Positions 1 through 64,000 of a DNA stretch of 64,000 nt are shown here, one piece after another. Numbering within the stretch: the stretch's first letter is position 1; each line of letters starts with the position of its first letter. The DNA lies in assembly GCA_027946365.1 (NCBI GenBank), contig JAPEUQ010000019.1:682001-746000 (forward strand), in the 5' to 3' direction. Both the position numbers and the translations under genes were made by a program. Under the pieces are notes generated by a model. It ran no database searches, was not told the origin of the DNA, and worked only from the letters and a program-made list of their open reading frames with translations. This DNA is from Kalmusia sp. IMI 367209 (taxonomy: Eukaryota > Ascomycota > Dothideomycetes > Pleosporales > Didymosphaeriaceae).

Positions 1-254
1 TATCCTGGTTCTGGTCGTTTGTTTTTAGGCGCGACGTTGTTGGCAACGGCACCCAAAAGTCCACTGACAGTGTTGGTCAATGCCTGGACAGTTCCGATCA
101 GACCAGTAAGCACTTGACGCTCCTCTAGAGCGGCGCCCTCTATCTGGCGCTTGTGAAGGTATTCTGCCATCTGGGCATTTGACATGCTTCCCATGCCAGG
201 GTAAGCGGTGGTCAAAGCCGGTAGGGCAAACAGAAAAGGCCGTCCGAACTTCAT
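1..254 (-). CDS. Chloroperoxidase/peroxygenase-like protein, N-terminal fragment
   Basis: Partial gene. The reading frame opens with ATG at 254 and runs 84 codons to the window edge without an intron. The product starts with a short hydrophobic signal peptide (MKFGRPFLFALPALTTAYPG). A polar, glycine-rich stretch follows and ends in KNKRPEPG. In fungal heme-thiolate peroxidases of the chloroperoxidase family (Peroxidase_2), a similar secreted leader and a KRPEPG-like run precede the heme-binding PCP motif. That motif would lie beyond position 1, so the key cysteine cannot be seen. Secretion is visible from the sequence; the enzyme family is inferred from the leader layout. Another secreted protein is possible. 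Confidence 0.55.
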   Translation of the reverse strand, partial: MKFGRPFLFALPALTTAYPGMGSMSNAQMAEYLHKRQIEGAALEERQVLTGLIGTVQALTNTVSGLLGAVANNVAPKNKRPEPG

Positions 255-2611
255 GGCAACGTTATGAAGATATGGAGGGTGTGAAAAGGAGGCAAAAGCT
301 GAACTGCACAGATCCAATCGGTAGACCTTTATATCTGTACCTGTAACCCTATAACTTCGATGATCGTCCTATGGTCAACGTCATGTAGCATCGCTTTGCA
401 GACATCGGCGAAATTACCGTTTCAGCGGAGCATATCAAGACTCTTCGGATTACTAGAACGCCACAAGACTACCCACTGACGAGGCCTTCTAGTCAGATAC
501 AGGTTTAGTTCTCCAGTTCACAGTCCACTCCTAGATCTTTCATCAGCTTAAAGTATAAGCAGCATAGTGGGCCCAACATGCGTATTGAGATTACCATCAT
601 GACGGGGCCCCGCAATTTCGCCGGCGCTGCCCACTCCTAGGCTTGTATAGCGCGAGCTACAGACTCTGGATTAGCTTCGAGACAATATTAGCAAGCAGCA
701 TTTTCGTCGTGGTAGAGGTGAGCTATAAGAGGCATACAGGCAAGGTTAATGAATCGAAATTGCTTCACGGAACTATGTGACCGAATAATGGGCTTCGACT
801 AGGCCGAAGACTGAACGTAGGAGAGATTCATTGTTTGACCGGTGCATTACTAGGAAAACCAGCGCGCAAAGGAGATGGTGTTCTTCAGACGAGTTGAGGC
901 AAGCCAATCCTGGTGTGTGCATTTGATCATCGACGAGCCATGAGCGATGGACAAACTTACTGCTGCGAAGCCCATCGCTTAGAATCATCTCGAACCAATC
1001 CAAAGCATCGCAATTCCAATTCGCGTCCAGAGCTATTGAAAGTCCTAGCTCGGAAGTGATCGGCACCAAGTACAAGACACCGAGAACAAGAAATTACCCA
1101 GCTGAGATGAAGTGCATCCTTGGCATGTCCGAATTGAGATCTTGGAGACTTGTGAAACGTCACTCTTGCGTCTGCGGAAACGGGCATCGGAGAACGATCT
1201 ACAGAGCGGGTGTGCGATCTGGCGCTAGTTCTAAGCTTATGCACATCACGGACGCTAACCCTGAGCACCATCAATGCGCTGCCATCCCAAGACCTACGCG
1301 ATGCGCGGGAAATCCTCAATCCGAGCGCCATGTGGTGGCGCGAAGACGGACGTGACTCCGTCCAGCAAGCCACGCCGTAATATAGACGGTGAGAGCAGGA
1401 TAGGAGAGTACTTGCTTCCAAGGATGTATAAGATGGGTTCAGCAGCTCTGCTCTGAACTCCAGACAGCTTTTCCCATCGACGAGATATAGATAGGGAAAT
1501 GAATCATCGAAGATTAAATACCTCAATAGTCCGAAGTGGCGCAAAAATCGAAAGCGAAACTGCGATACACATCAATACCATCGATTCCAGACGAGCGATT
1601 AGTAGAAGGATGACATACCAAGCTTCCAACGCTACCCATCTTCTGCCTCGGGACCGGCACCTGATCAATCATCATCGAGTTCTCCAGCCTTGCTACTAAC
1701 TTCTTATGAGAGTGTGCGAATGGTGACCATGCACTATAAGCTCATTGTCACTTGGAGCGGTGGACTTCAAAAATTAGTTATCGAGATATAGATGGAAGAA
1801 GCGACAGGAATAGCCATGTCAACGACTGATTATAAGTACCTAGATGATTGCTTAGAAGAGATATTCTATCCACGTCGAACATACTCTACCCTGGCAATGG
1901 ATCGGGCACCACGTCAATGTTTCATCCTCTTCTTCCATGGGACGTGCTTAGAGGCTTGAAAGTTGCAGCTCTACCTCTTTCTCTCCTCTTAATTGACCTG
2001 CTACGGGAAGATCGGTAACTCAAGTGGTACAAAACAGGTCAGAATTCCTACTTGTAAATAATAGAAGTAATGAACGAAAAAAAAAGCCTTAACAGTTGAC
2101 GTATCCCATGGACTACTGGCCTTGGGTGAGCAAATGAAATGGTAAGCCATACGCCATACTTCTGGCGTTGTATCGCTTCCGAACTTGTTGGTTATAAACA
2201 TGAAATCAAGCCCTAACTGCATCGACTCCGGGTCTTGATTGAATCACTCTTAGAGACCGTCCGCCCGGGGGTGGCATGTAATTTCCATTCTTGGTGTACT
2301 CCTTGCTGGTACCATCACACATGAACTTTCGACTTACCCTTTCGAATCAGGAAGCCCGACGTTGACGACGAATGGACGCTTAGTCATACGCATACGTCAG
2401 ACTACATTGTAGCCAGCATGACGCGTTCTTTCCGCGATACCTAACCCTGATCCGGATCTCGGATAGAAATACCGCAAGTCATGCACAAGTATTGGTCAAA
2501 GATGTAGTTTGGACGTTTGTCATTCCTCATGAAATCCCATCGAATCGCCCTTATCTTCGCTAAAACACCACTATCCCTCCTTAGGTTGGTTTCCCATTAT
2601 CTACCTCTACA
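255..2611. other. Intergenic region, no recognisable gene
   Basis: About 2.3 kb between the peroxygenase start and the 3' end of the peptide transporter. The minus strand has open frames at 773-1075 and 957-1544, and a short one at 2001-2243. None shows a recognisable domain, and I found no intron arrangement that turns them into a convincing protein. No tRNA, tandem repeat or transposon end was seen. Confidence 0.4.
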
Positions 2612-4588
2612 TTAAGCCTGCGCCTCCTTATGATGCAACCCCACAGTCCGCTCATCATGTACGCTCGCTCTCCTCAGCGTCGGATCCTCATCGTAATCCT
2701 GATCCATAGCATTCATCTCCTCCTCAGTTTCATTCAGATGCCTAAACAGGACCCAGATGAGGCACCCGGCGATGAACGAGCTGACCGCCAGCCCGACGAA
2801 CATCCACTGGATGGCAGGGTCGTACAGCACGGGGTTAAGCGCTTCCGAGATGGCGGATCCAAAGGCGTTGGTGAGGAGGAACATGGATTGCACAAAGGAC
2901 TTCATGCTGGGCGGGGCTTTCGTGTACGCGTACTCGTACCCTGTCACGGAGGCGAAGATCTCTGATATGCCAATGAGCATGTAGGCGCCCGTCTGGGCGG
3001 CGATGTGGATGTTGTTTCCCTGAGACTGGCCGTTTGCGTCGAGGGATGCGTCGCACAGAGGGGCCTCGAAGCAGGGACCTGCCTTGTAGATGTAGTACTG
3101 GATGACGGCGGCGTAGACCATGGCAAAGGAGGCGACCCAGAAACCGGCAACGATGCGGTTGATGGGGGGGAAGGGGATCTTTGCTTTGCGTAGTGCGGGC
3201 ATGAGGACGCGGTCGACGAGCGGGAGGAAGACGATAATGGCGATGGGGTCAAAATTTTGCATCAGATCATTGGGGATGCCGTGCGAGCGCATCTCGCCTG
3301 CTTGCGTGACGAAGTTGTTAGAAAATTGCCCGTAAACAACCCAGTAGATCGGATAAAATGTGAAGACTTTGCATGCGATTAGGGCACGCTTGACCTCGTC
3401 GACAAAATGGTCATCCCATCTCAGCGATGCGGCAACGGTATCTCTCCCCATTGCTACCTGGTACGTGGGCTTCGCCGCTTCCATGTTGCGGTTCTTGATC
3501 ATCATCCAGATGACGCGGAAGCAGTCGGTGACGACGGAGCCTTGGGGTGGGCGGACAATGTAGACTTTGCGGCCGAGGACGAGGACGACGGTGCCGACGA
3601 GGAACATGCAGAGGCAGAGGAGGTAGGCCGACCAGAAGCCGACGTCGCGCTCCATGTAGGGCGTTGCAATGAGGGAGAGCGAGCCCAGGTTGATGCAGAA
3701 GTAGAAGATCATGTAGATGCGCGAGATGGTGATGGCCGGGTCGATGATGACGCGCTCTCCTGTCTTCTTGTCGGTTGTGACCTTCATCTGACGCCGTTTG
3801 TATTGATCGGCGATCAGGGGTGCGACGTTCGATTTGATACCTCCTGTTCCCAGGCCGATAATGATGATGGCTGCGATGAAGCCTCCTGTGCCAGCACCGT
3901 GTTGGAGTGCGCTGGGGATGGATGTGCAAACTAGGACGAGCAGGCCGGAGATGTATACAAAACAGAAGATGAGGATGGTGTTGTACTTTCCAAGGTACTG
4001 ATCAGCGATGATGGCACCGAAAATGGGCGTCACTGAAACCAGGTTAATATTTTGTCAACGAGTTTTGAAAATTCAACAAACATACCATAGCACCAGAACT
4101 GGAAGAAGGTACTGAGACCAGTGGCACCCTGATGACCCATGCCGAGCGCACCAGGTCCATCTCGCCCATCAAGCGGGCGTTGGATATAGTTCTGGAAGAG
4201 ACCAGAAGCGCCATAGTACGTGAATCTTTCGCAGAGTTCGACAACGGCGACTAGAAATGCTGCCTTGGGAACTTTGTCACCGATGCGACGAAGCGTATGC
4301 TTCTCCTCCTCGGTAGGGATATCTCCGCCGAGGCCATCGTCTTCCTCCACCACGGCATGCGACGAAGCAGGTGACGACGCCTCGAGTGCGGCCTTCTCAT
4401 CTGCAATTGCGACGTCGCCAACGGTCGGCCTGCTGGTCAATGGCTCCCCAGCAAGATCCGTCTTCTTGTTCGACAAGTCAGGCTTATCGAGAACCTGGTG
4501 CAGGCTGTCCAAACGTCAATCCCACATGGACCCAATGTTCAAGAGGAACAACTCACTTCGCAGCCTCCATCTCGTGCTCCATGGACAT
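2612..4588 (-). CDS. POT-family peptide transporter (PTR2-type)
   Basis: Proton-coupled di/tripeptide importer of the plasma membrane (POT/PTR2, major facilitator superfamily). Three exons: 4557-4588, 4086-4504 and 2612-4032, with introns of 52 and 53 nt (GTGAGT..CAG and GTATGT..CAG), giving about 625 residues, the usual size. The first exon is tiny; two in-frame ATGs (4588 and 4582) compete. After an acidic cytosolic N-terminus come ELCERFTYYGASGLFQNYI, the core stretch ATGLSTFFQFWCYVTP (which spans intron 2), GLGTGGIKSNVAPLIADQY, and the POT signature FYFCINLGSLS. The second half has six further hydrophobic segments and an acidic tail. The family is usually under nitrogen control in fungi; a TGATAAG motif lies about 740 bp upstream (5326-5332), which is suggestive only. 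Confidence 0.93.
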
Positions 4589-6516
4589 CTTGCTGTATCC
4601 TCAAGAGAGCCTGACGGTCCCCACAAAACCCAAAGTAAAAAAGAACACAGGTTTCCCAAGAGTACCCAGACAACCCATGCGCGGGCGTGCCTCCATATTT
4701 AACCAGTCGCCTCTCCCCACCAGCAACCCACGCATCCCAGCCATCCGGGGCGGCGAAACAGATACGCATCCCTACGGGCTACACCCAGTTGCGATAAACA
4801 CCTCCCAAGCCTGGAACCAAGCACAGACAAGCTCCTGCTGCCGCGCGATGTAACACTTGCTTCGATTCCCACGCCAAACCGCATCCGTTTCGCCATCCCG
4901 TCGAGCCGCCAATTAAGCATTTGCCTTGGCATCTTAGATGCGCCACGCTCGCAGAACCCTTGCCCCATCCCGGCAAGACGCCCGGCTGCGAGCCTCCGCC
5001 GGTGGGGACTCCGGCGAACCACAGTGTAACAGGCATATGAGCTCCTTCTCGAAGGAGAGCAATTTGAGATGATCGTGCATTGGTTGGGTGGGGAAATGTG
5101 TTGCTGATAGTGTGTTTAGATGCAGGTGCCTCATGCGACTTCAGTAGGTGCAATACATTCTCATATCTATCATGCGTGTTGCAGCGTAGTGACGTTGGAG
5201 CCACTGGGCCCTCCGGGAACGTGGATTCGGACGAGGTCGTTATTTCCGCCCGCGAAAAAAAAGCATTCGATTCTAGAAAATTTCTGCGCGGCCCGCCGAA
5301 TGTTCGCCGTTGCCTCCACCGCCCCTGATAAGGGACACCGCGTGGGAAAGCTGCGGGAAGACGGGAGCACCATCCAGTCGACGGGTAACTGCTTTGGAAT
5401 TGTCACACCGTTCGTTGGACGCGTCGGCGGTGGCCGAGAATGTAAGATGGAAACTCGGGTCTCGCCACGTGCTAGCCAGCCCGTTCACTCCACCATCAGG
5501 CCAAGGTTCCAAACTTCATCTCCGTTGCGTACCGTCTGCCGAGGTTCGATGCTACACAGTGCTCTGACTTTGCTCCTTTTTCGGAGACCCCATAGCCAGA
5601 GCCATTGTTCGCTTTTGCGATATCGCAGCCCTCGCAGAATTGCGAAAAATTTCTTTCAGAGCGTGTGTAGTCTTTCTGATTAGCAGAGCAGTAGTGGCTT
5701 CAGTCTCGCAGTGCCGTGATATCTCTAATCTGTCGAGGAACACAACCCATACTGCACTACTGCATCGATATCAGTACCCGCAGCCACAATGGTCAGCATT
5801 TACAGCCGAGTTCCGTTCGTCCCTGGCATGCGTCAATCCTGGGGTGCATACTCGCATTACTCGCTTAGGAAGGTGCACGCATACAAGGATTTGGATCGCT
5901 TTTGCCGTCGCCTTAACCGCGCAGCTGTGGAGAACTCTGATCACACTCGTCCACCAAGGCAGCTAGACACACAAAAGCCCGCGGAGCCGTAGTTTCTTCG
6001 ATCGCGGCCATCATCCTTATAGCTGGGGCGCTAATAAGAACAGTAAACGATCTCGGGGGGCTGGCTTGATTAAATATACGACACGTTCCGTTGAGAGTAA
6101 CCGGGTGTTCACACGTGCATCACACTGTGGCAAAGCCCAAAGTCAGTAAGCACCTTTGAAGATACGATGCAGGTACAAAATGTCAAAATTAGTTTGCATT
6201 CGCAGGGCCTACGCCGTAGCATAGTGATAATACAACAGAGATAGGAAAACGCAACCGGCGATGCCAGCGGACATACGTACAAACTTCCTCACCATACAGT
6301 CGCAATATTCCACCCGAGGGTACGAACGCCGTGCAATGCAAGTCTCTAAGGCCTGCCCGAAGATTACCAACAAAGGAAAGCATCAACTCGGTCGTTGATC
6401 GAAAGGCTTTTGGGGGCCCGGTATCAGATAATACAGAAGTAGCGAAGGAAACATAAATCCACAAAGACCGTCGAATGTACGACTAGATTCGCGATGTGTT
6501 AACCACCAATGCCGCA
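4589..6516. other. Intergenic region upstream of the peptide transporter
   Basis: About 1.9 kb holding the promoter of the peptide transporter and the 3' flank of the zinc transporter. A TGATAAG element at 5326-5332 fits the GATA-factor consensus (AreA-type nitrogen regulators). I saw no coding exon, RNA gene or repeat. Confidence 0.35.
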
Positions 6517-8243
6517 TCAACTTGCAGGCTCACAGCACTGCTTGCTGTTACCACAAGCATCAGAGCACTCCAACAAGCACGCCTCGCCCGCTCCGCACAC
6601 GCTGCCCGTTTTGCTGCCGCCTTTTGAACCCTTCTGACTGCTGTTGCGGGATGCGTGAGCCTCGTCGGCACTGCTTTCGTCTGTGTTGCCGGTATGGTCG
6701 TGGTTTTCGTCGAGACAAAATTCGGGTTGAATGGTGGAGGAATGGATGCCATATTCGTGCAGGCACTGGCGGATTTCACGAGCGAGTGCCATGTAACGCG
6801 CGGAGCCATCGCCTTGGAAGTCGAACGCAACCTGGACATGGAGCGACGCAACTAGTTTGGTGTCGGATAGCTGCCATACGTGGACATGATGGCATGACAC
6901 GATGCCGTCGAGCTCGGTGATGTCGTCCTTGATGTCGTCGATCGAGAGCCCGGCCGGTACGGCTTGGAGAAGGATACGTGCAGCGGCTTTGCATAGAGGA
7001 ATTGCAGAAGCGAGTATGATGACTGTGATGACAAGAGAAATGACAGGGTCCGAGTAGTGTCTCCAGCTATAGTCGGTCAACCAGATAATAAGTGCTGAAG
7101 CGATGACACCAATGTTGCCCAAAGCATCGCCCATGACGTGCAGGAAGACGCCGCGCATGTTGAGATCGTGGCTATGACCATGACCACCTTTGCCCTGCTC
7201 TTTTGGCTGCTTGTGCTTGTGGTCGGTGTGGCAGTCCTTCTTTGCAGGAGTGGCGGGCTGGCCGGAAGCGCTCTTAGCTTTCGACAACAGCGGCGACTGC
7301 TCTGTCGGTCCATCCTCTGCCACCGCTGTCTCGTTGTCTGCATCGGAGCCGGATTCCTCATCCATGCGCGAAGATTCGATGATACTATTACGGAAAGATG
7401 AGGGGTAAACCGGAATGTCCTCGGGCCCAGAGTACCCACGAGATCGGGAGCGATGGTGCTTCCTAGGGTTGCGCTTGCCAGACGCAGTCCTGCGAGGGGT
7501 CAAGTCCTTGTGGGAGGACCAAGAGATGTCTGTGGACCGCTTCCCAGGAGTTTGCGACCCGTTGGCAACAGCCGTTGGAAAGTTACCCACGCGATTCTGT
7601 GGGAGCACTTCCGCAACATTTCCACTCTCGTCGGCGATAGCATGGTCCTCCTCGTCGATTCCATGTGCATGGCCCTCTTCGGCAGCATTGACGGAGTCCC
7701 CGTGTCCATGAGAGTGCCCGCCGTGACTGTGGCCGTGATCGTGGAAGAGGAACAGCCCAAGGATGTTTGAAGCCAAGCCGCACGAGCCTACGATAAGCAC
7801 CAACTTGGGGTTTGAGACCTCTTGGGGTTCGACGAATCGTTGGATCGCATCGAGGAAGATGGAAAGACAAAGGGCGACGAGGAAGACACCGTTGACGAGT
7901 GCACCAAGGGTTTCAGCGCGTTGCCACTAGATGCGATTAGTCTTCTAGATACTCACGAGGTAGACTAGGAAGACTCACGCCATATGTATACATCTTTGAA
8001 TTTGTTCTTTGGTTTGCAACCTTGACGGCCCACAGGCCTACCATTAACGATATGACATCGTTCAGCATGTGAAAAGAATCGGCGACAAGCGCGAGAGAGT
8101 GCACAGCATATCCTGGGTTCTTTGTGAGTATCACTCAGTGATACAAGTGCCACGCGTAACTGACCGACAGATATCTCGAGCAAGAAGAAAAGCGCGTCGA
8201 TAGTGAGCAGGATCAAGATCCTACTGGTCTTGGAAAGCCCCAT
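6517..8243 (-). CDS. Zinc/cadmium transporter, CDF family (ZRC1/COT1-type)
   Basis: Cation diffusion facilitator that exchanges Zn2+ (and often Co2+ or Cd2+) for protons, normally loading the vacuole. Exons 8165-8243, 7979-8112 and 6517-7926, with introns of 52 nt each, give 540 residues. TM2 carries the metal site in SLALVADSFHMLNDV (H41-x3-D45). After the fourth hydrophobic segment a histidine loop begins with HDHGHSHGGHSHGHGD (about residues 133-148), followed by a long Ser/His-rich insert of the kind that senses zinc. TM5 contains the second metal site (HVMGDALGNIGV). A cytosolic domain with HHVHVW follows, and the tail is cysteine-rich (CGAGEACLLECSDACGNSKQ). The Cys-rich end is unusual and could add metal ligands. 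ATG at 8243 starts directly before TM1, as in the yeast proteins. Confidence 0.95.
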
Positions 8244-8795
8244 GGCGATATCGGCTCGCGGGGGGTACCGCGAAGGAAAGGAACACTGTCAAATACGCAA
8301 AAGGGAGGCGGTATGCAGCGCCGCGGACTGCTGGAGTGAGTCGAGTCGGCGCAGAGTTGCAGCTGCGCGGTAAAGTGTTGAGCGGTGGGGTGCAATATGG
8401 TTTGGAATGGGGTGAGGAGAAGCTCGCGCACGAAGTTCAGAGAGTGGCGCGGGCGCTATGACGCTCGGTGTTGCTCGCGGTACCAAAGCTTGCCAAGTCT
8501 CGGACCCGGTCCGACAGCACAGGCCCTCCGCAATCCTACTGTTATCAGATCTTCTCTGTGTGTACTCAACGCAATTTCAGCCCGTTAAAATCCTACTACT
8601 TCATTGGCATTGTCTTAGATATTCAATACCAATTCAAGAGACCATAACGATCCATGCTCTGTGTTGATTGTCTATCAATCACCCGTATGGGTCATGTCGC
8701 ACTGTGCCAAATCGAAACATCGTCGAGCTCATCTTTCGAGGTGCCCACAATTCACACTCCTTATTCGGTTCTAAAAGACATCATTAGTACTTCAA
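8244..8795. other. Intergenic region, zinc transporter promoter
   Basis: About 550 bp between the start of the zinc transporter and the 3' end of the broken 2EXR gene. It should contain the transporter promoter. No gene, repeat or RNA was seen; I could not identify a zinc-responsive element with confidence. Confidence 0.35.
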
Positions 8796-9392
8796 TCATT
8801 CATGTGGAAACTTGGGTATCTTGGCTTGCGGATCCTTAAAGACTAGCTTAATGTCTCTTCCTTCCAAACGAGAGACCGTGACGGCCATCCGATGTAATTT
8901 CTCTTTCGACCATATATATGCTCTTAATTTCAGATGCAAACACTTCAAGTTAGAAAAGATATTGGATAATGGGATCAACTGCTGCCGTTGCTGTGTTGAA
9001 ACTATGTACCAGCGATACTCAGCCGAAGGTTCAATAGTCTCAATAGTCTCAATTGCCGTGTTTAGCGCGCCGTAGATGCACCAGGAGCTGTAGGGCCTCC
9101 ACTGGAAGACGTTTTTTAGGTAGATCAAATCGGCAGTTTCGGTATGCACTTTTAGGCAGGTCTATAGGAGATGCCCTTGAGTGGCAAGCTGGTCGCTAGC
9201 TTCCTCCGATAAGCAGATGCCATGATAATGGCTCAGCTTCTTCCCATGGTCAATTGTAGGCATGAGGATGTGCAATTGCCGGTAGACGAAGGAGTAGATA
9301 AGATTCCGCAGCTCAGCAGGAAGTCGCAAAAAAGGCGAGTGAGCAGCATTTTGTTCGGTTCTAAAACGTTGGGTCAAAAACCAGGCCGCCAC
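8796..9392 (-). pseudogene. 2EXR-domain protein, interrupted by an in-frame TAG
   Basis: One continuous minus-strand frame reads as a 2EXR/F-box-like protein. It opens with SPFLRLPAELRNLIYSFVYR, the hallmark start of this fungal family, and continues with a C-terminal part typical of the family (TCLKVHTETADLIYLKNVF). A single TAG (9162-9164) sits between QGHLL and TCLKVHTETA, where relatives usually have LLQTCRQI. The ancestral codon was therefore most likely CAG, and the change is a C-to-T in a CpA context. There is also no ATG at the beginning of the frame (it opens at GTG, 9390-9392). About 198 codons remain readable, close to normal family length. The function of the family is not established. 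A sequencing error or read-through cannot be excluded. Confidence 0.6.
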
Positions 9393-9412
9393 TGAGCATT
9401 CTATGCTTGAGC

Positions 9413-9884
9413 CTACACTTGTCTCAGGCGCTCCGGCGCGTTGGAACTGATGGGCGGTACCTCTCTATCCCAGCAGGAGATGTCCATCACCAATTTTTCA
9501 CTTCCACAGTTACTGTCAGCTTTCATCCAAAAAGTAATGATATGACTACTGCCAACTAATATCGCAGTCTCCCTAGTTAGAGCAGAAGACGCAGTACAGC
9601 ATGGATTCTGCACCTTATATTATGGCTAGAGGTCACTCGAGGGCATGACTTTTAGGGCTGTCCGAGGCACACGCCAATACTGCATTTAGGTGTATCTTAT
9701 CACTAGTGCTGTCTTCAGGGCATTTTTCAGCTATCATAGCGAATCCTTGAAGCCTGAGACGATTCTGGCTTCCTCGAAGACTATCACGACATCGCAATTC
9801 AATAGTGCCTTCCTTAGTACGGCGATCCCATAAGGTTCGCACATGCACGCCACTTATGAAATTCATCTTCAATTTCACACTCAC
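9413..9884 (-). other. Two unrecognised open frames, possibly gene debris
   Basis: The minus strand has two adjoining open stretches in different frames: 9633-9884 (83 codons, opening at GTG, internal ATG at 9866) and 9413-9613 (66 codons). They read like protein (for example GTIELRCRDSLRGSQNRLRL), but I recognise no family. No clean GT..AG intron joins them. They lie directly upstream of the broken 2EXR frame, so this may be the remains of a neighbouring gene. Confidence 0.2.
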
Positions 9885-10092
9885 ACCTGTGTGGAATTAA
9901 TCATCATTTCAGCTTCTTGCAATGGAGATTGCAGTAAGGGCTTGCCTGTTAGATGGAGTGTTCACCAGATTATTCACCCTCACCGCACGCTCTCCAAAGT
10001 CGAAAGGAATCAATCAGTACTTTTAACTCCATATCCTCCAACTATCTCCACCTACATCCAACTTCGCCATAACATCAATTCGTTTCTGCACC

Positions 10093-11008
10093 ATGGCCCC
10101 CACCCACGTTACCCCAGCTACTGAGCAGCCTACATGTGCTCTAAAGCAGGAACAGATGAAACTCCCAGCATTCAGAATCACCAAGTCGGGAGTCAAACGC
10201 AATACCAAAAAGCTCCCTAAGGCACTCCAGCGACCAATTCCTCCATCTGGCAAGATCTATCCTGTCAAAGTTCGAGCAGATGGATTGCTGAACATCGAGG
10301 ACGTTCCGGACTACCTGATGGCTGCGTGAGTTACGCTATCCGCCTATACTTTTGGATCACTAACACCACGTGCAAAGCGTCAAGCGCAACTCCACGCAGT
10401 CACCGCTCCTCCGAATCGATAAGCAGATTCGGATGAAGATCTGGGATTTCGCCATGGGAGGTCATACGATCGAAATTCGTGCCCGGAAACCCGGGTGTTC
10501 TACCTTATCCGTGCCGCTTAGCTCTGGCTCACCTTTTGTTGGGAAGGTCGCTCACCACGGCCCGAAGCGCGCACAGCCAAAAACTGCGTTTCATCTCGCA
10601 GAGGTGTGTCGTCAGGTCTACGCTGAGACAGCAACTCTAGGCTATGCTACGAATCAGTTCGCATTCGTCGGTGAGGTTGAGGTCAAGTCGGGACGAGAGG
10701 ATGGCCCCGATGGTGCACTTGAGGGTTGGTGCAAGGAGCTCCTCCCAGCCCAGCGCAACGCTGTGACGAACATCCGTCCACACTGGCACGACCTGCAGGA
10801 CTTTCTCAGCGACTGCAACTTGAGGACTTTCAAGCAGCTATTCCCTGAGCTCAAGTCTCTCCGCGTACCTTCTAGGGCTGTCAATTGTGAGGCCAAGTGG
10901 CCCCACCGAGGCGATCCGATGCGTAGGCACCTTCGGCAGCAGGCCAAGGAGAAAATTGCAGCCATGATTAGGAGGCAGGAAGGCAAGGATGTTCAAGCCG
11001 CCTTCTAA
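10093..11008 (+). CDS. DUF7730/2EXR-like protein
   Basis: Two exons, 10093-10325 and 10378-11008, joined by a 52-nt intron (GTGAGT..AAAG), encode 287 residues. The ATG has a good context (CACCATGGCC). The first 80 residues are basic and low in predicted structure. The second exon starts a domain SPLLRIDKQIRMKIWDFAMGGHTIEI, which matches the opening of fungal DUF7730/2EXR proteins (LLRLPAEIRxxIYxxVLGGHTIHI), followed by AEVCRQVYAETATLGYATNQF, the usual second block of the family. The C-terminus is strongly charged. No catalytic residues are visible and the family's role is unknown. A broken relative lies about 0.7 kb upstream on the other strand, suggesting a small local expansion. Confidence 0.8.
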
Positions 11009-11390
11009 ACTGATTGATCTGACTGGAGCACATCGGAAGCTCGAATTTGTCGAACGGATATGGTGCCGCGGAAATCTCTTAACATTTTGTTCGTATCGTA
11101 CTAGGATCATGAGGAACGTGGAAAGCGTTTCTAATGATAGCTACTGAAAGGATGGGGTACGAGGAATAGCTCGAGCCTACGAGGGCACATAGCTCAAATC
11201 CACCTATGACCTACGGTAACGAGATGTCAAAACGAACTCAAACCCCTGATATACAAATTTCCCATATCACTCGATCCATGTCTATCTCTAGTTGCAAAGT
11301 GTCCTCGCATCATCGCTTTCACACAGATTTCAACCCCTAGCCTTCCACATGATGCCCCGAAAATATGCCTCACCAAGACTCTGAGTGGCC
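11009..11390. other. Short convergent intergenic region
   Basis: About 380 bp between two convergently transcribed genes. It should hold both 3' ends. No further feature seen. Confidence 0.35.
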
Positions 11391-12889
11391 CTACAGAACC
11401 GAGCTAGGCGAGCTATCTTCCTCCACCGGCCACCTCTTACGCAATTTTCTAAATACTGCTTCGCCTGGTGCATCGAGCAACCCCGGTATCCACATTACAC
11501 CGTGTAGCCTACTCCTCGCTAGTGGCCAGGCATCAATCCCGTCAGCGACCTGCCGAAACAAGGGCTCGGCCCACGATTCCTGCTCCCTGTCCAAAGCCAC
11601 GATGAAGGCCACTATAATGACCCAGAAGATCACGTCTTTATCATATTGATCTGCAGGCACCTGCAAGCGCGGAAGCTGCGCGCGGAATTGCGCTGTTAGG
11701 TACGGATGTTCCAAGCGGCGCATCGGTATCTGTGTCTGCGTGCTGAGAACGGCCTGCATACCCAAGCGGAGACACTCGGCGAAAGTGTTCTCCGGGCATG
11801 GTTGGATCTTCAAGAGTCTCAACTGCAACGAGTGCACCACTGTTCGGAAGTATTCTGCGTCGACGCGAGCGCCCTTGGCCGTCTTATCCTTAATGTATTG
11901 CGCCTTCAAGCGCAGATCGTGGAAAATCGTATCTAGCTTTGGAATCCCTGTCACCAAGATGCATGGTACGTCTGCCTGAGACCCACAGACGGCGTCCCAC
12001 GAGGCAGGCTCCTCGTCGAAGAACGGCCCATTGCGTCCCGTGACGAGCGACAGCCAGAAGTCCAGTCTCTCGACTTTCATCTTCCATAGCTTGTAGCGCG
12101 GGTTTTGTTTGCAGAGACGCATTAATTTGTTTACGCCGTGGAGGTGTGTATATGCAGCTTCATAGTCACCGAAGAGCGTCGCTACTGCAGTCAGATGCAG
12201 AATCATGCAAATTGCCATATCTCGTGCGTAACTGGCTTCGTTCAAAAGAAGCTTATTGAGATGAGTAAGGCTATTGGAAATGTGTACGCGTGTCAGCGTT
12301 GATGGAGTTTGATAAGCGATGTAGTCGTTGTGTGCAGAAGCGATCATCAAAGCAGTGTTAAGGGCACCCTGGTCCTCCAAAGGGAGGTCCTCGTCCCGGA
12401 GAGTCGGATCATGGTCGAAGTGATGATCGAGTGGATACAGTGCACTGACAGTTGCTATGTGGCGGGCAACTAAGGCGGGATTAGCATGGACCATAATTGC
12501 ATTGGCTCGCCCTATGGCCTCGTGGCTTGTGACGAGCCAAGGTAGCGTCTGCAACCAGAACAGGAGAGGCCACACTCACAGCGACACAGATAGAACCATG
12601 ATGTACGATCGACCTTTTGGGGGAAGAAAGTTGAGGGGTCCAGATCCAATGTCGACGGCAGTTTGATTTCAAACAGGTCGTCAACACTCCTGACCGTGAT
12701 CTGTTTCTCTGCAGTCTTCCTGCTCGACGCAGGGGCATTATACTTCGTTTTAGCAGTTTTAGCAGTTTTAGCTCGCCGCGGGCGATTCTTCTTGTTCTTT
12801 CCGAGCATGCAATGGCTACGAACCAGCCAATCGTCATCTTTGCTAACTTTGCCCTGCTCTCCCACAGTAACGAAAGCGAACTCAGGCAT
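11391..12889 (-). CDS. Fungal transcription-factor-like protein without a zinc cluster
   Basis: Two exons, 12580-12889 and 11391-12511, with a 68-nt intron (GTGAGT..ATAG), give 476 residues. The N-terminus (MPEFAFVTVGEQGK, then a KNKKNRPRRAK basic patch) follows a pattern common in fungal proteins with a Fungal_trans_2-like helical domain: a short MPEF..FV leader, an RSH motif and a basic segment, with no Cys6 DNA-binding domain. The rest is helical, with DMAICMILHLTAVATLFGDYEAAYTHLHG resembling the middle of that domain. A regulatory role is inferred from architecture only. The intron is the weak point: a nearer acceptor would make a 31-nt intron and break the frame, so I chose the next frame-preserving AG. 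This costs about 19 residues of otherwise plausible sequence. Confidence 0.65.
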
Positions 12890-13569
12890 GGCGATCTCGA
12901 AGTGCGGAGCCAATGGCAAAGCTCTTTGCTATGGGCTCGTTGTAAGTGGTAGGCTCGGATAGCGATGGTGGCGCGCGAGTTTGAAGTATGCTGCAGTCAG
13001 ATTGTTTGCCGTTTTGCGCAGTGCGGTCCGGGAAGATGAGAAGGCAGCAAATTGCGGTCAGGGGTAGGGACAGGCCGCGCACGGGCGTGCAACGACTCCG
13101 GAGCTTGGACCGGGGTCGTGAGTGTAGCGCATCCTTCGGGTGCTTTCCACGAGGATACCTAGAGCTATCCAAGCTCAATCACAAACAAATGGTTGAAGAG
13201 CGCATACAATAGACTTTTTTACACAGCATAATATGTATATAGGCGTGAATCGTCTGCGAAGGGTGAGAACTACGTTGAATCGCTCACGAGTCATGCCAAC
13301 GCTTCAAGTGTTCACGACTGACTGATTCAGACCGTTGTACGACGGCAGGCCCGCCATTATCGCACGCTTCCCTTCTTGCATACACTCGCATCAATAGGTA
13401 AAACCGTTGTGACGCTCACCATCTTCCTTGAGAGCTCCATTCAAGTAATCTAGCGGGCTACACCTCCCAGAATCTTTTCGCGATCCATCAGTCGTGCTTG
13501 TTTAACAGGAGCGATATGCACTAGCCGTTTTCGGTAAAGGGTTACTAACGACGCTTCAGTGTTAGACAA
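12890..13569. other. Intergenic region
   Basis: About 680 bp containing the promoter of the regulator-like gene. Small open frames only; nothing recognisable. Confidence 0.35.
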
Positions 13570-13809
13570 GTGGGGCGCAAAGAGTTTCGAAGCCTAGCGT
13601 TGACGAAACAACAGCAGAGGTATAAGTCTGCAGACGAATCGTCATATGCGTATCTATGTATGTGTCTTGGGGTAACTCAATCTACAATGCTCACAATGCG
13701 TCTCAAAAAATCCTACGTAATACGACACCGTGTTCTTGACATATCCAATACCTTCACTGTAGCGCGTTCTGAAAGCACGCGATCGAACAGGCATTTCAAG
13801 AAGAAATGA
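13570..13809 (+). pseudogene. HET-domain-like relic 1
   Basis: An 80-codon frame reads SSYAYLCMCLGVTQSTMLTMRL and then RVLDISNTFTVARSESTRSNRHF. This resembles the centre of the heterokaryon-incompatibility (HET) domain, where YxxLSHCWGxxQPxxLT is followed some 20 residues later by LPxTFxDAIxITRxLGIRYxW. Several invariant residues are lost (the SHCW box reads CMCL), and no start or flanking domain is present. I interpret it as a decayed HET fragment. The block TGTCTTGGGGTAACTCAATC recurs with transitions at 14734. The assignment rests on a short pattern and is tentative. Confidence 0.35.
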
Positions 13810-14535
13810 GAATATACAAATGGCTGATCTACTAAAAATTTAGCCTCGAGTTCGAACGTATCGTTAGTGTCCCTTTGTTAAATATCCTTGGTGTTGCGAA
13901 TGTAGTTATTAGCGATCATTACGACACGGAGGACGTTGCGGAGGCTATGATGAGTTCTATCGCTCCGCCACTCGAGTTTTATCTAGGTATGATCGACAAC
14001 AGATGTGTTTGGATTCTTAGGGACGTGGAATGTATAACAGACTGTCCTAAGTTCTTTGAGGACCAACAAGACTCGCCCCTCCGTCTGCATGGCGAGCTGT
14101 GTAAGCTGATTTGCGAACATGTGTTCGGCGGGCACGTCTGGTGTTTGACGTTCGGTGTTTCTTATACACCATAGGTCGCAAATCCTAAAACGGATACGTT
14201 CAACTTGGTGCGGACTTACAGAAAGATCCATGCCGAGACCCAACATTTACCGGTTCAATGAAGCACTTTTGGAGGCAGGTTTCACCGAATCTCGACCCTC
14301 TGTAGGGAAAGCTCGTACTGTGCACAACATCTCTGACATCGCTTCTATGCTCGTCGAAAGTGCGAAGTCTGTCTGTTGAGACTAGAATTCTGATTTCTAT
14401 GATCCTTTCACACAAGAGGATTTTCAACATACAGATAATGCTCTCTCCGCTCTCACTATGGTCTTCTTTCGCGTGCTCTGTAGACGCGACAAATATCCAG
14501 AAAGAGAAACCAGGGTCCAAACAAACTAGGATTTT
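13810..14535. other. Decayed or non-coding stretch between HET-like relics
   Basis: About 700 bp with short open frames on both strands (for example 13875-14174 on the plus strand). None is recognisable. It may be further debris of the same HET-like gene. Confidence 0.3.
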
Positions 14536-15108
14536 GTGGCTAGCTTGAAAATCAACTCGCCGTTGTACGATGTTCGCAAGAGGGTTCGAGGTTTACTATG
14601 GAGCTTATTCACGAAAGAGGCAAGATCCATCATATCTAGAGCTTTTGAGGTAGGCGATTGCTTTTCAATCGAGGATGGCAAGCTGATGCGCTTGTTGCCA
14701 ATGAGAAAACATTTGTTGGTTCTCCTAAAGTTGTGCCTTGGGATAACTCAGTCTATGACACAATTATCTCCTCTTCCCTTGGCATATAATTTGTGGGAGG
14801 CTAAGCTGGCTGTAGCAGGCTGTGGGCAAATTAAACATATACTGTTCAACTCTCAGTCGAAGTTCGATTTATCTACGAGTGAATGCTGCTTATTGGATGC
14901 ATATGCGAAGGATCAAAAGTTGTCCCGCCCAAATACAAATAACCCGCCAATCGCCGACTCGTTGGGTTTATCGTCACCTCCGAGATTTCAGGTCGCCGAC
15001 TTCGTAGGCTCATATGTCCACACCGCGATCTCTACACCGCGACTTCTGCTTTTAGAAAGGTGCTACTGGCGTCTCAAATCTCCGCTCGGGATTGCTTGCG
15101 CAGCTTAA
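14536..15108 (+). pseudogene. HET-domain-like relic 2
   Basis: A 190-codon plus-strand frame contains LVLLKLCLGITQSMTQLSPL. This aligns by eye with the HET core (LSHCWGxTQPMxTTxANL) but has lost the His and Trp. It shares a 22-nt block with relic 1 (from 14734, against 13663) differing at three positions, all transitions. Sequence on either side does not match a complete HET protein, and no intron model restores one. The long open frame may be fortuitous. Intact HET proteins trigger cell death after fusion of unlike strains. This fragment is unlikely to be functional. Confidence 0.35.
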
Positions 15109-15645
15109 ATCGAACTACCTGTGCCTGAACAACTTTCCTCGAGGGTCAATGCTGTATATCTAGGCCATGGAAGACATTGTGGACTTCGGACGAATGCTAA
15201 AAAAATCGGGGTTGCGCTCATGTAAATTTCATAATCGATTTGTTTCACGATGCCCAAAGTGGTGGTTCAGCGGAGAAAATCGAAGCGTTCTACTATTCAG
15301 CTTCATACCACTACAAGGTTCGGCGACTACAATACTTTACGTTGCAGAAGAGACCCTTGCGAGGGTACATTCTAGGTACTGGAGTTGCCGGATAGTGGGG
15401 CTTCCTCCGGGGCTGAGAACTTCGAGCTGACACGAGGTAGCTTCGGCGTGCACGTTAGGGCTTAGCCTACCAGTCTCGCAGCTGAACGGGCTGATGAGAC
15501 TTTCGAGCCTCAAATAGGGCTTGAGGTAATATCTCAAGATCACACGCGTATAAAGATGAAGTTGCTGTCGCAATAATGATAATATTCCTATCAACACAAT
15601 AACAACACTCGTTCGACTTTAGTCTCATCTTCTGCCTTTTGCGCC
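15109..15645. other. Intergenic region upstream of the secreted protein
   Basis: About 540 bp between the HET-like relic and the secreted-protein ATG; it should hold that gene's promoter. Nothing else seen. Confidence 0.3.
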
Positions 15646-18089
15646 ATGTTCTCTTTCTGGCTTTCATCGTTTGCGTTCATATCCTGCTTCGTTCCATTAA
15701 TTTTGGCTTCACCCCTTGATATTGTTCCCCGGAAGTCTGATACTGAACGTGTCTCCGAACTCTGCATAGATGCTTTCAAGGCCATTCAAATCGACAAATA
15801 CTATCTCTCGCAGACCAGAATCAGCAAATTTGAATCTACTGGAGGATCTCGTGTTGGAACGAAAAAGTTCATATGTACAGCATACTATGAATGTAAGGAT
15901 AGCAATTATGTGCCGGACCTAACAGGCGTCTTCCTCCGTGACAGGTATGTCGATACCAACTAGTTTCCCTAGGAGGAATCGGATGATGAGAAATACTAAT
16001 TCAACAGCTTTTTCTTTTCCAACGACGGACATGCTAATGAAGACTGGCAATTCGATATGCCACATACATCTTGCAGCTATGGTGTCAAGCGAAAGATCGG
16101 CTATGGTATCACAGTTCCGGCAGATATCGGCGGCCCGAGCGATCATCCAATCCCCAAATCGATTTCGAGCTCGACCTCCTCGTCAAAAGGACCGAAGCCA
16201 ATCACCATACCTATGATCACAGTCGATCCGACACCAGTGCCTTCCCCAGATTCAGCGTCAGCCACGTCTATACCTGCCCCAACATCAAGCAATGCAGTAC
16301 CTGTGCCCTTGGTAGCCGATATCAATGTGGATCTAGAGATTGCTTATGCCCGTCTTGGCGACCTCGTTAACAATCCCGGCAGTCAAGAGGCAAGAAACGA
16401 AGCATACACGGCATTAGATAAACTGCATCAAAGTAAGTAATGCTGTGGAAGAAACATAGCCAGACACTTTTAGCTCATACGATCACAGCGGTCAAGGGAG
16501 TGCGAGGTTCAGCCTGGCGCGGGCTCTTCGGAAGTCTAAATAGCCTTATAAACTCTATAACATCACTGAAAGACGCGCTGTCCGGAAACGGTGGCCGATT
16601 GTCAGATGATCAGGTGGAAAAGATAAATGCTGCAAAAGAGGACTTGAAGCGTATGCATTCTCTCGGGTCGCACATGCTATAACAGAGGACTGATTACAAT
16701 ATAGGCAAGGCTGAAAATGTTAACACTGCACCCACACCTTCTGGCTGGACTCCGACAGCACCAGATTCGACCAAAGGCACAGCCAGTTCGTCACAAGCTG
16801 CACGAACTTCCGACACATCTCCTACACAGTCTACCACTGCCTCCCCGGAGCCTTCCTTCACTAGTGAAGAGCAATGTGCCCTCCCAACGCCCGACCCAGA
16901 CACATACGAGAATGACCCAAATAGCGAGCGGGTGATCGCCCATAACATTACCGACAATGACAAAAGAAATAATCCCCGCGCTGTCAACAAGGACCGTTCC
17001 GTTTCGATATGTTTCGATGTTGCAGGCTCGGCCCCTGACTTTGAGTCGTATCACAGCAACCCGGCCGAGGCAAGAATGAACCCCTACCCCTATTATTATA
17101 CCCATACATTCTCCGCAAGCTCCCTTTGCAATCATAGGCTGCGCTTTGATTTCACCAAAGCTACCGGGCCATCATCTAGACGTAGTGATTATGCCACAGA
17201 GCATATCTACGAATTACAATTGCTCAATCAGTTCATACTATGGCTTGGCTGGCATTCGGATGCCGTGGCAGACTACTACGGACTCCCTACCGAACAGCAA
17301 GCCAATGACATGCTGAGCACAGGACGAATGACTGAGCAGGAACGACAAGCCTTCGGCAACGAACGCACTGAAAAGCTTTGTAAAGAGGTTAAAAGCAAGC
17401 TACTCAAAGCATCGAACTGGCCAAACGACTTCTGGTACAAGAGCGATCACACCAAGCCTGTCATACACGCGTTACTCGAGCGCTTATCCAGCCACGCCGG
17501 GGACCTAGAATTCCTCAACCGCGTCCCTCCTTCGCCAGATAACACCGAATTCGTTTACCTCGATGCGCCCACAAACGGCCTCAAAGCAAAGCTTTTCCAA
17601 CTCCAAACACCTACAATAAAACATGGCTACGTAAACAAACTTGAGATATTAGCACGAGCATCTAGCCTCTTTGCTTATCTAAATGAGGCCCACGTGGTGC
17701 GTGTCTGGGGCGCCGTCTCAGACCGGGTGCACAAATTCTACCAGGAGATGGACAAGGTCAAGACCTCACGGTCCAACTGGGTCCTTGGGAAGATCAACTG
17801 GGCAGACGAATATGTCCGCTGGGAGGATACTTTCTTGCGAGCGGCTGAACGGCGCTATCGCGATTGGTTTGTAGGTGAGCTCAATATGGTGATGGAGGAG
17901 GTCAAGATGAAGGCACTCAAGAACGATGTTTACAGCAATCAGTTTCAATTTCTGCTCAAGGATATCGAAGAGAGGATTAAGGATAATGGGGATGGTTCCA
18001 CGGGTTTTGGGACGCTGTCTGCTTCGAGGATTTCCTTGGCGAACTTGCGGAATGCTAGAGAGGATAGATATGGTATGGAGACAGACTAG
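15646..18089 (+). CDS. Large secreted protein with a TEHIYELQ motif, function unknown
   Basis: Four exons (15646-15944, 16008-16432, 16489-16650, 16705-18089) with introns of 63, 56 and 54 nt encode 756 residues. The ATG is followed by a clear signal peptide (MFSFWLSSFAFISCFVPLILASP). Residues ~30-125 form a Cys-containing domain ending DWQFDMPHTSCSYG. A Ser/Thr/Pro-rich linker follows, then a helical segment (residues ~205-300), a second Ser/Thr/Pro linker, and a C-terminal domain of about 390 residues. The latter contains YATEHIYELQLLNQFILWLG and DRVHKFYQEMDKV. TEHxxELQ motifs occur in C-terminal domains of various secreted fungal proteins, some fused to chitinases; this comes from memory and was not searched. 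No transmembrane segment is evident. The Ser/Thr linkers suggest O-glycosylation, and an extracellular role is likely. No catalytic motif is recognised. Confidence 0.82.
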
Positions 18090-19746
18090 AAGACGCTTTT
18101 CTTTTTATTGGAGTTTGTTGTAATGTTTTTGTTGTTTTGCTGTAGATAATTATAGCATGTAATCATTGTAATAGGCCGTCATATTCAGGAGCCTCAATCT
18201 TATAGTCGTTCTTTTCCTCCGAGTTCAATTATATTCGCACAGCACTACGAGATCGAAGCTTAAGAAGAACCACGTAGTCGTGCATAGCCTGCAACATAGC
18301 GATTACAATGGAGTAGTCGCCAAGAATATTCAAATCATCCTCAGATTCATCGGCTCATGTGCTGTTTATTGTCCCATTTTTAACTTCTTAAGGGGTTCAA
18401 ACGGTGCCTGAGATTTTCGCACTTTTTGAGACTATGAACAGTGGATTAGGTCGAGACGAGTATCAAAGTAGAGAGGGCTATATAGCTCGCGAGACTTCAT
18501 GGTACCCAAAAGATCGTCATCTGTAGATAACATACATCCTTCGGCCACTTGACACGTTTTACTGCAAGAATAGAAGTAGTCAAAAATATAGACGCATGAG
18601 CATACTCTAGTAAACAGGTATCAAGGGGCGTTATATGTTTATAATGTATATACTGTCACAACACTATATTTTGTTCTCAGAATGTATGTGGAAACTCCTG
18701 CGTGTTGACCATTTACTCCTCATGTACTGCTTGCCAATCCAACCAGATTTGCTATCTCTATCTTTGATCCATTAGCGTGGTTCTCCTACTTCCTATGACC
18801 ATAAGCAGAACTTCAGCATCAAGCAATACTTGACAAAGAGTTATTGAACTACCACGATCAAGACATCACTCGACTTCACAAGAAGATCGAGGATAGCGTA
18901 ATTCTATCCTAACATTGTATGAGATTTGCTTTGAATAACAGGGCGACCTTCATTTCTACAGACCAAATCGCGTGAACAGAAATTACATATTGTTTTCTCA
19001 TTTCTCAAAACGGATCTACAGCACATGATCGGGGTCATGTCATACTTCAAGAAAGCGAACTTCTTGGCCGCTGTTTTCATCGCTTTGTCTAAGGTATACG
19101 CGTAATCTCGAAGAGCCTAGGTAGTACCAAAATGGAATCTGATGCATTCGTAAGAGACATGATCGTAGGGTGAGATACTTTTGATTCAGGCAAGGTCTAA
19201 ATATTAGACAAAAACATCCTGACGAGTTATCGATTTTTATACTTCCTCGTGCATTATAGCAATGATTGTCTCGGTGAACTATTGAAAGGAAGAGATGAGA
19301 ATCATGCACCCCATAGGCCCATCTTTCAATATCCACTGTAAGCTCCGTACAAAGCCTCGTAATTGACGCTTTTACTTGATAAATCATGTACAAAAGTTTT
19401 CGAATGCATATCTCGCGCAGATAAAACTTTGTGATTTCCATACAATTTTCATTGTCCCAGAATGTATCATGGTATTTGCTCACAAAGCCCGCGCATGTGG
19501 AAGGCATATGCACCAAATGGCCTTATTTCAGGTGAACTTGCACGGTGGAATGAGAAGGACTATTGCTTGAGGCAATTTGCCCGCCCCTCTCAAAGTAGTG
19601 GTGGCAGGTATGTATGTGAGAAACGAACGTCCGACCCCACAGAGGGGACATGAGTTTCGAGAAATCGGTTTTCGATCCCCAAGCACAAGAATGAGAATAC
19701 AATATAATCTCCTATGGCCAACGCCATTCATTCAAAATGCAAACGC

Positions 19747-19848
19747 TTTCTGGAGGCACGCCAATCGGACCGGCACATGGATCGGAACGGTATATGGATC
19801 GGTACGGTATTCCAATCGGAGAGGCACGTTAATCGGAACGGCACACCA
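19747..19848. repeat. 17-bp minisatellite, five clear units plus one diverged
   Basis: Five consecutive 17-bp units start at 19764, 19781, 19798, 19815 and 19832, each beginning ATCGG. The consensus is close to ATCGGAACGGCACATGG, and units differ mainly at positions 6-8 and 11-17. A sixth, more diverged unit (TTTCTGGAGGCACGCCA) precedes them. The array is outside any supported gene. Confidence 0.85.
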
Positions 19849-20071
19849 GTCTCTACAGTTAAGGTATCTCGACCCTAAAAATTCGGATAACAGCTAGTTT
19901 CAGACTCTAATCAAACCAGGGCCGCATGATCCTAGGAAGTTGAACTTTTCAGGACTATAACCATCGAAGCGCCGAAAGCAGTAGTTTCTGACTTTCTACC
20001 AGCCAAAAACCGCACATAATTCTCCATAACCCTCGTTTCGACGAAACTAGCACAACAGCGCCCGGGATGGA

Positions 20072-20372
20072 TCACGGTTTTCTAGAATTCTGCCAACAGA
20101 GAGCGCACATGCTGCATTTGCTGCCGGGTTTATGAGCTTCGCAGACATTGTTCCTGAGCTGCGTCTTTTTAAAATCCCAGCAGCGAGAGCCATGAGTTTC
20201 GCTTCTGCTTCTTTTTTTTCGAAGCCTCAGACGTAGCCTGGAAAGTATTGGCATCTTTAGACGTCCATCATGAGCGCAGATTTTACGCGCTTGCTGGCCT
20301 TTGCACTCGACGCAATGGTTTCTTGCATTCGGTTGTTCGACAGCCAACGAGCGAGACAGACATCACGAAACT
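20072..20372 (-). other. Lys/Arg/Cys-rich open frame, uncertain
   Basis: This frame encodes about 100 residues after a stop and has no ATG near its beginning. It has pairs of cysteines (NHCVECKGQQARKIC, then VCEAHKPGSKCSMCALCW) and a basic middle. The even Cys pairing is reminiscent of a small zinc-binding protein, but no family fits and no upstream exon could be joined convincingly. It may be noise. Confidence 0.18.
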
Positions 20373-21111
20373 TGCTGCTGGATCTTCGTCACCCTGTTCA
20401 CCATACCCATGACGATGACGACTTGTGATTTTTAAACGTCCGCCTGCCAGACACACACATCGAAAGGGTTGCTTGCGTCTTTGACCCACATGAACCATGA
20501 TCTTGGTGATTTTGATTTTTGTTCATTCCTCGCTCTGACAGTATTGTGAAGAACCAACTCTCCCCACCAACAAGCCTCTTTATATACCCCAACGCCATCC
20601 GAGCTTCCTCCCCACAAGCTGGCATTCCTCCTCCTCGGAGAAACCCAAACAGCCGCGCCATACCGCACACAACTGACGCCAACGCGTCTAGTCCCCATAG
20701 GGCGAATCACCACGTGCCACATTCCCCTGGGCAGCCGCACGTCACCCACACGACATATTATTCTCCGAGACGTGCGCGTGAGAAGGACTGCGCTCGACTC
20801 GCCTCGCAAGATGATGCCATAAAAACAATATATTGATCATGCACCTGTCAGACGTTACAAATATTTAATATGTGCTCTATATACCCGCGCGCCGTGTGCG
20901 CGCAATCTGAGCTCAGATCGGCTCGCTCCATCGTGAAGCCGACTGATTGTTCGTTAATATCCTCCTTCCAAGTCATATAAACAACACAAAATACGCCTGG
21001 CTAAATGACTGCCGCCGCTCATGATCAAATCTAGGTATCTAAACGCCCCGGTGCAAATGTCGCAAGAAAACATCAAGTCGTAACTGCCACCTCTAACTAT
21101 TCACAGTATCC

Positions 21112-23609
21112 TCACTGTCCAGGCTCGTCACCCTGCATGCTGCCCTCCAAGCTATTTGGCCCACTTGCAAAATGCTCGGATCCAAACCCGTGAAAGCTCT
21201 CACCGCTCTCTATTCTCCTCAACTCCGGCGCGCCATACATTTGCACGTCCTGAGGACTTTGGCCACCATGGTAGGGCGGTGCCATGGTTCTTGGCGCAGC
21301 GGGTGGGACACCCGCGCTGCTGATTTGCTGCGCCAACGAAGGCTTCTCGGCGAGGTTGTTCAGCATGGCGCGGCTCGCGTCTAGCATGGAGACGGCGTAG
21401 TCAAGGAACTGTGCGCGATTGCTCGACACACTGAGTGTCCAACGGTACTCGCGCAGGCGCGTCTTGTAGAATTCTGCTTCCTCCTGCGCGGGTGCGGTTG
21501 CCCACAAAAGCGAACCGAAGGTGCCGATAAGCGTGAAGTTAATCTTGGAAGCGAAATACCAGAAAGATTGGAGGTGCTCGGACCGCAGGCGGTTGACAAA
21601 GTCCATGGCAGAGATGAGGCGCGTTTTTGCCGCGTTACGAATCATGAAGAAACCGTACGGGTCGTGGTCAGATGCGAGAGACTGCACGATGCGTCGATGA
21701 AGCGTGATCTCCGTCGCAAAGTATGCGAGGTGCAAGTACCCTATGAACGTAAGTATAAAGTCTGGCTTGCGAGCATGGCTGACATACCTAGCGAAGAGAA
21801 GTTGCTCTTGGTGGGCGCGTTCATCTTGACATTGGCTGGAAGCCTCTCGTGCCATTGTCGAAGCTTGATCTGTACGGGTTTTGCGCGAGCAAGTATCAAG
21901 GTTGTCGAATTCTTCCCGGCGTTCTTAAAATCCTGGATCGCGACTTGCGTGTAAAAAGTGTCCATCACTTCGGCCATGATTTGGGTCAACCCGATCATCT
22001 GCGCAAACAAGGTCTGACCACGGATGTTCTCTTCATGTTCTTGCTCGGTCTCTTCCTCTTGGGTGTCGTAACCATCACCCTCTTCCTTGAAATCATCGTC
22101 TCCGATGGGTTGCACTGCCCAGTTCGCGCCAAAAATGTGAGACGGCCGCCCATGAATTAACGAACTCCATTTATCCTGCATGTACAGCGCCCATGCAATG
22201 CGCTTTCGCAGGCCACCTTCCCATCTTGGTATCGACCACCCCGAGCAGTCGAGATGCAATCCAAGCTCTTGACCAACGGCCACCAGTTGCGTCGTCAGAC
22301 TCCAATTATCTGCCTCGGGACGTTGCAGTAGAAGCAAGCCCGCCTGGACCGTCGACAGCTTGGGCTTCTTCATAGATCTTGCTAACGAGCTCGTCGCAAT
22401 GACTTCCAGACGGGCTACATCTGGTCTCGGATGAGGCGCTAATCTTGGGTCAAGTGACCACCAGTTAAGAGCTAGTATATACATGCCAGCTAGGAGGGAA
22501 GGGGTGAAGGAACGATCGCCGTTGCGATATCGCATAACAAAGAGATGTTTCTGAATAATGGGAAAGCTGGGATGCACTATGCGAAAGTAGAGATCGAGGA
22601 GAGCGGGGCCATGGGGGTGGACACACTGCTCGACCTGATTCAGAGTATCAGCCTCATCGCCGTACTCTTGGATATTCTCATCAGGCAGCATGATGAAACA
22701 CTCATGATCATTGACTCGGCGAAGGGTACCTAGGTCGATGGCGGACTCGTTGCGAGCATCGAAGTGAGACAGACCGATAAGCAACGAGTCGAAAGGAGAG
22801 CTAAGGCCAATATATCTACTGTGCTGGCGTCGCTGCAGTCCAAGTGTTTCTCCCAGATGGGGGATGTGCAAGCTGCCCAATGGGGGCTGATGCGGTGGAC
22901 TTGGCGCGGTGGCAGTTATCGTGGGCGTCGGCAGCGCTAGTGGAGGCGGCTCTGCGTCGACGGGTTTGCTAGCTCGATATTAGCGGGGGCTCCCGGCGAT
23001 AAGGACACACGATAGCGGAGATGCAACAACCGGACCCTTTGCGCGGAGAATGGCATGTAACCATACATGGAATGACGATCCGGCGGGAGGGGCGCCCGTC
23101 CCAGGAGGGCCAAGACATGCCACCACCACCACATGGCATTGAGGCTCTGATGGGGACTAGCGGGGTGATGCGCAATATGTGTTGTTGCAAGCGAGAGCCC
23201 TACGGCAGGGCAGGGCAGGGCAAGGCAGGGCAGGGCATGGAATGGTCTACACGTACCTCTTCTTCTGGCCGCTGGGCGAGTCCTTCTTTGCGTCGTCGAC
23301 GACCTTGCGCTTCCGCGGCAGCGGGCTCTGCACGAAAGTGCACTCCTGCTTGTGGAATTCGCACAGCACGCAGAGCACGGCGCCCTCGTGGATCACACAG
23401 CGGCTCTTCCTCCGGCGGCAAGCGTCACACGGCCGCTCTCTCCTTGTGCGTATGTTGGCGACAGGTCCAACGGTGGCCGACACTGGCTTGCCTGAGACCA
23501 CGTTCTCCTTGCCGGGCGACTTGTTGTGCTGCTTCTTGGGTCGGGCAGCGGCGATGGGCACAGGAGTCGGGCGCGGCATGGCGGGTTGTATAGCCACGGC
23601 GGTCGTCAT
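21112..23609 (-). CDS. Zn2Cys6 transcription factor, TamA/DAL81-like
   Basis: Nuclear transcriptional regulator. Exons 23257-23609, 21788-22968 and 21112-21740, with introns of 288 and 47 nt, give 720 residues. The zinc cluster CX2CX6CX8CX2CX6C lies at residues 61-90 (CDACRRRKSRC .. CVLCEFHKQEC), followed by a basic PRKRKV run. The middle carries the fungal-specific transcription-factor domain (HPHGPALLDLYFRIVHPSFPI, then LSTVQAGLLLLQRPEADNW and WALYMQDKWSSLIHGRPSHI). This layout recalls TamA/DAL81-type nitrogen co-activators; that subfamily call is from memory and moderate. No ATG precedes 23609 in the first frame, which opens upstream at GTG, so an extra 5' exon is possible. The 288-nt first intron is far longer than its neighbours and contains GGGCA repeats. 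Confidence 0.85.
23200..23238. repeat. GGCAG/GGCAA short tandem repeat inside an intron
   Basis: Around 23203-23236 the plus strand repeats GGCAG or GGCAA roughly seven times. It lies inside the proposed first intron of the Zn2Cys6 gene, near its 5' end as read on the minus strand. Confidence 0.7.
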
Positions 23610-25368
23610 ATCGATGGCGGTCAAGCTCGACGTGCGCGATAAGGGTGCAGCTGCAGCAGCAGCGTCAGAGGCTCGGTGCGGGGAGGACGGCACGCTGCAG
23701 GCTGGTCTGGGCCTGGGCGGTCTGATAGACGTTTAGTTGGTGGTGGACCTTGCCAACGTCAAGGGCGGAAGCCAGTCACACGACGCTGCGGTGGGTGAGG
23801 CTCCAAATCGGGATGTCCAATGCTTATCGCGTGGGAGATGCGTCTGCGCCCACTGCGTGCACAACGGGCTTCCGTAAAGTGGGTATACAACGGCTGATAA
23901 GGGGGGGTGCTCCGGAGACGTCGGAGGGGCCAGGTCCGCTATTAAGGGCCCAGGTTGCCAGTGATGGCAGCGAGGAGGATGAGGTGTTTGGTGGTGCGTG
24001 CCGTCATTGAAGGTCTCGCGGGTGTTGCGGCGGGCGTGGAGGCTCGGGGCGGCGGTCCTGGGCGATGCTTCGAGGCAGTCTAGGACGCGGTGGTTCGGGG
24101 AGGCATGCGCATAGTCTCGTCGCAGAGCAGTCGTGTCTGAAGTCGTCCCGAGTGAACTCACGGGAGCTCAGCACTCTTTTTGAGCCGTCGCGTTCGCATG
24201 TGTCTGCCCCAACGTCCGTGCGAGGGCGGGTTACGTGATGGAATGCACAACGGGCTTAGCGGGATGCCCCAAATATCCGACTGGGAGTGCACAGATAAGA
24301 GCTGCAGCGTGCCCAATCAACGGCCGGCCAACGGTCACTAGCGTGGCGGTGCCGTAAAAGTATTTGGTTTCGCATATCGTCCCTCTCCCAGCGCACAGAG
24401 ATAACTGAGATGATCGCTACCGTCACTGCAGCACGCTTGTAGAAGACCAACCAAGCAGTGAATTGCTGTTAGGTACGAGATACTCACCATCACGCCCTTA
24501 CGGCTCCTGCTGCACGTCACTCCGGACCATCTACACCGCGACGAGCCTTGGTCTGTCTCTCTAATCTGTCCGTAATTTCTACCCAGCCGCCCTTCCCCAT
24601 CCCCAGCTTGACAAGTGTAGCGGGGGCTCTGGCCACCTGTTGACGCGATCCACGCTTTCTGAACCCATCGTCAAGTCCGCAAGGCCCACAGCTGCGTCAT
24701 GTCGTCTGTGTGGTTGTCCGTGGTACCTCTCACGTGCCCGATGTTCATCCGTGGTCCATAGATCTGGTTTGCGATCGCGGCAATCTCGCCTCGCCCAGCC
24801 TCTCCACACTGATCGCGCCTCTCCGCTCCACCCCAGCCTCCGAAGACCGGTCCACGGTCGCTTGCTTGGATCCGACCATCTCCGCCAATGCCTGCCTCCT
24901 CGTAGCTAATCAAAGCGTTGGTCGCACACTCGCTTAGCCTACTATTTACCCGAGCCTCTGACTCGCCAAGCAAACGCCAAACCTTCCACCGCCCTCTTGC
25001 CATCTCCCGTACAACCCACAATTAACACTCCGTCCCGACTAAATGGTTTATCATTTGTCACCAAATTGCCCGAGCATGTCGTACAGGTCTGCGCCAGGGT
25101 CGATTTGCCGGTGTTGTAAGCCTACCACTCGACTTGTAGGCAGTGTGCTCGCTCCGCCTGCTCTCACTGGTCAAAAGAGTTACGTACGTTCAGCGACGTT
25201 GGCGTTACGAAAAGCTTGCTTGTCCCTTGCAGGTGACTAATGGCGAATGTGGCTATTTGTCTTTCGGCACGCGACTGCACCCGTCCGAAATGCGCATTGT
25301 TGGGGGGATGGGCAAGTCGTCGTCCGTGCAACTGTATCGAAAGCCGATGCAAGTCATAGCGGTATCGC
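23610..25368. other. Intergenic region upstream of the Zn2Cys6 regulator
   Basis: About 1.75 kb. A long minus-strand open frame (23733-24161) has low-complexity, Pro/His-rich translation and looks like 5' leader or promoter, not a gene. Nothing else was recognised. Confidence 0.35.
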
Positions 25369-27973
25369 TCAATGCAACGAGTAGATATCAACCGAGTTAG
25401 TCAGTCTGGCTGGCGTCGCACCTACCAGCGAGCTATGCAGTACTAGTCCACCGAACGTACTTGCTGGTATTTTACGAAAGAGCTTTTGCGAGTTCTTCGT
25501 CAACGGTCCGTCCGTCTCGTCCCGAATATAGAGCCTATTGCGCGTCGAAGCATCAAGTCTTCTGCGGTAAAACGTCAGGCCCTTATTCACAGCATCGACG
25601 GGATGCGATGCAATAGGGTAGCCAGATTTGTGTGCGTGGCGATTCTTCCCTGACGACAGCATATTCGTCCCGGCGCGTGTCTCCGCGTACGTAAGGTCGA
25701 TGGTCGCAGCTCGAGTGAAGAAATGAGTAGAGTCGCGCACTTCCCGCTCCAAGATCTCCGGCATAGTTTGCGTCGATGGTTTGCGACGTATTTTTTTCCT
25801 TGGCGCGGAAGAGGTCTGTGGAGTCTCAGAGAAGTCCATGAAGTTCATCTTTGGCAATTCAGATGTCTCTCCTGTCTTCTTGCCGTCCTGTCTGACAGAT
25901 TCGGAGTTCGGGTCCGTATAAACCCGCCGCAAACCTTCGCTATCCACCGCTTCGAATATAGCAAGCTTCGCTTGCTTACTCGACTTCATCAACAGTGTCC
26001 ACCCAGCGAAGAGTGTTCCGTCGTAATTAATCATGTGGTTGTCCTGAAGATGCTGACGGAAACGTTGAGCCGAGAAGTATAGCCTTTGATTGCATACGCG
26101 AAAGTTATGTTTGCTGATATGTTCTTTGAGCACGGCGCCTTTGACCTTTCCGTTGCCTCTTGTGAGACTTTCGTTGCAGTAACAGCATACCGCTTCCAGA
26201 TTCGGACGAGCTCCAGAAGGGTATATGGTATACTGCATACCAGGCAAAAAGCTACACGACCACATGTTACACACTGGATGTAATTTGCGTGCAGCGTCCA
26301 GGGTCTCGTAGATCCGATCACAGTAGCAGCATCTATGAGGAAGGTTTCTGGAAGCTTGATCAGCATATGCCACCCCTACGAGAAGGACGACTCACGGGCT
26401 GTCGGGCGTGGGCTTTGCGGTGGGCGTGATCTCGTGACTCAACCGTGCATTCCACCAGGACATCATATCCACACCTGACATGAAGTGCCCAGTAACGTGC
26501 TCAGTGCGTTCTCTGTAAGTGGGAAACGTCAAACCACAAAAACCACAGTGTAGCGCTTGATGTCCTTGCTTAAGAGGCAGAGGGTGTCGCCATGCTTCTA
26601 GCAATTCAGTCAGCCGAAGTGGCTTCTGTCCAGGGCTGACTTTATGCTCCTGAGAGATGTGTTGCAAGAAATGGTCCTTTCGGTCGAACGTTCGCTCTGA
26701 GAGGGGCTTATCTTGGCAAGACAAGTAGTTGTGATCCCCTAGGTGCGACGGGCTGGGATTGCTTTTTGCGCAAAACGGACAACGCTTTGGGAACTCTCCT
26801 GTACGAGGGCAGCATACCCATAGCTCCTCGGGCATGTGAATGTTCTTTTCGTGGCTCATCCACTCCGCCTAAATGTTTGAAGAGAACAGGTCAGCATAGT
26901 CTTCATGCATTACGCGTCTAGACTTGACTTACCCGACTATGGAACCTTTTATGGCAGAATGTGCAAAAGAACTTGGGACGCTTGCTTGATGTTCGCTCCA
27001 CTATCACCACCTTTCGATTTGTGGCTGACTGATGAGCCTCCTCGTTGATAGCACTACTCGATTTGGCTCGGCGAGGCAATCTACTATGGGCCTCTTCGAT
27101 TAGCGTGCCACTAGTACTGGGACGATCAAGCAGATCATCGGTCGTGTTCGCAATCACGCTTGCGCTTGATTTTGGTCTTCCGACACTCCTGGCGTCCGCG
27201 CTATCACCACCGAGAATCCAAGCCAACTTGGGTTTTGATGCCATCTGTTCGTAGGCCATCTCGTCGGTAAGTCTCGGGACTAGCAACTCTGCATTATCTT
27301 GATCCTCGTTCATCTTTCGCATTTGTTCTTCTAGTCTTCGGGCCTTTTGTTGTATATGTGCCAGCTCAGCCTCGATCCTTGCTCGATAGGTTTTATCAGG
27401 TGTATATCCTGAAGGGATCGCATCCGGCAGCTCAGCCAGCGTTCTCTCAGAGTCAATCGTTCGGCCAGTAGCCAGCTCTTCAGGCGAGTGAACGTTGACT
27501 TGTTCCAACGCAACCGTATTCAGCTTAGGCAATTCGGGCACTCTTGGGTGGTTATCGCTTCTGTGGTTATGGTTGGATCTCGACACGGCACTGAAGGATG
27601 TTCCAGTAGATTCTGGGCCGCTTGCTGAAGTATAGAAGGTACGTCTTCCATCTGAGTTGGCATCATACGATGTTTCGCGTGAATGCCCATGACGATGCCT
27701 ACTGTGACCTTGATTGCCTCGTCCTGCGGGATTCTGTGTCTTGAGTGCTGCATTGATCGCTGGAACAGATGCTGGCTCATCTTCCAATGGAGCCTGAAGG
27801 TAGCGCTCGATTGACATCCTGCTAGCGGTTTGAGAGGTCGCAAGCTTAGCAGCAGTCTCCATACGTCCAGAGAAAGCCGGAAGAGGTGCATTGTCTTTCA
27901 TATCCTCGATTCCCAAGTACTCAGGTCTCTGGATAGGTAGAGCGGTGTCTATTAGGTTGTTAATCGATGTCAT
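25369..27973 (-). CDS. C2H2 zinc-finger protein
   Basis: Three exons (26933-27973, 26396-26868, 25369-26332) with introns of 64 and 63 nt encode 825 residues. The first 330 residues are low-complexity and polar, with a coiled-coil-like stretch rich in Glu/Gln/Arg (ARIEAELAHIQQKARRLEEQ). A C2H2 finger begins at the exon 1 end and crosses the intron: C337-x2-C340 and H353-x4-H358. Further Cys/His pairs follow (CPFCAKSNPSPSHLGDHNYLSC, CGFCGLTFPTYRERTEHVTGHF, CCYCDRIYETLDAARKLH, CCYCNESL..HISKH), so at least four finger-like units are arranged loosely over about 230 residues. The tail is basic. A nuclear DNA-binding role is likely but unproven. This resembles other fungal proteins with irregular C2H2 arrays; no named orthologue is recognised. 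Confidence 0.88.
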
Positions 27974-29544
27974 ACCCCGAGCGCAAAAGGATGGTTACCT
28001 GAGCGTTGCCTTCGCAAGCGTCGTGTTTGAAACCAGGATTTCATCTTCGTATGAGATATTGCGCATATGCTAAGCGGAGGCCAAAATAAAAAAGACAGCT
28101 ACTTCGGCCCGCCAGTATTGCGAAGACAAGACTTGTCTTTATGGCTTTTGTCTTGTATGTGCTTCCATGTCTTGCCACCTTGCCAACCACCAAAACTGAT
28201 AGGCGAGATTTAGCCGACGATGAAAGAGTATCAACATCCTGGTCGCGAACCAGACAATTGTCGTCGTGATAGAGGAAGCCGTCGAATCACATCAATGAAG
28301 ATATTGGCTGCAGAGCTCTACGACAGGGATCAGGTGTGCCTGAACAACATTATGCCTGGTACACGGTTGACGCAGGGGATTTTGCCAAGATGTTGCGTGT
28401 GCCAAAGCGAATTCAGACCAAGGAGGGTAATGGAAATGTCGATAGCATCGCAATTAGTAGTATTATCGAGGAGCGGGGTGCAGCGCATTTGAAGGGCCAG
28501 CTCGGTTATTTCTTCGGTGTATGATGCGAGTAGGAAAAACAAAGGGATGCTCACTATGATTTGAACCATCGACAGTAAGTATTGTGACTGTTCGATGGGT
28601 GTTGTATCGAATTGACGGGCGAGGAACCCCTTGAGGGGAATTGGCTACGACTCGAAGGCGATAGTAGGCGTGTTATCTGTTGAGCCCAAGACGTTTTGCG
28701 AAAGGTCATAATGGAGGAGAATCCGCAAGATCACATCATCCGCTGTGTGAAGTCGGCAACAGCCTGTGCGGCAAGAGCGAAGGGGGACCATGTTGTCTGC
28801 GGTGCGCGAAAGGGTTCGAGCACGCCCTGAAGATGAGGCCATTGACTGCTCAACTGTCAAGGGTGCAGATGAAAGGTGATCAAGAGGTTGAGAGTCTGAA
28901 GATTAGCCAGATGACCCCGACCCCAACCGTTGGAAACCGTTGATGCTAAGGGAAGGGACCACCAGACTGCGGGGAAATCACACTAACCACATTTGGACAT
29001 TATCCATGCATCACGTATCTTCATGCTATGCAGGCTTCTGGAAGCCAGCTCCGGTCCGTTGCAGGAAGGACATAGCGTGATCAAGCACTGTTGTGTCATT
29101 CTAGAAACTGTGGTCAGGGCTAAAAGGGAGTCGTCATGCCGTCGCGGGTGCGACGATGCTAGCTGCCGAGCCGACTCCAAACACTTGCACCGCTCGTACA
29201 GACGTTTTCCGGGAACGAAAAGGAAGCATGATAGAAGCTGTGTCATTCAATGCCGCCGTTTCCGTGAACTCTTAAGCCTGCGCCTATGTACAAAGCCGGC
29301 AGTCATCGACAATCCAAGGTATGCCTAGCAAACGCCAATTACGCTGGAAGATGTGATCCCAACTCGCTCGTTCCGCCATGATCATGTCGTCATTACACAG
29401 TTCTAACCGATTTCGCTCAAAATGAACAGGCAGGGCGCTAAGATTCGCCCAAAAATCGAGTTCATGCTCGTCGTATCAGGCCACACTACATGGCTCTAGG
29501 CTTCGAGAACCCCGATGGGTCTGGTGGAATGTCGCTCGGCACCT
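27974..29544. other. Intergenic region
   Basis: About 1.6 kb between the zinc-finger gene start and the 3' end of CKS1. It contains a perfect 8-bp inverted repeat with a 1-nt centre at 28123-28139 and scattered short open frames, none recognisable. The promoter of the zinc-finger gene should be near 28000. Confidence 0.35.
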
Positions 29545-30061
29545 CAATGCATTGGGGGCTGGTAGTTGATCGGTCGCCTATGCAGTGTGAGCAAGGATTC
29601 AAGTATGATGTAATGAGGCTTACTTGAAGAGGAGGATGTGAGGCTCGGGCTCGTGGACCTCGTAGTGTTCCCACCCTAGACTCTGTATACATGTTAGCCT
29701 AGCACCAGTAGCCTGCCATTGGTGCGTACCTGAGTGATTCCCAGTGCCCTCCACTCCTCCTCCCACAGTAGCTTGAGCGTGCCTCGGCTTCCGTCGAAGT
29801 ACTCTTTCGGTATCACCTTGAGCATCTGCTTGGGAAGCTGCACGTGACGGTATTCGTATTCCTCATCCGAGTACCTGCGAGGCATATTTAGCAACGGCGC
29901 GACGCAGTGTAATGCGTAAAGGTGCAAAGGTGTAAATAAACGCACCGTGCCGAGTAGTGAATAGCTTCGATGAACTCGTCCAGCTTGTCCTTCTCCATCT
30001 CAGACAGCGGGCGTGGCTTCTTATTGCGACGCGTGAAATCTATGTCCATATCTGCCGCCAT
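29545..30061 (-). CDS. CKS1: Cyclin-dependent kinase regulatory subunit CKS1
   Basis: Small adaptor that binds Cdk1 and phosphorylated substrates to promote cell-cycle transitions. Four exons (29946-30061, 29730-29874, 29624-29682, 29545-29578) with introns of 71, 47 and 45 nt give 117 residues. The family core is complete: [20 protein letters not shown], then [32 protein letters not shown], and [19 protein letters not shown]. The phosphate-binding Arg/Ser/Trp/Arg positions and the HxPEPH hinge are present. The third exon appears to end at LLFK followed by TAA, but AAG-TAA overlaps a GTAAGC donor. Splicing to the 34-nt last exon restores the conserved KRPINYQPP tail, so I prefer that model. 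The ATG at 30061 has a good context (CACCATGGCG). Confidence 0.96.
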
Positions 30062-32306
30062 GGTGTGCCGGTGCAGTTACGAGCAGAGGTCGTGTGCTCG
30101 TGCGGCGGGGGCGCGTAAGAGAGGGTAGTTGATAGCGGGGCAGGCGGCCTGCAGGCAACGAGCAGTGGCAGGCAGAGCAGCTGCGTGTGATATCGCGAGG
30201 GTGCTGTATAGAGATTTCCAACGACTGTGAGCTCACCAGGTTTGGCAGAGACGGTGGAGAAATAGCGCGACGAGCCAGAAGCTGTGTTTATTTACAGGCG
30301 GTGAAAATCCGCCCATCTCATGGCGCGGCGCGGGATTTTCCGATCGCCGAACTTTCCACCCCACGCGTGACCGCTTCACATGTACCAAACAAACGTCCGC
30401 CCCAAGATTCTGTTTTCTTGACGTCCTCACTCTCGCCACTTTAACGAAGTAGTAAAGCAACCCACGAACTACCATCTCTAAAAACACAAACATCAGCTTG
30501 AAGAAAAAAAGAAAAAGAAGAAAAAAAAGCTGGCCGGCTCATTCGGCACGCGATAGTTGATCCCTTTCGCCTCATGCCATCAACTCTACATGCATGATTC
30601 GACAGTAACAACAAAACCTACAGTCTCCAACTTCTCAGTGTCAGCTTAAAATTGTCGCACTATACCTTACGCCTTCGTGTATTGAAATTTCGATACATTT
30701 GTAACACCGGTGCTATTTTCATCGACCCCAGAAACAAGTCTCACGGTCCCATCGATGTGTTCGAAACAAGCCGATGTCTTGATCTTATATTCGCAGGATG
30801 TACGTACACCTTGAAGAATTTTACTAACGACTAAATTTTACATCCTTACCGAGAAAGTGCAAATATGGCGCGAAGCTGCAGTAGTCCAAATCGCGTGCAA
30901 ACCGAACGACAGCCACCATCTTATCCCATCAGACAGTTTCGCTGCTTTTCATTGCCCCATCCTACCAGATATAGAGCACGAAGTAGCCTCCTATCGCTTG
31001 GGGTGTCTATGCTTCGATTTTTCCATGGAGCAAAGATCACCGTCGAGTCTTCTCGGAGATGCGCGAGAAGGGACACGGACTGTGCCATGAGGGCTAGCAT
31101 CTGAAGACTCACTACCCACAGCGGCTCACGGCAACCATCTTGGCACGCTGACCCAATGATCCTCCGTATTGTTTTCAGCCTCGCGGTAGTCATGCCAAGA
31201 CTCGATGTTTGTTGTTCTGCCCATTGTTACAACGCCTCGCAACTCTCTAAAATACCTGAACACGAATTGCTTCACTTTCAAAGGTTAAAAACGTAGCAAG
31301 TCTTCCTACCGTACGAGACAACCGATCCTGTCAGCTCGCCTGGGGAAGCGGCATGATTCATAGTGCGACGATCCCTGGCAAGCTAAGATTTCGGAACTAC
31401 ACATCCTGGAGAAATCCGCACAACTCAGCCAGCTCTATTTAGAGCTAAAAGAAATTAGTAGAGAATAAAGCATTTATACGCGAGATGCGGGTTGCCAATC
31501 ACGTGCCTTTCCTCCTGCGCCTTTCTGAGTCATCCGTCACGGAAGTATGGAGTCCTTCGAAGTAGTCGCAGGACGCATTGTTGGGCATCGAGATCTTCAT
31601 GGCTGACTGCCAAGCCCTGACTCGCTTAGACAGCATTGGTCTAGGTCCTCAGCTGTTCCTGTAATAGTGCTTGGTCCAAAATTCAGTCTAAAACTGCTCT
31701 AGCGAATCACAAACTGTACGGAGGACAGCACCGGCGGCCCCACGGGGTAGAACAAAGAGTCCTGCGACAGACGGCTTAATTTATGAATTCGAATGCTTCT
31801 AATGCATGTGTGGCGCCATAATGACGGTCCAATGTCTTTTAGAGCGAGACCCTGCCGTCACTAAAGAGCCGATACTTTCTGTCGGTGTCGCGAAATGCAC
31901 CGTTACGCACCACAACCTGAAGTTCGGCACGACCACGTTTTGTATTCGAGGTGAACTCTTCGAGACTGCTGCTAGACGTGACTGAGCAACTACAAGCCAC
32001 ATACAACACTCGTGCCTTCTCGCTTCGATCTAGTTGAGCCAGGTCGTGTATGGGGTATCCTTGCGCCACTCAATCTTCGCTTCCTTTCGTGTCTGAAGAT
32101 CACCTATTCGAGACTTGCATCCTTCCGCCTCACCCTGTACATTCGCGAACCTGCAGGATCATTACAGACTCCTTTCTTTCGGCGGCTTCTCCATTTTTGA
32201 TCTCCGCGCAGCGCACTATGAACCGTTCGCGCTCCACGAGTTCTTCTCTCTTCGCCTGAATTTCTTGTTATCGACGGGACTCTCAGACCGGTGCGCCAGA
32301 CGCACC
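30062..32306. other. Intergenic region between divergent genes
   Basis: About 2.2 kb shared by the CKS1 and rhodopsin-domain promoters. It has an A-rich run at about 30503-30529. All open frames are short and unrecognised. A frame without stops extends the rhodopsin-domain gene upstream to 32115, but it is unlikely to be coding. Confidence 0.35.
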
Positions 32307-33462
32307 ATGGCCTTTGGCAATTCAGATCCAGAGAAAAACTTCCCGCCGCCCAATTTTGTGAATCCGACAACTCGTGTCCCCGTCGTGCTCGGATTAACGA
32401 TCTCGACCTGCATTCTCGTACTCATATTGACCGGCGGACGGTTGTATGCGCGAGCACATATCAAAGCCGCTCTTGGGATCGATGACTGGATGATCCTTGT
32501 CGCCGCTATCTTTGCCATTTCACTTACGATATTGGGGGACGTATCGTGTCTTTATGGTCTGGGATACCATCTTCAAGACAGAAGACCAGAATGGACAGAA
32601 CCGTACTACAAGGTACGCAAAACTTACACAACAAAGACTTCCGACTAACGATATGAGCTAGATCGGCTTCGCCATCCAAATCGTCTACCCCATCTGCGTC
32701 GGGCTAACCAAAATGTCCGTCTGCCAAACATACCTTCGCATTTTCCCCTCAGAAACATCGCGCAAATTTTCGCACTCCATGACCGCCTTCGTCGCCGCCT
32801 ACACCGTTACCTGCCTCATCCTCATGTTTTCGCAATGCCACCCGCTCAAGGGCTACTGGGACGAAGATGTCGAAATCAAGTGCGTCGACATGCACGCTAA
32901 CATGATCGCTATCGGCGCCATCAACACGATTACCGACTTCCTCGTGTACCTCTGGCCCGCGCGCTATCTCTGGCGCATCCAGCTCCCGCTCAAGCAGCGC
33001 ATCGGCCTCGTCTTCGTTTTCACGTGTGGTCTAGTCGTCTGCGTCGCAGGCGTCTTCCGGATGGTCTACTTGAATCGTTACTTTACGAACATCGATCTCT
33101 TCTGGGATGCTGCGCTCACTACATCCCTCGCCATTGTCGAGACCAACATCGGCATAGTGTGCGGCTGCCTCCCCTGCGTCAAACCTGTCCTTCGAAAATT
33201 CATGCCTTCACTATTTAGCACAAGTGGACGTACGTCGAAAACGACACATACAGGGCCCACAATAGGAGAATCGTATCGATTCCGGGATATGTCTGCGCAT
33301 GCGGATAAGGGTGGCTCTACGTCTGCGCTAAGGGAGGAGAGATTGGAAGATGTCACTGAGTTGAGCGATGGGATGAGTACGCATTCATCAATGAAGGCAG
33401 TGTTGGGGTATGAAGGGGGGGAGGGTGGAGGCGGGGAGTCGGGATCGAAGCCAGCTGCCTGA
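32307..33462 (+). CDS. Rhodopsin-domain (SAT4-type) integral membrane protein
   Basis: Two exons, 32307-32612 and 32662-33462, with a 49-nt intron (GTACGC..CTAG) encode 368 residues. Seven hydrophobic segments can be seen. The family signature is clear: GRLYARAHIKAALGIDDWMI after TM1, then YGLGYH, IVYPICVGLTKMSVCQTYLRIF, FSQCHPLKGYWD, and ETNIGIVCGCLPCVKPVLRKF at the end of the membrane domain. The tail is Ser/Gly-rich and probably cytosolic. These fungal proteins sit in membranes and are widespread; some (PTH11-like) act in host or surface sensing, but most have no known ligand. ATG at 32307 is chosen for its CACCATGGCC context over an upstream open extension. Confidence 0.93.
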
Positions 33463-33876
33463 GAGGAATTGTAGTGGATCAGACTGTCAGTGTGGAAAGG
33501 AGTTATAATAAAGTGGCATAAATGATGAATACGAATTTTCTACTGTTGCAATATTACACATCGGTGTGAGTATGAAAAGGAGCACACGTCCATTGTAGAA
33601 CTGAGTTGCTTTCGTACTTGCCCTTTTTCTTTTGAGATACGCACGATTGGAAAGAATATATATACAGCACTAAGATATACACTGGAACTGCGGTGCTTCA
33701 GCTGCAGCTTCCCCGCGCAAAGGATGCACGCTAACCTCTCTAAGATAGATGTGCATCGCCGAGGTTACTCGAGGGAGCTTACTCGATGCACCCACACCAT
33801 AATCACAGCTTCGCGATGTGATATAGATCCTATTCAAGTCCGTAGCAAATCAACATATAGCGGATGCGCGCCCGAG
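33463..33876. other. Short intergenic region
   Basis: About 410 bp. The frame of the following kinase-like gene is open for 51 codons upstream of 33877, back to an ATG at 33724; these codons look non-coding but could be a targeting extension. Nothing else seen. Confidence 0.35.
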
Positions 33877-35382
33877 ATGGCCACAAAACCAAAAACGCGG
33901 CACGACCTCGACGATACCGCCCTGGGGCAATACCTTCAAAACCACCTCCCAGACCTCAAACTTCCCATTATATCAACAAAGATTGGCTACGGGCAGAGCA
34001 ACCCTACCTATTTTGTCGACGACGCAATTAAAACGCGCTACATACTGCGGAAGAAACCTTCGGGGACGATCATCTCACCTGTAGCGCATCAGGTAGATCG
34101 CGAGTACCGCGTTATCAAAGCACTGGGAAGCGTAGAAGGATTTCCAGTACCCAGGGTGTATTGCTTGTGTATGGACGATGGAGTCATTGGGACAGCATTT
34201 TATGTGAGTTCATATTCCAATCTTAAGACGTACCTTAAACCCATCCCTCCATCCCTGTCTAGCAATTCCAATGTCTTGGGTCAGTACCCTCCAACTGTGA
34301 TATGTTGCTCTTCCTCTGTTATACCTTAGGGACTTCTTTTTACACGCCCTTTAAGTCACAAAGCACGAGAGGAACCGCCGCTACTCTATCGTTTATTATT
34401 CTTCGCAGCTACCCACATCTTCCACCACAAATCTAGTATAGTGATACTCTGGGTAAAGTAAGTCTCTAACGTACACAGGTAATGGAATACGTCAAAGGCC
34501 GCATTATAACCTCCCCAGACCTCGATTCGCTCTCCCCAACCGACCGCCGCGCCGCCTGGTTCTCCGTCATCCAGACACTAGCCTGGCTGCACTCCATCGA
34601 CGCCGACGCCATCGGCCTCTCCTCCTTTGGCAAGAAGACCAATTTCTACGCCCGCCACTGCACCACCTTCTCCCGTATCGAAGCCCAGCAGTCCAAAGTC
34701 AAGAACATCACGACAGGACAAGCCCTTGGCCGCGCACACCCCTCTTTTGACGAGGTCATCGCTTATATTCGAACTAACCTCCCTTCGGATCGCTCTTCTA
34801 TCATTCACGGCGACTACAAGTTCGATAATATCGTTTTGCATCCTACGGAGCCGCGTGTCATTGCGATTCTAGACTGGGAGCTGAGTACGATTGGGCATCC
34901 GCTAATGGACGTGGTGTATGTTACAGGGCCGTATTGGAATAGGGTTAGTAGAGTAGGTATGGGGCCAGGAAAGGCGAGAGACGATCAGGGCCGGGAGGTG
35001 TACGATGATGGAAAGAGAAAGGAGAGTGGGATGCCGGAGATGAAAGAGCTATTGGATGAGTACGCGAAGATTGTGGGATGGGATCCGAGAGGTGATCGGT
35101 GGGAAGTTGCGAAAGTGTTCCATCTAATGAGGGTACGTGTCGTGGTTCTTACGAGGTCGAGGTGTGAGCTGGAGCAGCGAATAAGGTACAGTCAAATGTG
35201 CAAGACTAATCATTCTATAGGGCGGGACTATCAGTCATGGCATCCAAGCACGAACCATCAGCGGACAAGCAAGCAGCGAATTCTCGCACGTCTACTTTGA
35301 GAATACGCGAAGAAGTCTTGACGGTGCTCTAAGAATGGTGCGGGAGCTAAAAGAAAAACAGAACTCGAAGAGCACATTGTAA
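33877..35382 (+). CDS. Aminoglycoside-phosphotransferase-like kinase (ACAD10/11 N-domain type)
   Basis: Three exons (33877-34203, 34479-35132, 35221-35382) encode 380 residues. The protein kinase-like fold of the APH family is evident: a substrate/ATP loop IGYGQSNPTYFVDD, Lys in YILRKKPSG, the hinge VMEYVKGR, the catalytic loop HGDYKFDN (residues 219-226), and the Mg2+-binding ILDWE (Asp241). It ends with SHGIQARTISGQASSEFSH, typical of the stand-alone fungal relatives of the N-terminal domain of ACAD10/ACAD11, which phosphorylate 4-hydroxy acyl-CoAs in the animal enzymes. The substrate in fungi is not established. The first intron is 275 nt, about five times the local norm; the second is 88 nt. 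Confidence 0.92.
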
Positions 35383-35553
35383 AACACCCAGCAAAAATAG
35401 AAGTCCGATAGAGATACTTATCGGCTACAATGAGCCAGCGTGCTAGGCAGTAAGGTCCAACCTAGCTTTTTGTACGCCAAATGGATGTTTCGCCATATAT
35501 AGATGCCTAAGGAAAAAGAAGTGGAGAAGACAACAAAAAGAACAACCTTACGC

Positions 35554-35688
35554 GGCGTGATGGCGGAGTGGTTATCGCGCAAGACTAGAAATCTTGTTCC
35601 ATCGGGAGGTACGTACCCTATTGGAAAGCCCCAAGCCTGCATCCCCCCTGACCTTTCTCTAGCGTCAGTTCAAATCTGGCTCACGTCG
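35554..35688 (+). tRNA. tRNA-Ser(AGA) with a 54-nt insertion in the variable arm
   Basis: The acceptor stem GGCGTGA (35554-35560) pairs with TCACGTC (35681-35687), with G as discriminator base. The D stem is GCG/CGC. The anticodon stem CAAGA/TCTTG encloses CTAGAAA, giving anticodon AGA at 35587-35589. The T arm GTCAG-TTCAAAT-CTGGC is intact. Box A (TGGCGGAGTGG, from 35561) and box B (GTTCAAATC, from 35668) are good. The anticodon loop has no intron. Between the anticodon and T stems lie 67 nt, where Ser tRNAs have about 13. Removing 35609-35662 leaves TTCCATCGGGAGC, a normal class II variable arm, and an 81-nt tRNA. Whether it is made into functional tRNA is unknown. Confidence 0.88.
35609..35662 (+). 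other. Intron-like insertion with spliceosomal signals inside the tRNA
   Basis: The 54 nt begin GTACGT, contain CTGAC ten nucleotides before the final AG, have a pyrimidine-rich stretch (CCTTTCTCT) and end TAG. Donor, branch point and acceptor match the mRNA introns of neighbouring genes, and the length fits too. Its 5' junction overlaps a 10-bp palindrome (GGTACGTACC). The canonical tRNA splicing endonuclease cuts at 37/38 and would not be expected to act here. Confidence 0.75.
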
Positions 35689-35712
35689 AGTGTTGTCCCG
35701 AGCTATTCATCC

Positions 35713-35729
35713 TTTTCTTTTTGTTTTTT
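35713..35729 (+). terminator. RNA polymerase III terminator after tRNA-Ser
   Basis: Three T runs (TTTT, TTTTT, TTTTTT) start 25 nt downstream of the tRNA end. Runs of four or more T on the non-template strand stop Pol III. Their presence suggests the gene is still transcribed by Pol III despite the insertion. Confidence 0.8.
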
Positions 35730-36007
35730 CTAGCCCGATCCCTGCGTCAGTGTCGGCTTCTGTGCGGTGGTGGAGTGCGAGTGGGCCTTGCAAGCGATAG
35801 TGGGGCTTCGCATACACCGAGTATCAATCACTTACGTTAACTTGCATCATTTGTTTTTTAGAAAATAAGTAGACTAATACAAATCTTAATGCTGTTAGTA
35901 AGAGCTATGGACTATACCGCCTGCGCCTAGTCCAAGTTTACCACAGTAACAACACGCAAAAACACCACCCTGAACTCACCTATGCTCGAATTATCCCTAA
36001 ACCAATT

Positions 36008-36642
36008 CTACGTCCACTCCAAAGGAACACTGATGACAGTATTTCCACTAGACCCAATCGACCCCTCCGGCGAATCAAATACAAAGTCCATCAAAATATC
36101 ATACTTCCCATCCGGCTGCTGCCAAACGATCCTGTCCGTATTCCTCGGCCGCGCAGTACCAACAAGGTCATGCTTCCCCACATCACTCGTATACACAGGG
36201 AGGAATTGATGCTGTATTAATTGTCAACAACACACATTTCCAAATGATCCTGCAATGGCGTTAGAGGGCTACTCACGATCCAATCATCCCCATGATTAAA
36301 GCTCGGCAAAATCATGCCCTGGCTTCTCTCTGGCAGGTCGACATTGCTCTTGATGTTGATCCGGTCAACGACTAGACCTGTGGTAGCAGAGTGCACGTCG
36401 AACTTCCACGTTGCGCGGCATTCGGTGTACGGCCAGGTGGGCCCAGTGAGCTGCGAGGATAGGGTCAGGTCCATGTACGAGAGGTCTGGGCGGATTGAGA
36501 TGGCGGCCTTGATGCCTGCGCAGTTCCACGAGAAGCCTGTGATGGTGGTTGAGGAGGGCTTGGTTGCTGGTACTGGGGTAGGGGCGGCGAGAGCGAGGGG
36601 AGCCAGGAGGGCAAGGAGGAGGGAAGGGCGGCGCAGGCCCAT
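36008..36642 (-). CDS. Small secreted protein, function unknown
   Basis: Two exons, 36277-36642 and 36008-36211, with a 65-nt intron (GTGAGT..ACAG) encode 189 residues. The ATG is followed by a signal peptide MGLRRPSLLLALLAPLALAAP, then PTPVPATKPSS. The mature part is about 165 residues with only two cysteines (NCAGIK and TECRATW), and many beta-type residues. An internal nearer acceptor would give a 27-nt intron and end the frame early; the chosen splice joins HGDDWI to HQFLPVYTSDVG without losing frame. It has features of a secreted effector-like or cell-surface protein, but no family is recognised. Confidence 0.82.
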
Positions 36643-37193
36643 GGTCAAGTGGAGCGTGAGCGTGGGGGCTCGAATTAGTTCGGGTGTGCGTTGAATGAGT
36701 ATTAAGAGGAATATCTACAGTTTTTATACATCACTGCGTGTCTGGTAGACGACCGATGCCGAGGTAGCTGCTGTGTTTATAATTATCCACATAGTGAGCA
36801 AAAGAAACATGTCTCTTTATTATCACAGCACTAGAGTTCATCAATCATTTCTCCACCTGACTATTCGCGAGAACGATAGAGATGGCATATGTCAAAGTTG
36901 CTTGTGCGTCTTCCGAACCTACCTAGAGGGGTAAATGCCCAGCTGCAGAAGTCTTGTTCTACACGGGACTAGTCTGGACATGGTAAACGGTATGATTTAG
37001 CCTAGGCGGGAAGGGGGCATGATACTTGTCGGCTGAGAATATGCGCGCAGTAATTTTTGATCGATACCTCAATTGAGCTGCATGTAGTATTTGTGGTGTA
37101 GTGGGTATATAGTATAGTGAATGCTGGTTTTGCTGAGAATGGTATCACCTGTCAACTCTCATGGCACCTGCCTGTTCGCCTTCTTGCTTGAAT
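36643..37193. other. Intergenic region
   Basis: About 550 bp between the secreted protein start and the 3' end of the MDE1 gene. AT-rich in places; no gene or repeat found. Confidence 0.35.
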
Positions 37194-38140
37194 TTATTTC
37201 GTCGTCCACGGCAATCCGAGCTTCTTCATCTCGACGGCAAGCTGGAGGATGTAGTCGATACTCTCACATTGCGTCTTCGCTTTGTGCACGTTGTCCCCCC
37301 ATACATATCTACTTCCATTAGCACAATTTCAATCCCATGGCACATACGTAGCACTCACATGCCATGCCGCCGAACAAGTACGGCATACGTATCAGGATAC
37401 TTCTCCATGGCTGCTTCTAAACTCTCGGTGAGATCTTCCTCACTACTTCTTGTCAGCTTACATTCCCTAGTTCTACCTTCCTCAGGGGTATGCACTCACT
37501 GCGCAGTATTCTCAATGATGGGAATCCTCAATCTCTCAAAGTAGCCCAGATTGCCAATCTTCCCCCTTCCCTTCGGAATTCCCTTGATCTGCTCGATTTC
37601 CTCGATCTCGAAGCATGCCTCCTTGCCGAACTCTCTCTCGACGAGCAGGGTGATGAGGACGGCCCACTGCGAGTGCGTGTGGATGCAGCAGCCGGCGCCG
37701 CGCGTGAAGGCCGCGTAGAAGAGGGGTGTGCAGGCAGACGGCTTGTGGACCTGTTACAAGGTAAGGGACATGGTGGGTGAGAAGCAAGGATACCAGGAGG
37801 GACGCAACGTACCTGCGGCCGCCGTATATATTCCTTGCTCTCAAAGTCCATGACGAACATGTCTTTCGGCTTCATAAGCTCCTTCTGCACGCCGCTGGGC
37901 GTGATGTATATTTTGTCGCCATGACGAATGCTCGTGCCGCCGCCGGTACCAGTGACCTAGTCCGATATTCTCATCAGTCCCTTTATCTTGCTCAATTGCC
38001 TATGCGATAGCAGTGGAGAGGTATCTGCGTACCCAACCCAGGTTGTAGAATTTCGCGCAGAGGGTGCAGATGTGGTTTGCGGGATGCTCAGGATCATCCG
38101 AGCGCACGAGCGCGTCGGCTTCTGCTTGGGAGGTGCTCAT
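37194..38140 (-). CDS. mde1: Methylthioribulose-1-phosphate dehydratase
   Basis: Zinc enzyme of the methionine salvage pathway; dehydrates 5-methylthioribulose-1-phosphate to 2,3-diketo-5-methylthiopentyl-1-phosphate in the cytosol. Five exons (38033-38140, 37813-37956, 37500-37750, 37359-37442, 37194-37308) with introns of 76, 62, 57 and 50 nt give 233 residues, the family length. The class II aldolase-like fold is complete: [26 protein letters not shown], the zinc ligands IHTHSQ (H108, H110), [13 protein letters not shown] with the likely catalytic Glu, [20 protein letters not shown], and the third His in [18 protein letters not shown]. Most relatives have HGMYVW; here the splice site creates Ile. 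ATG at 38140 is preferred; an in-frame ATG at 38188 would add 16 residues. Confidence 0.96.
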
Positions 38141-38471
38141 CGTGAGTATTCGTGGTGTTTGGAGGCTTGAATGTTTATTGGGAGACATTTTTCACGAGGG
38201 AATGACGCGATGCCCCACCAACCCCACGTGTAGCGGGGCACGCGCTGCGATTCATCCCCGCAGTGCAAGGCGATGCACGTTCACTTATTAGACTACTGGA
38301 AAATAGATAAATCATTTGAAGCTCAAACATGAATTATCAGACTACACAATTGCCTACTTAAAGCTAGGTATCAACGTCAACATCATTTCTCACATGCGCC
38401 CATCGTGCTTCCCATTGATTACGACTATGCCTCCCGGCCGCCGTAGGGTATCTCAAAGTGTTGACTCGCGC
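38141..38471. other. Short intergenic region
   Basis: About 330 bp between two minus-strand genes. It should hold the MDE1 promoter and the 3' end of the DUF3602 gene. Nothing else seen. Confidence 0.35.
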
Positions 38472-39117
38472 CTATTCCCCAGTCTTAGTCTCATTGCTGA
38501 GAGGAGATGACTCTTTCTTGTCCTTGTCGAGGTGGAGCGCATGCTTGATCTTGTCGATCGGACCCTTCCTGTCCGGAGAATGGCTATGGCCGCCATACTT
38601 CTCCTTGTGAACATTACCTTCACCGCCGCGCTGTCCTGTATCAGCTCTGCTGCCAGTGTATAATGACATGTTTAGGTGTTCGTACGCCGGTGTGGAAATT
38701 CTCTTGCGGCTTGCGCAATGCGTCCTCGGGGATGTAATCGGAGGAGTGACGCGGGCTGCCGTCCGCAGGTCGGATTAGAGGCGACTTGGTGATGTTGCCT
38801 GCGCCGCCGCGCTGAGTGCAAGTTAGGTATGATCTCGTTCGAAGTAGGACACGTGAAGACGCACGCCGGTCGAGAAGTCGCCGTCGCCTTGGCCTTGAAG
38901 GCCTTCGCGGACGATGGCACCGTCGGTGTAGCTGGGAGAACGTCAGTGGCTGATGCGAATTCGTCGATAGGCTCCTCGAAGCATGAAAACGCGTACATGG
39001 TAGGATCATGGCCGATGTTGCCAGCGCCTACAACCTTGGTCAGCCCCCCATCTATTGAACTAGACCCGAGCGCGACTCACCACCGCGACCAGTAGAGTGG
39101 AGTGGAGTATCAGACAT
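38472..39117 (-). CDS. RGGAGN-repeat protein (DUF3602, PAR32-like)
   Basis: Five small exons (39081-39117, 38997-39027, 38865-38931, 38686-38811, 38472-38630) with introns of 53-65 nt give 139 residues. The repeats are GRGGAGNI (near residue 11), RGGAGNI at the start of exon 4 and RGGEGNV at the start of exon 5. Between them lies IYTDGAIVREGLQGQGDGDFSTG, a typical spacer of this family. The C-terminus is Lys/Asp-rich. The family includes yeast Par32, a TORC1-linked inhibitor of ammonium transporters; the role of filamentous-fungal members is not established, and this one is shorter. No globular domain is visible. Exons 4 and 5 each begin exactly with the repeat, in phase 0. Confidence 0.9.
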
Positions 39118-39956
39118 GATGCTCTGTTCTGTCGGAAATTTGCGCAAAAAGCAAGGTTAAAGCGAGTTCAGGGATCAGTGGTATGCAGAGGCGATGGGGA
39201 AAGGGTAGGCTGGACAGCATGCAGCGCACGTCTTATATTTGCTCTTTCAACCGCCTCCATGGCACCACGGCAACAGCCAATCTTCATATGACGCAAACCC
39301 ATTGGCGCGGGATGCGCAAGGCACATGAGAAGTGCGGTACACGATGGGTCCGTTCAATCAATGAGCGCGTCGGGCGCACGTCTAGCTTGCCGTATTATCG
39401 CGGAAAAGATAGGTTCATCCGCAGCGTAGGCTTGCTGCCAAGCCGCTCCGCTCATACATCATAGCTGCGAACTGGGAACCGGCCGTGGTGCTGTGTCGTT
39501 CGCGTGGGATCGTTACCTGTAGACGTGAGGTGATCAATTCAAGGGTCAGCGGCTCTGATAAGGTCGGCGCGCGTGATTCGTTGAAATGGGTGACTAATCG
39601 ATCGATAGGCGAGAGTACATTCTGAGCGCGAGGAGGCTTCTTGCATGCGCCAGCCCAAGCTTGAAATTGTGAAAGGCAAGGCGAGTATGTAAGCAATATA
39701 TGTGCTGCTGGAAATCGCATCGCTGAGCATGTTCGACGAGGCGGGATATTGTCTGAGTGGAATTTCGATGCGACCATCCGAACTAACCTATATCGCCCTA
39801 TTTACATGGACATACATCTTCAAACTTTAGCAAGAGTATTCTGTTGCACTAACGTTAAACACTGGAACTGAAAAGCCCGCTCCTGTCGCCAAGTTGGTCC
39901 TCTTTCGAACCACCACCTTGGAGAATGCGATCGGCATGGCTGACTGCCGAAAGCAC
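39118..39956. other. Intergenic region
   Basis: About 840 bp: the promoter of the DUF3602 gene and the 3' flank of the phosphate carrier. Only short, unconvincing open frames. Confidence 0.35.
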
Positions 39957-41235
39957 TTAGGTGCTCTTCGCTGCAACCTTCTCTTCTTGCGGCGACGCAC
40001 CACCAGTGGTTGGCAGACCCATGAAGATCTTGAAGTAATCGTAGATCATCCACTGCAGACCAGTGAGAGTTCCGATCATCACGATACGCACCGGAAGCCC
40101 GTTCCAGAGCCCTCTGAAACCGATATCCTTGTAAATGCGGCCCGTCGCAGCTCCGAAGCTCTCGCCCGCCTGACGGTTGGCATTGAGCTTCGAAACCATG
40201 ACATCCGCGGGATGGCTGACAATGGCACACAAAATACCGGCGAGGTAACCACCCGTGAAGGATACAGCAGTCTGTGCGCCCTTCCCGTAGTCACTCTTGC
40301 TGCCAGGAAGATAATTATAGATCATCTCGACGATGGTTTCAAACGAGGCGAACTGCGAGACATGAGCATCTCAATATGAAACCTCACATGATTGCCTACC
40401 TTCATCATGGTGTACGGAATCTGGCGGCCCCATAGCGGATACAGGCCCTTGTACAATCTGAGATGTGTTAAGTCGAAACGCTTTGAATAAGCTCTTCGAA
40501 GCTTTCTATTACTCACCCTGCGACACCTTCTTTCCCGGTAATAGTGCTTAATCCACCGAGGGTTGTCTTCGCGAAAGGTGGGATGGTAGTCTGCATCCGC
40601 ACCTTGATTGCTTCGAACGGGCAGAGGCCAATATCGGCGATAAATTCAGCCGAAGCGCTTCCCGCCAGGTAGATGAGCGTTTTGTACTTGTGGTAGTTCT
40701 CTTCGCCAGCAAGATCTCCATAAAACTTCTTGAAGAACTCATATCCTCCGTACTTCAAACCACCTTGGACGGAGTAACCCCAGAATGTCGGACCCCAGCC
40801 AGTGAAGACACCACGGAGACCTTCAGCACGCCCAATCTTCCCCCAAGCCTCGAAGTTGCCCTTGTACATTTTGGAATCGACTTGGCGTCGACATTTCACA
40901 AGATCGAGCGGCGTGACAGCCGTATGGGTCAAGCCGCAAGCCATTATACCACCAAATGTACATGCCGCATAGTATTTTGGCGAGTACAGTTCAATGCCGC
41001 CAACTTTGGCTTGTGCCTTGTTGCTTGCTTTTTCAAACTCAGCGACAGCCGCATCGCTCAGTTTCGCAGCTTTGTTCTTTGCATCGTCCGCTGCGCTCCA
41101 TACTGGGTACAATTCATGCCGGGCGTTCCACTTCGAGGCGCGTTTCGAGGAGGCTTCGGGCATGGACTGCTGGAAGGCCGAGCAGCCAGAGAAGGCCTGA
41201 TTCAAGGCGGAGGTAGTAGGAAATAGATTTGGCAT
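39957..41235 (-). CDS. MIR1: Mitochondrial phosphate carrier
   Basis: Inner-membrane carrier that imports phosphate with protons for ATP synthesis. Three exons (40517-41235, 40400-40457, 39957-40352) with introns of 59 and 47 nt encode 390 residues. Three mitochondrial-carrier repeats are present, each with its signature: [10 protein letters not shown] (from residue 109), [10 protein letters not shown] and [10 protein letters not shown]. The family-specific stretches [40 protein letters not shown] and [17 protein letters not shown] are well kept. The N-terminal 80 residues are longer than in animal carriers, as is usual in fungi, and could act as a presequence. The ATG at 41235 begins the only long frame and is followed by a Ser/Thr-rich, weakly basic stretch. 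Confidence 0.96.
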
Positions 41236-41698
41236 TGTGAGCGCTGTGCTACTGCTATCTGTCAGATTGGTGTTTCGCCTTGGCGCGGCCGACGTTTGAA
41301 ACGTACTGGCTAAAACTACAGTGTCCGGTGAGGTTGGGTTGCTGGAACGAGATCCTTCGGAAGGCAGGAACTACGAGCGAGCCAGCGCTGGTGTTATAGG
41401 GGAGGTGGAAAGGGAATTAGAGGTGAAGCTTGAGGCAATGCTGGTATCGAAGGTGGAGCTGATGCGAGTTGCCCGTTCTGTTTCCCGACGTCATTTGTCG
41501 GGTTTGGCCAATCCCTATCCTCACAATCCGAACCAGCCACTCAGCCCACCAGCCACTATTCCTACAAGGGTACTAATCACGGGAGCTTGTGGGGACCCTA
41601 AGGTACATAGTGTACGCATTATACTATGAAAGTAGTGGCACCGGATTTCGGAGCTTGGATGCTATTCTTGTAATGCGTGGAGATAGATGCAATCGGGG
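41236..41698. other. Intergenic region upstream of the phosphate carrier
   Basis: About 460 bp between two minus-strand genes, presumably the carrier promoter. No further feature found. Confidence 0.35.
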
Positions 41699-42808
41699 TC
41701 ACGAACGCAGATCTTGCTCGTCGCTTGATCTTGCTCTACCCTCCTCTGCGCTGTTTGCTTGTACTTTACTCTGATCTGCGTGTTTCGCTGGATCAAATAC
41801 ATACATTGGAAACTCTAAGAAGATCGTTCGCTTCAATATGGTCGGCATCTTCTCGTAGATTTGTGGCGGGCATGGGATCAATATGCTTGTTCGGCGAAGA
41901 TATCGCTCATACTCGGGCCACTTGATTCCTTTTTCGTATCGCTTCTTTGCCCCTGGTCGTTCCTGGAGTGGCAGGCCAGAAACAAACATCAAGAGAAGCG
42001 TCAAAAAGAAGGGGCCTAGAATCGATGCATATTGTGCAGAGTAAGGCCCACCGTGAACATAACCATATGCCGCTGGCGATACTGCGATAGTAAAGATGGC
42101 TAGGCCAAGTTAGTCCAAGGGCCTGTGCTACAAGTCAGATCCCACTTACAGAATTGGATCAGAATCTCCCCAAAATAATTTGGATGTCTCGTCACAGCGA
42201 AGAAGCCCACGTCGCAGACGGCCCCATCGCTTCCGTGCTCAGTGCGGAACCGATACTTTTGCACGTCGGAAACGGCTTCCATGATGAATCCAATAGAATA
42301 AAGTACAATGCCTGCGATGTCGCATCCCGTGCCAAATGAAGGCTGGAGGAACTGCGTAACTTTAGGCGAGTTTAGGATGGTGACCGGCAAAGAGCACGTC
42401 CAGACCCAGAACATTTGGCTGCAGTCACATCAGCTATAACGGCTTCATCGAAGCGAGCAGAATAACTCACAATACCCAAAACCCGAGAAAGGACCAGAAC
42501 TTGTCCCGCTTGTCATCGAACCGGTCATCCTTCCCTGTCTTTAGGATCCTGAAAAGCAGGAAGCCGGAGAGACGCGCTGCCCACGCCATGATAAACACAG
42601 ATGCCACAATGTTGCGCGCATTGTCTCGATTCTCGCTGAAGGCGAGCGTTAGTATCGCTAGTAGGACGAAGTTGGTTCCTCCCGCGAAATCAGTGAGCTT
42701 GTCGAATTTTAGGCTGAAGGCGATAGCAAAAAAGAAGAGCTGGTATGCGACGGTGATCAGAAACGTTATCGCGAGGTAATAGTCGTCGAGAACGTGGACG
42801 GCCCCCAT
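41699..42808 (-). CDS. DUF1295 / steroid 5-alpha-reductase-like membrane protein
   Basis: Three exons (42471-42808, 42150-42418, 41699-42099) with introns of 52 and 50 nt encode 335 residues. Several hydrophobic segments alternate with short loops. The DUF1295 core is clear: NFVLLAILTLAF, AWAARLSGFLLFRILKTGKD, DDKRDKFWSFLGFWVFQ, and RFRTEHGSDGAVCDVGFFAV followed by TRHPNYFGEILIQFS. The last resembles the NADPH-binding C-terminal region of steroid 5-alpha reductases and isoprenylcysteine methyltransferases. A lipid reductase role in the endoplasmic reticulum is likely from the family; the substrate is not known. A C-terminal part of about 60 polar residues follows the last membrane segment. 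The start is the first ATG (42808); the frame upstream opens only with a TTG. Confidence 0.92.
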
Positions 42809-43847
42809 CTTGGTGTAGGTTTTATTTTCCTTTCGGGATATCTCTTGAATCAAGATCGTGGAAGCTTCAATCCATTATATGTGTACTCTTTTCGCACTCG
42901 CTACCGCTGCGCCCCGTTGTCCGCTCCTGATAAGTACGTATTCGTCCGAATCCGATGGATTCAATGACGAATGCACGCATCTGACAGGAAAAGCTGTCCA
43001 TATTGTGTGGACAGCTGGGACGATGACGCACTACATTTGCTCGATGCCAAGAGATCGGGGGTCGTCGAGATTCTGTGGCGCGATCACCATGTCTCCATAC
43101 AACGTGTGCACTAACACTCGCAACAATCACGTAAGCGCCCATCGCAAATTCGCAGTGACCCTCCGGCCAGGCACGTTATGCTCGGATGATCGTGAAATGA
43201 AAAATTCCGACCATGCAGGCGCGGCACGTCCCACATGTTTGGGCTGGTCACTGTGAAACACAGCCGGTGTGAGGGGTTCGCTTCGACGCGCCTCGCGTCT
43301 CACCCCCCATGAGACAGCGCCTGGCCAGACTGCTTTGACACTCACCATTCCCCTTTGCGGCCGCTGCATCCTTTCGAGGAGCCTGTCGATCATGGATCGC
43401 GCGCCCAGCTCTTGCAGTAAACGTCCTTGGCCACGCAAGCCCGACAATGCCATGACAAGGGCGCGAATGTCCTTTCATTGCCCCGGCCTTGCGACAAGAG
43501 TCAAGGAACTGTAGCCGCGTGGAAACCATCGCAGAAACAGAATGAGCGGGGCGATGTCCTGATACACACATCCGTTAAGTGCCTGAGGAACCCGCAGTGT
43601 GCTGTGTGGTTTGGGTCCTCGTTCGGCTTCTCTCGCTCCCTTTGGCTTCCGGACCTTTCGCTCCTCCCCATCCGGTCTCTTCCTCCTCACTCCTCTTCGA
43701 CGATCTGCTGTGCAGTGCTTGAATGAGTCTGCATGTCTGTGACATTTCGCTCATATTCGATTAATTACCAGCTGGACTGTTGCACGTACTAATAATTCTT
43801 CGCCTTTCTTGTCTTTGCTTTCGTCTTAGCCCGTATTTCGCGACGTC
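42809..43847. other. Divergent promoter region
   Basis: About 1 kb between two genes transcribed in opposite directions, so it should hold both promoters. A pyrimidine-rich run (43660-43695) occurs 150-190 bp before the secreted-protein ATG, as in many highly expressed fungal genes. No coding sequence recognised. Confidence 0.35.
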
Positions 43848-46180
43848 ATGAAGAGGATAAAATCTTCACTAGGCTTTGCCTTGTTGCTTGCCACAAGGGT
43901 GCGTGATGTCGTCGTCATCTCTCATAGCTGCTCTAACATAGTATAGACCGTCGCCGACCCTGGTTTCAACATCAACACTGACAACATCGGACCTGGCGTG
44001 CAAGGAAGGAAGGTCGAAAATCTGGAGTATGGGGCTTTGGACGTAGTGAGCAGGGCGCGACAAGAGAAAAGAGGAGGCTTAGATGTGGGTGATTTGGACA
44101 ATATCGGCGCACTCCCCGCAAAAGTCGCACAAGACCAACCGCTCGATATCGGTTCGTTGCTAAATGGTGCTGGGCAAGGACAGAGCGCTGCTGGATCTGT
44201 GGGTGGCGGCCAACAAAGTGGAGAAGGCATCAACGCGAACGCTATCATCAACGGCTTGACGGGTAGCCAACAGGGAGGGAACAACAATGCGAACGCAGGA
44301 TCATCTAGTCAAGGACAGGATGCTGTTGGATCCGTTGGCGGTCAACAAGGTGGTGAAGGAATTGATGCAAGCGCCATCATTAACGGCTTGACAGGTGGTC
44401 AGCAAGAAGGGAACAACAATGCGAATGCAGGAGCATCCGGTCAGGGACAGGGCGCTGCTGGATCTGTGGTTGGCGGTCAACAAGGTGGCGAAGGTATCGA
44501 CGCGAACGCCATCATTAACGGCTTGACAGGCGGTCAGCAGGGAGGAAACGCAGCAGCGTCTAGTCAGGGTCAAGGACAAGGCCAAGCCTCTGCGGATCTC
44601 AGTGCGCTTCTCTCAGGACAGGACCAGCAACAGAATAGCCCCACCGGTCTCGATGCGAACGCACTCCTTAATGGTCTTGCCCAAGGCCAAGGACAAAGCG
44701 GACAAAGCCAAGGTGCCAACGGAGGCAGCGCTGGTGACGCTAACAGTATCGTGAATGAGCTCTTGGGTGGCGGCCAGTCCAATGGCATCGATGCGATTCT
44801 TGAAGGTCTCAATGGTCAAAAGCAGGGGAAAGGTCAGGGCAATGGCATTGAAATCATCCAAGTCAAGGAGACAATCGTTCAGCAAATCAACGGAGGTGGT
44901 TCGGTGAAGGAAACCATCATCCAAGGCGCTGGTGGCGCAAAGTCGACAGCATCTGCTGGTGGTCTTAATGCTACGGTAAGCCCAATCAGACTCTCGCGTT
45001 GTATTGTACTAATTCTGATCAGACCACACTCACTGAATCATCGCTCATGCTTTCGCTTCTTGGTTCTACTCAATCTGCCCGTGCCGGAGAGACAGCAGCA
45101 TCAAGAGAGACCGCAGCATCAAAGGGCAACACTAACGCTGCTATAACCGTTATTGCATCTGGCGGAACCGCTCCTGGGCAAGGAAGGACCGCGAATGCAA
45201 CTAGTACGGCTGCATCAATTAATTCTGCGGCTTTGACCCAGGACGGCCTCGTCGCAGCCACAACTACGAGTGCTGTAGGAAGTGCGGTCACTGTAGAAGC
45301 GGGCAACGGAGGAAATGCCACTGCAGCAGCTACAGGTGCCTCTAAGTCCACTGCTGGAGCCGGTGGTGTTACTGTCGTCGCTGGATCAGGGAACGCAACA
45401 GCTGCGGCAGGGAGCTTATCTGCTTCTTCCTCGGCCGCAAAAGCCAGTGCCATCACAGTCGTCGCAAGCAATAACACTGCAGCTGGAGCAGCCGCAATAG
45501 CCCCTGGCTTACCTACATCATCTACCTCTGCCCAGATAAATTCCGCAACACTCACCAAAGCTGGCCTTGTTGGCACAACAACCGTCTCTGCTGCCGCAAG
45601 TGCAGTCACAGTAGTCGCAGGAAATGGTACAGGCGCAGGTGCAAGCGCAGGTGCAAGCGCAGCAGCGGCAGCGGCCGAGGGTCAATGCAATTGCGCGTGT
45701 AGCTGCCCTGCAGGCTCGTTCCCCATGTCCGCTCCCCAAGCGGCACCGTTCCAGCTTCAAATCCCGTCAATGGGCTCCATGTCATCTCCAACAACGTTAG
45801 CAACACAGGCAGTCACCGTCGTCGCAGGTGGAAGTGCGCCAGCGAACGCACCCCAGGCAGTAGCCAGTTCCTCCAGTGCCCCAGCTATCGACTCAGCAAC
45901 ACTCACGACTGCCGGTCTTGTCGGCGCGAGCACAACTTCTGCAGCTGGGTCAGGCGTCACAGTACAAGCGAGCTCAGTATCAGGTGCAGCATCAAGCAGT
46001 GTGACTTCGGCCCCAGCGGCGCAGTCGCAGGTCGCCGGATCATCTACTGACTCCACTGCTACACTGCAGCAGAACAGGCTGCCGTTCGATATCTCGACGA
46101 TTGCTCTGCAGAGTAAAGTTACTGTCAATCTTGGAGCAAGGGCGGCGCAACCTACGGACAGGAAGAGATGGGTATGGTAG
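43848..46180 (+). CDS. Secreted repetitive Gln/Gly- and Ala/Ser/Thr-rich protein
   Basis: Three exons (43848-43898, 43947-44975, 45023-46180) with introns of 48 and 47 nt encode 745 residues. Exon 1 is a signal peptide (MKRIKSSLGFALLLATRTVAD), completed after the first intron. A Kex2-like site occurs in QEKRGG at about residue 65. A tandem repeat of 44-45 residues follows (GQGAAGSVVGGQQGGEGIDA, then NAIINGLTGGQQGGNNNANA), with about three full copies and shorter variants. The C-terminal half is Ala/Ser/Thr-rich with a second loose repeat (SATLTKAGLVGTTTVSAAAS). One short Cys-rich motif CNCACSCPAGSFP is seen. No transmembrane or GPI signal is obvious. It looks like an extracellular-matrix or cell-wall-associated protein; no family is recognised. 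Confidence 0.85.
44178..44580. repeat. 132-135-bp coding tandem repeat
   Basis: Copies begin with GGACAG at 44178, 44313 and 44445, so the period is 135 then 132 bp. Each encodes a GQ-rich start, a GGQQGGEGI(D/N)AN segment and an AIINGLTG block. The frame is kept because the unit is a multiple of three. Confidence 0.85.
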
Positions 46181-46841
46181 GAGTGTAGAAATTGAACGAC
46201 GAGTAAAAAGGCTACTGCACCGAACGCATGTGCGTCTTTGATAGATGACTTAGATGTCTGAGTAATACCCGTATGACCTACTTTCGCTTTCGCAGGTTTC
46301 CTTAATTTCTTTTATGTATGTATTTGAACAGTGCGTTGTACGCTAGCCGCGCGGCGCTTTAAAGCATGTATAACACGGACATCGTCTGCTGTAAATTGCC
46401 CATTCTACGTTACATTAGTTGAGATAGGTTTCATCTCCTTGTTTCTTTGATGGACACAGAGGTGCTGACAAGCTTTCCACGTAAGTCGGTACATGCTCTA
46501 CCAGGTAAGATTTTCGCTCCCGTCCAGACATCGCGTTCGGAGGTTTCGGGCCCGAGCGAGTCAACACCAGAACGCGAGGCTCCGAATACGCGACCAAGGG
46601 CCCGAAAACGCCAAACATCACAATACTTCGGTAGGCAACGAAAATAGTATAAATGGATTCGTTCTCCTGTCCTGTTGTCCTCTCTCACCATATCCAACCC
46701 TTTCCTGCAATTTCAGCAATCCAGTAACTCAGCGATCACGTTATCTACACTTCTGCCTGTGCTACTATCACACTCCATTTTCGACACCATACCGCCTTTC
46801 ACATCTTTTAAATTTGTCTTTGATATAAGCTCTGAAATACA
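46181..46841. other. Intergenic region
   Basis: About 660 bp carrying the 3' end of the repetitive-protein gene and the promoter of the monooxygenase. A pyrimidine-rich stretch precedes the ATG. No other feature seen. Confidence 0.35.
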
Positions 46842-48083
46842 ATGACTACTCCCAAGATCGCACTCATCGGCGCTGGCCCTGCTTCCCTCACACTCGCCGC
46901 CATCCTCCACCGCAACGCCATCCCCTACACTATCTACGAAGCTTCCGCCTCCCTCAGACATCAAGGCGGCACTCTAGACTTGCACCCTCAGGCTGGCCAA
47001 CAGGCTCTCCGCGAAGCTGGTCTTTGGGACGAATTCGTCAAGTATGCTCGCCCGGAGAGTGATTGTCTGAAGTTGGTAGATTTAGCATCTGGGGAAGTCT
47101 TATGGGACGAGAATGCCGGAGATGGTCAACGTGAAAGTAACGAAACTACCAAGAGACAAGTAGAAGAGAGTTTGAAGGGCAGGCCGGAGATCGACAGAGA
47201 GATGTTGATGAGGATTACTTTTGGGGCCTTACCGGAGGGCAGTGTGCAGTGGGGCAGAAAGTTGAAAGAAGTGCTACCCAACTCAGCAAATCCGACCCAG
47301 CACGACCTGCACTTCGCAGACGGTTCAAAGGAGGAGGGATTCGATCTCGTCATCGGCGGCGACGGTGCCTGGTCCAAAGTCCGCACCCTCCTCACCGACA
47401 TCAGACCACAGTACTCAGGCATATCTGTCGTCGAATTCTGGCATAATGACGTGCAGACCGACCCCTGGCTTCTCGAATATGTAGGTGTTGGGTCCTGCTT
47501 CGCTTTCGCCGAGGGCTGTGCGATAATGTCCCAGCGGCAAGGCGATGGGAGTCTGCGGACGTATGCGTGCCTTCGCGCCCCCGAGACCTTTATCAACGAC
47601 TGCGGCATCGAATGGACTGATAAGGACACTGCGCGCACGCAATTCATTGAGCGCTACTTCTCGCATCTTTCCGCAGACTTGCAGCGCCTCCTGTCTTCCT
47701 CAAAAGACAACCTTACGCCGCGCACCCTCTACGAGCTGCCCATCGGCTTCACATACCCGCATCGGGCAGGCGTCACGCTGATCGGCGACGCGGCACACCT
47801 CATGACGCCTTTTGCTGGTGTGGGCGTCAATGTAGGGATGACAGATGCGTTGGTGCTAGCCAAAAACATCATTGCTAGTCGCACAGGTGAGAAGACCCTA
47901 GACGAGGCGGTCAAAGCGTATGAAGAGGAGATGTGGCCCAGGGCAAGGAAGTACATGGAGAAGACGGAGAGTAACAAGAAGAGACATTTTCGGGCGGATG
48001 GATCGAGGGAGATGGCGGGGATGTTGAGGGAGTTTCATGCCGCGCGCAAGAGTGATGGAAGTAATGAGCATCTGGAGGGCTGA
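46842..48083 (+). CDS. FAD-dependent monooxygenase (TetX/PHBH-like)
   Basis: Single exon of 413 residues; flavoprotein hydroxylase of the para-hydroxybenzoate hydroxylase class. The FAD-binding Rossmann motif is at the N-terminus (ALIGAGPASLTLAAIL, Gly10-x-Gly12). A ribose-binding Glu/Arg region follows (YEASASLRHQGGTLDLHPQAG); the HQGGTLDLH pattern is characteristic of TetX-like enzymes. GGDGAWSKVR lies near residue 172, and the second FAD motif GDAAHLMTPFAGVGVNVGMTDA near 315. The substrate is unknown; fungal members act on aromatic compounds or secondary metabolites. There is no signal peptide. The gene has no intron, unlike almost all neighbours, and no biosynthetic core enzyme is nearby. 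Confidence 0.93.
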   Translation: MTTPKIALIGAGPASLTLAAILHRNAIPYTIYEASASLRHQGGTLDLHPQAGQQALREAGLWDEFVKYARPESDCLKLVDLASGEVLWDENAGDGQRESNETTKRQVEESLKGRPEIDREMLMRITFGALPEGSVQWGRKLKEVLPNSANPTQHDLHFADGSKEEGFDLVIGGDGAWSKVRTLLTDIRPQYSGISVVEFWHNDVQTDPWLLEYVGVGSCFAFAEGCAIMSQRQGDGSLRTYACLRAPETFINDCGIEWTDKDTARTQFIERYFSHLSADLQRLLSSSKDNLTPRTLYELPIGFTYPHRAGVTLIGDAAHLMTPFAGVGVNVGMTDALVLAKNIIASRTGEKTLDEAVKAYEEEMWPRARKYMEKTESNKKRHFRADGSREMAGMLREFHAARKSDGSNEHLEG

Positions 48084-48975
48084 TTGGCAAACGGACGAAC
48101 AGACTGCATGACTATGGATGTGGTTGATATTTGTAACGCTAGCGAGCTAGAAGTAATGGGAGCAATCAAAGCTACCTAAAATATCAACTCATTATTATTA
48201 TACCAGAAATGATGATTAGAATAGTTAATCTTATAGGTTGAGTTAGCAAAACTCCTCGCCCGTCTTTCGAAAGGCTAAGAGAACCTGATTCGGTAGATTT
48301 TTGTTCCATCAATAAGTACTACAATAATCGAAAAGATAATAACTCTAACCTAAGCGCTGGCACGTTCAACAAGCACAAGGCAGATAGACGGTCTCAACCA
48401 GTGGTTTTACCCAACTCAACTACGATGATCCCACGTTACGTGTGTCCTGCACGCGTTCGGCGATCTCGAAATATATGTACGGGGGTATCTTGGACGTGGG
48501 GTTGATTGTGTGTGAGGTGAAAGAAACGCTTTCACCCTGCTGTTGCTATGATTTCTGTTACTCACGTGCAACTTTGTAGCAAATTTTTAAAGACCTCCCA
48601 CTTGGCAAATGACAAACAATCATGTGATCAGGTTGATTAGTACGCCGAAATATTATTAGAAACTGTGTATCTCTTCAGTTTCTAGCATCAAATGAAAAAT
48701 AGATATCATACCTAAGGGTCGGCCCATGGTCATCTGAACCGAGAGGTGCACAAAACCAGCAAGTCTCGTGCTCGGAGTGATCTGATGGGTTGGCATGAAG
48801 GAGCGCAACGACGTGGATGGTAGATGGGATTATTCTCCAGATTTCAAACGAAATTGAGTATTATGGCAATACCTCAATCAAAGTGAGACTAAAGAAATGG
48901 AGTCCTCCAATATCACGAAAAAGATGATACCTGGGATATGGCAGGCCATGTCGTACATGCAAACAGATTCGCGCC
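48084..48975. other. AT-rich intergenic region
   Basis: About 890 bp, notably AT-rich at 48160-48360. A short frame (48861-49064, minus) could be an alternative last exon of the DUF2235 gene via a GTATGT donor near 48997. No transposon or RNA gene recognised. Confidence 0.35.
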
Positions 48976-50780
48976 TTAAGGGTAAACATACCCCGGCTTA
49001 TCTCCAACACCAAAATCAATCTTTTCGTCCAGCGCCACCAGGAAGTCCATCTCATATCCCGCATCCTTCAATCTGGTCGTTGTTTTCTCACTCCTTTCAC
49101 ACATCTCATACCAAGTCCTCTCAAAGTTCACCACTCCCTCATCCTTGTGGTCCAATATGACCCATTCGGGCAGTCTCCTCCCCTCCCTGTACCACCAAAA
49201 CCTACCCTCGGTGCCATCTACACTCTTTTCATGCTTCCGAGTGAAAAGCTTCAGCGCAGAGTCGTCCTCCTTTCCGCGCACGATCTTGCGGTACTCACAA
49301 ATCGGATGGATGTACTCGTTCGTTTCGCCGTGCTTGGAGATGTCATCTAGCGCTGCGACTTCATTCTTCACATCATATATCTCCGTTTGCAATTTGCCCG
49401 GTACACGTGGGAGGCTGCCATTGAGCAAGTACATCCCTGTGTATGAGTCTACAATAGGGCCGGTGCCCCAGCCGTAGTCGAACTCAGGGTGCGTGTGGGC
49501 TGGGTCGCGTCGGGGTGGGAGGAGAGGATTGGTTTCTGGATTTAGTATAGGGATCGTGGGGATTTTGGATGTGATGGTGTCCATCCAGGTGGTATGGTGG
49601 TAAGTGCATGCGTAGCGGATGCGGGCAAGGAAGTGCTGGTATTGGCTGAGGGAGGCTTTGAAAGCGTCTTGATCAATGGTGAGATATGGGGAGATGCACT
49701 GCAGCATCCAGGCCCAAGTTGCGGTAGATAAGTCTGGAGTTGTGTTAAATCATGACGATAACAGAGGGAGGAGAGAACTTACTCTCAAGGTCGCCCTTCA
49801 TGTCCGTAATACAGTCGTCGGCTCCACCTCCCGAGTTAATGTGAACACCAGGGAACCAGACTTGCTTCAATTCAGGGACCGGTTTACCTTCCTTCGCTAG
49901 TCGTGCACGCATCTCATTGTCTATATACCAGAGTGTTGGACGAAAAGCTTTGCGGTGCTCATCTAGGGCCAGTGCATGGTATGCATGCTCGATATCTAAA
50001 CACAATCAGCGAATACCACTAACGTTGCCCTATATACTTACTCTCGTTGAGGTTGATATTGTGAAACCCATATTTTGTCCTGTATCTTTCCAAATCGAAC
50101 CACGCGAGATCCGGAACACCCAAGCTTCCCACTGTATCCCATACACCAACGACTTTGACTTTTCGGCTCGCATCCGCTGCGATCAAGTTATGATGCGGGC
50201 TGATCTGCCAACTTTGCACCCTATCTTTCAATCCCTTGATCGGTCCAGCTTTGCTCAGCTCCGTCCCTTTAGGTGTTAATTTGCCTTCGACAAAATCTTT
50301 CCATGCTTGCGTCTCGCGGAATGGCTTCTTCTCTTCATTCGACATGTACGCACGATAGATGGCGGGAAACAGCTGCATATCGAGAGTCTTGATGACACCA
50401 ATATCGGTGACGAGGCCAGCGACAGCACGGGCCGTGTATGCGCCCCTAGAAAAGCCAAAGCAGAAAATCTCGTCGCCTGGTTCATAGTTCAAGACGATGA
50501 AGTTGTATGCTTCGATGACATTCTCTGCTAGGCCTGCACCCGTGCCACCTTGTCTTCGAGCTTCTGAGCCGCTGAGATTACCTGTACCAATCCCGCTATC
50601 GTAGTACACTAGCTGGTGCCATTTTTTCTTCCGGTCGTTTCTATCAGTACCGATGCGTGCGATAACGCGGCAGAGTTTTGTGACGTTAGATGGAACATTG
50701 TCTTTGGAGCTTACACTGGACTGCCATGTCCCGTCACAGCAGATAATGAGTCGTCGTCCCCAAGGGGTATCGTCTGCCAT
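48976..50780 (-). CDS. DUF2235 alpha/beta-hydrolase-type protein
   Basis: Three exons (50042-50780, 49783-49995, 48976-49733) with introns of 46 and 49 nt encode 569 residues. The DUF2235 domain starts at once: RRLIICCDGTWQ, SNVTKLCRVI, YYDSGIGTG, and the nucleophile elbow GFSRGAYTARA (Ser111). KVVGVWDTVGSLGVPD and NIEHAYHALALDEHR follow, then FPGVHINSGGG with a conserved late His. DUF2235 is related to the Tle1 phospholipase effectors of bacterial type VI secretion, but intracellular fungal members are of unknown function; lipase or esterase activity is a reasonable guess. There is no signal peptide. The 3' end may be longer: KPG is followed by a GTATGT donor that could lead to a further exon near 48870. 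Confidence 0.9.
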
Positions 50781-53738
50781 GTCTTCTTATCGATTCTTAG
50801 ATTGAAAATGATGATAGGGGCAGAAGTGTGACAACCAAAGAAACAAGAGAAGAGGGATATAAGAATGACGAGCAAAGGTATGTGTAACTGGGGCTGAGCG
50901 CCGACCGAGCTCAAACATATTCAACAAGAACGCAAAGTCACACGGACATCAACACGAGCATCAGCCTTCCCACTCAATTGGGAGGCAAAGTAGGCCAAAA
51001 GGCGGGGAGCGCATCTCACTTTTTGCCTAGTCTCAGCTGTGCGTCCATCTTACGGTCGCCCAAAGTACCACTACAGTCACGGCCACCAATACGCCGCAAT
51101 GCCGGAGACCTTTGTGGTGAGCTGAAAGGGGGCTGCCAAGCGAGTCGTTCTCCGCCTGCGCAGATCTGCATCAGCGAAAGAAGCACACTATCTGCTCTGC
51201 CTCGCTTCGTGCCGGACCTCATTGGGTAGGGCCGCGAGGGCACAAGATAGCTGAGATGTGATGAAATGTGGTATGTGACTCGACCTGAACTTTGATGAAG
51301 AGGTGGGGTGGAGACGCCGTTAAGAGGCTGCGCTAGAGTGACCCTTGCTAGCTACATGCGGCAGAGCTGATGCTGTGTATCCTGTCAGCGGCAGCGATTG
51401 ATCGCCGCGCCAATACTGCGTTGCCTGATGATTCGCCTTTAACCTGCACTGCCTGAGCGACGATACTAAGGTGTGGGTGCTGGCGATGCAGTGCAGCAGC
51501 CCATAGCGACTGCATAGATATCATGCACACGTGATGCCTATCTGGACTTTGAATGGGGTAATCATGCTGCATTGTGTCTTTGGAATAGTTGCACTGGGAG
51601 AGTGCGAGCCGATCGCAACAGATTCTTATCAGGCTGAGGCAGCGACTACCTAATCTTTTCATCAGACGTCAACCACCTGGTATCATGTTTGCTGCTACAC
51701 AAGTGCATATATGCTCCAATACAGACCCTTTTTATATGCAGAAGGCCCTCCAAACGCTGCCCAATGATCTCTTGATGTTTGATCTGCAGTGTCACGTAAG
51801 AATGATCCACGAACACATAAGCCAAGGCCAAAGGTAAGCTGGGATCGGGTTCACGACGTGACAGCCTGAGCGGCGTCACAGAGAGATTGTTGAGTGTTGC
51901 TTGCATGATTGAAAATAGAGACAGCTTGGCAAACAGCATACCCTCGTATGCACGAGAGAATACATGTACTACTTGCGAGAAATCATTTACTTGGGCTTAC
52001 TGTTTCTTCGCGGCTCGTAGCATGTCAAATTTGCTGCTTGGCTCCATGCATCCCGAGGTTCCGTATCAAGATATCATCAGGAACATCGTATGAGCCGAGC
52101 ATTGATGAAATTGATCCAGAAAGGAGAAGTTGAAATATTTGGATAAGGTGGATGAAAAACAAAACGCTCATAAAATATAAGATCGGTTGGTCTATCTTCT
52201 AGGGTAAACATACTTCGGTAGTTACTGTTGCAGTCATGATAAGATGGCGAATGCGTCATGCTGACTGTATGAAAATAATTTTCTATATTGCGCAAGTAAA
52301 AATTGTTATGTCTTAACATGTAGACGGTTATGTCGCGTACAGTCTAGCCAGGAATGACTGGATCCGCATGTTCATCTTCCTGGTCTTTTTTTTTCGCACA
52401 CTTTTGCACAGAATTCATTTAGCGCCTACGAAATCGATAGTGATTCCGTTGTCACAAGTTTGTGGTTAGTCTTGTTTCATGGCATGTAGTTGGGAAAGCA
52501 AGATGGCTAGGAGGTAGTGTGATCGAGTAGATGCAGCCTTAGTGATCACTGTTATATCATCATCGCAGCGCTCGGCCGACATGAGCATAAGCAAGAGCAG
52601 ATGTATTCACCACGATACGACTTGAAGATGGGCGGCCAACAGAAGCGCTCTAGGCAAATTGGCCGATACAATTCAGTCCTAATGATACTCCACAGTACTT
52701 GAAGCATGCAAGCAAGCTTCTAGCTTCCAGCTTCTTCGATAAGTGGAACGCAGCTGGTTTGGTCGGACGTTATCTTTAGTATGTCTTGGCGAGTCAGAGC
52801 TAAACAAGCAAAAGCCGTCTAAAGTGTCTTATTGTACTCTGCCAGTAGAACGATTTTGTGAGCTATGCTTAGTTGGTGTGTACAGTGCAGTGTATTGGCA
52901 GTAGAAGAAATCGTCGAATGCACATATCTTACCAAAATATAATAACTCTTGCAAACTGCAGCCTTTGTTCAACAAGTCATCGCACCCAACTTAATAAACT
53001 AGCAGGAAGGAAACCTGCTATTTTTGTCTGCCTGCATTGAGTACGTATACCTACCTAGATATTGCCTTCACGTAGTTTAACACCAGTATAATCATTCATG
53101 ATACGCTCCCTCAACCGCAATCATCTCAGAATTCGCTTACAGTTTCAAGGGTGCTCGCTGCAAAGAGATATGATCTCTGCGGTTGGTCTGCGTATAATAC
53201 TATTCCCGGGTCAAATCGCGTCATGGGGTGTTTCTAGATTCCTAGCCTAGCACCCCACATTTGTGCGACGCTCGTGAATGAATCGCTGTGGCTGTATCAA
53301 GCTTCCTAGAATAACTTGGCCTATGACACGTCCTTAGAGATGTGAAAAGGTATGGTATAGCCGCACGACATCTCCAAGTCCTTACCAGCGAAGCTGTGTG
53401 GCAACACAGTCGACGTTTCCGATCGCCGACAAACTCGCGCACTGCCCCTCCCCTCAACACCAACATCGCATAGCAGAGGACGCGATTGCATCAGCGACGT
53501 TTTACATACCCGGTAGTAACTCGCGACCCGATGCATCGGGTAAGACCGACCATTTACTTCCCCTTCCTGCATAATCGATTTCTCGCTAATGCCGCTCCGC
53601 CACCCCAAACAAGCAAACGAGTGTCAGCATCGGTGATTCCAGCCCCCAGTCTATCTCGCGCGAAGGCTGAGTTGGGGGCGATGAAGGCTCCGTGCTCCCT
53701 GCAACAAAGAATAAATATATCCAGACGTGCCCGCGGGC
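50781..53738. other. Long intergenic region
   Basis: Almost 3 kb between divergently transcribed genes. It becomes AT-rich after 52080. Open frames are all short and unrecognised, and no repeat, tRNA or transposon gene was seen. A candidate for an unrecognised non-coding RNA or decayed DNA, but nothing positive supports this. Confidence 0.35.
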
Positions 53739-55125
53739 ATGGTCAGCGATACGGCTCCGTTGCCGCGACTGTCGTTCGGAATGGGGATCTTCAAGTGTGC
53801 GGAGTCCAAGTTTGACTGTAGTGCGAGAAATCAGGTCGTGGACGCGAATCCTGATATCGCTGGCATTGGTGTAAGTAGTCGCTAGTTCTGGGTGCTGATA
53901 TTTGCTTTTTGGGAGTCGGGCTGACGAGGAATAGGTCATCGTTGGTTTCCTCGCAACAACATGTCTCGCCTTTCTGGTCACTCTCTCGGTATTATTCTTG
54001 GATCGTTACGACAAGATCGTCACTGTCTTTCGTCGAAGCTTCACCAAGGACAAGGAACGCTACGAACATGACGAGAGTGGGCCATACTGGCGCTCCCCAG
54101 CCTTTTGGTCGCGCGTCCTTAGCAAGAACCTTCTCGCCCTCGCAGACACGCAAATCATGACTGGTCTTGCTGTGCAATTTACCGCCGTCCTTAAACACTG
54201 CGAGCTATCCATCTATCACTTCCAAATCGTTACTGAACTCGCTTTCCTTACGACTGTAACGCATCTCCTCACTGTCGTCACCCTGCGCAACTACTTTGTC
54301 AAGAACAGGTGGATAAATCTCCCGCGGATATTCTTCATGGCGGGAAACCTCGGATTGTTAGGATACACGAGCTTCATTTCGTATACATATGATATTGCAG
54401 GTCTAGATCTATCGAGCCACCTAGCATGCTTCTACCAAGGCAACCGTCCCGAGTTCAAAGCCGCCTTCCAAACAAAATGGGCACTCCTCCTTATCGGCGC
54501 GATCGGCGGCCACACCGCGGTGATCCTCGCTATGTACGTCTTGCCCGAAACACCATCGGGCGCACCCACTACGACATTTGCCTGGGCGAAGAAAATCGGC
54601 GCCGCGATACGCACATGGGTCATTACGCCTATTTACGCCATATACGGCGTCTACATGGTTGGCAGTGTGCTGAGCAACACGCAAGCCCTCGGCGACCCAA
54701 GCGTAAAGATGAATGGAAGCGAGAACGAGTGGGGCTTCGGGCAGTTCTTGCCGGTGCTTTTGTTGGCGTTGCCAGTGTTCGCCGGGTGGGAGAGTTTCTG
54801 GGAAGAGAAGGATGATAAAAACAAGGAAGTGGATCGATTTGGGCGAAAGAACCGCGCAAGTCGAAGTAACACTGGGTTGTTGGATGTGGAGAAGGGATCG
54901 GGGGTGGGCCAGCAGGACGTGAATGCAGATTTAAGGGATAAGAGAGGTCCGGGTGGTGGTATGAGTCCTCTGGCGACGCCGAGGTTTGTGGACAGTATGG
55001 TTTCGATCAGTCCGCTGCCAACACCAGATCGGTTGGGTGTACCGACTCCTGCGGGAAGCCCAGGACTAGGTGGTGAACAGACGAGGCCGAGAACGCCGAG
55101 TCGATTTGAGGAACATCTGTATTAG
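53739..55125 (+). CDS. Fungal multi-pass membrane protein, function unknown
   Basis: Two exons (53739-53870 and 53935-55125) with a 64-nt intron (GTAAGT, CTGAC, ATAG) encode 440 residues. An extracellular-type N-terminus of about 40 residues with NPDIAGIGVIVGF leads into TM1. At least six more hydrophobic segments follow (for example DTQIMTGLAVQFTAVL, AFLTTVTHLLTVVTLRNYF, WALLLIGAIGGHTAVILAMY). The last 110 residues are polar and Ser/Pro/Gly/Asp-rich, presumably cytosolic. This arrangement (NPDIAGIGV, then a short-loop bundle) is common in uncharacterised Pezizomycotina membrane proteins. No transport or receptor motif is recognised. Confidence 0.85.
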
Positions 55126-55599
55126 AAGGGCAAATTTTATAGACTCGCACGAATCCTATTAATATTGGATCATCGGTTATATCTAGAGATGTGATGCATT
55201 CGTTTGCGTCCCCCGACTGTTGATGGAAACCCACAAATGCCCATGTGTGAATCGTGGGTGATCTGATGGCGGATCGCACTCAGCGCAATACCACTGAACT
55301 TCAACAGCGCGACTGCAGGGCATCATTCTTAGCGTGGGACAAATGCTATTCTTGGGCTCGTCATTAACGAGTACACCCAAGCGGCCTCACGAAAGGAATT
55401 GCATAGAGTACCTGCTGAGATTAGATCCTGGCTCACGGAGACTGTTAACATCAATGCCAAAGACTTTGTGTGAAGATTGATGTAGCCCTTTGAAGAGAGT
55501 GGCTGCTTGTAATCCCAGTGAAGGTAAGCTGCGCGGAAGCACAATGAACGGCTCTACGCCGCTCTTCCCACTTGCACTACTAGAGAGGTGGTAGAAACG
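55126..55599. other. Convergent intergenic region
   Basis: About 470 bp between two 3' ends. Nothing recognised. Confidence 0.35.
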
Positions 55600-56723
55600 C
55601 TATTCCCCCTTCCAGTCCCTATATGCAGCATGTAGCAGCACAACAAAACTTTGCCCCTCCGGACTTCCTGTCGTATACGGCGTGGTATCGTGCCAATCCA
55701 ATGGATTAATCGCCGGGCTCACAATCCCCTTGTTGTCTCCCTCTTCGGCATCAATGTGCCCATCTACAACCCCCATCTTCTCCACCGCCCAATCTGCATA
55801 TTCACTCCCAAACGTCTCCGGCTCCAAGACTGCAACCCGCAGCGCTGTAGCAGCCAGAATACTCGTCCCGGAGATCTCGCCCCACCACGTTGTGTCGTTG
55901 AGGTAATTGCGCAGGAGGCCAGACTCATCTGTGTCGAGCTCGATCGCGCCGTCGAGTATACTTTTGATGATGGAAGTGAGTGACTCTTGCTCGGCGGTTG
56001 TGTCCTCAGCGTACGGCGATTTCTTGAGCGTGGCGAGCACACGCGCTGCACCTGCGGCGGCCCATCCGTTTCCAGTACTCCAGAGTTGGTAGTCTTGCAC
56101 TTCTGGTCCAGTGATATGCATCCAAACGCCCGAAGGCTGAATGAGAACGTCGCGGTAGAGTTTTACCTGCCGTGCCGACTCTTTGAGGAGGGAGACATCG
56201 CAGGTGGCGACGGCGTAGTAGGCGAGGAAGGGAGGTACCATGTAGACGAAATCAGCCCAGAGCTCAGCGACGTTCTCGCGGTGAGAGATAGCGCCATTGT
56301 CCCAGCGGGGCACGTCGTTGATAAGGTGTTGCTCTTGACGGGTTGCGGCATCCCAGTAGGCGCTGTCGGTCTTGCCGATTAGGAGAGCGGGGATACCAAG
56401 GGCTGCTGGGTCGCCTGCAGCACCTTTCATGACAATGTTAGCATTGAGTTATTCGGAGATGTGTGTCATTGGAATTACATACCATCACCGTCTACCAAGG
56501 TGGTGCTGTTGGTGCGGATGTGCGGCTCGATGTAAGTCAGAGCAGACACATCCTCAACATTCAAAGTCGGCACTTTTCCATCTGGAAACGGATTGTGCCA
56601 AATGGACAGGTCGGGATCGTTCCACTCGAGGAGGGCTTCCGCGACGGTGCCGTATTCCCACGAGTGTGTGGCGACTTGAATAGCCTTTTGCAGCACGGCG
56701 CCGATCAACTCTGCGGAAACCAT
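55600..56723 (-). CDS. Six-hairpin glycosidase, GH88/GH105-type
   Basis: Two exons, 56483-56723 and 55600-56423, with a 59-nt intron (GTATGT..AAAG) encode 354 residues. The fold is the alpha6/alpha6 barrel of unsaturated glucuronyl/rhamnogalacturonyl hydrolases, which use an Asp to hydrate the double bond left by polysaccharide lyases. Visible hallmarks are DGAISHRENVAELWADFVYMVPPF in variant form (WDNGAISH, then WADFVYM with Asp138 as likely catalytic residue), QLWSTGNGWAAAGAARVL, and WHDTTPYTTGSPEGQSF near the end. There is no signal peptide, so it probably acts inside the cell. The exact substrate (pectin-derived or other uronic disaccharide) cannot be told. The first 80 residues before the intron belong to the same domain. 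Confidence 0.85.
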
Positions 56724-58116
56724 GTTGGACGGTCAAGTCGATTCTTGTGTATCGGCTTGGACATCTTCAGTGGGAAAGCATCACATTTTATGTCCAGACG
56801 GAGCGACAATCATGTTCTCCCTTGCAACTGCCCTATTCGTTGATCACGCCCTCTGTTCGTCGATCATTTCTTATTTTTAGCAGTCGTTCCCACGGACCAG
56901 GCTAAACGAAGGAGCTCACCCGCGCATGCATGATGCGACTGTTGGGGTGATGTCGAAGGCGGAAATGCGAGGATGATGGATGAAGGCTTTCATGGACTGC
57001 TTGCGGGATAGCGTGCCTGGGTGGGCGAGTGAGGTGGTGAGATGCGCTTATTAAGTCCGGAGGCGTGCTTGGTGGGGGCGAAACCATCCTCGATGAGATC
57101 CTGTGATGCTCCCCGCACCTCGATTGAGGCTCTGCTGACGAATTTTCGAGGATTCATGGCTGGATGGGGGTTTGTACGTTGTTTGTAGTTGCATGACGGG
57201 TTCGTCTAAAGTATATTTTTGGAGAAAGGTAGGGCGAGTATGCACAACTGTTGGGTCAGACCTTGACATGGGAAGAATAATGATTAGAAAAGCAACTGGA
57301 AAATCACGTATACCAAGTGTCTTGACTAGCTTGACATAGCAGATTTTGTTTCGTGCTCTCCGAGGAAATGAGGACAATTTGGCACAGGCCAGAACTAGGG
57401 AAAGTCACGTGCACTTATATCCCACGCTAGCCCCCTGGAGGGGCTGTCTAATCCGTTTGACACACCTCAACACCATCATTCTGAGCTTGAGGTTGGGCCT
57501 CCTATACCTTATCTGTGGATCCACCAGCGTCTAGCGCGTGCCTTGCATACCTAGTTTATCTTCTAGAATTCCCCAAGAATGTGGAGGCGGAAAGGGCCGA
57601 ATGACGAGCCGCACGCCCACGCGGTTACCTTCGGCTTCCATCCACAGTGGTCCACCTCGGACGAGCCGGAGCAGGACCGCAGACGACTTTACAAAATGAC
57701 GCACTCACTCAAAGCCGAATGTAAACGCTGTTTTCTTGAAAAATGCAATGCCAACGTTCCCCGCAAAGTGTACCAGGCCGATTTGGTAATGATAACTGGT
57801 TCCCCAGACCCGCTAAAGCACGAATGGGATGTGATCGCCAATGGATGGCACACAATATGGCTCCATCTTGGCATGGCCCTGGCAGTCCAAGAAGAACGGC
57901 AATGTTCTCCGTAAGCACGTGTGGAGAATTTTTCAATCGAACAACGAAGCGCGTGCCGTAGCTTATCTTCGTATACGCTACCTTAAATAGTCTGTCAAAG
58001 AAGTTGAGAAAGTATAAGACTGTCGACGGTCCTAAGTTGAAAGCCAAGGTTCTCTGTGAAGCCAACACCTTGGCATATCATTTGCAAATTGCGAAGCTGT
58101 TCTTTGACAGAGCAAG
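56724..58116. other. Divergent intergenic region
   Basis: About 1.4 kb between divergent genes, so it holds both promoters. The plus-strand frame at 57579-57914 (111 codons, MWRRKGPNDEPHAHAV) has no recognisable family and is not called. Confidence 0.35.
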
Positions 58117-59897
58117 ATGAATCGTCACGACGCTGCAGAGATCGAAAAGGGGTATCCAAGTGGAGGGGACGCTTCATTCGAGCATGGAACTTACACTGAG
58201 GAACCCTTTGTGCATGGGGCTGCCACGGTCGCAGAAGCCTCTGGGAGGGGAAGGGACACCCACCGTGGATTGAAGTCTCGACACATTCAGTTCATGTAAG
58301 CCATGCATCAAGTCAAAAACATCTTCATCCCATCTGACATCTTACAGGGCCCTCGGTGGTGCTATTGGAACTGGTCTATTCGTTGGCTCCGGTGGCATTC
58401 TCTCACTCGTTGGTCCTGCGCCGCTCTTTATGGCGTATCTCTCTATGATGATAGTTGTGTGGTGCGTTATGAACAACTTGGCAGAAATTGTTACCTACCT
58501 GCCAATGAAGGGAATCACCATCCCATATTTCGTGAAAAGATTTGTCGACCCAAGCTTGGCCTTTGCTGTAGGCTGGAACTACTGGTAATATGACCCGTTG
58601 ATCGTGTCTAACACCCCAAACGCTAAACTGTTGAAGGTATGCATACGCTATTTTGGTCGCCGCTGAAGCAACGGCTGGAGCTATCCTACTCGACTACTGG
58701 AAGACATCTGTCCCCGCAGCAGCATGGATCACTATCTTTCTGGTCGTAATACTGCTCTTGAACATTGTCGCCGTAGAAATCTTTGGTGAAGCAGAGTTTT
58801 GGTTCGCTTCCATCAAGTTTTTAACGATCATGGGACTGATCATACTCGGGTTCGTCATTATGCTCGGGGGTAGTCCGAACGACCAAGGTCGACTGGGATT
58901 CCGCTACTGGAATAATCCTGGGGCATTTAATCCCTATCTCGTTGATGGGAACACCGGGAAGTTTCTGGCGTACTGGACTGCTTTTGTGCGCGCTGGTTTC
59001 GCCTTCATCACATCCCCGGAGCTGATCGCTTTGGCCGCTGGTGAGACCATTGCTCCCCGACGAAACATTCCAAAGGCCGCACGCCGCTTCGTGTGGCGTC
59101 TTGCTATCTTCTACGGCTTCGGATCTTTGATCATCGGCATCATCGTCCCATCAGACGATGATCGCCTCCTCAGCCCAGACTCCAATGCGACTGCCTCCCC
59201 CTTTGTCATTGGTATCGCAAGAGCCGGAATCAAGGGCCTCAACCACGTCATCAACGCCGCAATCCTAACATCTGCCTGGTCCGCCGGCAACGCCTTCCTC
59301 TACTCTGGCTCCCGCATCCTCTATGGCATGGCCCTGAACGGCGACGCCCCTAAGATTTTCGGCAAGACGAGCAAAAACGGCGTCCCGTGGATGGCCGTCC
59401 TCGCCACCTGGGCCATTGGCCTCCTCGCCTTCCTCAATGTATCCAACACGGGCGCCCAAGTCTTCACCTGGTTCAGCAACATCTCCACCATCTCCGGCTT
59501 CATCGCCTGGATCGTCGTCATGATTACCTACATCCGGTTCCGCAAGGCGCTCGTCTTCCAAGGCCTTCTCCACACTCTCCCTTTCAAGACGCCCTTTCAG
59601 CCTTACTTCACATATTTCATCCTCGGGCTCATCTCGGTGCTTACCATCACCAATGGGTTCCAGGTCTTCTTCCCGAGCAACTGGTCTGTGTCCAACTTCT
59701 TGGCCGCATATATCACGCTTCCGATCTTTATAGTGCTGTATCTAGGCCACAAGGCGTGGTTCAGAACGAGCTGGGCGATCAAAATCCAGAACATTGATGT
59801 TATTAGTGGAAAGAGGGAGATGGACGAGTTGTGTGCAAATGATGTCGATCCCGTGCCGAAGAACGTGTTCCAGAGGATTTGGTTTTGGCTTGCTTAG
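58117..59897 (+). CDS. Amino acid permease (APC superfamily, YAT family)
   Basis: Plasma-membrane amino acid/proton symporter. Three exons (58117-58295, 58348-58584, 58637-59897) with 52-nt introns encode 558 residues, the normal length, with about twelve hydrophobic segments. The signature is at the first membrane helix (HIQFMALGGAIGTGLFVGSG), followed by AEIVTYLPMKGITIPYFVKRFVDPSLAFAVGWNYW, FRYWNNPGAF and SPELIALAAGETIAPRRNIPKA. The end, KREMDELCANDVDPVPKN, resembles that of dicarboxylic amino acid permeases, but the substrate remains a guess. The acidic N-terminus is cytosolic. The first ATG of the frame (AAGATGAAT) is taken. Confidence 0.95.
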
Positions 59898-60409
59898 GCG
59901 GAAGTGGATTAGGAAGAAACATTGTATGTAAAATTGATACGGAATTTTGACGGCATCAAAATGGTTCCGCTTAAATTGTGTCTCAGGGCTAGGTGGCCCA
60001 TGTGAAGGGTAGATGTTGCACCGAAAACGGCTCCCCGAACCGATAGCAGCCTCCCGAGCCGTTGCTATACGCCAATCACAAACCGCCCCTACCATAACAA
60101 CAACGGGAACGCAGAACGCTCGGTCCATACTTATCACGGAAATGGAAGCATGTGCTTCGATTTGGGGTCTTCACGAGCAGATCATTTTGCATGTTGAACC
60201 AAAGGAGTGGGATTAAAATGTAAACATTACGTATTGTGTCGATGCTATGAGGCTAAAAATAAGTCGTCTGAGAGTCTATAGTGCGCGGTCAACCAGGTAC
60301 GCAAGTATATCCAAGAAGTGTAAGTTGGTCGTGCTTGTTTCAAAACGGAACACTATTTGTTGTGTCTATACCATTGGTTGGAGCAACATCATCTTTGTGG
60401 CGGTAGAGC
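59898..60409. other. Convergent intergenic region
   Basis: About 510 bp between the permease 3' end and the phosphotransferase 3' end. Nothing recognised. Confidence 0.35.
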
Positions 60410-62065
60410 TCAGTCCATGCGGCCTTTGTCGGGGCGGAAACCATTGGCTGTCCCACTCGAACGAGTCTTTTCATTCGTGTTCCGGTTTGGAATGGTGAGG
60501 CAGTTGATACCCAAATAGTTGCAGATGCTCGAGATGACGAGGTGTGCCCACCTGCCGTACACAACAGCGGCGAACACAAAGTAACCGCGTAGGTACCACA
60601 GCTCAGTGCTTGCAGATATGGGTCCAAATGTTGTGCCTGTGATCGTGAAGTACGGATGATTGACTAGCAATGCACCGCCGATCATTGGCGCAAGCATGAT
60701 CGTCCAGTAAGGGAACGGCTGGCGAGTAAGATGTGCGAGGATGATTTTGGTCGTCATCCGCCCGAAGACGAGGGACATGGTGAGACAATAGAGTACGAGG
60801 TGATTATCCTTGAGGATGAACGAGTACGGCGAACCGAGCCAGGCTATAGTGGCTGCAACGAAAATGATAAGCGGTGTCCATTCCCAGATGAGGGGTAGGA
60901 CCGGAAGACCCTGAGCGCGTCGTGCACGCGCGACATTGAGTACGCAAGCGGGAAGATGCGCGACGAAGAATGTAAACAATATCATGGGTATCCACAGGTC
61001 CCGAAAGGTCATTTCGTCCAGGTACTCAGCGTAGCTCGGGAAGTAGGTGACAAGGGGCGTTGACCATATTTGAGGCCCAAAATAGCCAGACATGCACATA
61101 AAGGTGCATGCAAGAATGAGGCCCTCTACAAAGGGTTAGACGATGGCCATATTGTACGGCAATAGGGTCTTACCAGTAGGGCCGTTGAAGTAACCAAGAT
61201 AAAGGGTGTGGGTATGATATGTCTCCCATGTCGAGAAGAACATGGGCAGGACCGGCACAAGTGCTGTGAATGCGCCTATCTTGCCACTTCCATATCCAAC
61301 AGCCGCTGTTTCCAGCAGACTTGCTAATGTGCAGTTGAGCGAGTCAATCCCGTGGCTACATGCCATCAGCTATCCGGTATAGTCGCGTTCGGCTAGTGTT
61401 CACGTACTCAAAAAGCTCTCCGAGCGGACTGCTAGTACCCGTCCGGCGCGCCTGCTTGCCGTCTACATTGTCCATGGTGGAGTACCTTCATAGCCAACGG
61501 TAAGCGCAAGGGCCCCGACTACGGGGGGGTTAGTTAGAACTCACATCCACAGGCCAAACGCGAAGCTGTAATACACCCATGACGGGGCCTACAAAGCAGC
61601 ATCCAGTCAGCCATTGTTTCCCTGAGGGTCTCTCGCTCCATACTCACCGGGCCGACCAGATCCGGCACATAGACCTCCAACAAGGCTATGTTCCCTAATA
61701 TGAAGAAGAAGCCTAATAAAGTGACCAGGTTCGGCGCGAGCCACATGGGTAGCAGCTCCACGAAGCCATTCCACTGTAGGAGTTATCAGCAGCGTTCTCG
61801 ATGCGGCAGCAGGGTCGGGCGCGTACGTAGTGCTTCAGAATGTACCGGGAGATGAAGGACTTGTCGACGCTCGAGTACTTGTACGATTTGAGGTGCTGTA
61901 GTGCGTCTTCGGAGACGCACTCATGCTTCGCCGTCTCTGTTGCGAAACCCCGTTAGCAAAGTTTTCGCGTGCGGCATCGTGCGCGGACAGTGTCTCCTTT
62001 GATGGCAGGGGCGTACCTTTGCTCGGCGGCATGTTGGGATGGGTGGCGGGCGCTGGGAGCGACAT
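60410..62065 (-). CDS. Choline/ethanolamine phosphotransferase (CPT1/EPT1-type)
   Basis: Endoplasmic reticulum or Golgi enzyme of the Kennedy pathway; transfers phosphocholine or phosphoethanolamine from its CDP derivative to diacylglycerol. Seven exons (62017-62065, 61827-61936, 61648-61773, 61545-61588, 61408-61485, 61174-61355, 60410-61125) with introns of 80, 53, 59, 59, 52 and 48 nt encode 434 residues. The CDP-alcohol phosphatidyltransferase motif DG-x2-AR-x8-G-x3-D-x3-D reads [23 protein letters not shown] and is complete; its last two Asp residues lie on either side of an intron. Upstream is [20 protein letters not shown] and downstream [20 protein letters not shown], both typical of fungal enzymes. 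Eight or so membrane segments follow. CPT1 versus EPT1 specificity cannot be decided. Confidence 0.95.
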
Positions 62066-64000
62066 GGGGGTCTGGGTTAATTTATAGTGGCAGCGGCTCG
62101 GCCATATAGGTTGAAGCAGTTTGGCGGGGGTACAATTGCATGCAGATGTGACGAGTGCCGCGATGGAGGGCCCACGTCGAGAACCGCCGTCAAACGAGCA
62201 GAACCGGCTCTCGGAACGCGGCAGGGGTTCACGTAAAGCTTAGCCGCACGTGAAGAGAGCGTGCACGGCCAGTAATATCAGGTTGCAGCCTCGTAGACAG
62301 CACGTTGAGTAACAGCCCCAATGCATGTCATTTGCAGGCCGCGCATTCCCCGCCGGTTACGTTTCATGATCCGGCCTTGCCTTATGACGTTCATCGATTG
62401 CGAGGATTTTCAGCTGCAGCGCCTTGGGGCACGGCTCTAACCTATGTCCTGATACGGTATGGCGGTTCGCTTACATACTAGCGCGCCGAGGTCTTCCCGC
62501 AAACTCCAAACTTTTATCCTCCAACTGCTTCCACGCACAACATCAGCGTCTTTTTGGGCAACAATTCGCTGTCCGCGTCAAGCGTGCCGTTCCGCCAGAA
62601 CATGATCTGAAAATGAGCTCTTCGGCACAAGAGGCGCTCTGCTAATTTATTACCGGTAAGCTGCTATATCTCTTCTGTCCTCTCCTACGCTTTCGCTTCA
62701 TGATGAACCTACATCGACCATCATATCTTTAGGAAGAGCCGGAAAAGGTATGGCTAGTATCGACAAATGCTACGCCGTCGCTGCTTATAATTAGGTCTCT
62801 GAGAGCAACTCGTTTCCAGCCTGTTCTGCATCACTCAACGAGGGTAGTAGCTAATGTTAGCACTTTAGGTTTCCTCCTAGATCCATTTCGATGGCACATA
62901 TGATTGTTTATGTCTTTCTCCTCGCGATTCGAGCCACTGTTCTCCCTTGATCACATTTGTGCATGTGAAGCGGCCATACTACGAAACATGCACAGACCTA
63001 TACGATGAAAGAAACCCGTGCCATAATCGGTTCGTTAGCGACCTGTATTATGGACATGTGTTGTTGCTAGACATACTGCACAGCTATAATGAGTAGCTTG
63101 AGGTTTAAGAAATGGTATTACCTAGGGGTTTCCCCAGAAAGGATGATTCTACCTATTTTACCATCTACGCAGATACATGTTATCTTGCCCGGCGAGAGTT
63201 CAGCTTGCATGGTATCCTGAATGTGATGGTAGTAGGACCACGAATTCTATTGACCTGTGTACAAAGGCAGGGTCCTCATGTCCTATGATCCTAGGTTGTA
63301 CGGCCGGGTATTACTCATTCAGCCGTTGTCCACATCTGCTCTGCTTCGTAGTCGATACCAAGAAACACAAAACCTGGCCGAATGCCTGCGATCCAAAATT
63401 GAACCGTGTATCTCTTGCGCCGTGTCTTGTCTCACCTCGCAATATACTTCCTTCTCTCGCACCGAACTCCATGCCTCACTAAGGTATGAATCTGATAAAA
63501 CTAAATCCGAACAGCACGGTGCTTTATACATCCTTGAGATTACTTTGCCATCTTGCCGCAACCAAGAATCCTAACATTCCATACTAAGCTTACGATGTTG
63601 AGATACTAGGTGACAGTCCGTATTGTTGCAGCTCGGAGAAAAAGCACTTAGACGAGGCATTCATAGGACCAACGTCAAGTTTGACCTCGAGGGTTCCGGG
63701 CATGGTTGTTGGTGACTGATGAAAGAGAAGAGAAAAGCACTCGAGCAGCTTATTATTGCCCCGACGGAGGCCACGTGCATCGCAATCTCCTTTTGGCCCA
63801 TCCGGATTGGAGATGCATCCCGGTGCACTATTGTTCCCAGCAACACATGTCAATTAATATCTCACGATCTTGTCGCGTTGAATAGGCTGAGCCGTATGTC
63901 CAATCCACTACTTCAACCCTCGCTTGCTATCCTACTCCGTGGTATTGTACCCCTAAACAAGCAGGCCGCGTCATCTGAGCGAGACAGCTGCCTCTGTTGA
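62066..64000. other. Intergenic region to the right edge
   Basis: About 1.9 kb. The first few hundred bases should be the phosphotransferase promoter. Open frames are short and on both strands, without a recognisable domain. No RNA gene or repeat was found. Confidence 0.35.

What the first reader, a model, noticed from the sequence alone, without database searches (positions are those of the whole stretch)
35554..35688. tRNA-Ser(AGA) interrupted in the variable arm by a spliceosomal-type intron
The sequence shows a complete tRNA-Ser only when 35609-35662 is removed. The 54 nt carry GTACGT, CTGAC and CTCTAG, the signals of the mRNA introns in this window. Nuclear tRNA introns in fungi normally lie between positions 37 and 38 and are removed by the tRNA endonuclease; the anticodon loop here is uninterrupted. 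Either a Pol III transcript reaches the spliceosome, or the gene is read by Pol II, or an introner-like element landed in a tRNA and killed it. Pol III boxes and terminator are intact. I know of no described precedent but could not search. Alternative: a giant variable arm, since TTCCA (35597) can pair with TGGAA (35622).
Basis: partly seen in the sequence, partly recalled or inferred. Interest (0 to 1): 0.88.

Follow-up and report, generated by a model that had tools for sequence, protein, structure and literature searches.

The report
Fungal tRNA genes with mRNA-type introns
In this fungus several tRNA genes, including every histidine and aspartate tRNA gene that was found, are interrupted outside the anticodon loop by short inserts that look like messenger-RNA introns, which suggests that the spliceosome, and not only the tRNA-splicing enzymes, is needed to make tRNAs.

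Summary
Window 35554-35688 is a tRNA-Ser(AGA) gene (RF00005, 47.4 bits). Its 54-nt insert, 35609-35662, lies between positions 47 and 48. Two uninterrupted Ser(AGA) paralogs exist in the genome; one equals the joined exons except for 4 of 81 bases, including a compensatory acceptor-stem change. The genome matches Kalmusia sp. IMI 367209.

It is not alone. Seven further genes found carry such inserts: His(GTG) 2 of 2 (53/54), Ala(CGC) 2 of 2 (25/26), Asp(GTC) 3 of 3 (52/53). All 8 inserts are GT...AG, 50-71 nt, with a CTRAY branch motif whose A lies 9-12 nt from the 3' end; after excision ARAGORN names the right tRNA in 8 of 8. Of 41 introns that ARAGORN calls in other tRNA genes here, 1 can be set as GT...AG and none has CTRAY. 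The Ala copies have identical exons but largely unalike inserts that keep the splice signals. No uninterrupted His or Asp gene was found, in an incomplete survey.

Best explanation: spliceosomal introns in Pol III-type tRNA genes. Splicing itself is inferred; no RNA data were available. Ten paper searches found no description.

The parts
35496..35501 (+). TATATA upstream element, 53-58 nt before the tRNA
   Evidence: Read directly. TATA-like words lie at about -75..-25 in 32 of 58 other nuclear tRNA genes of this genome against 3.9% of 5000 random window positions.
35554..35608 (+). 5' exon of tRNA-Ser(AGA): acceptor 5' strand, D arm, anticodon arm, most of the variable arm
   Evidence: RF00005 alignment; BLAST 96% to the uninterrupted paralog over 55 nt
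35561..35571 (+). A box TGGCGGAGTGG (internal Pol III promoter), intact
   Evidence: Identical in both uninterrupted Ser(AGA) paralogs; the name A box is from general knowledge
35587..35589 (+). Anticodon AGA; anticodon loop uninterrupted
35609..35662 (+). 54-nt GT...AG insert between tRNA positions 47 and 48, read as a spliceosomal intron
   Evidence: Absent from the paralogs; signals; first 24 bases unique in the genome
35609..35614 (+). 5' splice site GTACGT
   Evidence: the same hexamer opens the intron of the protein gene just upstream, 35133-35220
35648..35652 (+). Branch-point motif CTGAC, A at 35651
35660..35662 (+). 3' splice site TAG
35663..35688 (+). 3' exon: end of variable region, T arm, acceptor 3' strand, discriminator G
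35667..35677 (+). B box AGTTCAAATCT, intact
   Evidence: the name B box is from general knowledge
35713..35729 (+). T runs (4, 5 and 6 T), probable Pol III terminator; the first starts 24 nt after the tRNA
   Evidence: In 58 other tRNA loci the distance to TTTT runs from 0 to 48 nt, in 51 of 58 it is 15 or less
35133..35220 (+). Probable ordinary protein-gene intron just upstream (GTACGT...GACTAAT...TATAG, 88 nt), for comparison
   Evidence: Removing it joins an open frame that ends at a stop at 35380-35382

Best explanation
The gene is a tRNA-Ser(AGA) gene of Pol III type that has gained a spliceosomal (U2-type GT-AG) intron in its variable arm, and it is one of at least eight such genes, in four tRNA families, in this genome. 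Shown from sequence: exact GT...AG inserts with branch motifs at positions 25/26, 47/48, 52/53 and 53/54; correct tRNAs after excision; A and B boxes kept; no TTTT inside any insert that would end Pol III transcription. Inferred: Pol III copies the whole gene; the nuclear spliceosome removes the insert; only then can the D/T-arm elbow form, the ends be trimmed and, in Asp and Ala, the separate canonical 37/38 intron be cut out by the tRNA endonuclease. For Ser(AGA) the gene adds to two normal copies. For His and Asp no uninterrupted gene was found, so removal would be essential.
For: 8 of 8 inserts at non-canonical positions are GT...AG, 50-71 nt, with CTRAY whose A is 9-12 nt from the 3' end, none with TTTT. 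Intact, ARAGORN finds no tRNA in 6 of the 8 genes, calls one Ala gene Val, and names the other Ala(CGC) with a misplaced intron; with the insert removed it calls Ser(AGA), His(GTG) x2, Ala(CGC) x2 and Asp(GTC) x3. Background for the signature: 7 of 127,893 54-mers, and 0-4 of about 127,900 at each of five other lengths. Of 41 introns that ARAGORN calls in other tRNA genes of this genome, 1 can be set as GT...AG within 3 nt, none with CTRAY. Ala copies: exons identical, inserts 23/57 aligned bases alike with different lengths, yet both GTAAG...CTRAY...TAG at the same place. Ser: all 4 differences to the C12 paralog keep structure, including a G7-C66 to A7-U66 double change; 3.5% of random 4-substitution draws keep all checked pairs and fixed sites, 1.6% hold a compensatory pair. 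His: BLAST of the whole gene finds 2 loci, both interrupted. Uninterrupted T arms: 26 genome places lie within 2 mismatches of the joined His T arm; I looked at 21 of the 26. The 6 exact ones are Ala genes, and the Asp-type arm occurs only in two 3'-half fragments. Automated test: 9 of 22 candidate GT-CTRAY-AG excisions near 112 B-box segments restore a tRNA (7 genes), against 3 of 22 random excisions, one of them the same Asp gene.
Against: No RNA data. Two intact Ser(AGA) genes exist, so this one could be dispensable or dead. The tRNA survey is not exhaustive: one search scored 63 of 1270 candidates, the list ended in contig C23, 5 of the 26 places were not fetched, and an uninterrupted His or Asp gene with a very different T arm could be missed. 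Free-length splice signatures are only about twofold enriched in the window (19 against 7 and 9.3). The Asp 3' splice site is AAG, not the usual YAG. Asp and His inserts are more alike between copies than expected for free introns (46-47 of 51; 57 of 71). His has mismatches U27-C43 and U13-U22 in both copies. U6 genes of this genome lack an intron (4 hits, 47 of 2494 candidates scored), so there is no local precedent. I recognised the His, Ala and Asp inserts by eye after tRNA and T-arm searches, so some ascertainment bias is possible; two further tRNA-like genes with long inserts near the anticodon loop (L127, L152) lack this pattern and were not counted.
Confidence: 0.8

Rival explanations
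1. The Ser(AGA) gene is a pseudogene into which an intron-like piece fell; the two other copies do the work.
For: Two intact paralogs. A review says short insertions in D and T arms of eukaryotic tRNA genes mostly affect one of many synonymous genes and are supposed to be pseudogenes (PMC4090602, passages read).
Against: All four substitutions preserve pairing, with one compensatory pair; promoter boxes, upstream TATA and T runs are present. The same kind of insert occurs in all His and Asp genes found, which cannot all be dead.
Confidence: 0.12
2. The tRNA lies in the 3' UTR of the upstream protein gene (stop at 35380-35382, same strand). Pol II read-through transcripts are spliced as mRNA, and the tRNA is cut from them or is a by-product.
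For: Same strand, about 170 nt downstream of the stop codon; the protein gene has an intron with the same GTACGT site.
Against: The gene keeps its own TATA element, A and B boxes and T runs. The inserts leave box B readable: the last bases of the His and Asp introns complete it (AGTTCGATTCC, AGGTTCGATTCC), as expected if Pol III factors read the unspliced gene.
Confidence: 0.1
3. Non-canonical tRNA introns of the endonuclease (bulge-helix-bulge) kind, as in Archaea, red algae and nucleomorphs.
For: Archaeal tRNAs have introns at 25/26 and 53/54 too (PMC4090602, passages read).
Against: In the one bulge-helix-bulge geometry tested, the central helix at these borders has 0-3 of 4 pairs in every placement, never 4; GT...CTRAY...AG in 8 of 8 is unexplained by this mechanism.
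Confidence: 0.05
4. A tRNA-Ser with a giant variable arm that is kept in the mature molecule.
For: TTCCA (35597) can pair with TGGAA (35622).
Against: Both paralogs have a variable region equal in length to the joined form. The lowest-energy fold of the whole 135 nt does not use that pairing. It would not explain His, Asp or Ala.
Confidence: 0.02

Closest known systems
mRNA-type introns in fungal U6 snRNA genes (S. pombe U6)
   Same: Pol III transcript with an intron removed by the spliceosome (PMC8917221, passage read; it cites Tani and Ohshima 1989 and 1991, which I did not read)
   Different: A snRNA, not a tRNA; there the intron sits in a gene of the splicing machine itself. The U6 hits in this genome have no intron.
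Canonical nuclear tRNA introns (tRNA endonuclease, position 37/38)
   Same: Introns in nuclear tRNA genes; Asp and Ala(CGC) here carry one of these as well
   Different: Here the insert is at 25/26, 47/48, 52/53 or 53/54, with GT-AG ends and a branch motif and no bulge-helix-bulge in the geometry tested.
Ectopic tRNA introns of Archaea, Cyanidioschyzon merolae and nucleomorphs
   Same: Introns outside the canonical place, in Archaea even at the same positions 25/26 and 53/54 (PMC4090602, PMC3978253, passages read)
   Different: Those are bulge-helix-bulge substrates, or of unknown mechanism at 3-24 nt in Guillardia; these are 50-71 nt with spliceosomal signals.
Introner-like elements of Dothideomycetes (recalled; no call)
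   Same: Short spliceosomal introns gained in fungi of this class
   Different: They are multicopy; the first 24 bases of the Ser intron occur once in the genome at up to 3 mismatches.

Membership tests
Spliceosomal U2-type introns | GT at the 5' end and AG at the 3' end, at the exact borders of the insert | tested here: met
   8 of 8 genes; Ser borders fixed by the paralog; equivalent placements listed
Spliceosomal U2-type introns | Branch motif near the 3' end | tested here: met
   CTRAY in 8 of 8, A 9-12 nt from the 3' end
Spliceosomal U2-type introns | Splice signals conserved while the interior drifts | tested here: inconclusive
   Clear in Ala (23/57 with identical exons). Not so in Asp and His, whose inserts are still 80-92% alike
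Spliceosomal U2-type introns | Removal through a lariat by the spliceosome | not testable with these tools
Functional tRNA-Ser(AGA) gene | Cloverleaf with Ser variable arm, AGA anticodon and Pol III boxes after excision | tested here: met
   expression not tested
Canonical (endonuclease) tRNA introns | Position 37/38 | tested here: not met
   Anticodon loop uninterrupted in Ser; inserts at 25/26, 47/48, 52/53, 53/54
Bulge-helix-bulge introns | 4-bp central helix between two 3-nt bulges at the borders | tested here: not met
   0-3 of 4 pairs in all placements of 8 genes, one geometry tested
Group I or II self-splicing introns | Conserved catalytic core | tested here: not met
   No Rfam match other than tRNA and Afu_198 in the window at gathering scores; 50-71 nt is far too short
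Introner-like elements | Many near-identical copies in the genome | tested here: not met
   One copy of the intron's first 24 bases at up to 3 mismatches; Ser insert only

The most novel reading that the evidence does not exclude
In this fungus making essential cytosolic tRNAs requires the spliceosome. All His and Asp tRNAs pass through it, and Asp and Ala(CGC) precursors need two unrelated splicing machines in a fixed order (spliceosome first, tRNA endonuclease second). [quoted passage not shown]
Probability: 0.65. Interest if true: 0.93.

Novelty: new variant of a known kind. Interest (0 to 1): 0.88.

Why it matters
A 2026 review, like common teaching, separates tRNA splicing from the spliceosome entirely (PMC13149111, passages read). 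If tRNA genes can host spliceosomal introns, then Pol III transcripts are open to the spliceosome more widely than U6 shows, spliceosomal introns can be gained in tRNA genes, and tRNA gene finders that know only 37/38 introns in eukaryotes will report such genes as missing or as pseudogenes; ARAGORN missed six of the eight here. The Asp and Ala genes make the order of tRNA maturation directly testable, because the T or D arm is broken until the GT-AG insert is gone.

Tried and rejected
Introner-like origin of the Ser insert: rejected, single copy. Giant variable arm: rejected. Bulge-helix-bulge: rejected in the one geometry tested. A fourth Ser(AGA)-like place at C29:314465: a 5' fragment only. 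Relatives of the interrupted genes in public collections: five patterns in viral contigs gave 0, 0, 7, 0 and 0 stretches, the seven having no GGTTCGATTCC nearby (check), and one genome-contig scan gave 0; these collections hold viruses and prokaryotes, so this says nothing about other fungi. Search for uninterrupted His genes with short patterns: one search gave 4 places, the two known genes and two that are not tRNAs by eye; one search was too loose to be useful (83 matches, control 137); one search gave 59 matches (control 80), of which only the two known genes looked tRNA-like, judged by eye from the short stretch printed. U6 as a local precedent: no intron in 4 hits. Folding of the precursors did not reproduce the cloverleaf, also not for the uninterrupted paralog, and was not used as positive evidence. 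Of the 20 and 9 B-box loci fetched, the only new interrupted tRNAs of this kind were two Asp genes; the rest were ordinary tRNAs, non-tRNAs, or L152. ORF lists around the His genes and the translation of the neighbour's intron were not informative.

Papers: ten searches in an open-licence library without preprints found no report of spliceosomal introns in tRNA genes. Passages, not whole texts, were read in PMC3978253, PMC8450103, PMC13149111, PMC8917221, PMC11782384, PMC4090602 and PMC4033280; of all other listed papers I saw the listing only. The word start 'spliceosom' occurs 0 times in the main text of both PMC4090602 and PMC4033280.

Full report
What is there. The window lies in contig C11 (682001-746000) of a 42.8-Mb assembly in 30 contigs. 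A protein of the window is 96% identical over its whole length to a protein of Kalmusia sp. IMI 367209 whose contig is 816,027 bases long, the length of C11, so the genome is that fungus (Pleosporales, from recall) or nearly so. Rfam's tRNA model matches 35554-35688 at 47.4 bits with all arms present and a long insertion in the variable region. ARAGORN finds no tRNA in the window.

The empty site. The same genome has two uninterrupted Ser(AGA) genes, C12:3035466-3035546 and C3:97006-97086. Removing 35609-35662 gives an 81-base sequence that differs from the C12 copy at 4 positions: 7 and 74 (G-C to A-U in the acceptor stem), 48 (variable loop) and 65 (purine 57 of the T loop). All preserve pairing and fixed sites; 3.5% of random four-substitution draws do so, and 1.6% contain a compensatory pair. 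The insert begins GTACGT, ends CTCTAG and has CTGAC with the A at 35651. Three placements of the insert are equivalent; only one gives GT...AG.

It is a class. The RF00005 search of the genome (61 matches, 63 of 1270 candidates scored) contained two more oddities, both tRNA-His(GTG): C27:659754-659893 and C1:1650189-1650330, with 69- and 71-nt inserts between positions 53 and 54. A search for an uninterrupted His T arm at up to 2 mismatches gave 26 places, of which I looked at 21. The six exact matches share one tRNA-Ala body: L018, L047, L119 and L120 are Ala(AGC) with an unbroken D arm (ARAGORN mislabels L018 as 'Asp (atc)'), while L117 and L118 are Ala(CGC), with a 50- or 53-nt insert between 25 and 26 besides a canonical 37/38 intron. 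Two of the 2-mismatch places are 3'-half fragments of tRNA-Asp (C23:298931, C26:487053), and beside one of them, and through a box-B search, three complete tRNA-Asp(GTC) genes were found: C23:298552-298696, C1:4068332-4068476 and C8:109677-109821. Each has a canonical intron and a 51-nt insert between 52 and 53. The two fragments hold the only uninterrupted Asp-type T arms among the 26 places.

What the inserts share. In 8 of 8 genes the insert is GT...AG, 50-71 nt long, with a CTRAY motif whose A lies 9-12 nt from the 3' end, and without TTTT. ARAGORN gives no tRNA for six of the intact genes, calls one Ala gene Val and names the other Ala(CGC) with a misplaced intron; after excision it calls Ser(AGA), His(GTG) twice, Ala(CGC) twice and Asp(GTC) three times. 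In the window's own DNA the full signature occurs in 7 of 127,893 54-mers and in 0-4 of about 127,900 segments at each of five other lengths. With free length the signature is only about twofold enriched in the window (19 places against 7 in the reversed control and a mean of 9.3 in ten random sequences), so the weight lies on the fit to exact insert borders. In 58 other tRNA loci of the genome that I had fetched (interrupted genes, mitochondrial loci, L127, L152 and non-tRNAs left out beforehand), ARAGORN introns, some probably misplaced; 1 can be set as GT...AG within 3 nt and none holds CTRAY. An automated pass over 112 distinct B-box segments of the held loci tried 22 GT-CTRAY-AG excisions; 9 restored a tRNA (7 genes, the His genes twice); 22 random excisions of the same lengths gave 3 gains, one of them the Asp gene itself. 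The eighth gene, Ala C1, is not counted there because ARAGORN already names it Ala(CGC) unspliced.

Evolution. The two Ala(CGC) genes have identical exons, poorly alignable flanks and inserts with only 23 of 57 aligned bases alike, yet both inserts sit at the same place and keep GTAAG, CTRAY and TAG. That is the pattern of working spliceosomal introns. The Asp inserts (46-47 of 51) and His inserts (57 of 71) are less diverged than the upstream flanks that could be compared; in Asp they are also less diverged than the canonical introns of the same genes. I cannot explain that; gene conversion or a second role are possible.

How it most likely works. A and B boxes are kept in all eight genes. 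In His and Asp, where the insert falls into box B, the last bases of the intron complete it (AGTTCGATTCC, AGGTTCGATTCC). The Ser gene also has TATATA at 35496-35501 and T runs at 35713-35729. TATA-like words are found upstream of 32 of 58 tRNA genes against 3.9% of random places. I infer that Pol III copies the gene, the spliceosome removes the insert in the nucleus, and end trimming and the tRNA endonuclease follow. The order is an inference from structure: without the intact T or D arm the elbow cannot form. Precedent for Pol III plus spliceosome is S. pombe U6 (PMC8917221, passage). The 5' splice site GTACGT is also used by the protein gene just upstream, whose probable intron 35133-35220 ends 333 nt before the tRNA and restores an open frame when removed.

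Function of this copy. With two intact Ser(AGA) genes the Ser gene may be dispensable, and a dead gene is not excluded for it alone. For His and Asp the case is stronger: every copy found is interrupted, and cells need both tRNAs. The survey is incomplete, so 'every' means every one found. One search listed only its first places, ending in contig C23.

Known or new. Reviews describe ectopic introns in Archaea, C. merolae and nucleomorphs, removed by endonuclease or by unknown means, and one says that short D- and T-arm insertions in other eukaryotes are mostly supposed to be pseudogenes (PMC4090602; PMC3978253; passages only). A 2026 review treats tRNA splicing as spliceosome-independent (PMC13149111, passages). 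Ten searches of an open-licence library found no description of spliceosomal introns in tRNA genes; subscription papers and preprints were mostly not covered. I rate it a new variant of a known kind: spliceosomal introns are known, and another Pol III gene, U6, has them, but I know of none in tRNA genes. No fungal DNA other than this genome could be searched, so how widespread it is remains open.

Noticed in passing
G000 C23:1747455-1748250, minus strand (L127, L134, L152): Two adjacent tRNA-like genes with long inserts near the anticodon loop that share an inverted-repeat element (ACACAAGTTCTGATTGA...); in L152 it is a 76-nt palindrome, 72 of 76 letters equal to its reverse complement. Probably a small palindromic mobile element.
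   Followed up: partly
G000 C23:298821-298977 (L125) and C26:486943-487099 (L126): Two 3'-half copies of tRNA-Asp with an uninterrupted T arm, both preceded by GCAGTATCTGTTTTTATAC. They could be retrocopies of a spliced tRNA-Asp or remnants from before the insertion.
   Followed up: partly
G000 C29:314465-314506 (L082): Isolated 5' half of tRNA-Ser(AGA), 98% identical over 42 nt, with no Rfam tRNA match in the 3-kb locus.
   Followed up: partly
Asp loci L132, L137, L138 and His loci L011, L012: The GT-AG inserts of the Asp genes are more conserved between copies than the canonical introns of the same genes, and the His inserts keep a hairpin stem (CCTCT/AGAGG). No explanation found.
   Followed up: partly
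window 62686-62815, + strand: Rfam match to the C/D-box snoRNA Afu_198 (42.4 bits, gathering 40).
   Followed up: no
G000 C28:665708-665780 (L131): A short U6-like gene (73 nt, 62.1 bits), beside three U6 hits of 98-104 nt; none has an intron.
   Followed up: no
G000 C23:1755612-1755659 and C22:18726-18773: A 48-base stretch of contig C22 (the 28.7-kb, tRNA-rich, probably mitochondrial contig) occurs identically in C23, so probably a nuclear copy of mitochondrial DNA.
   Followed up: no
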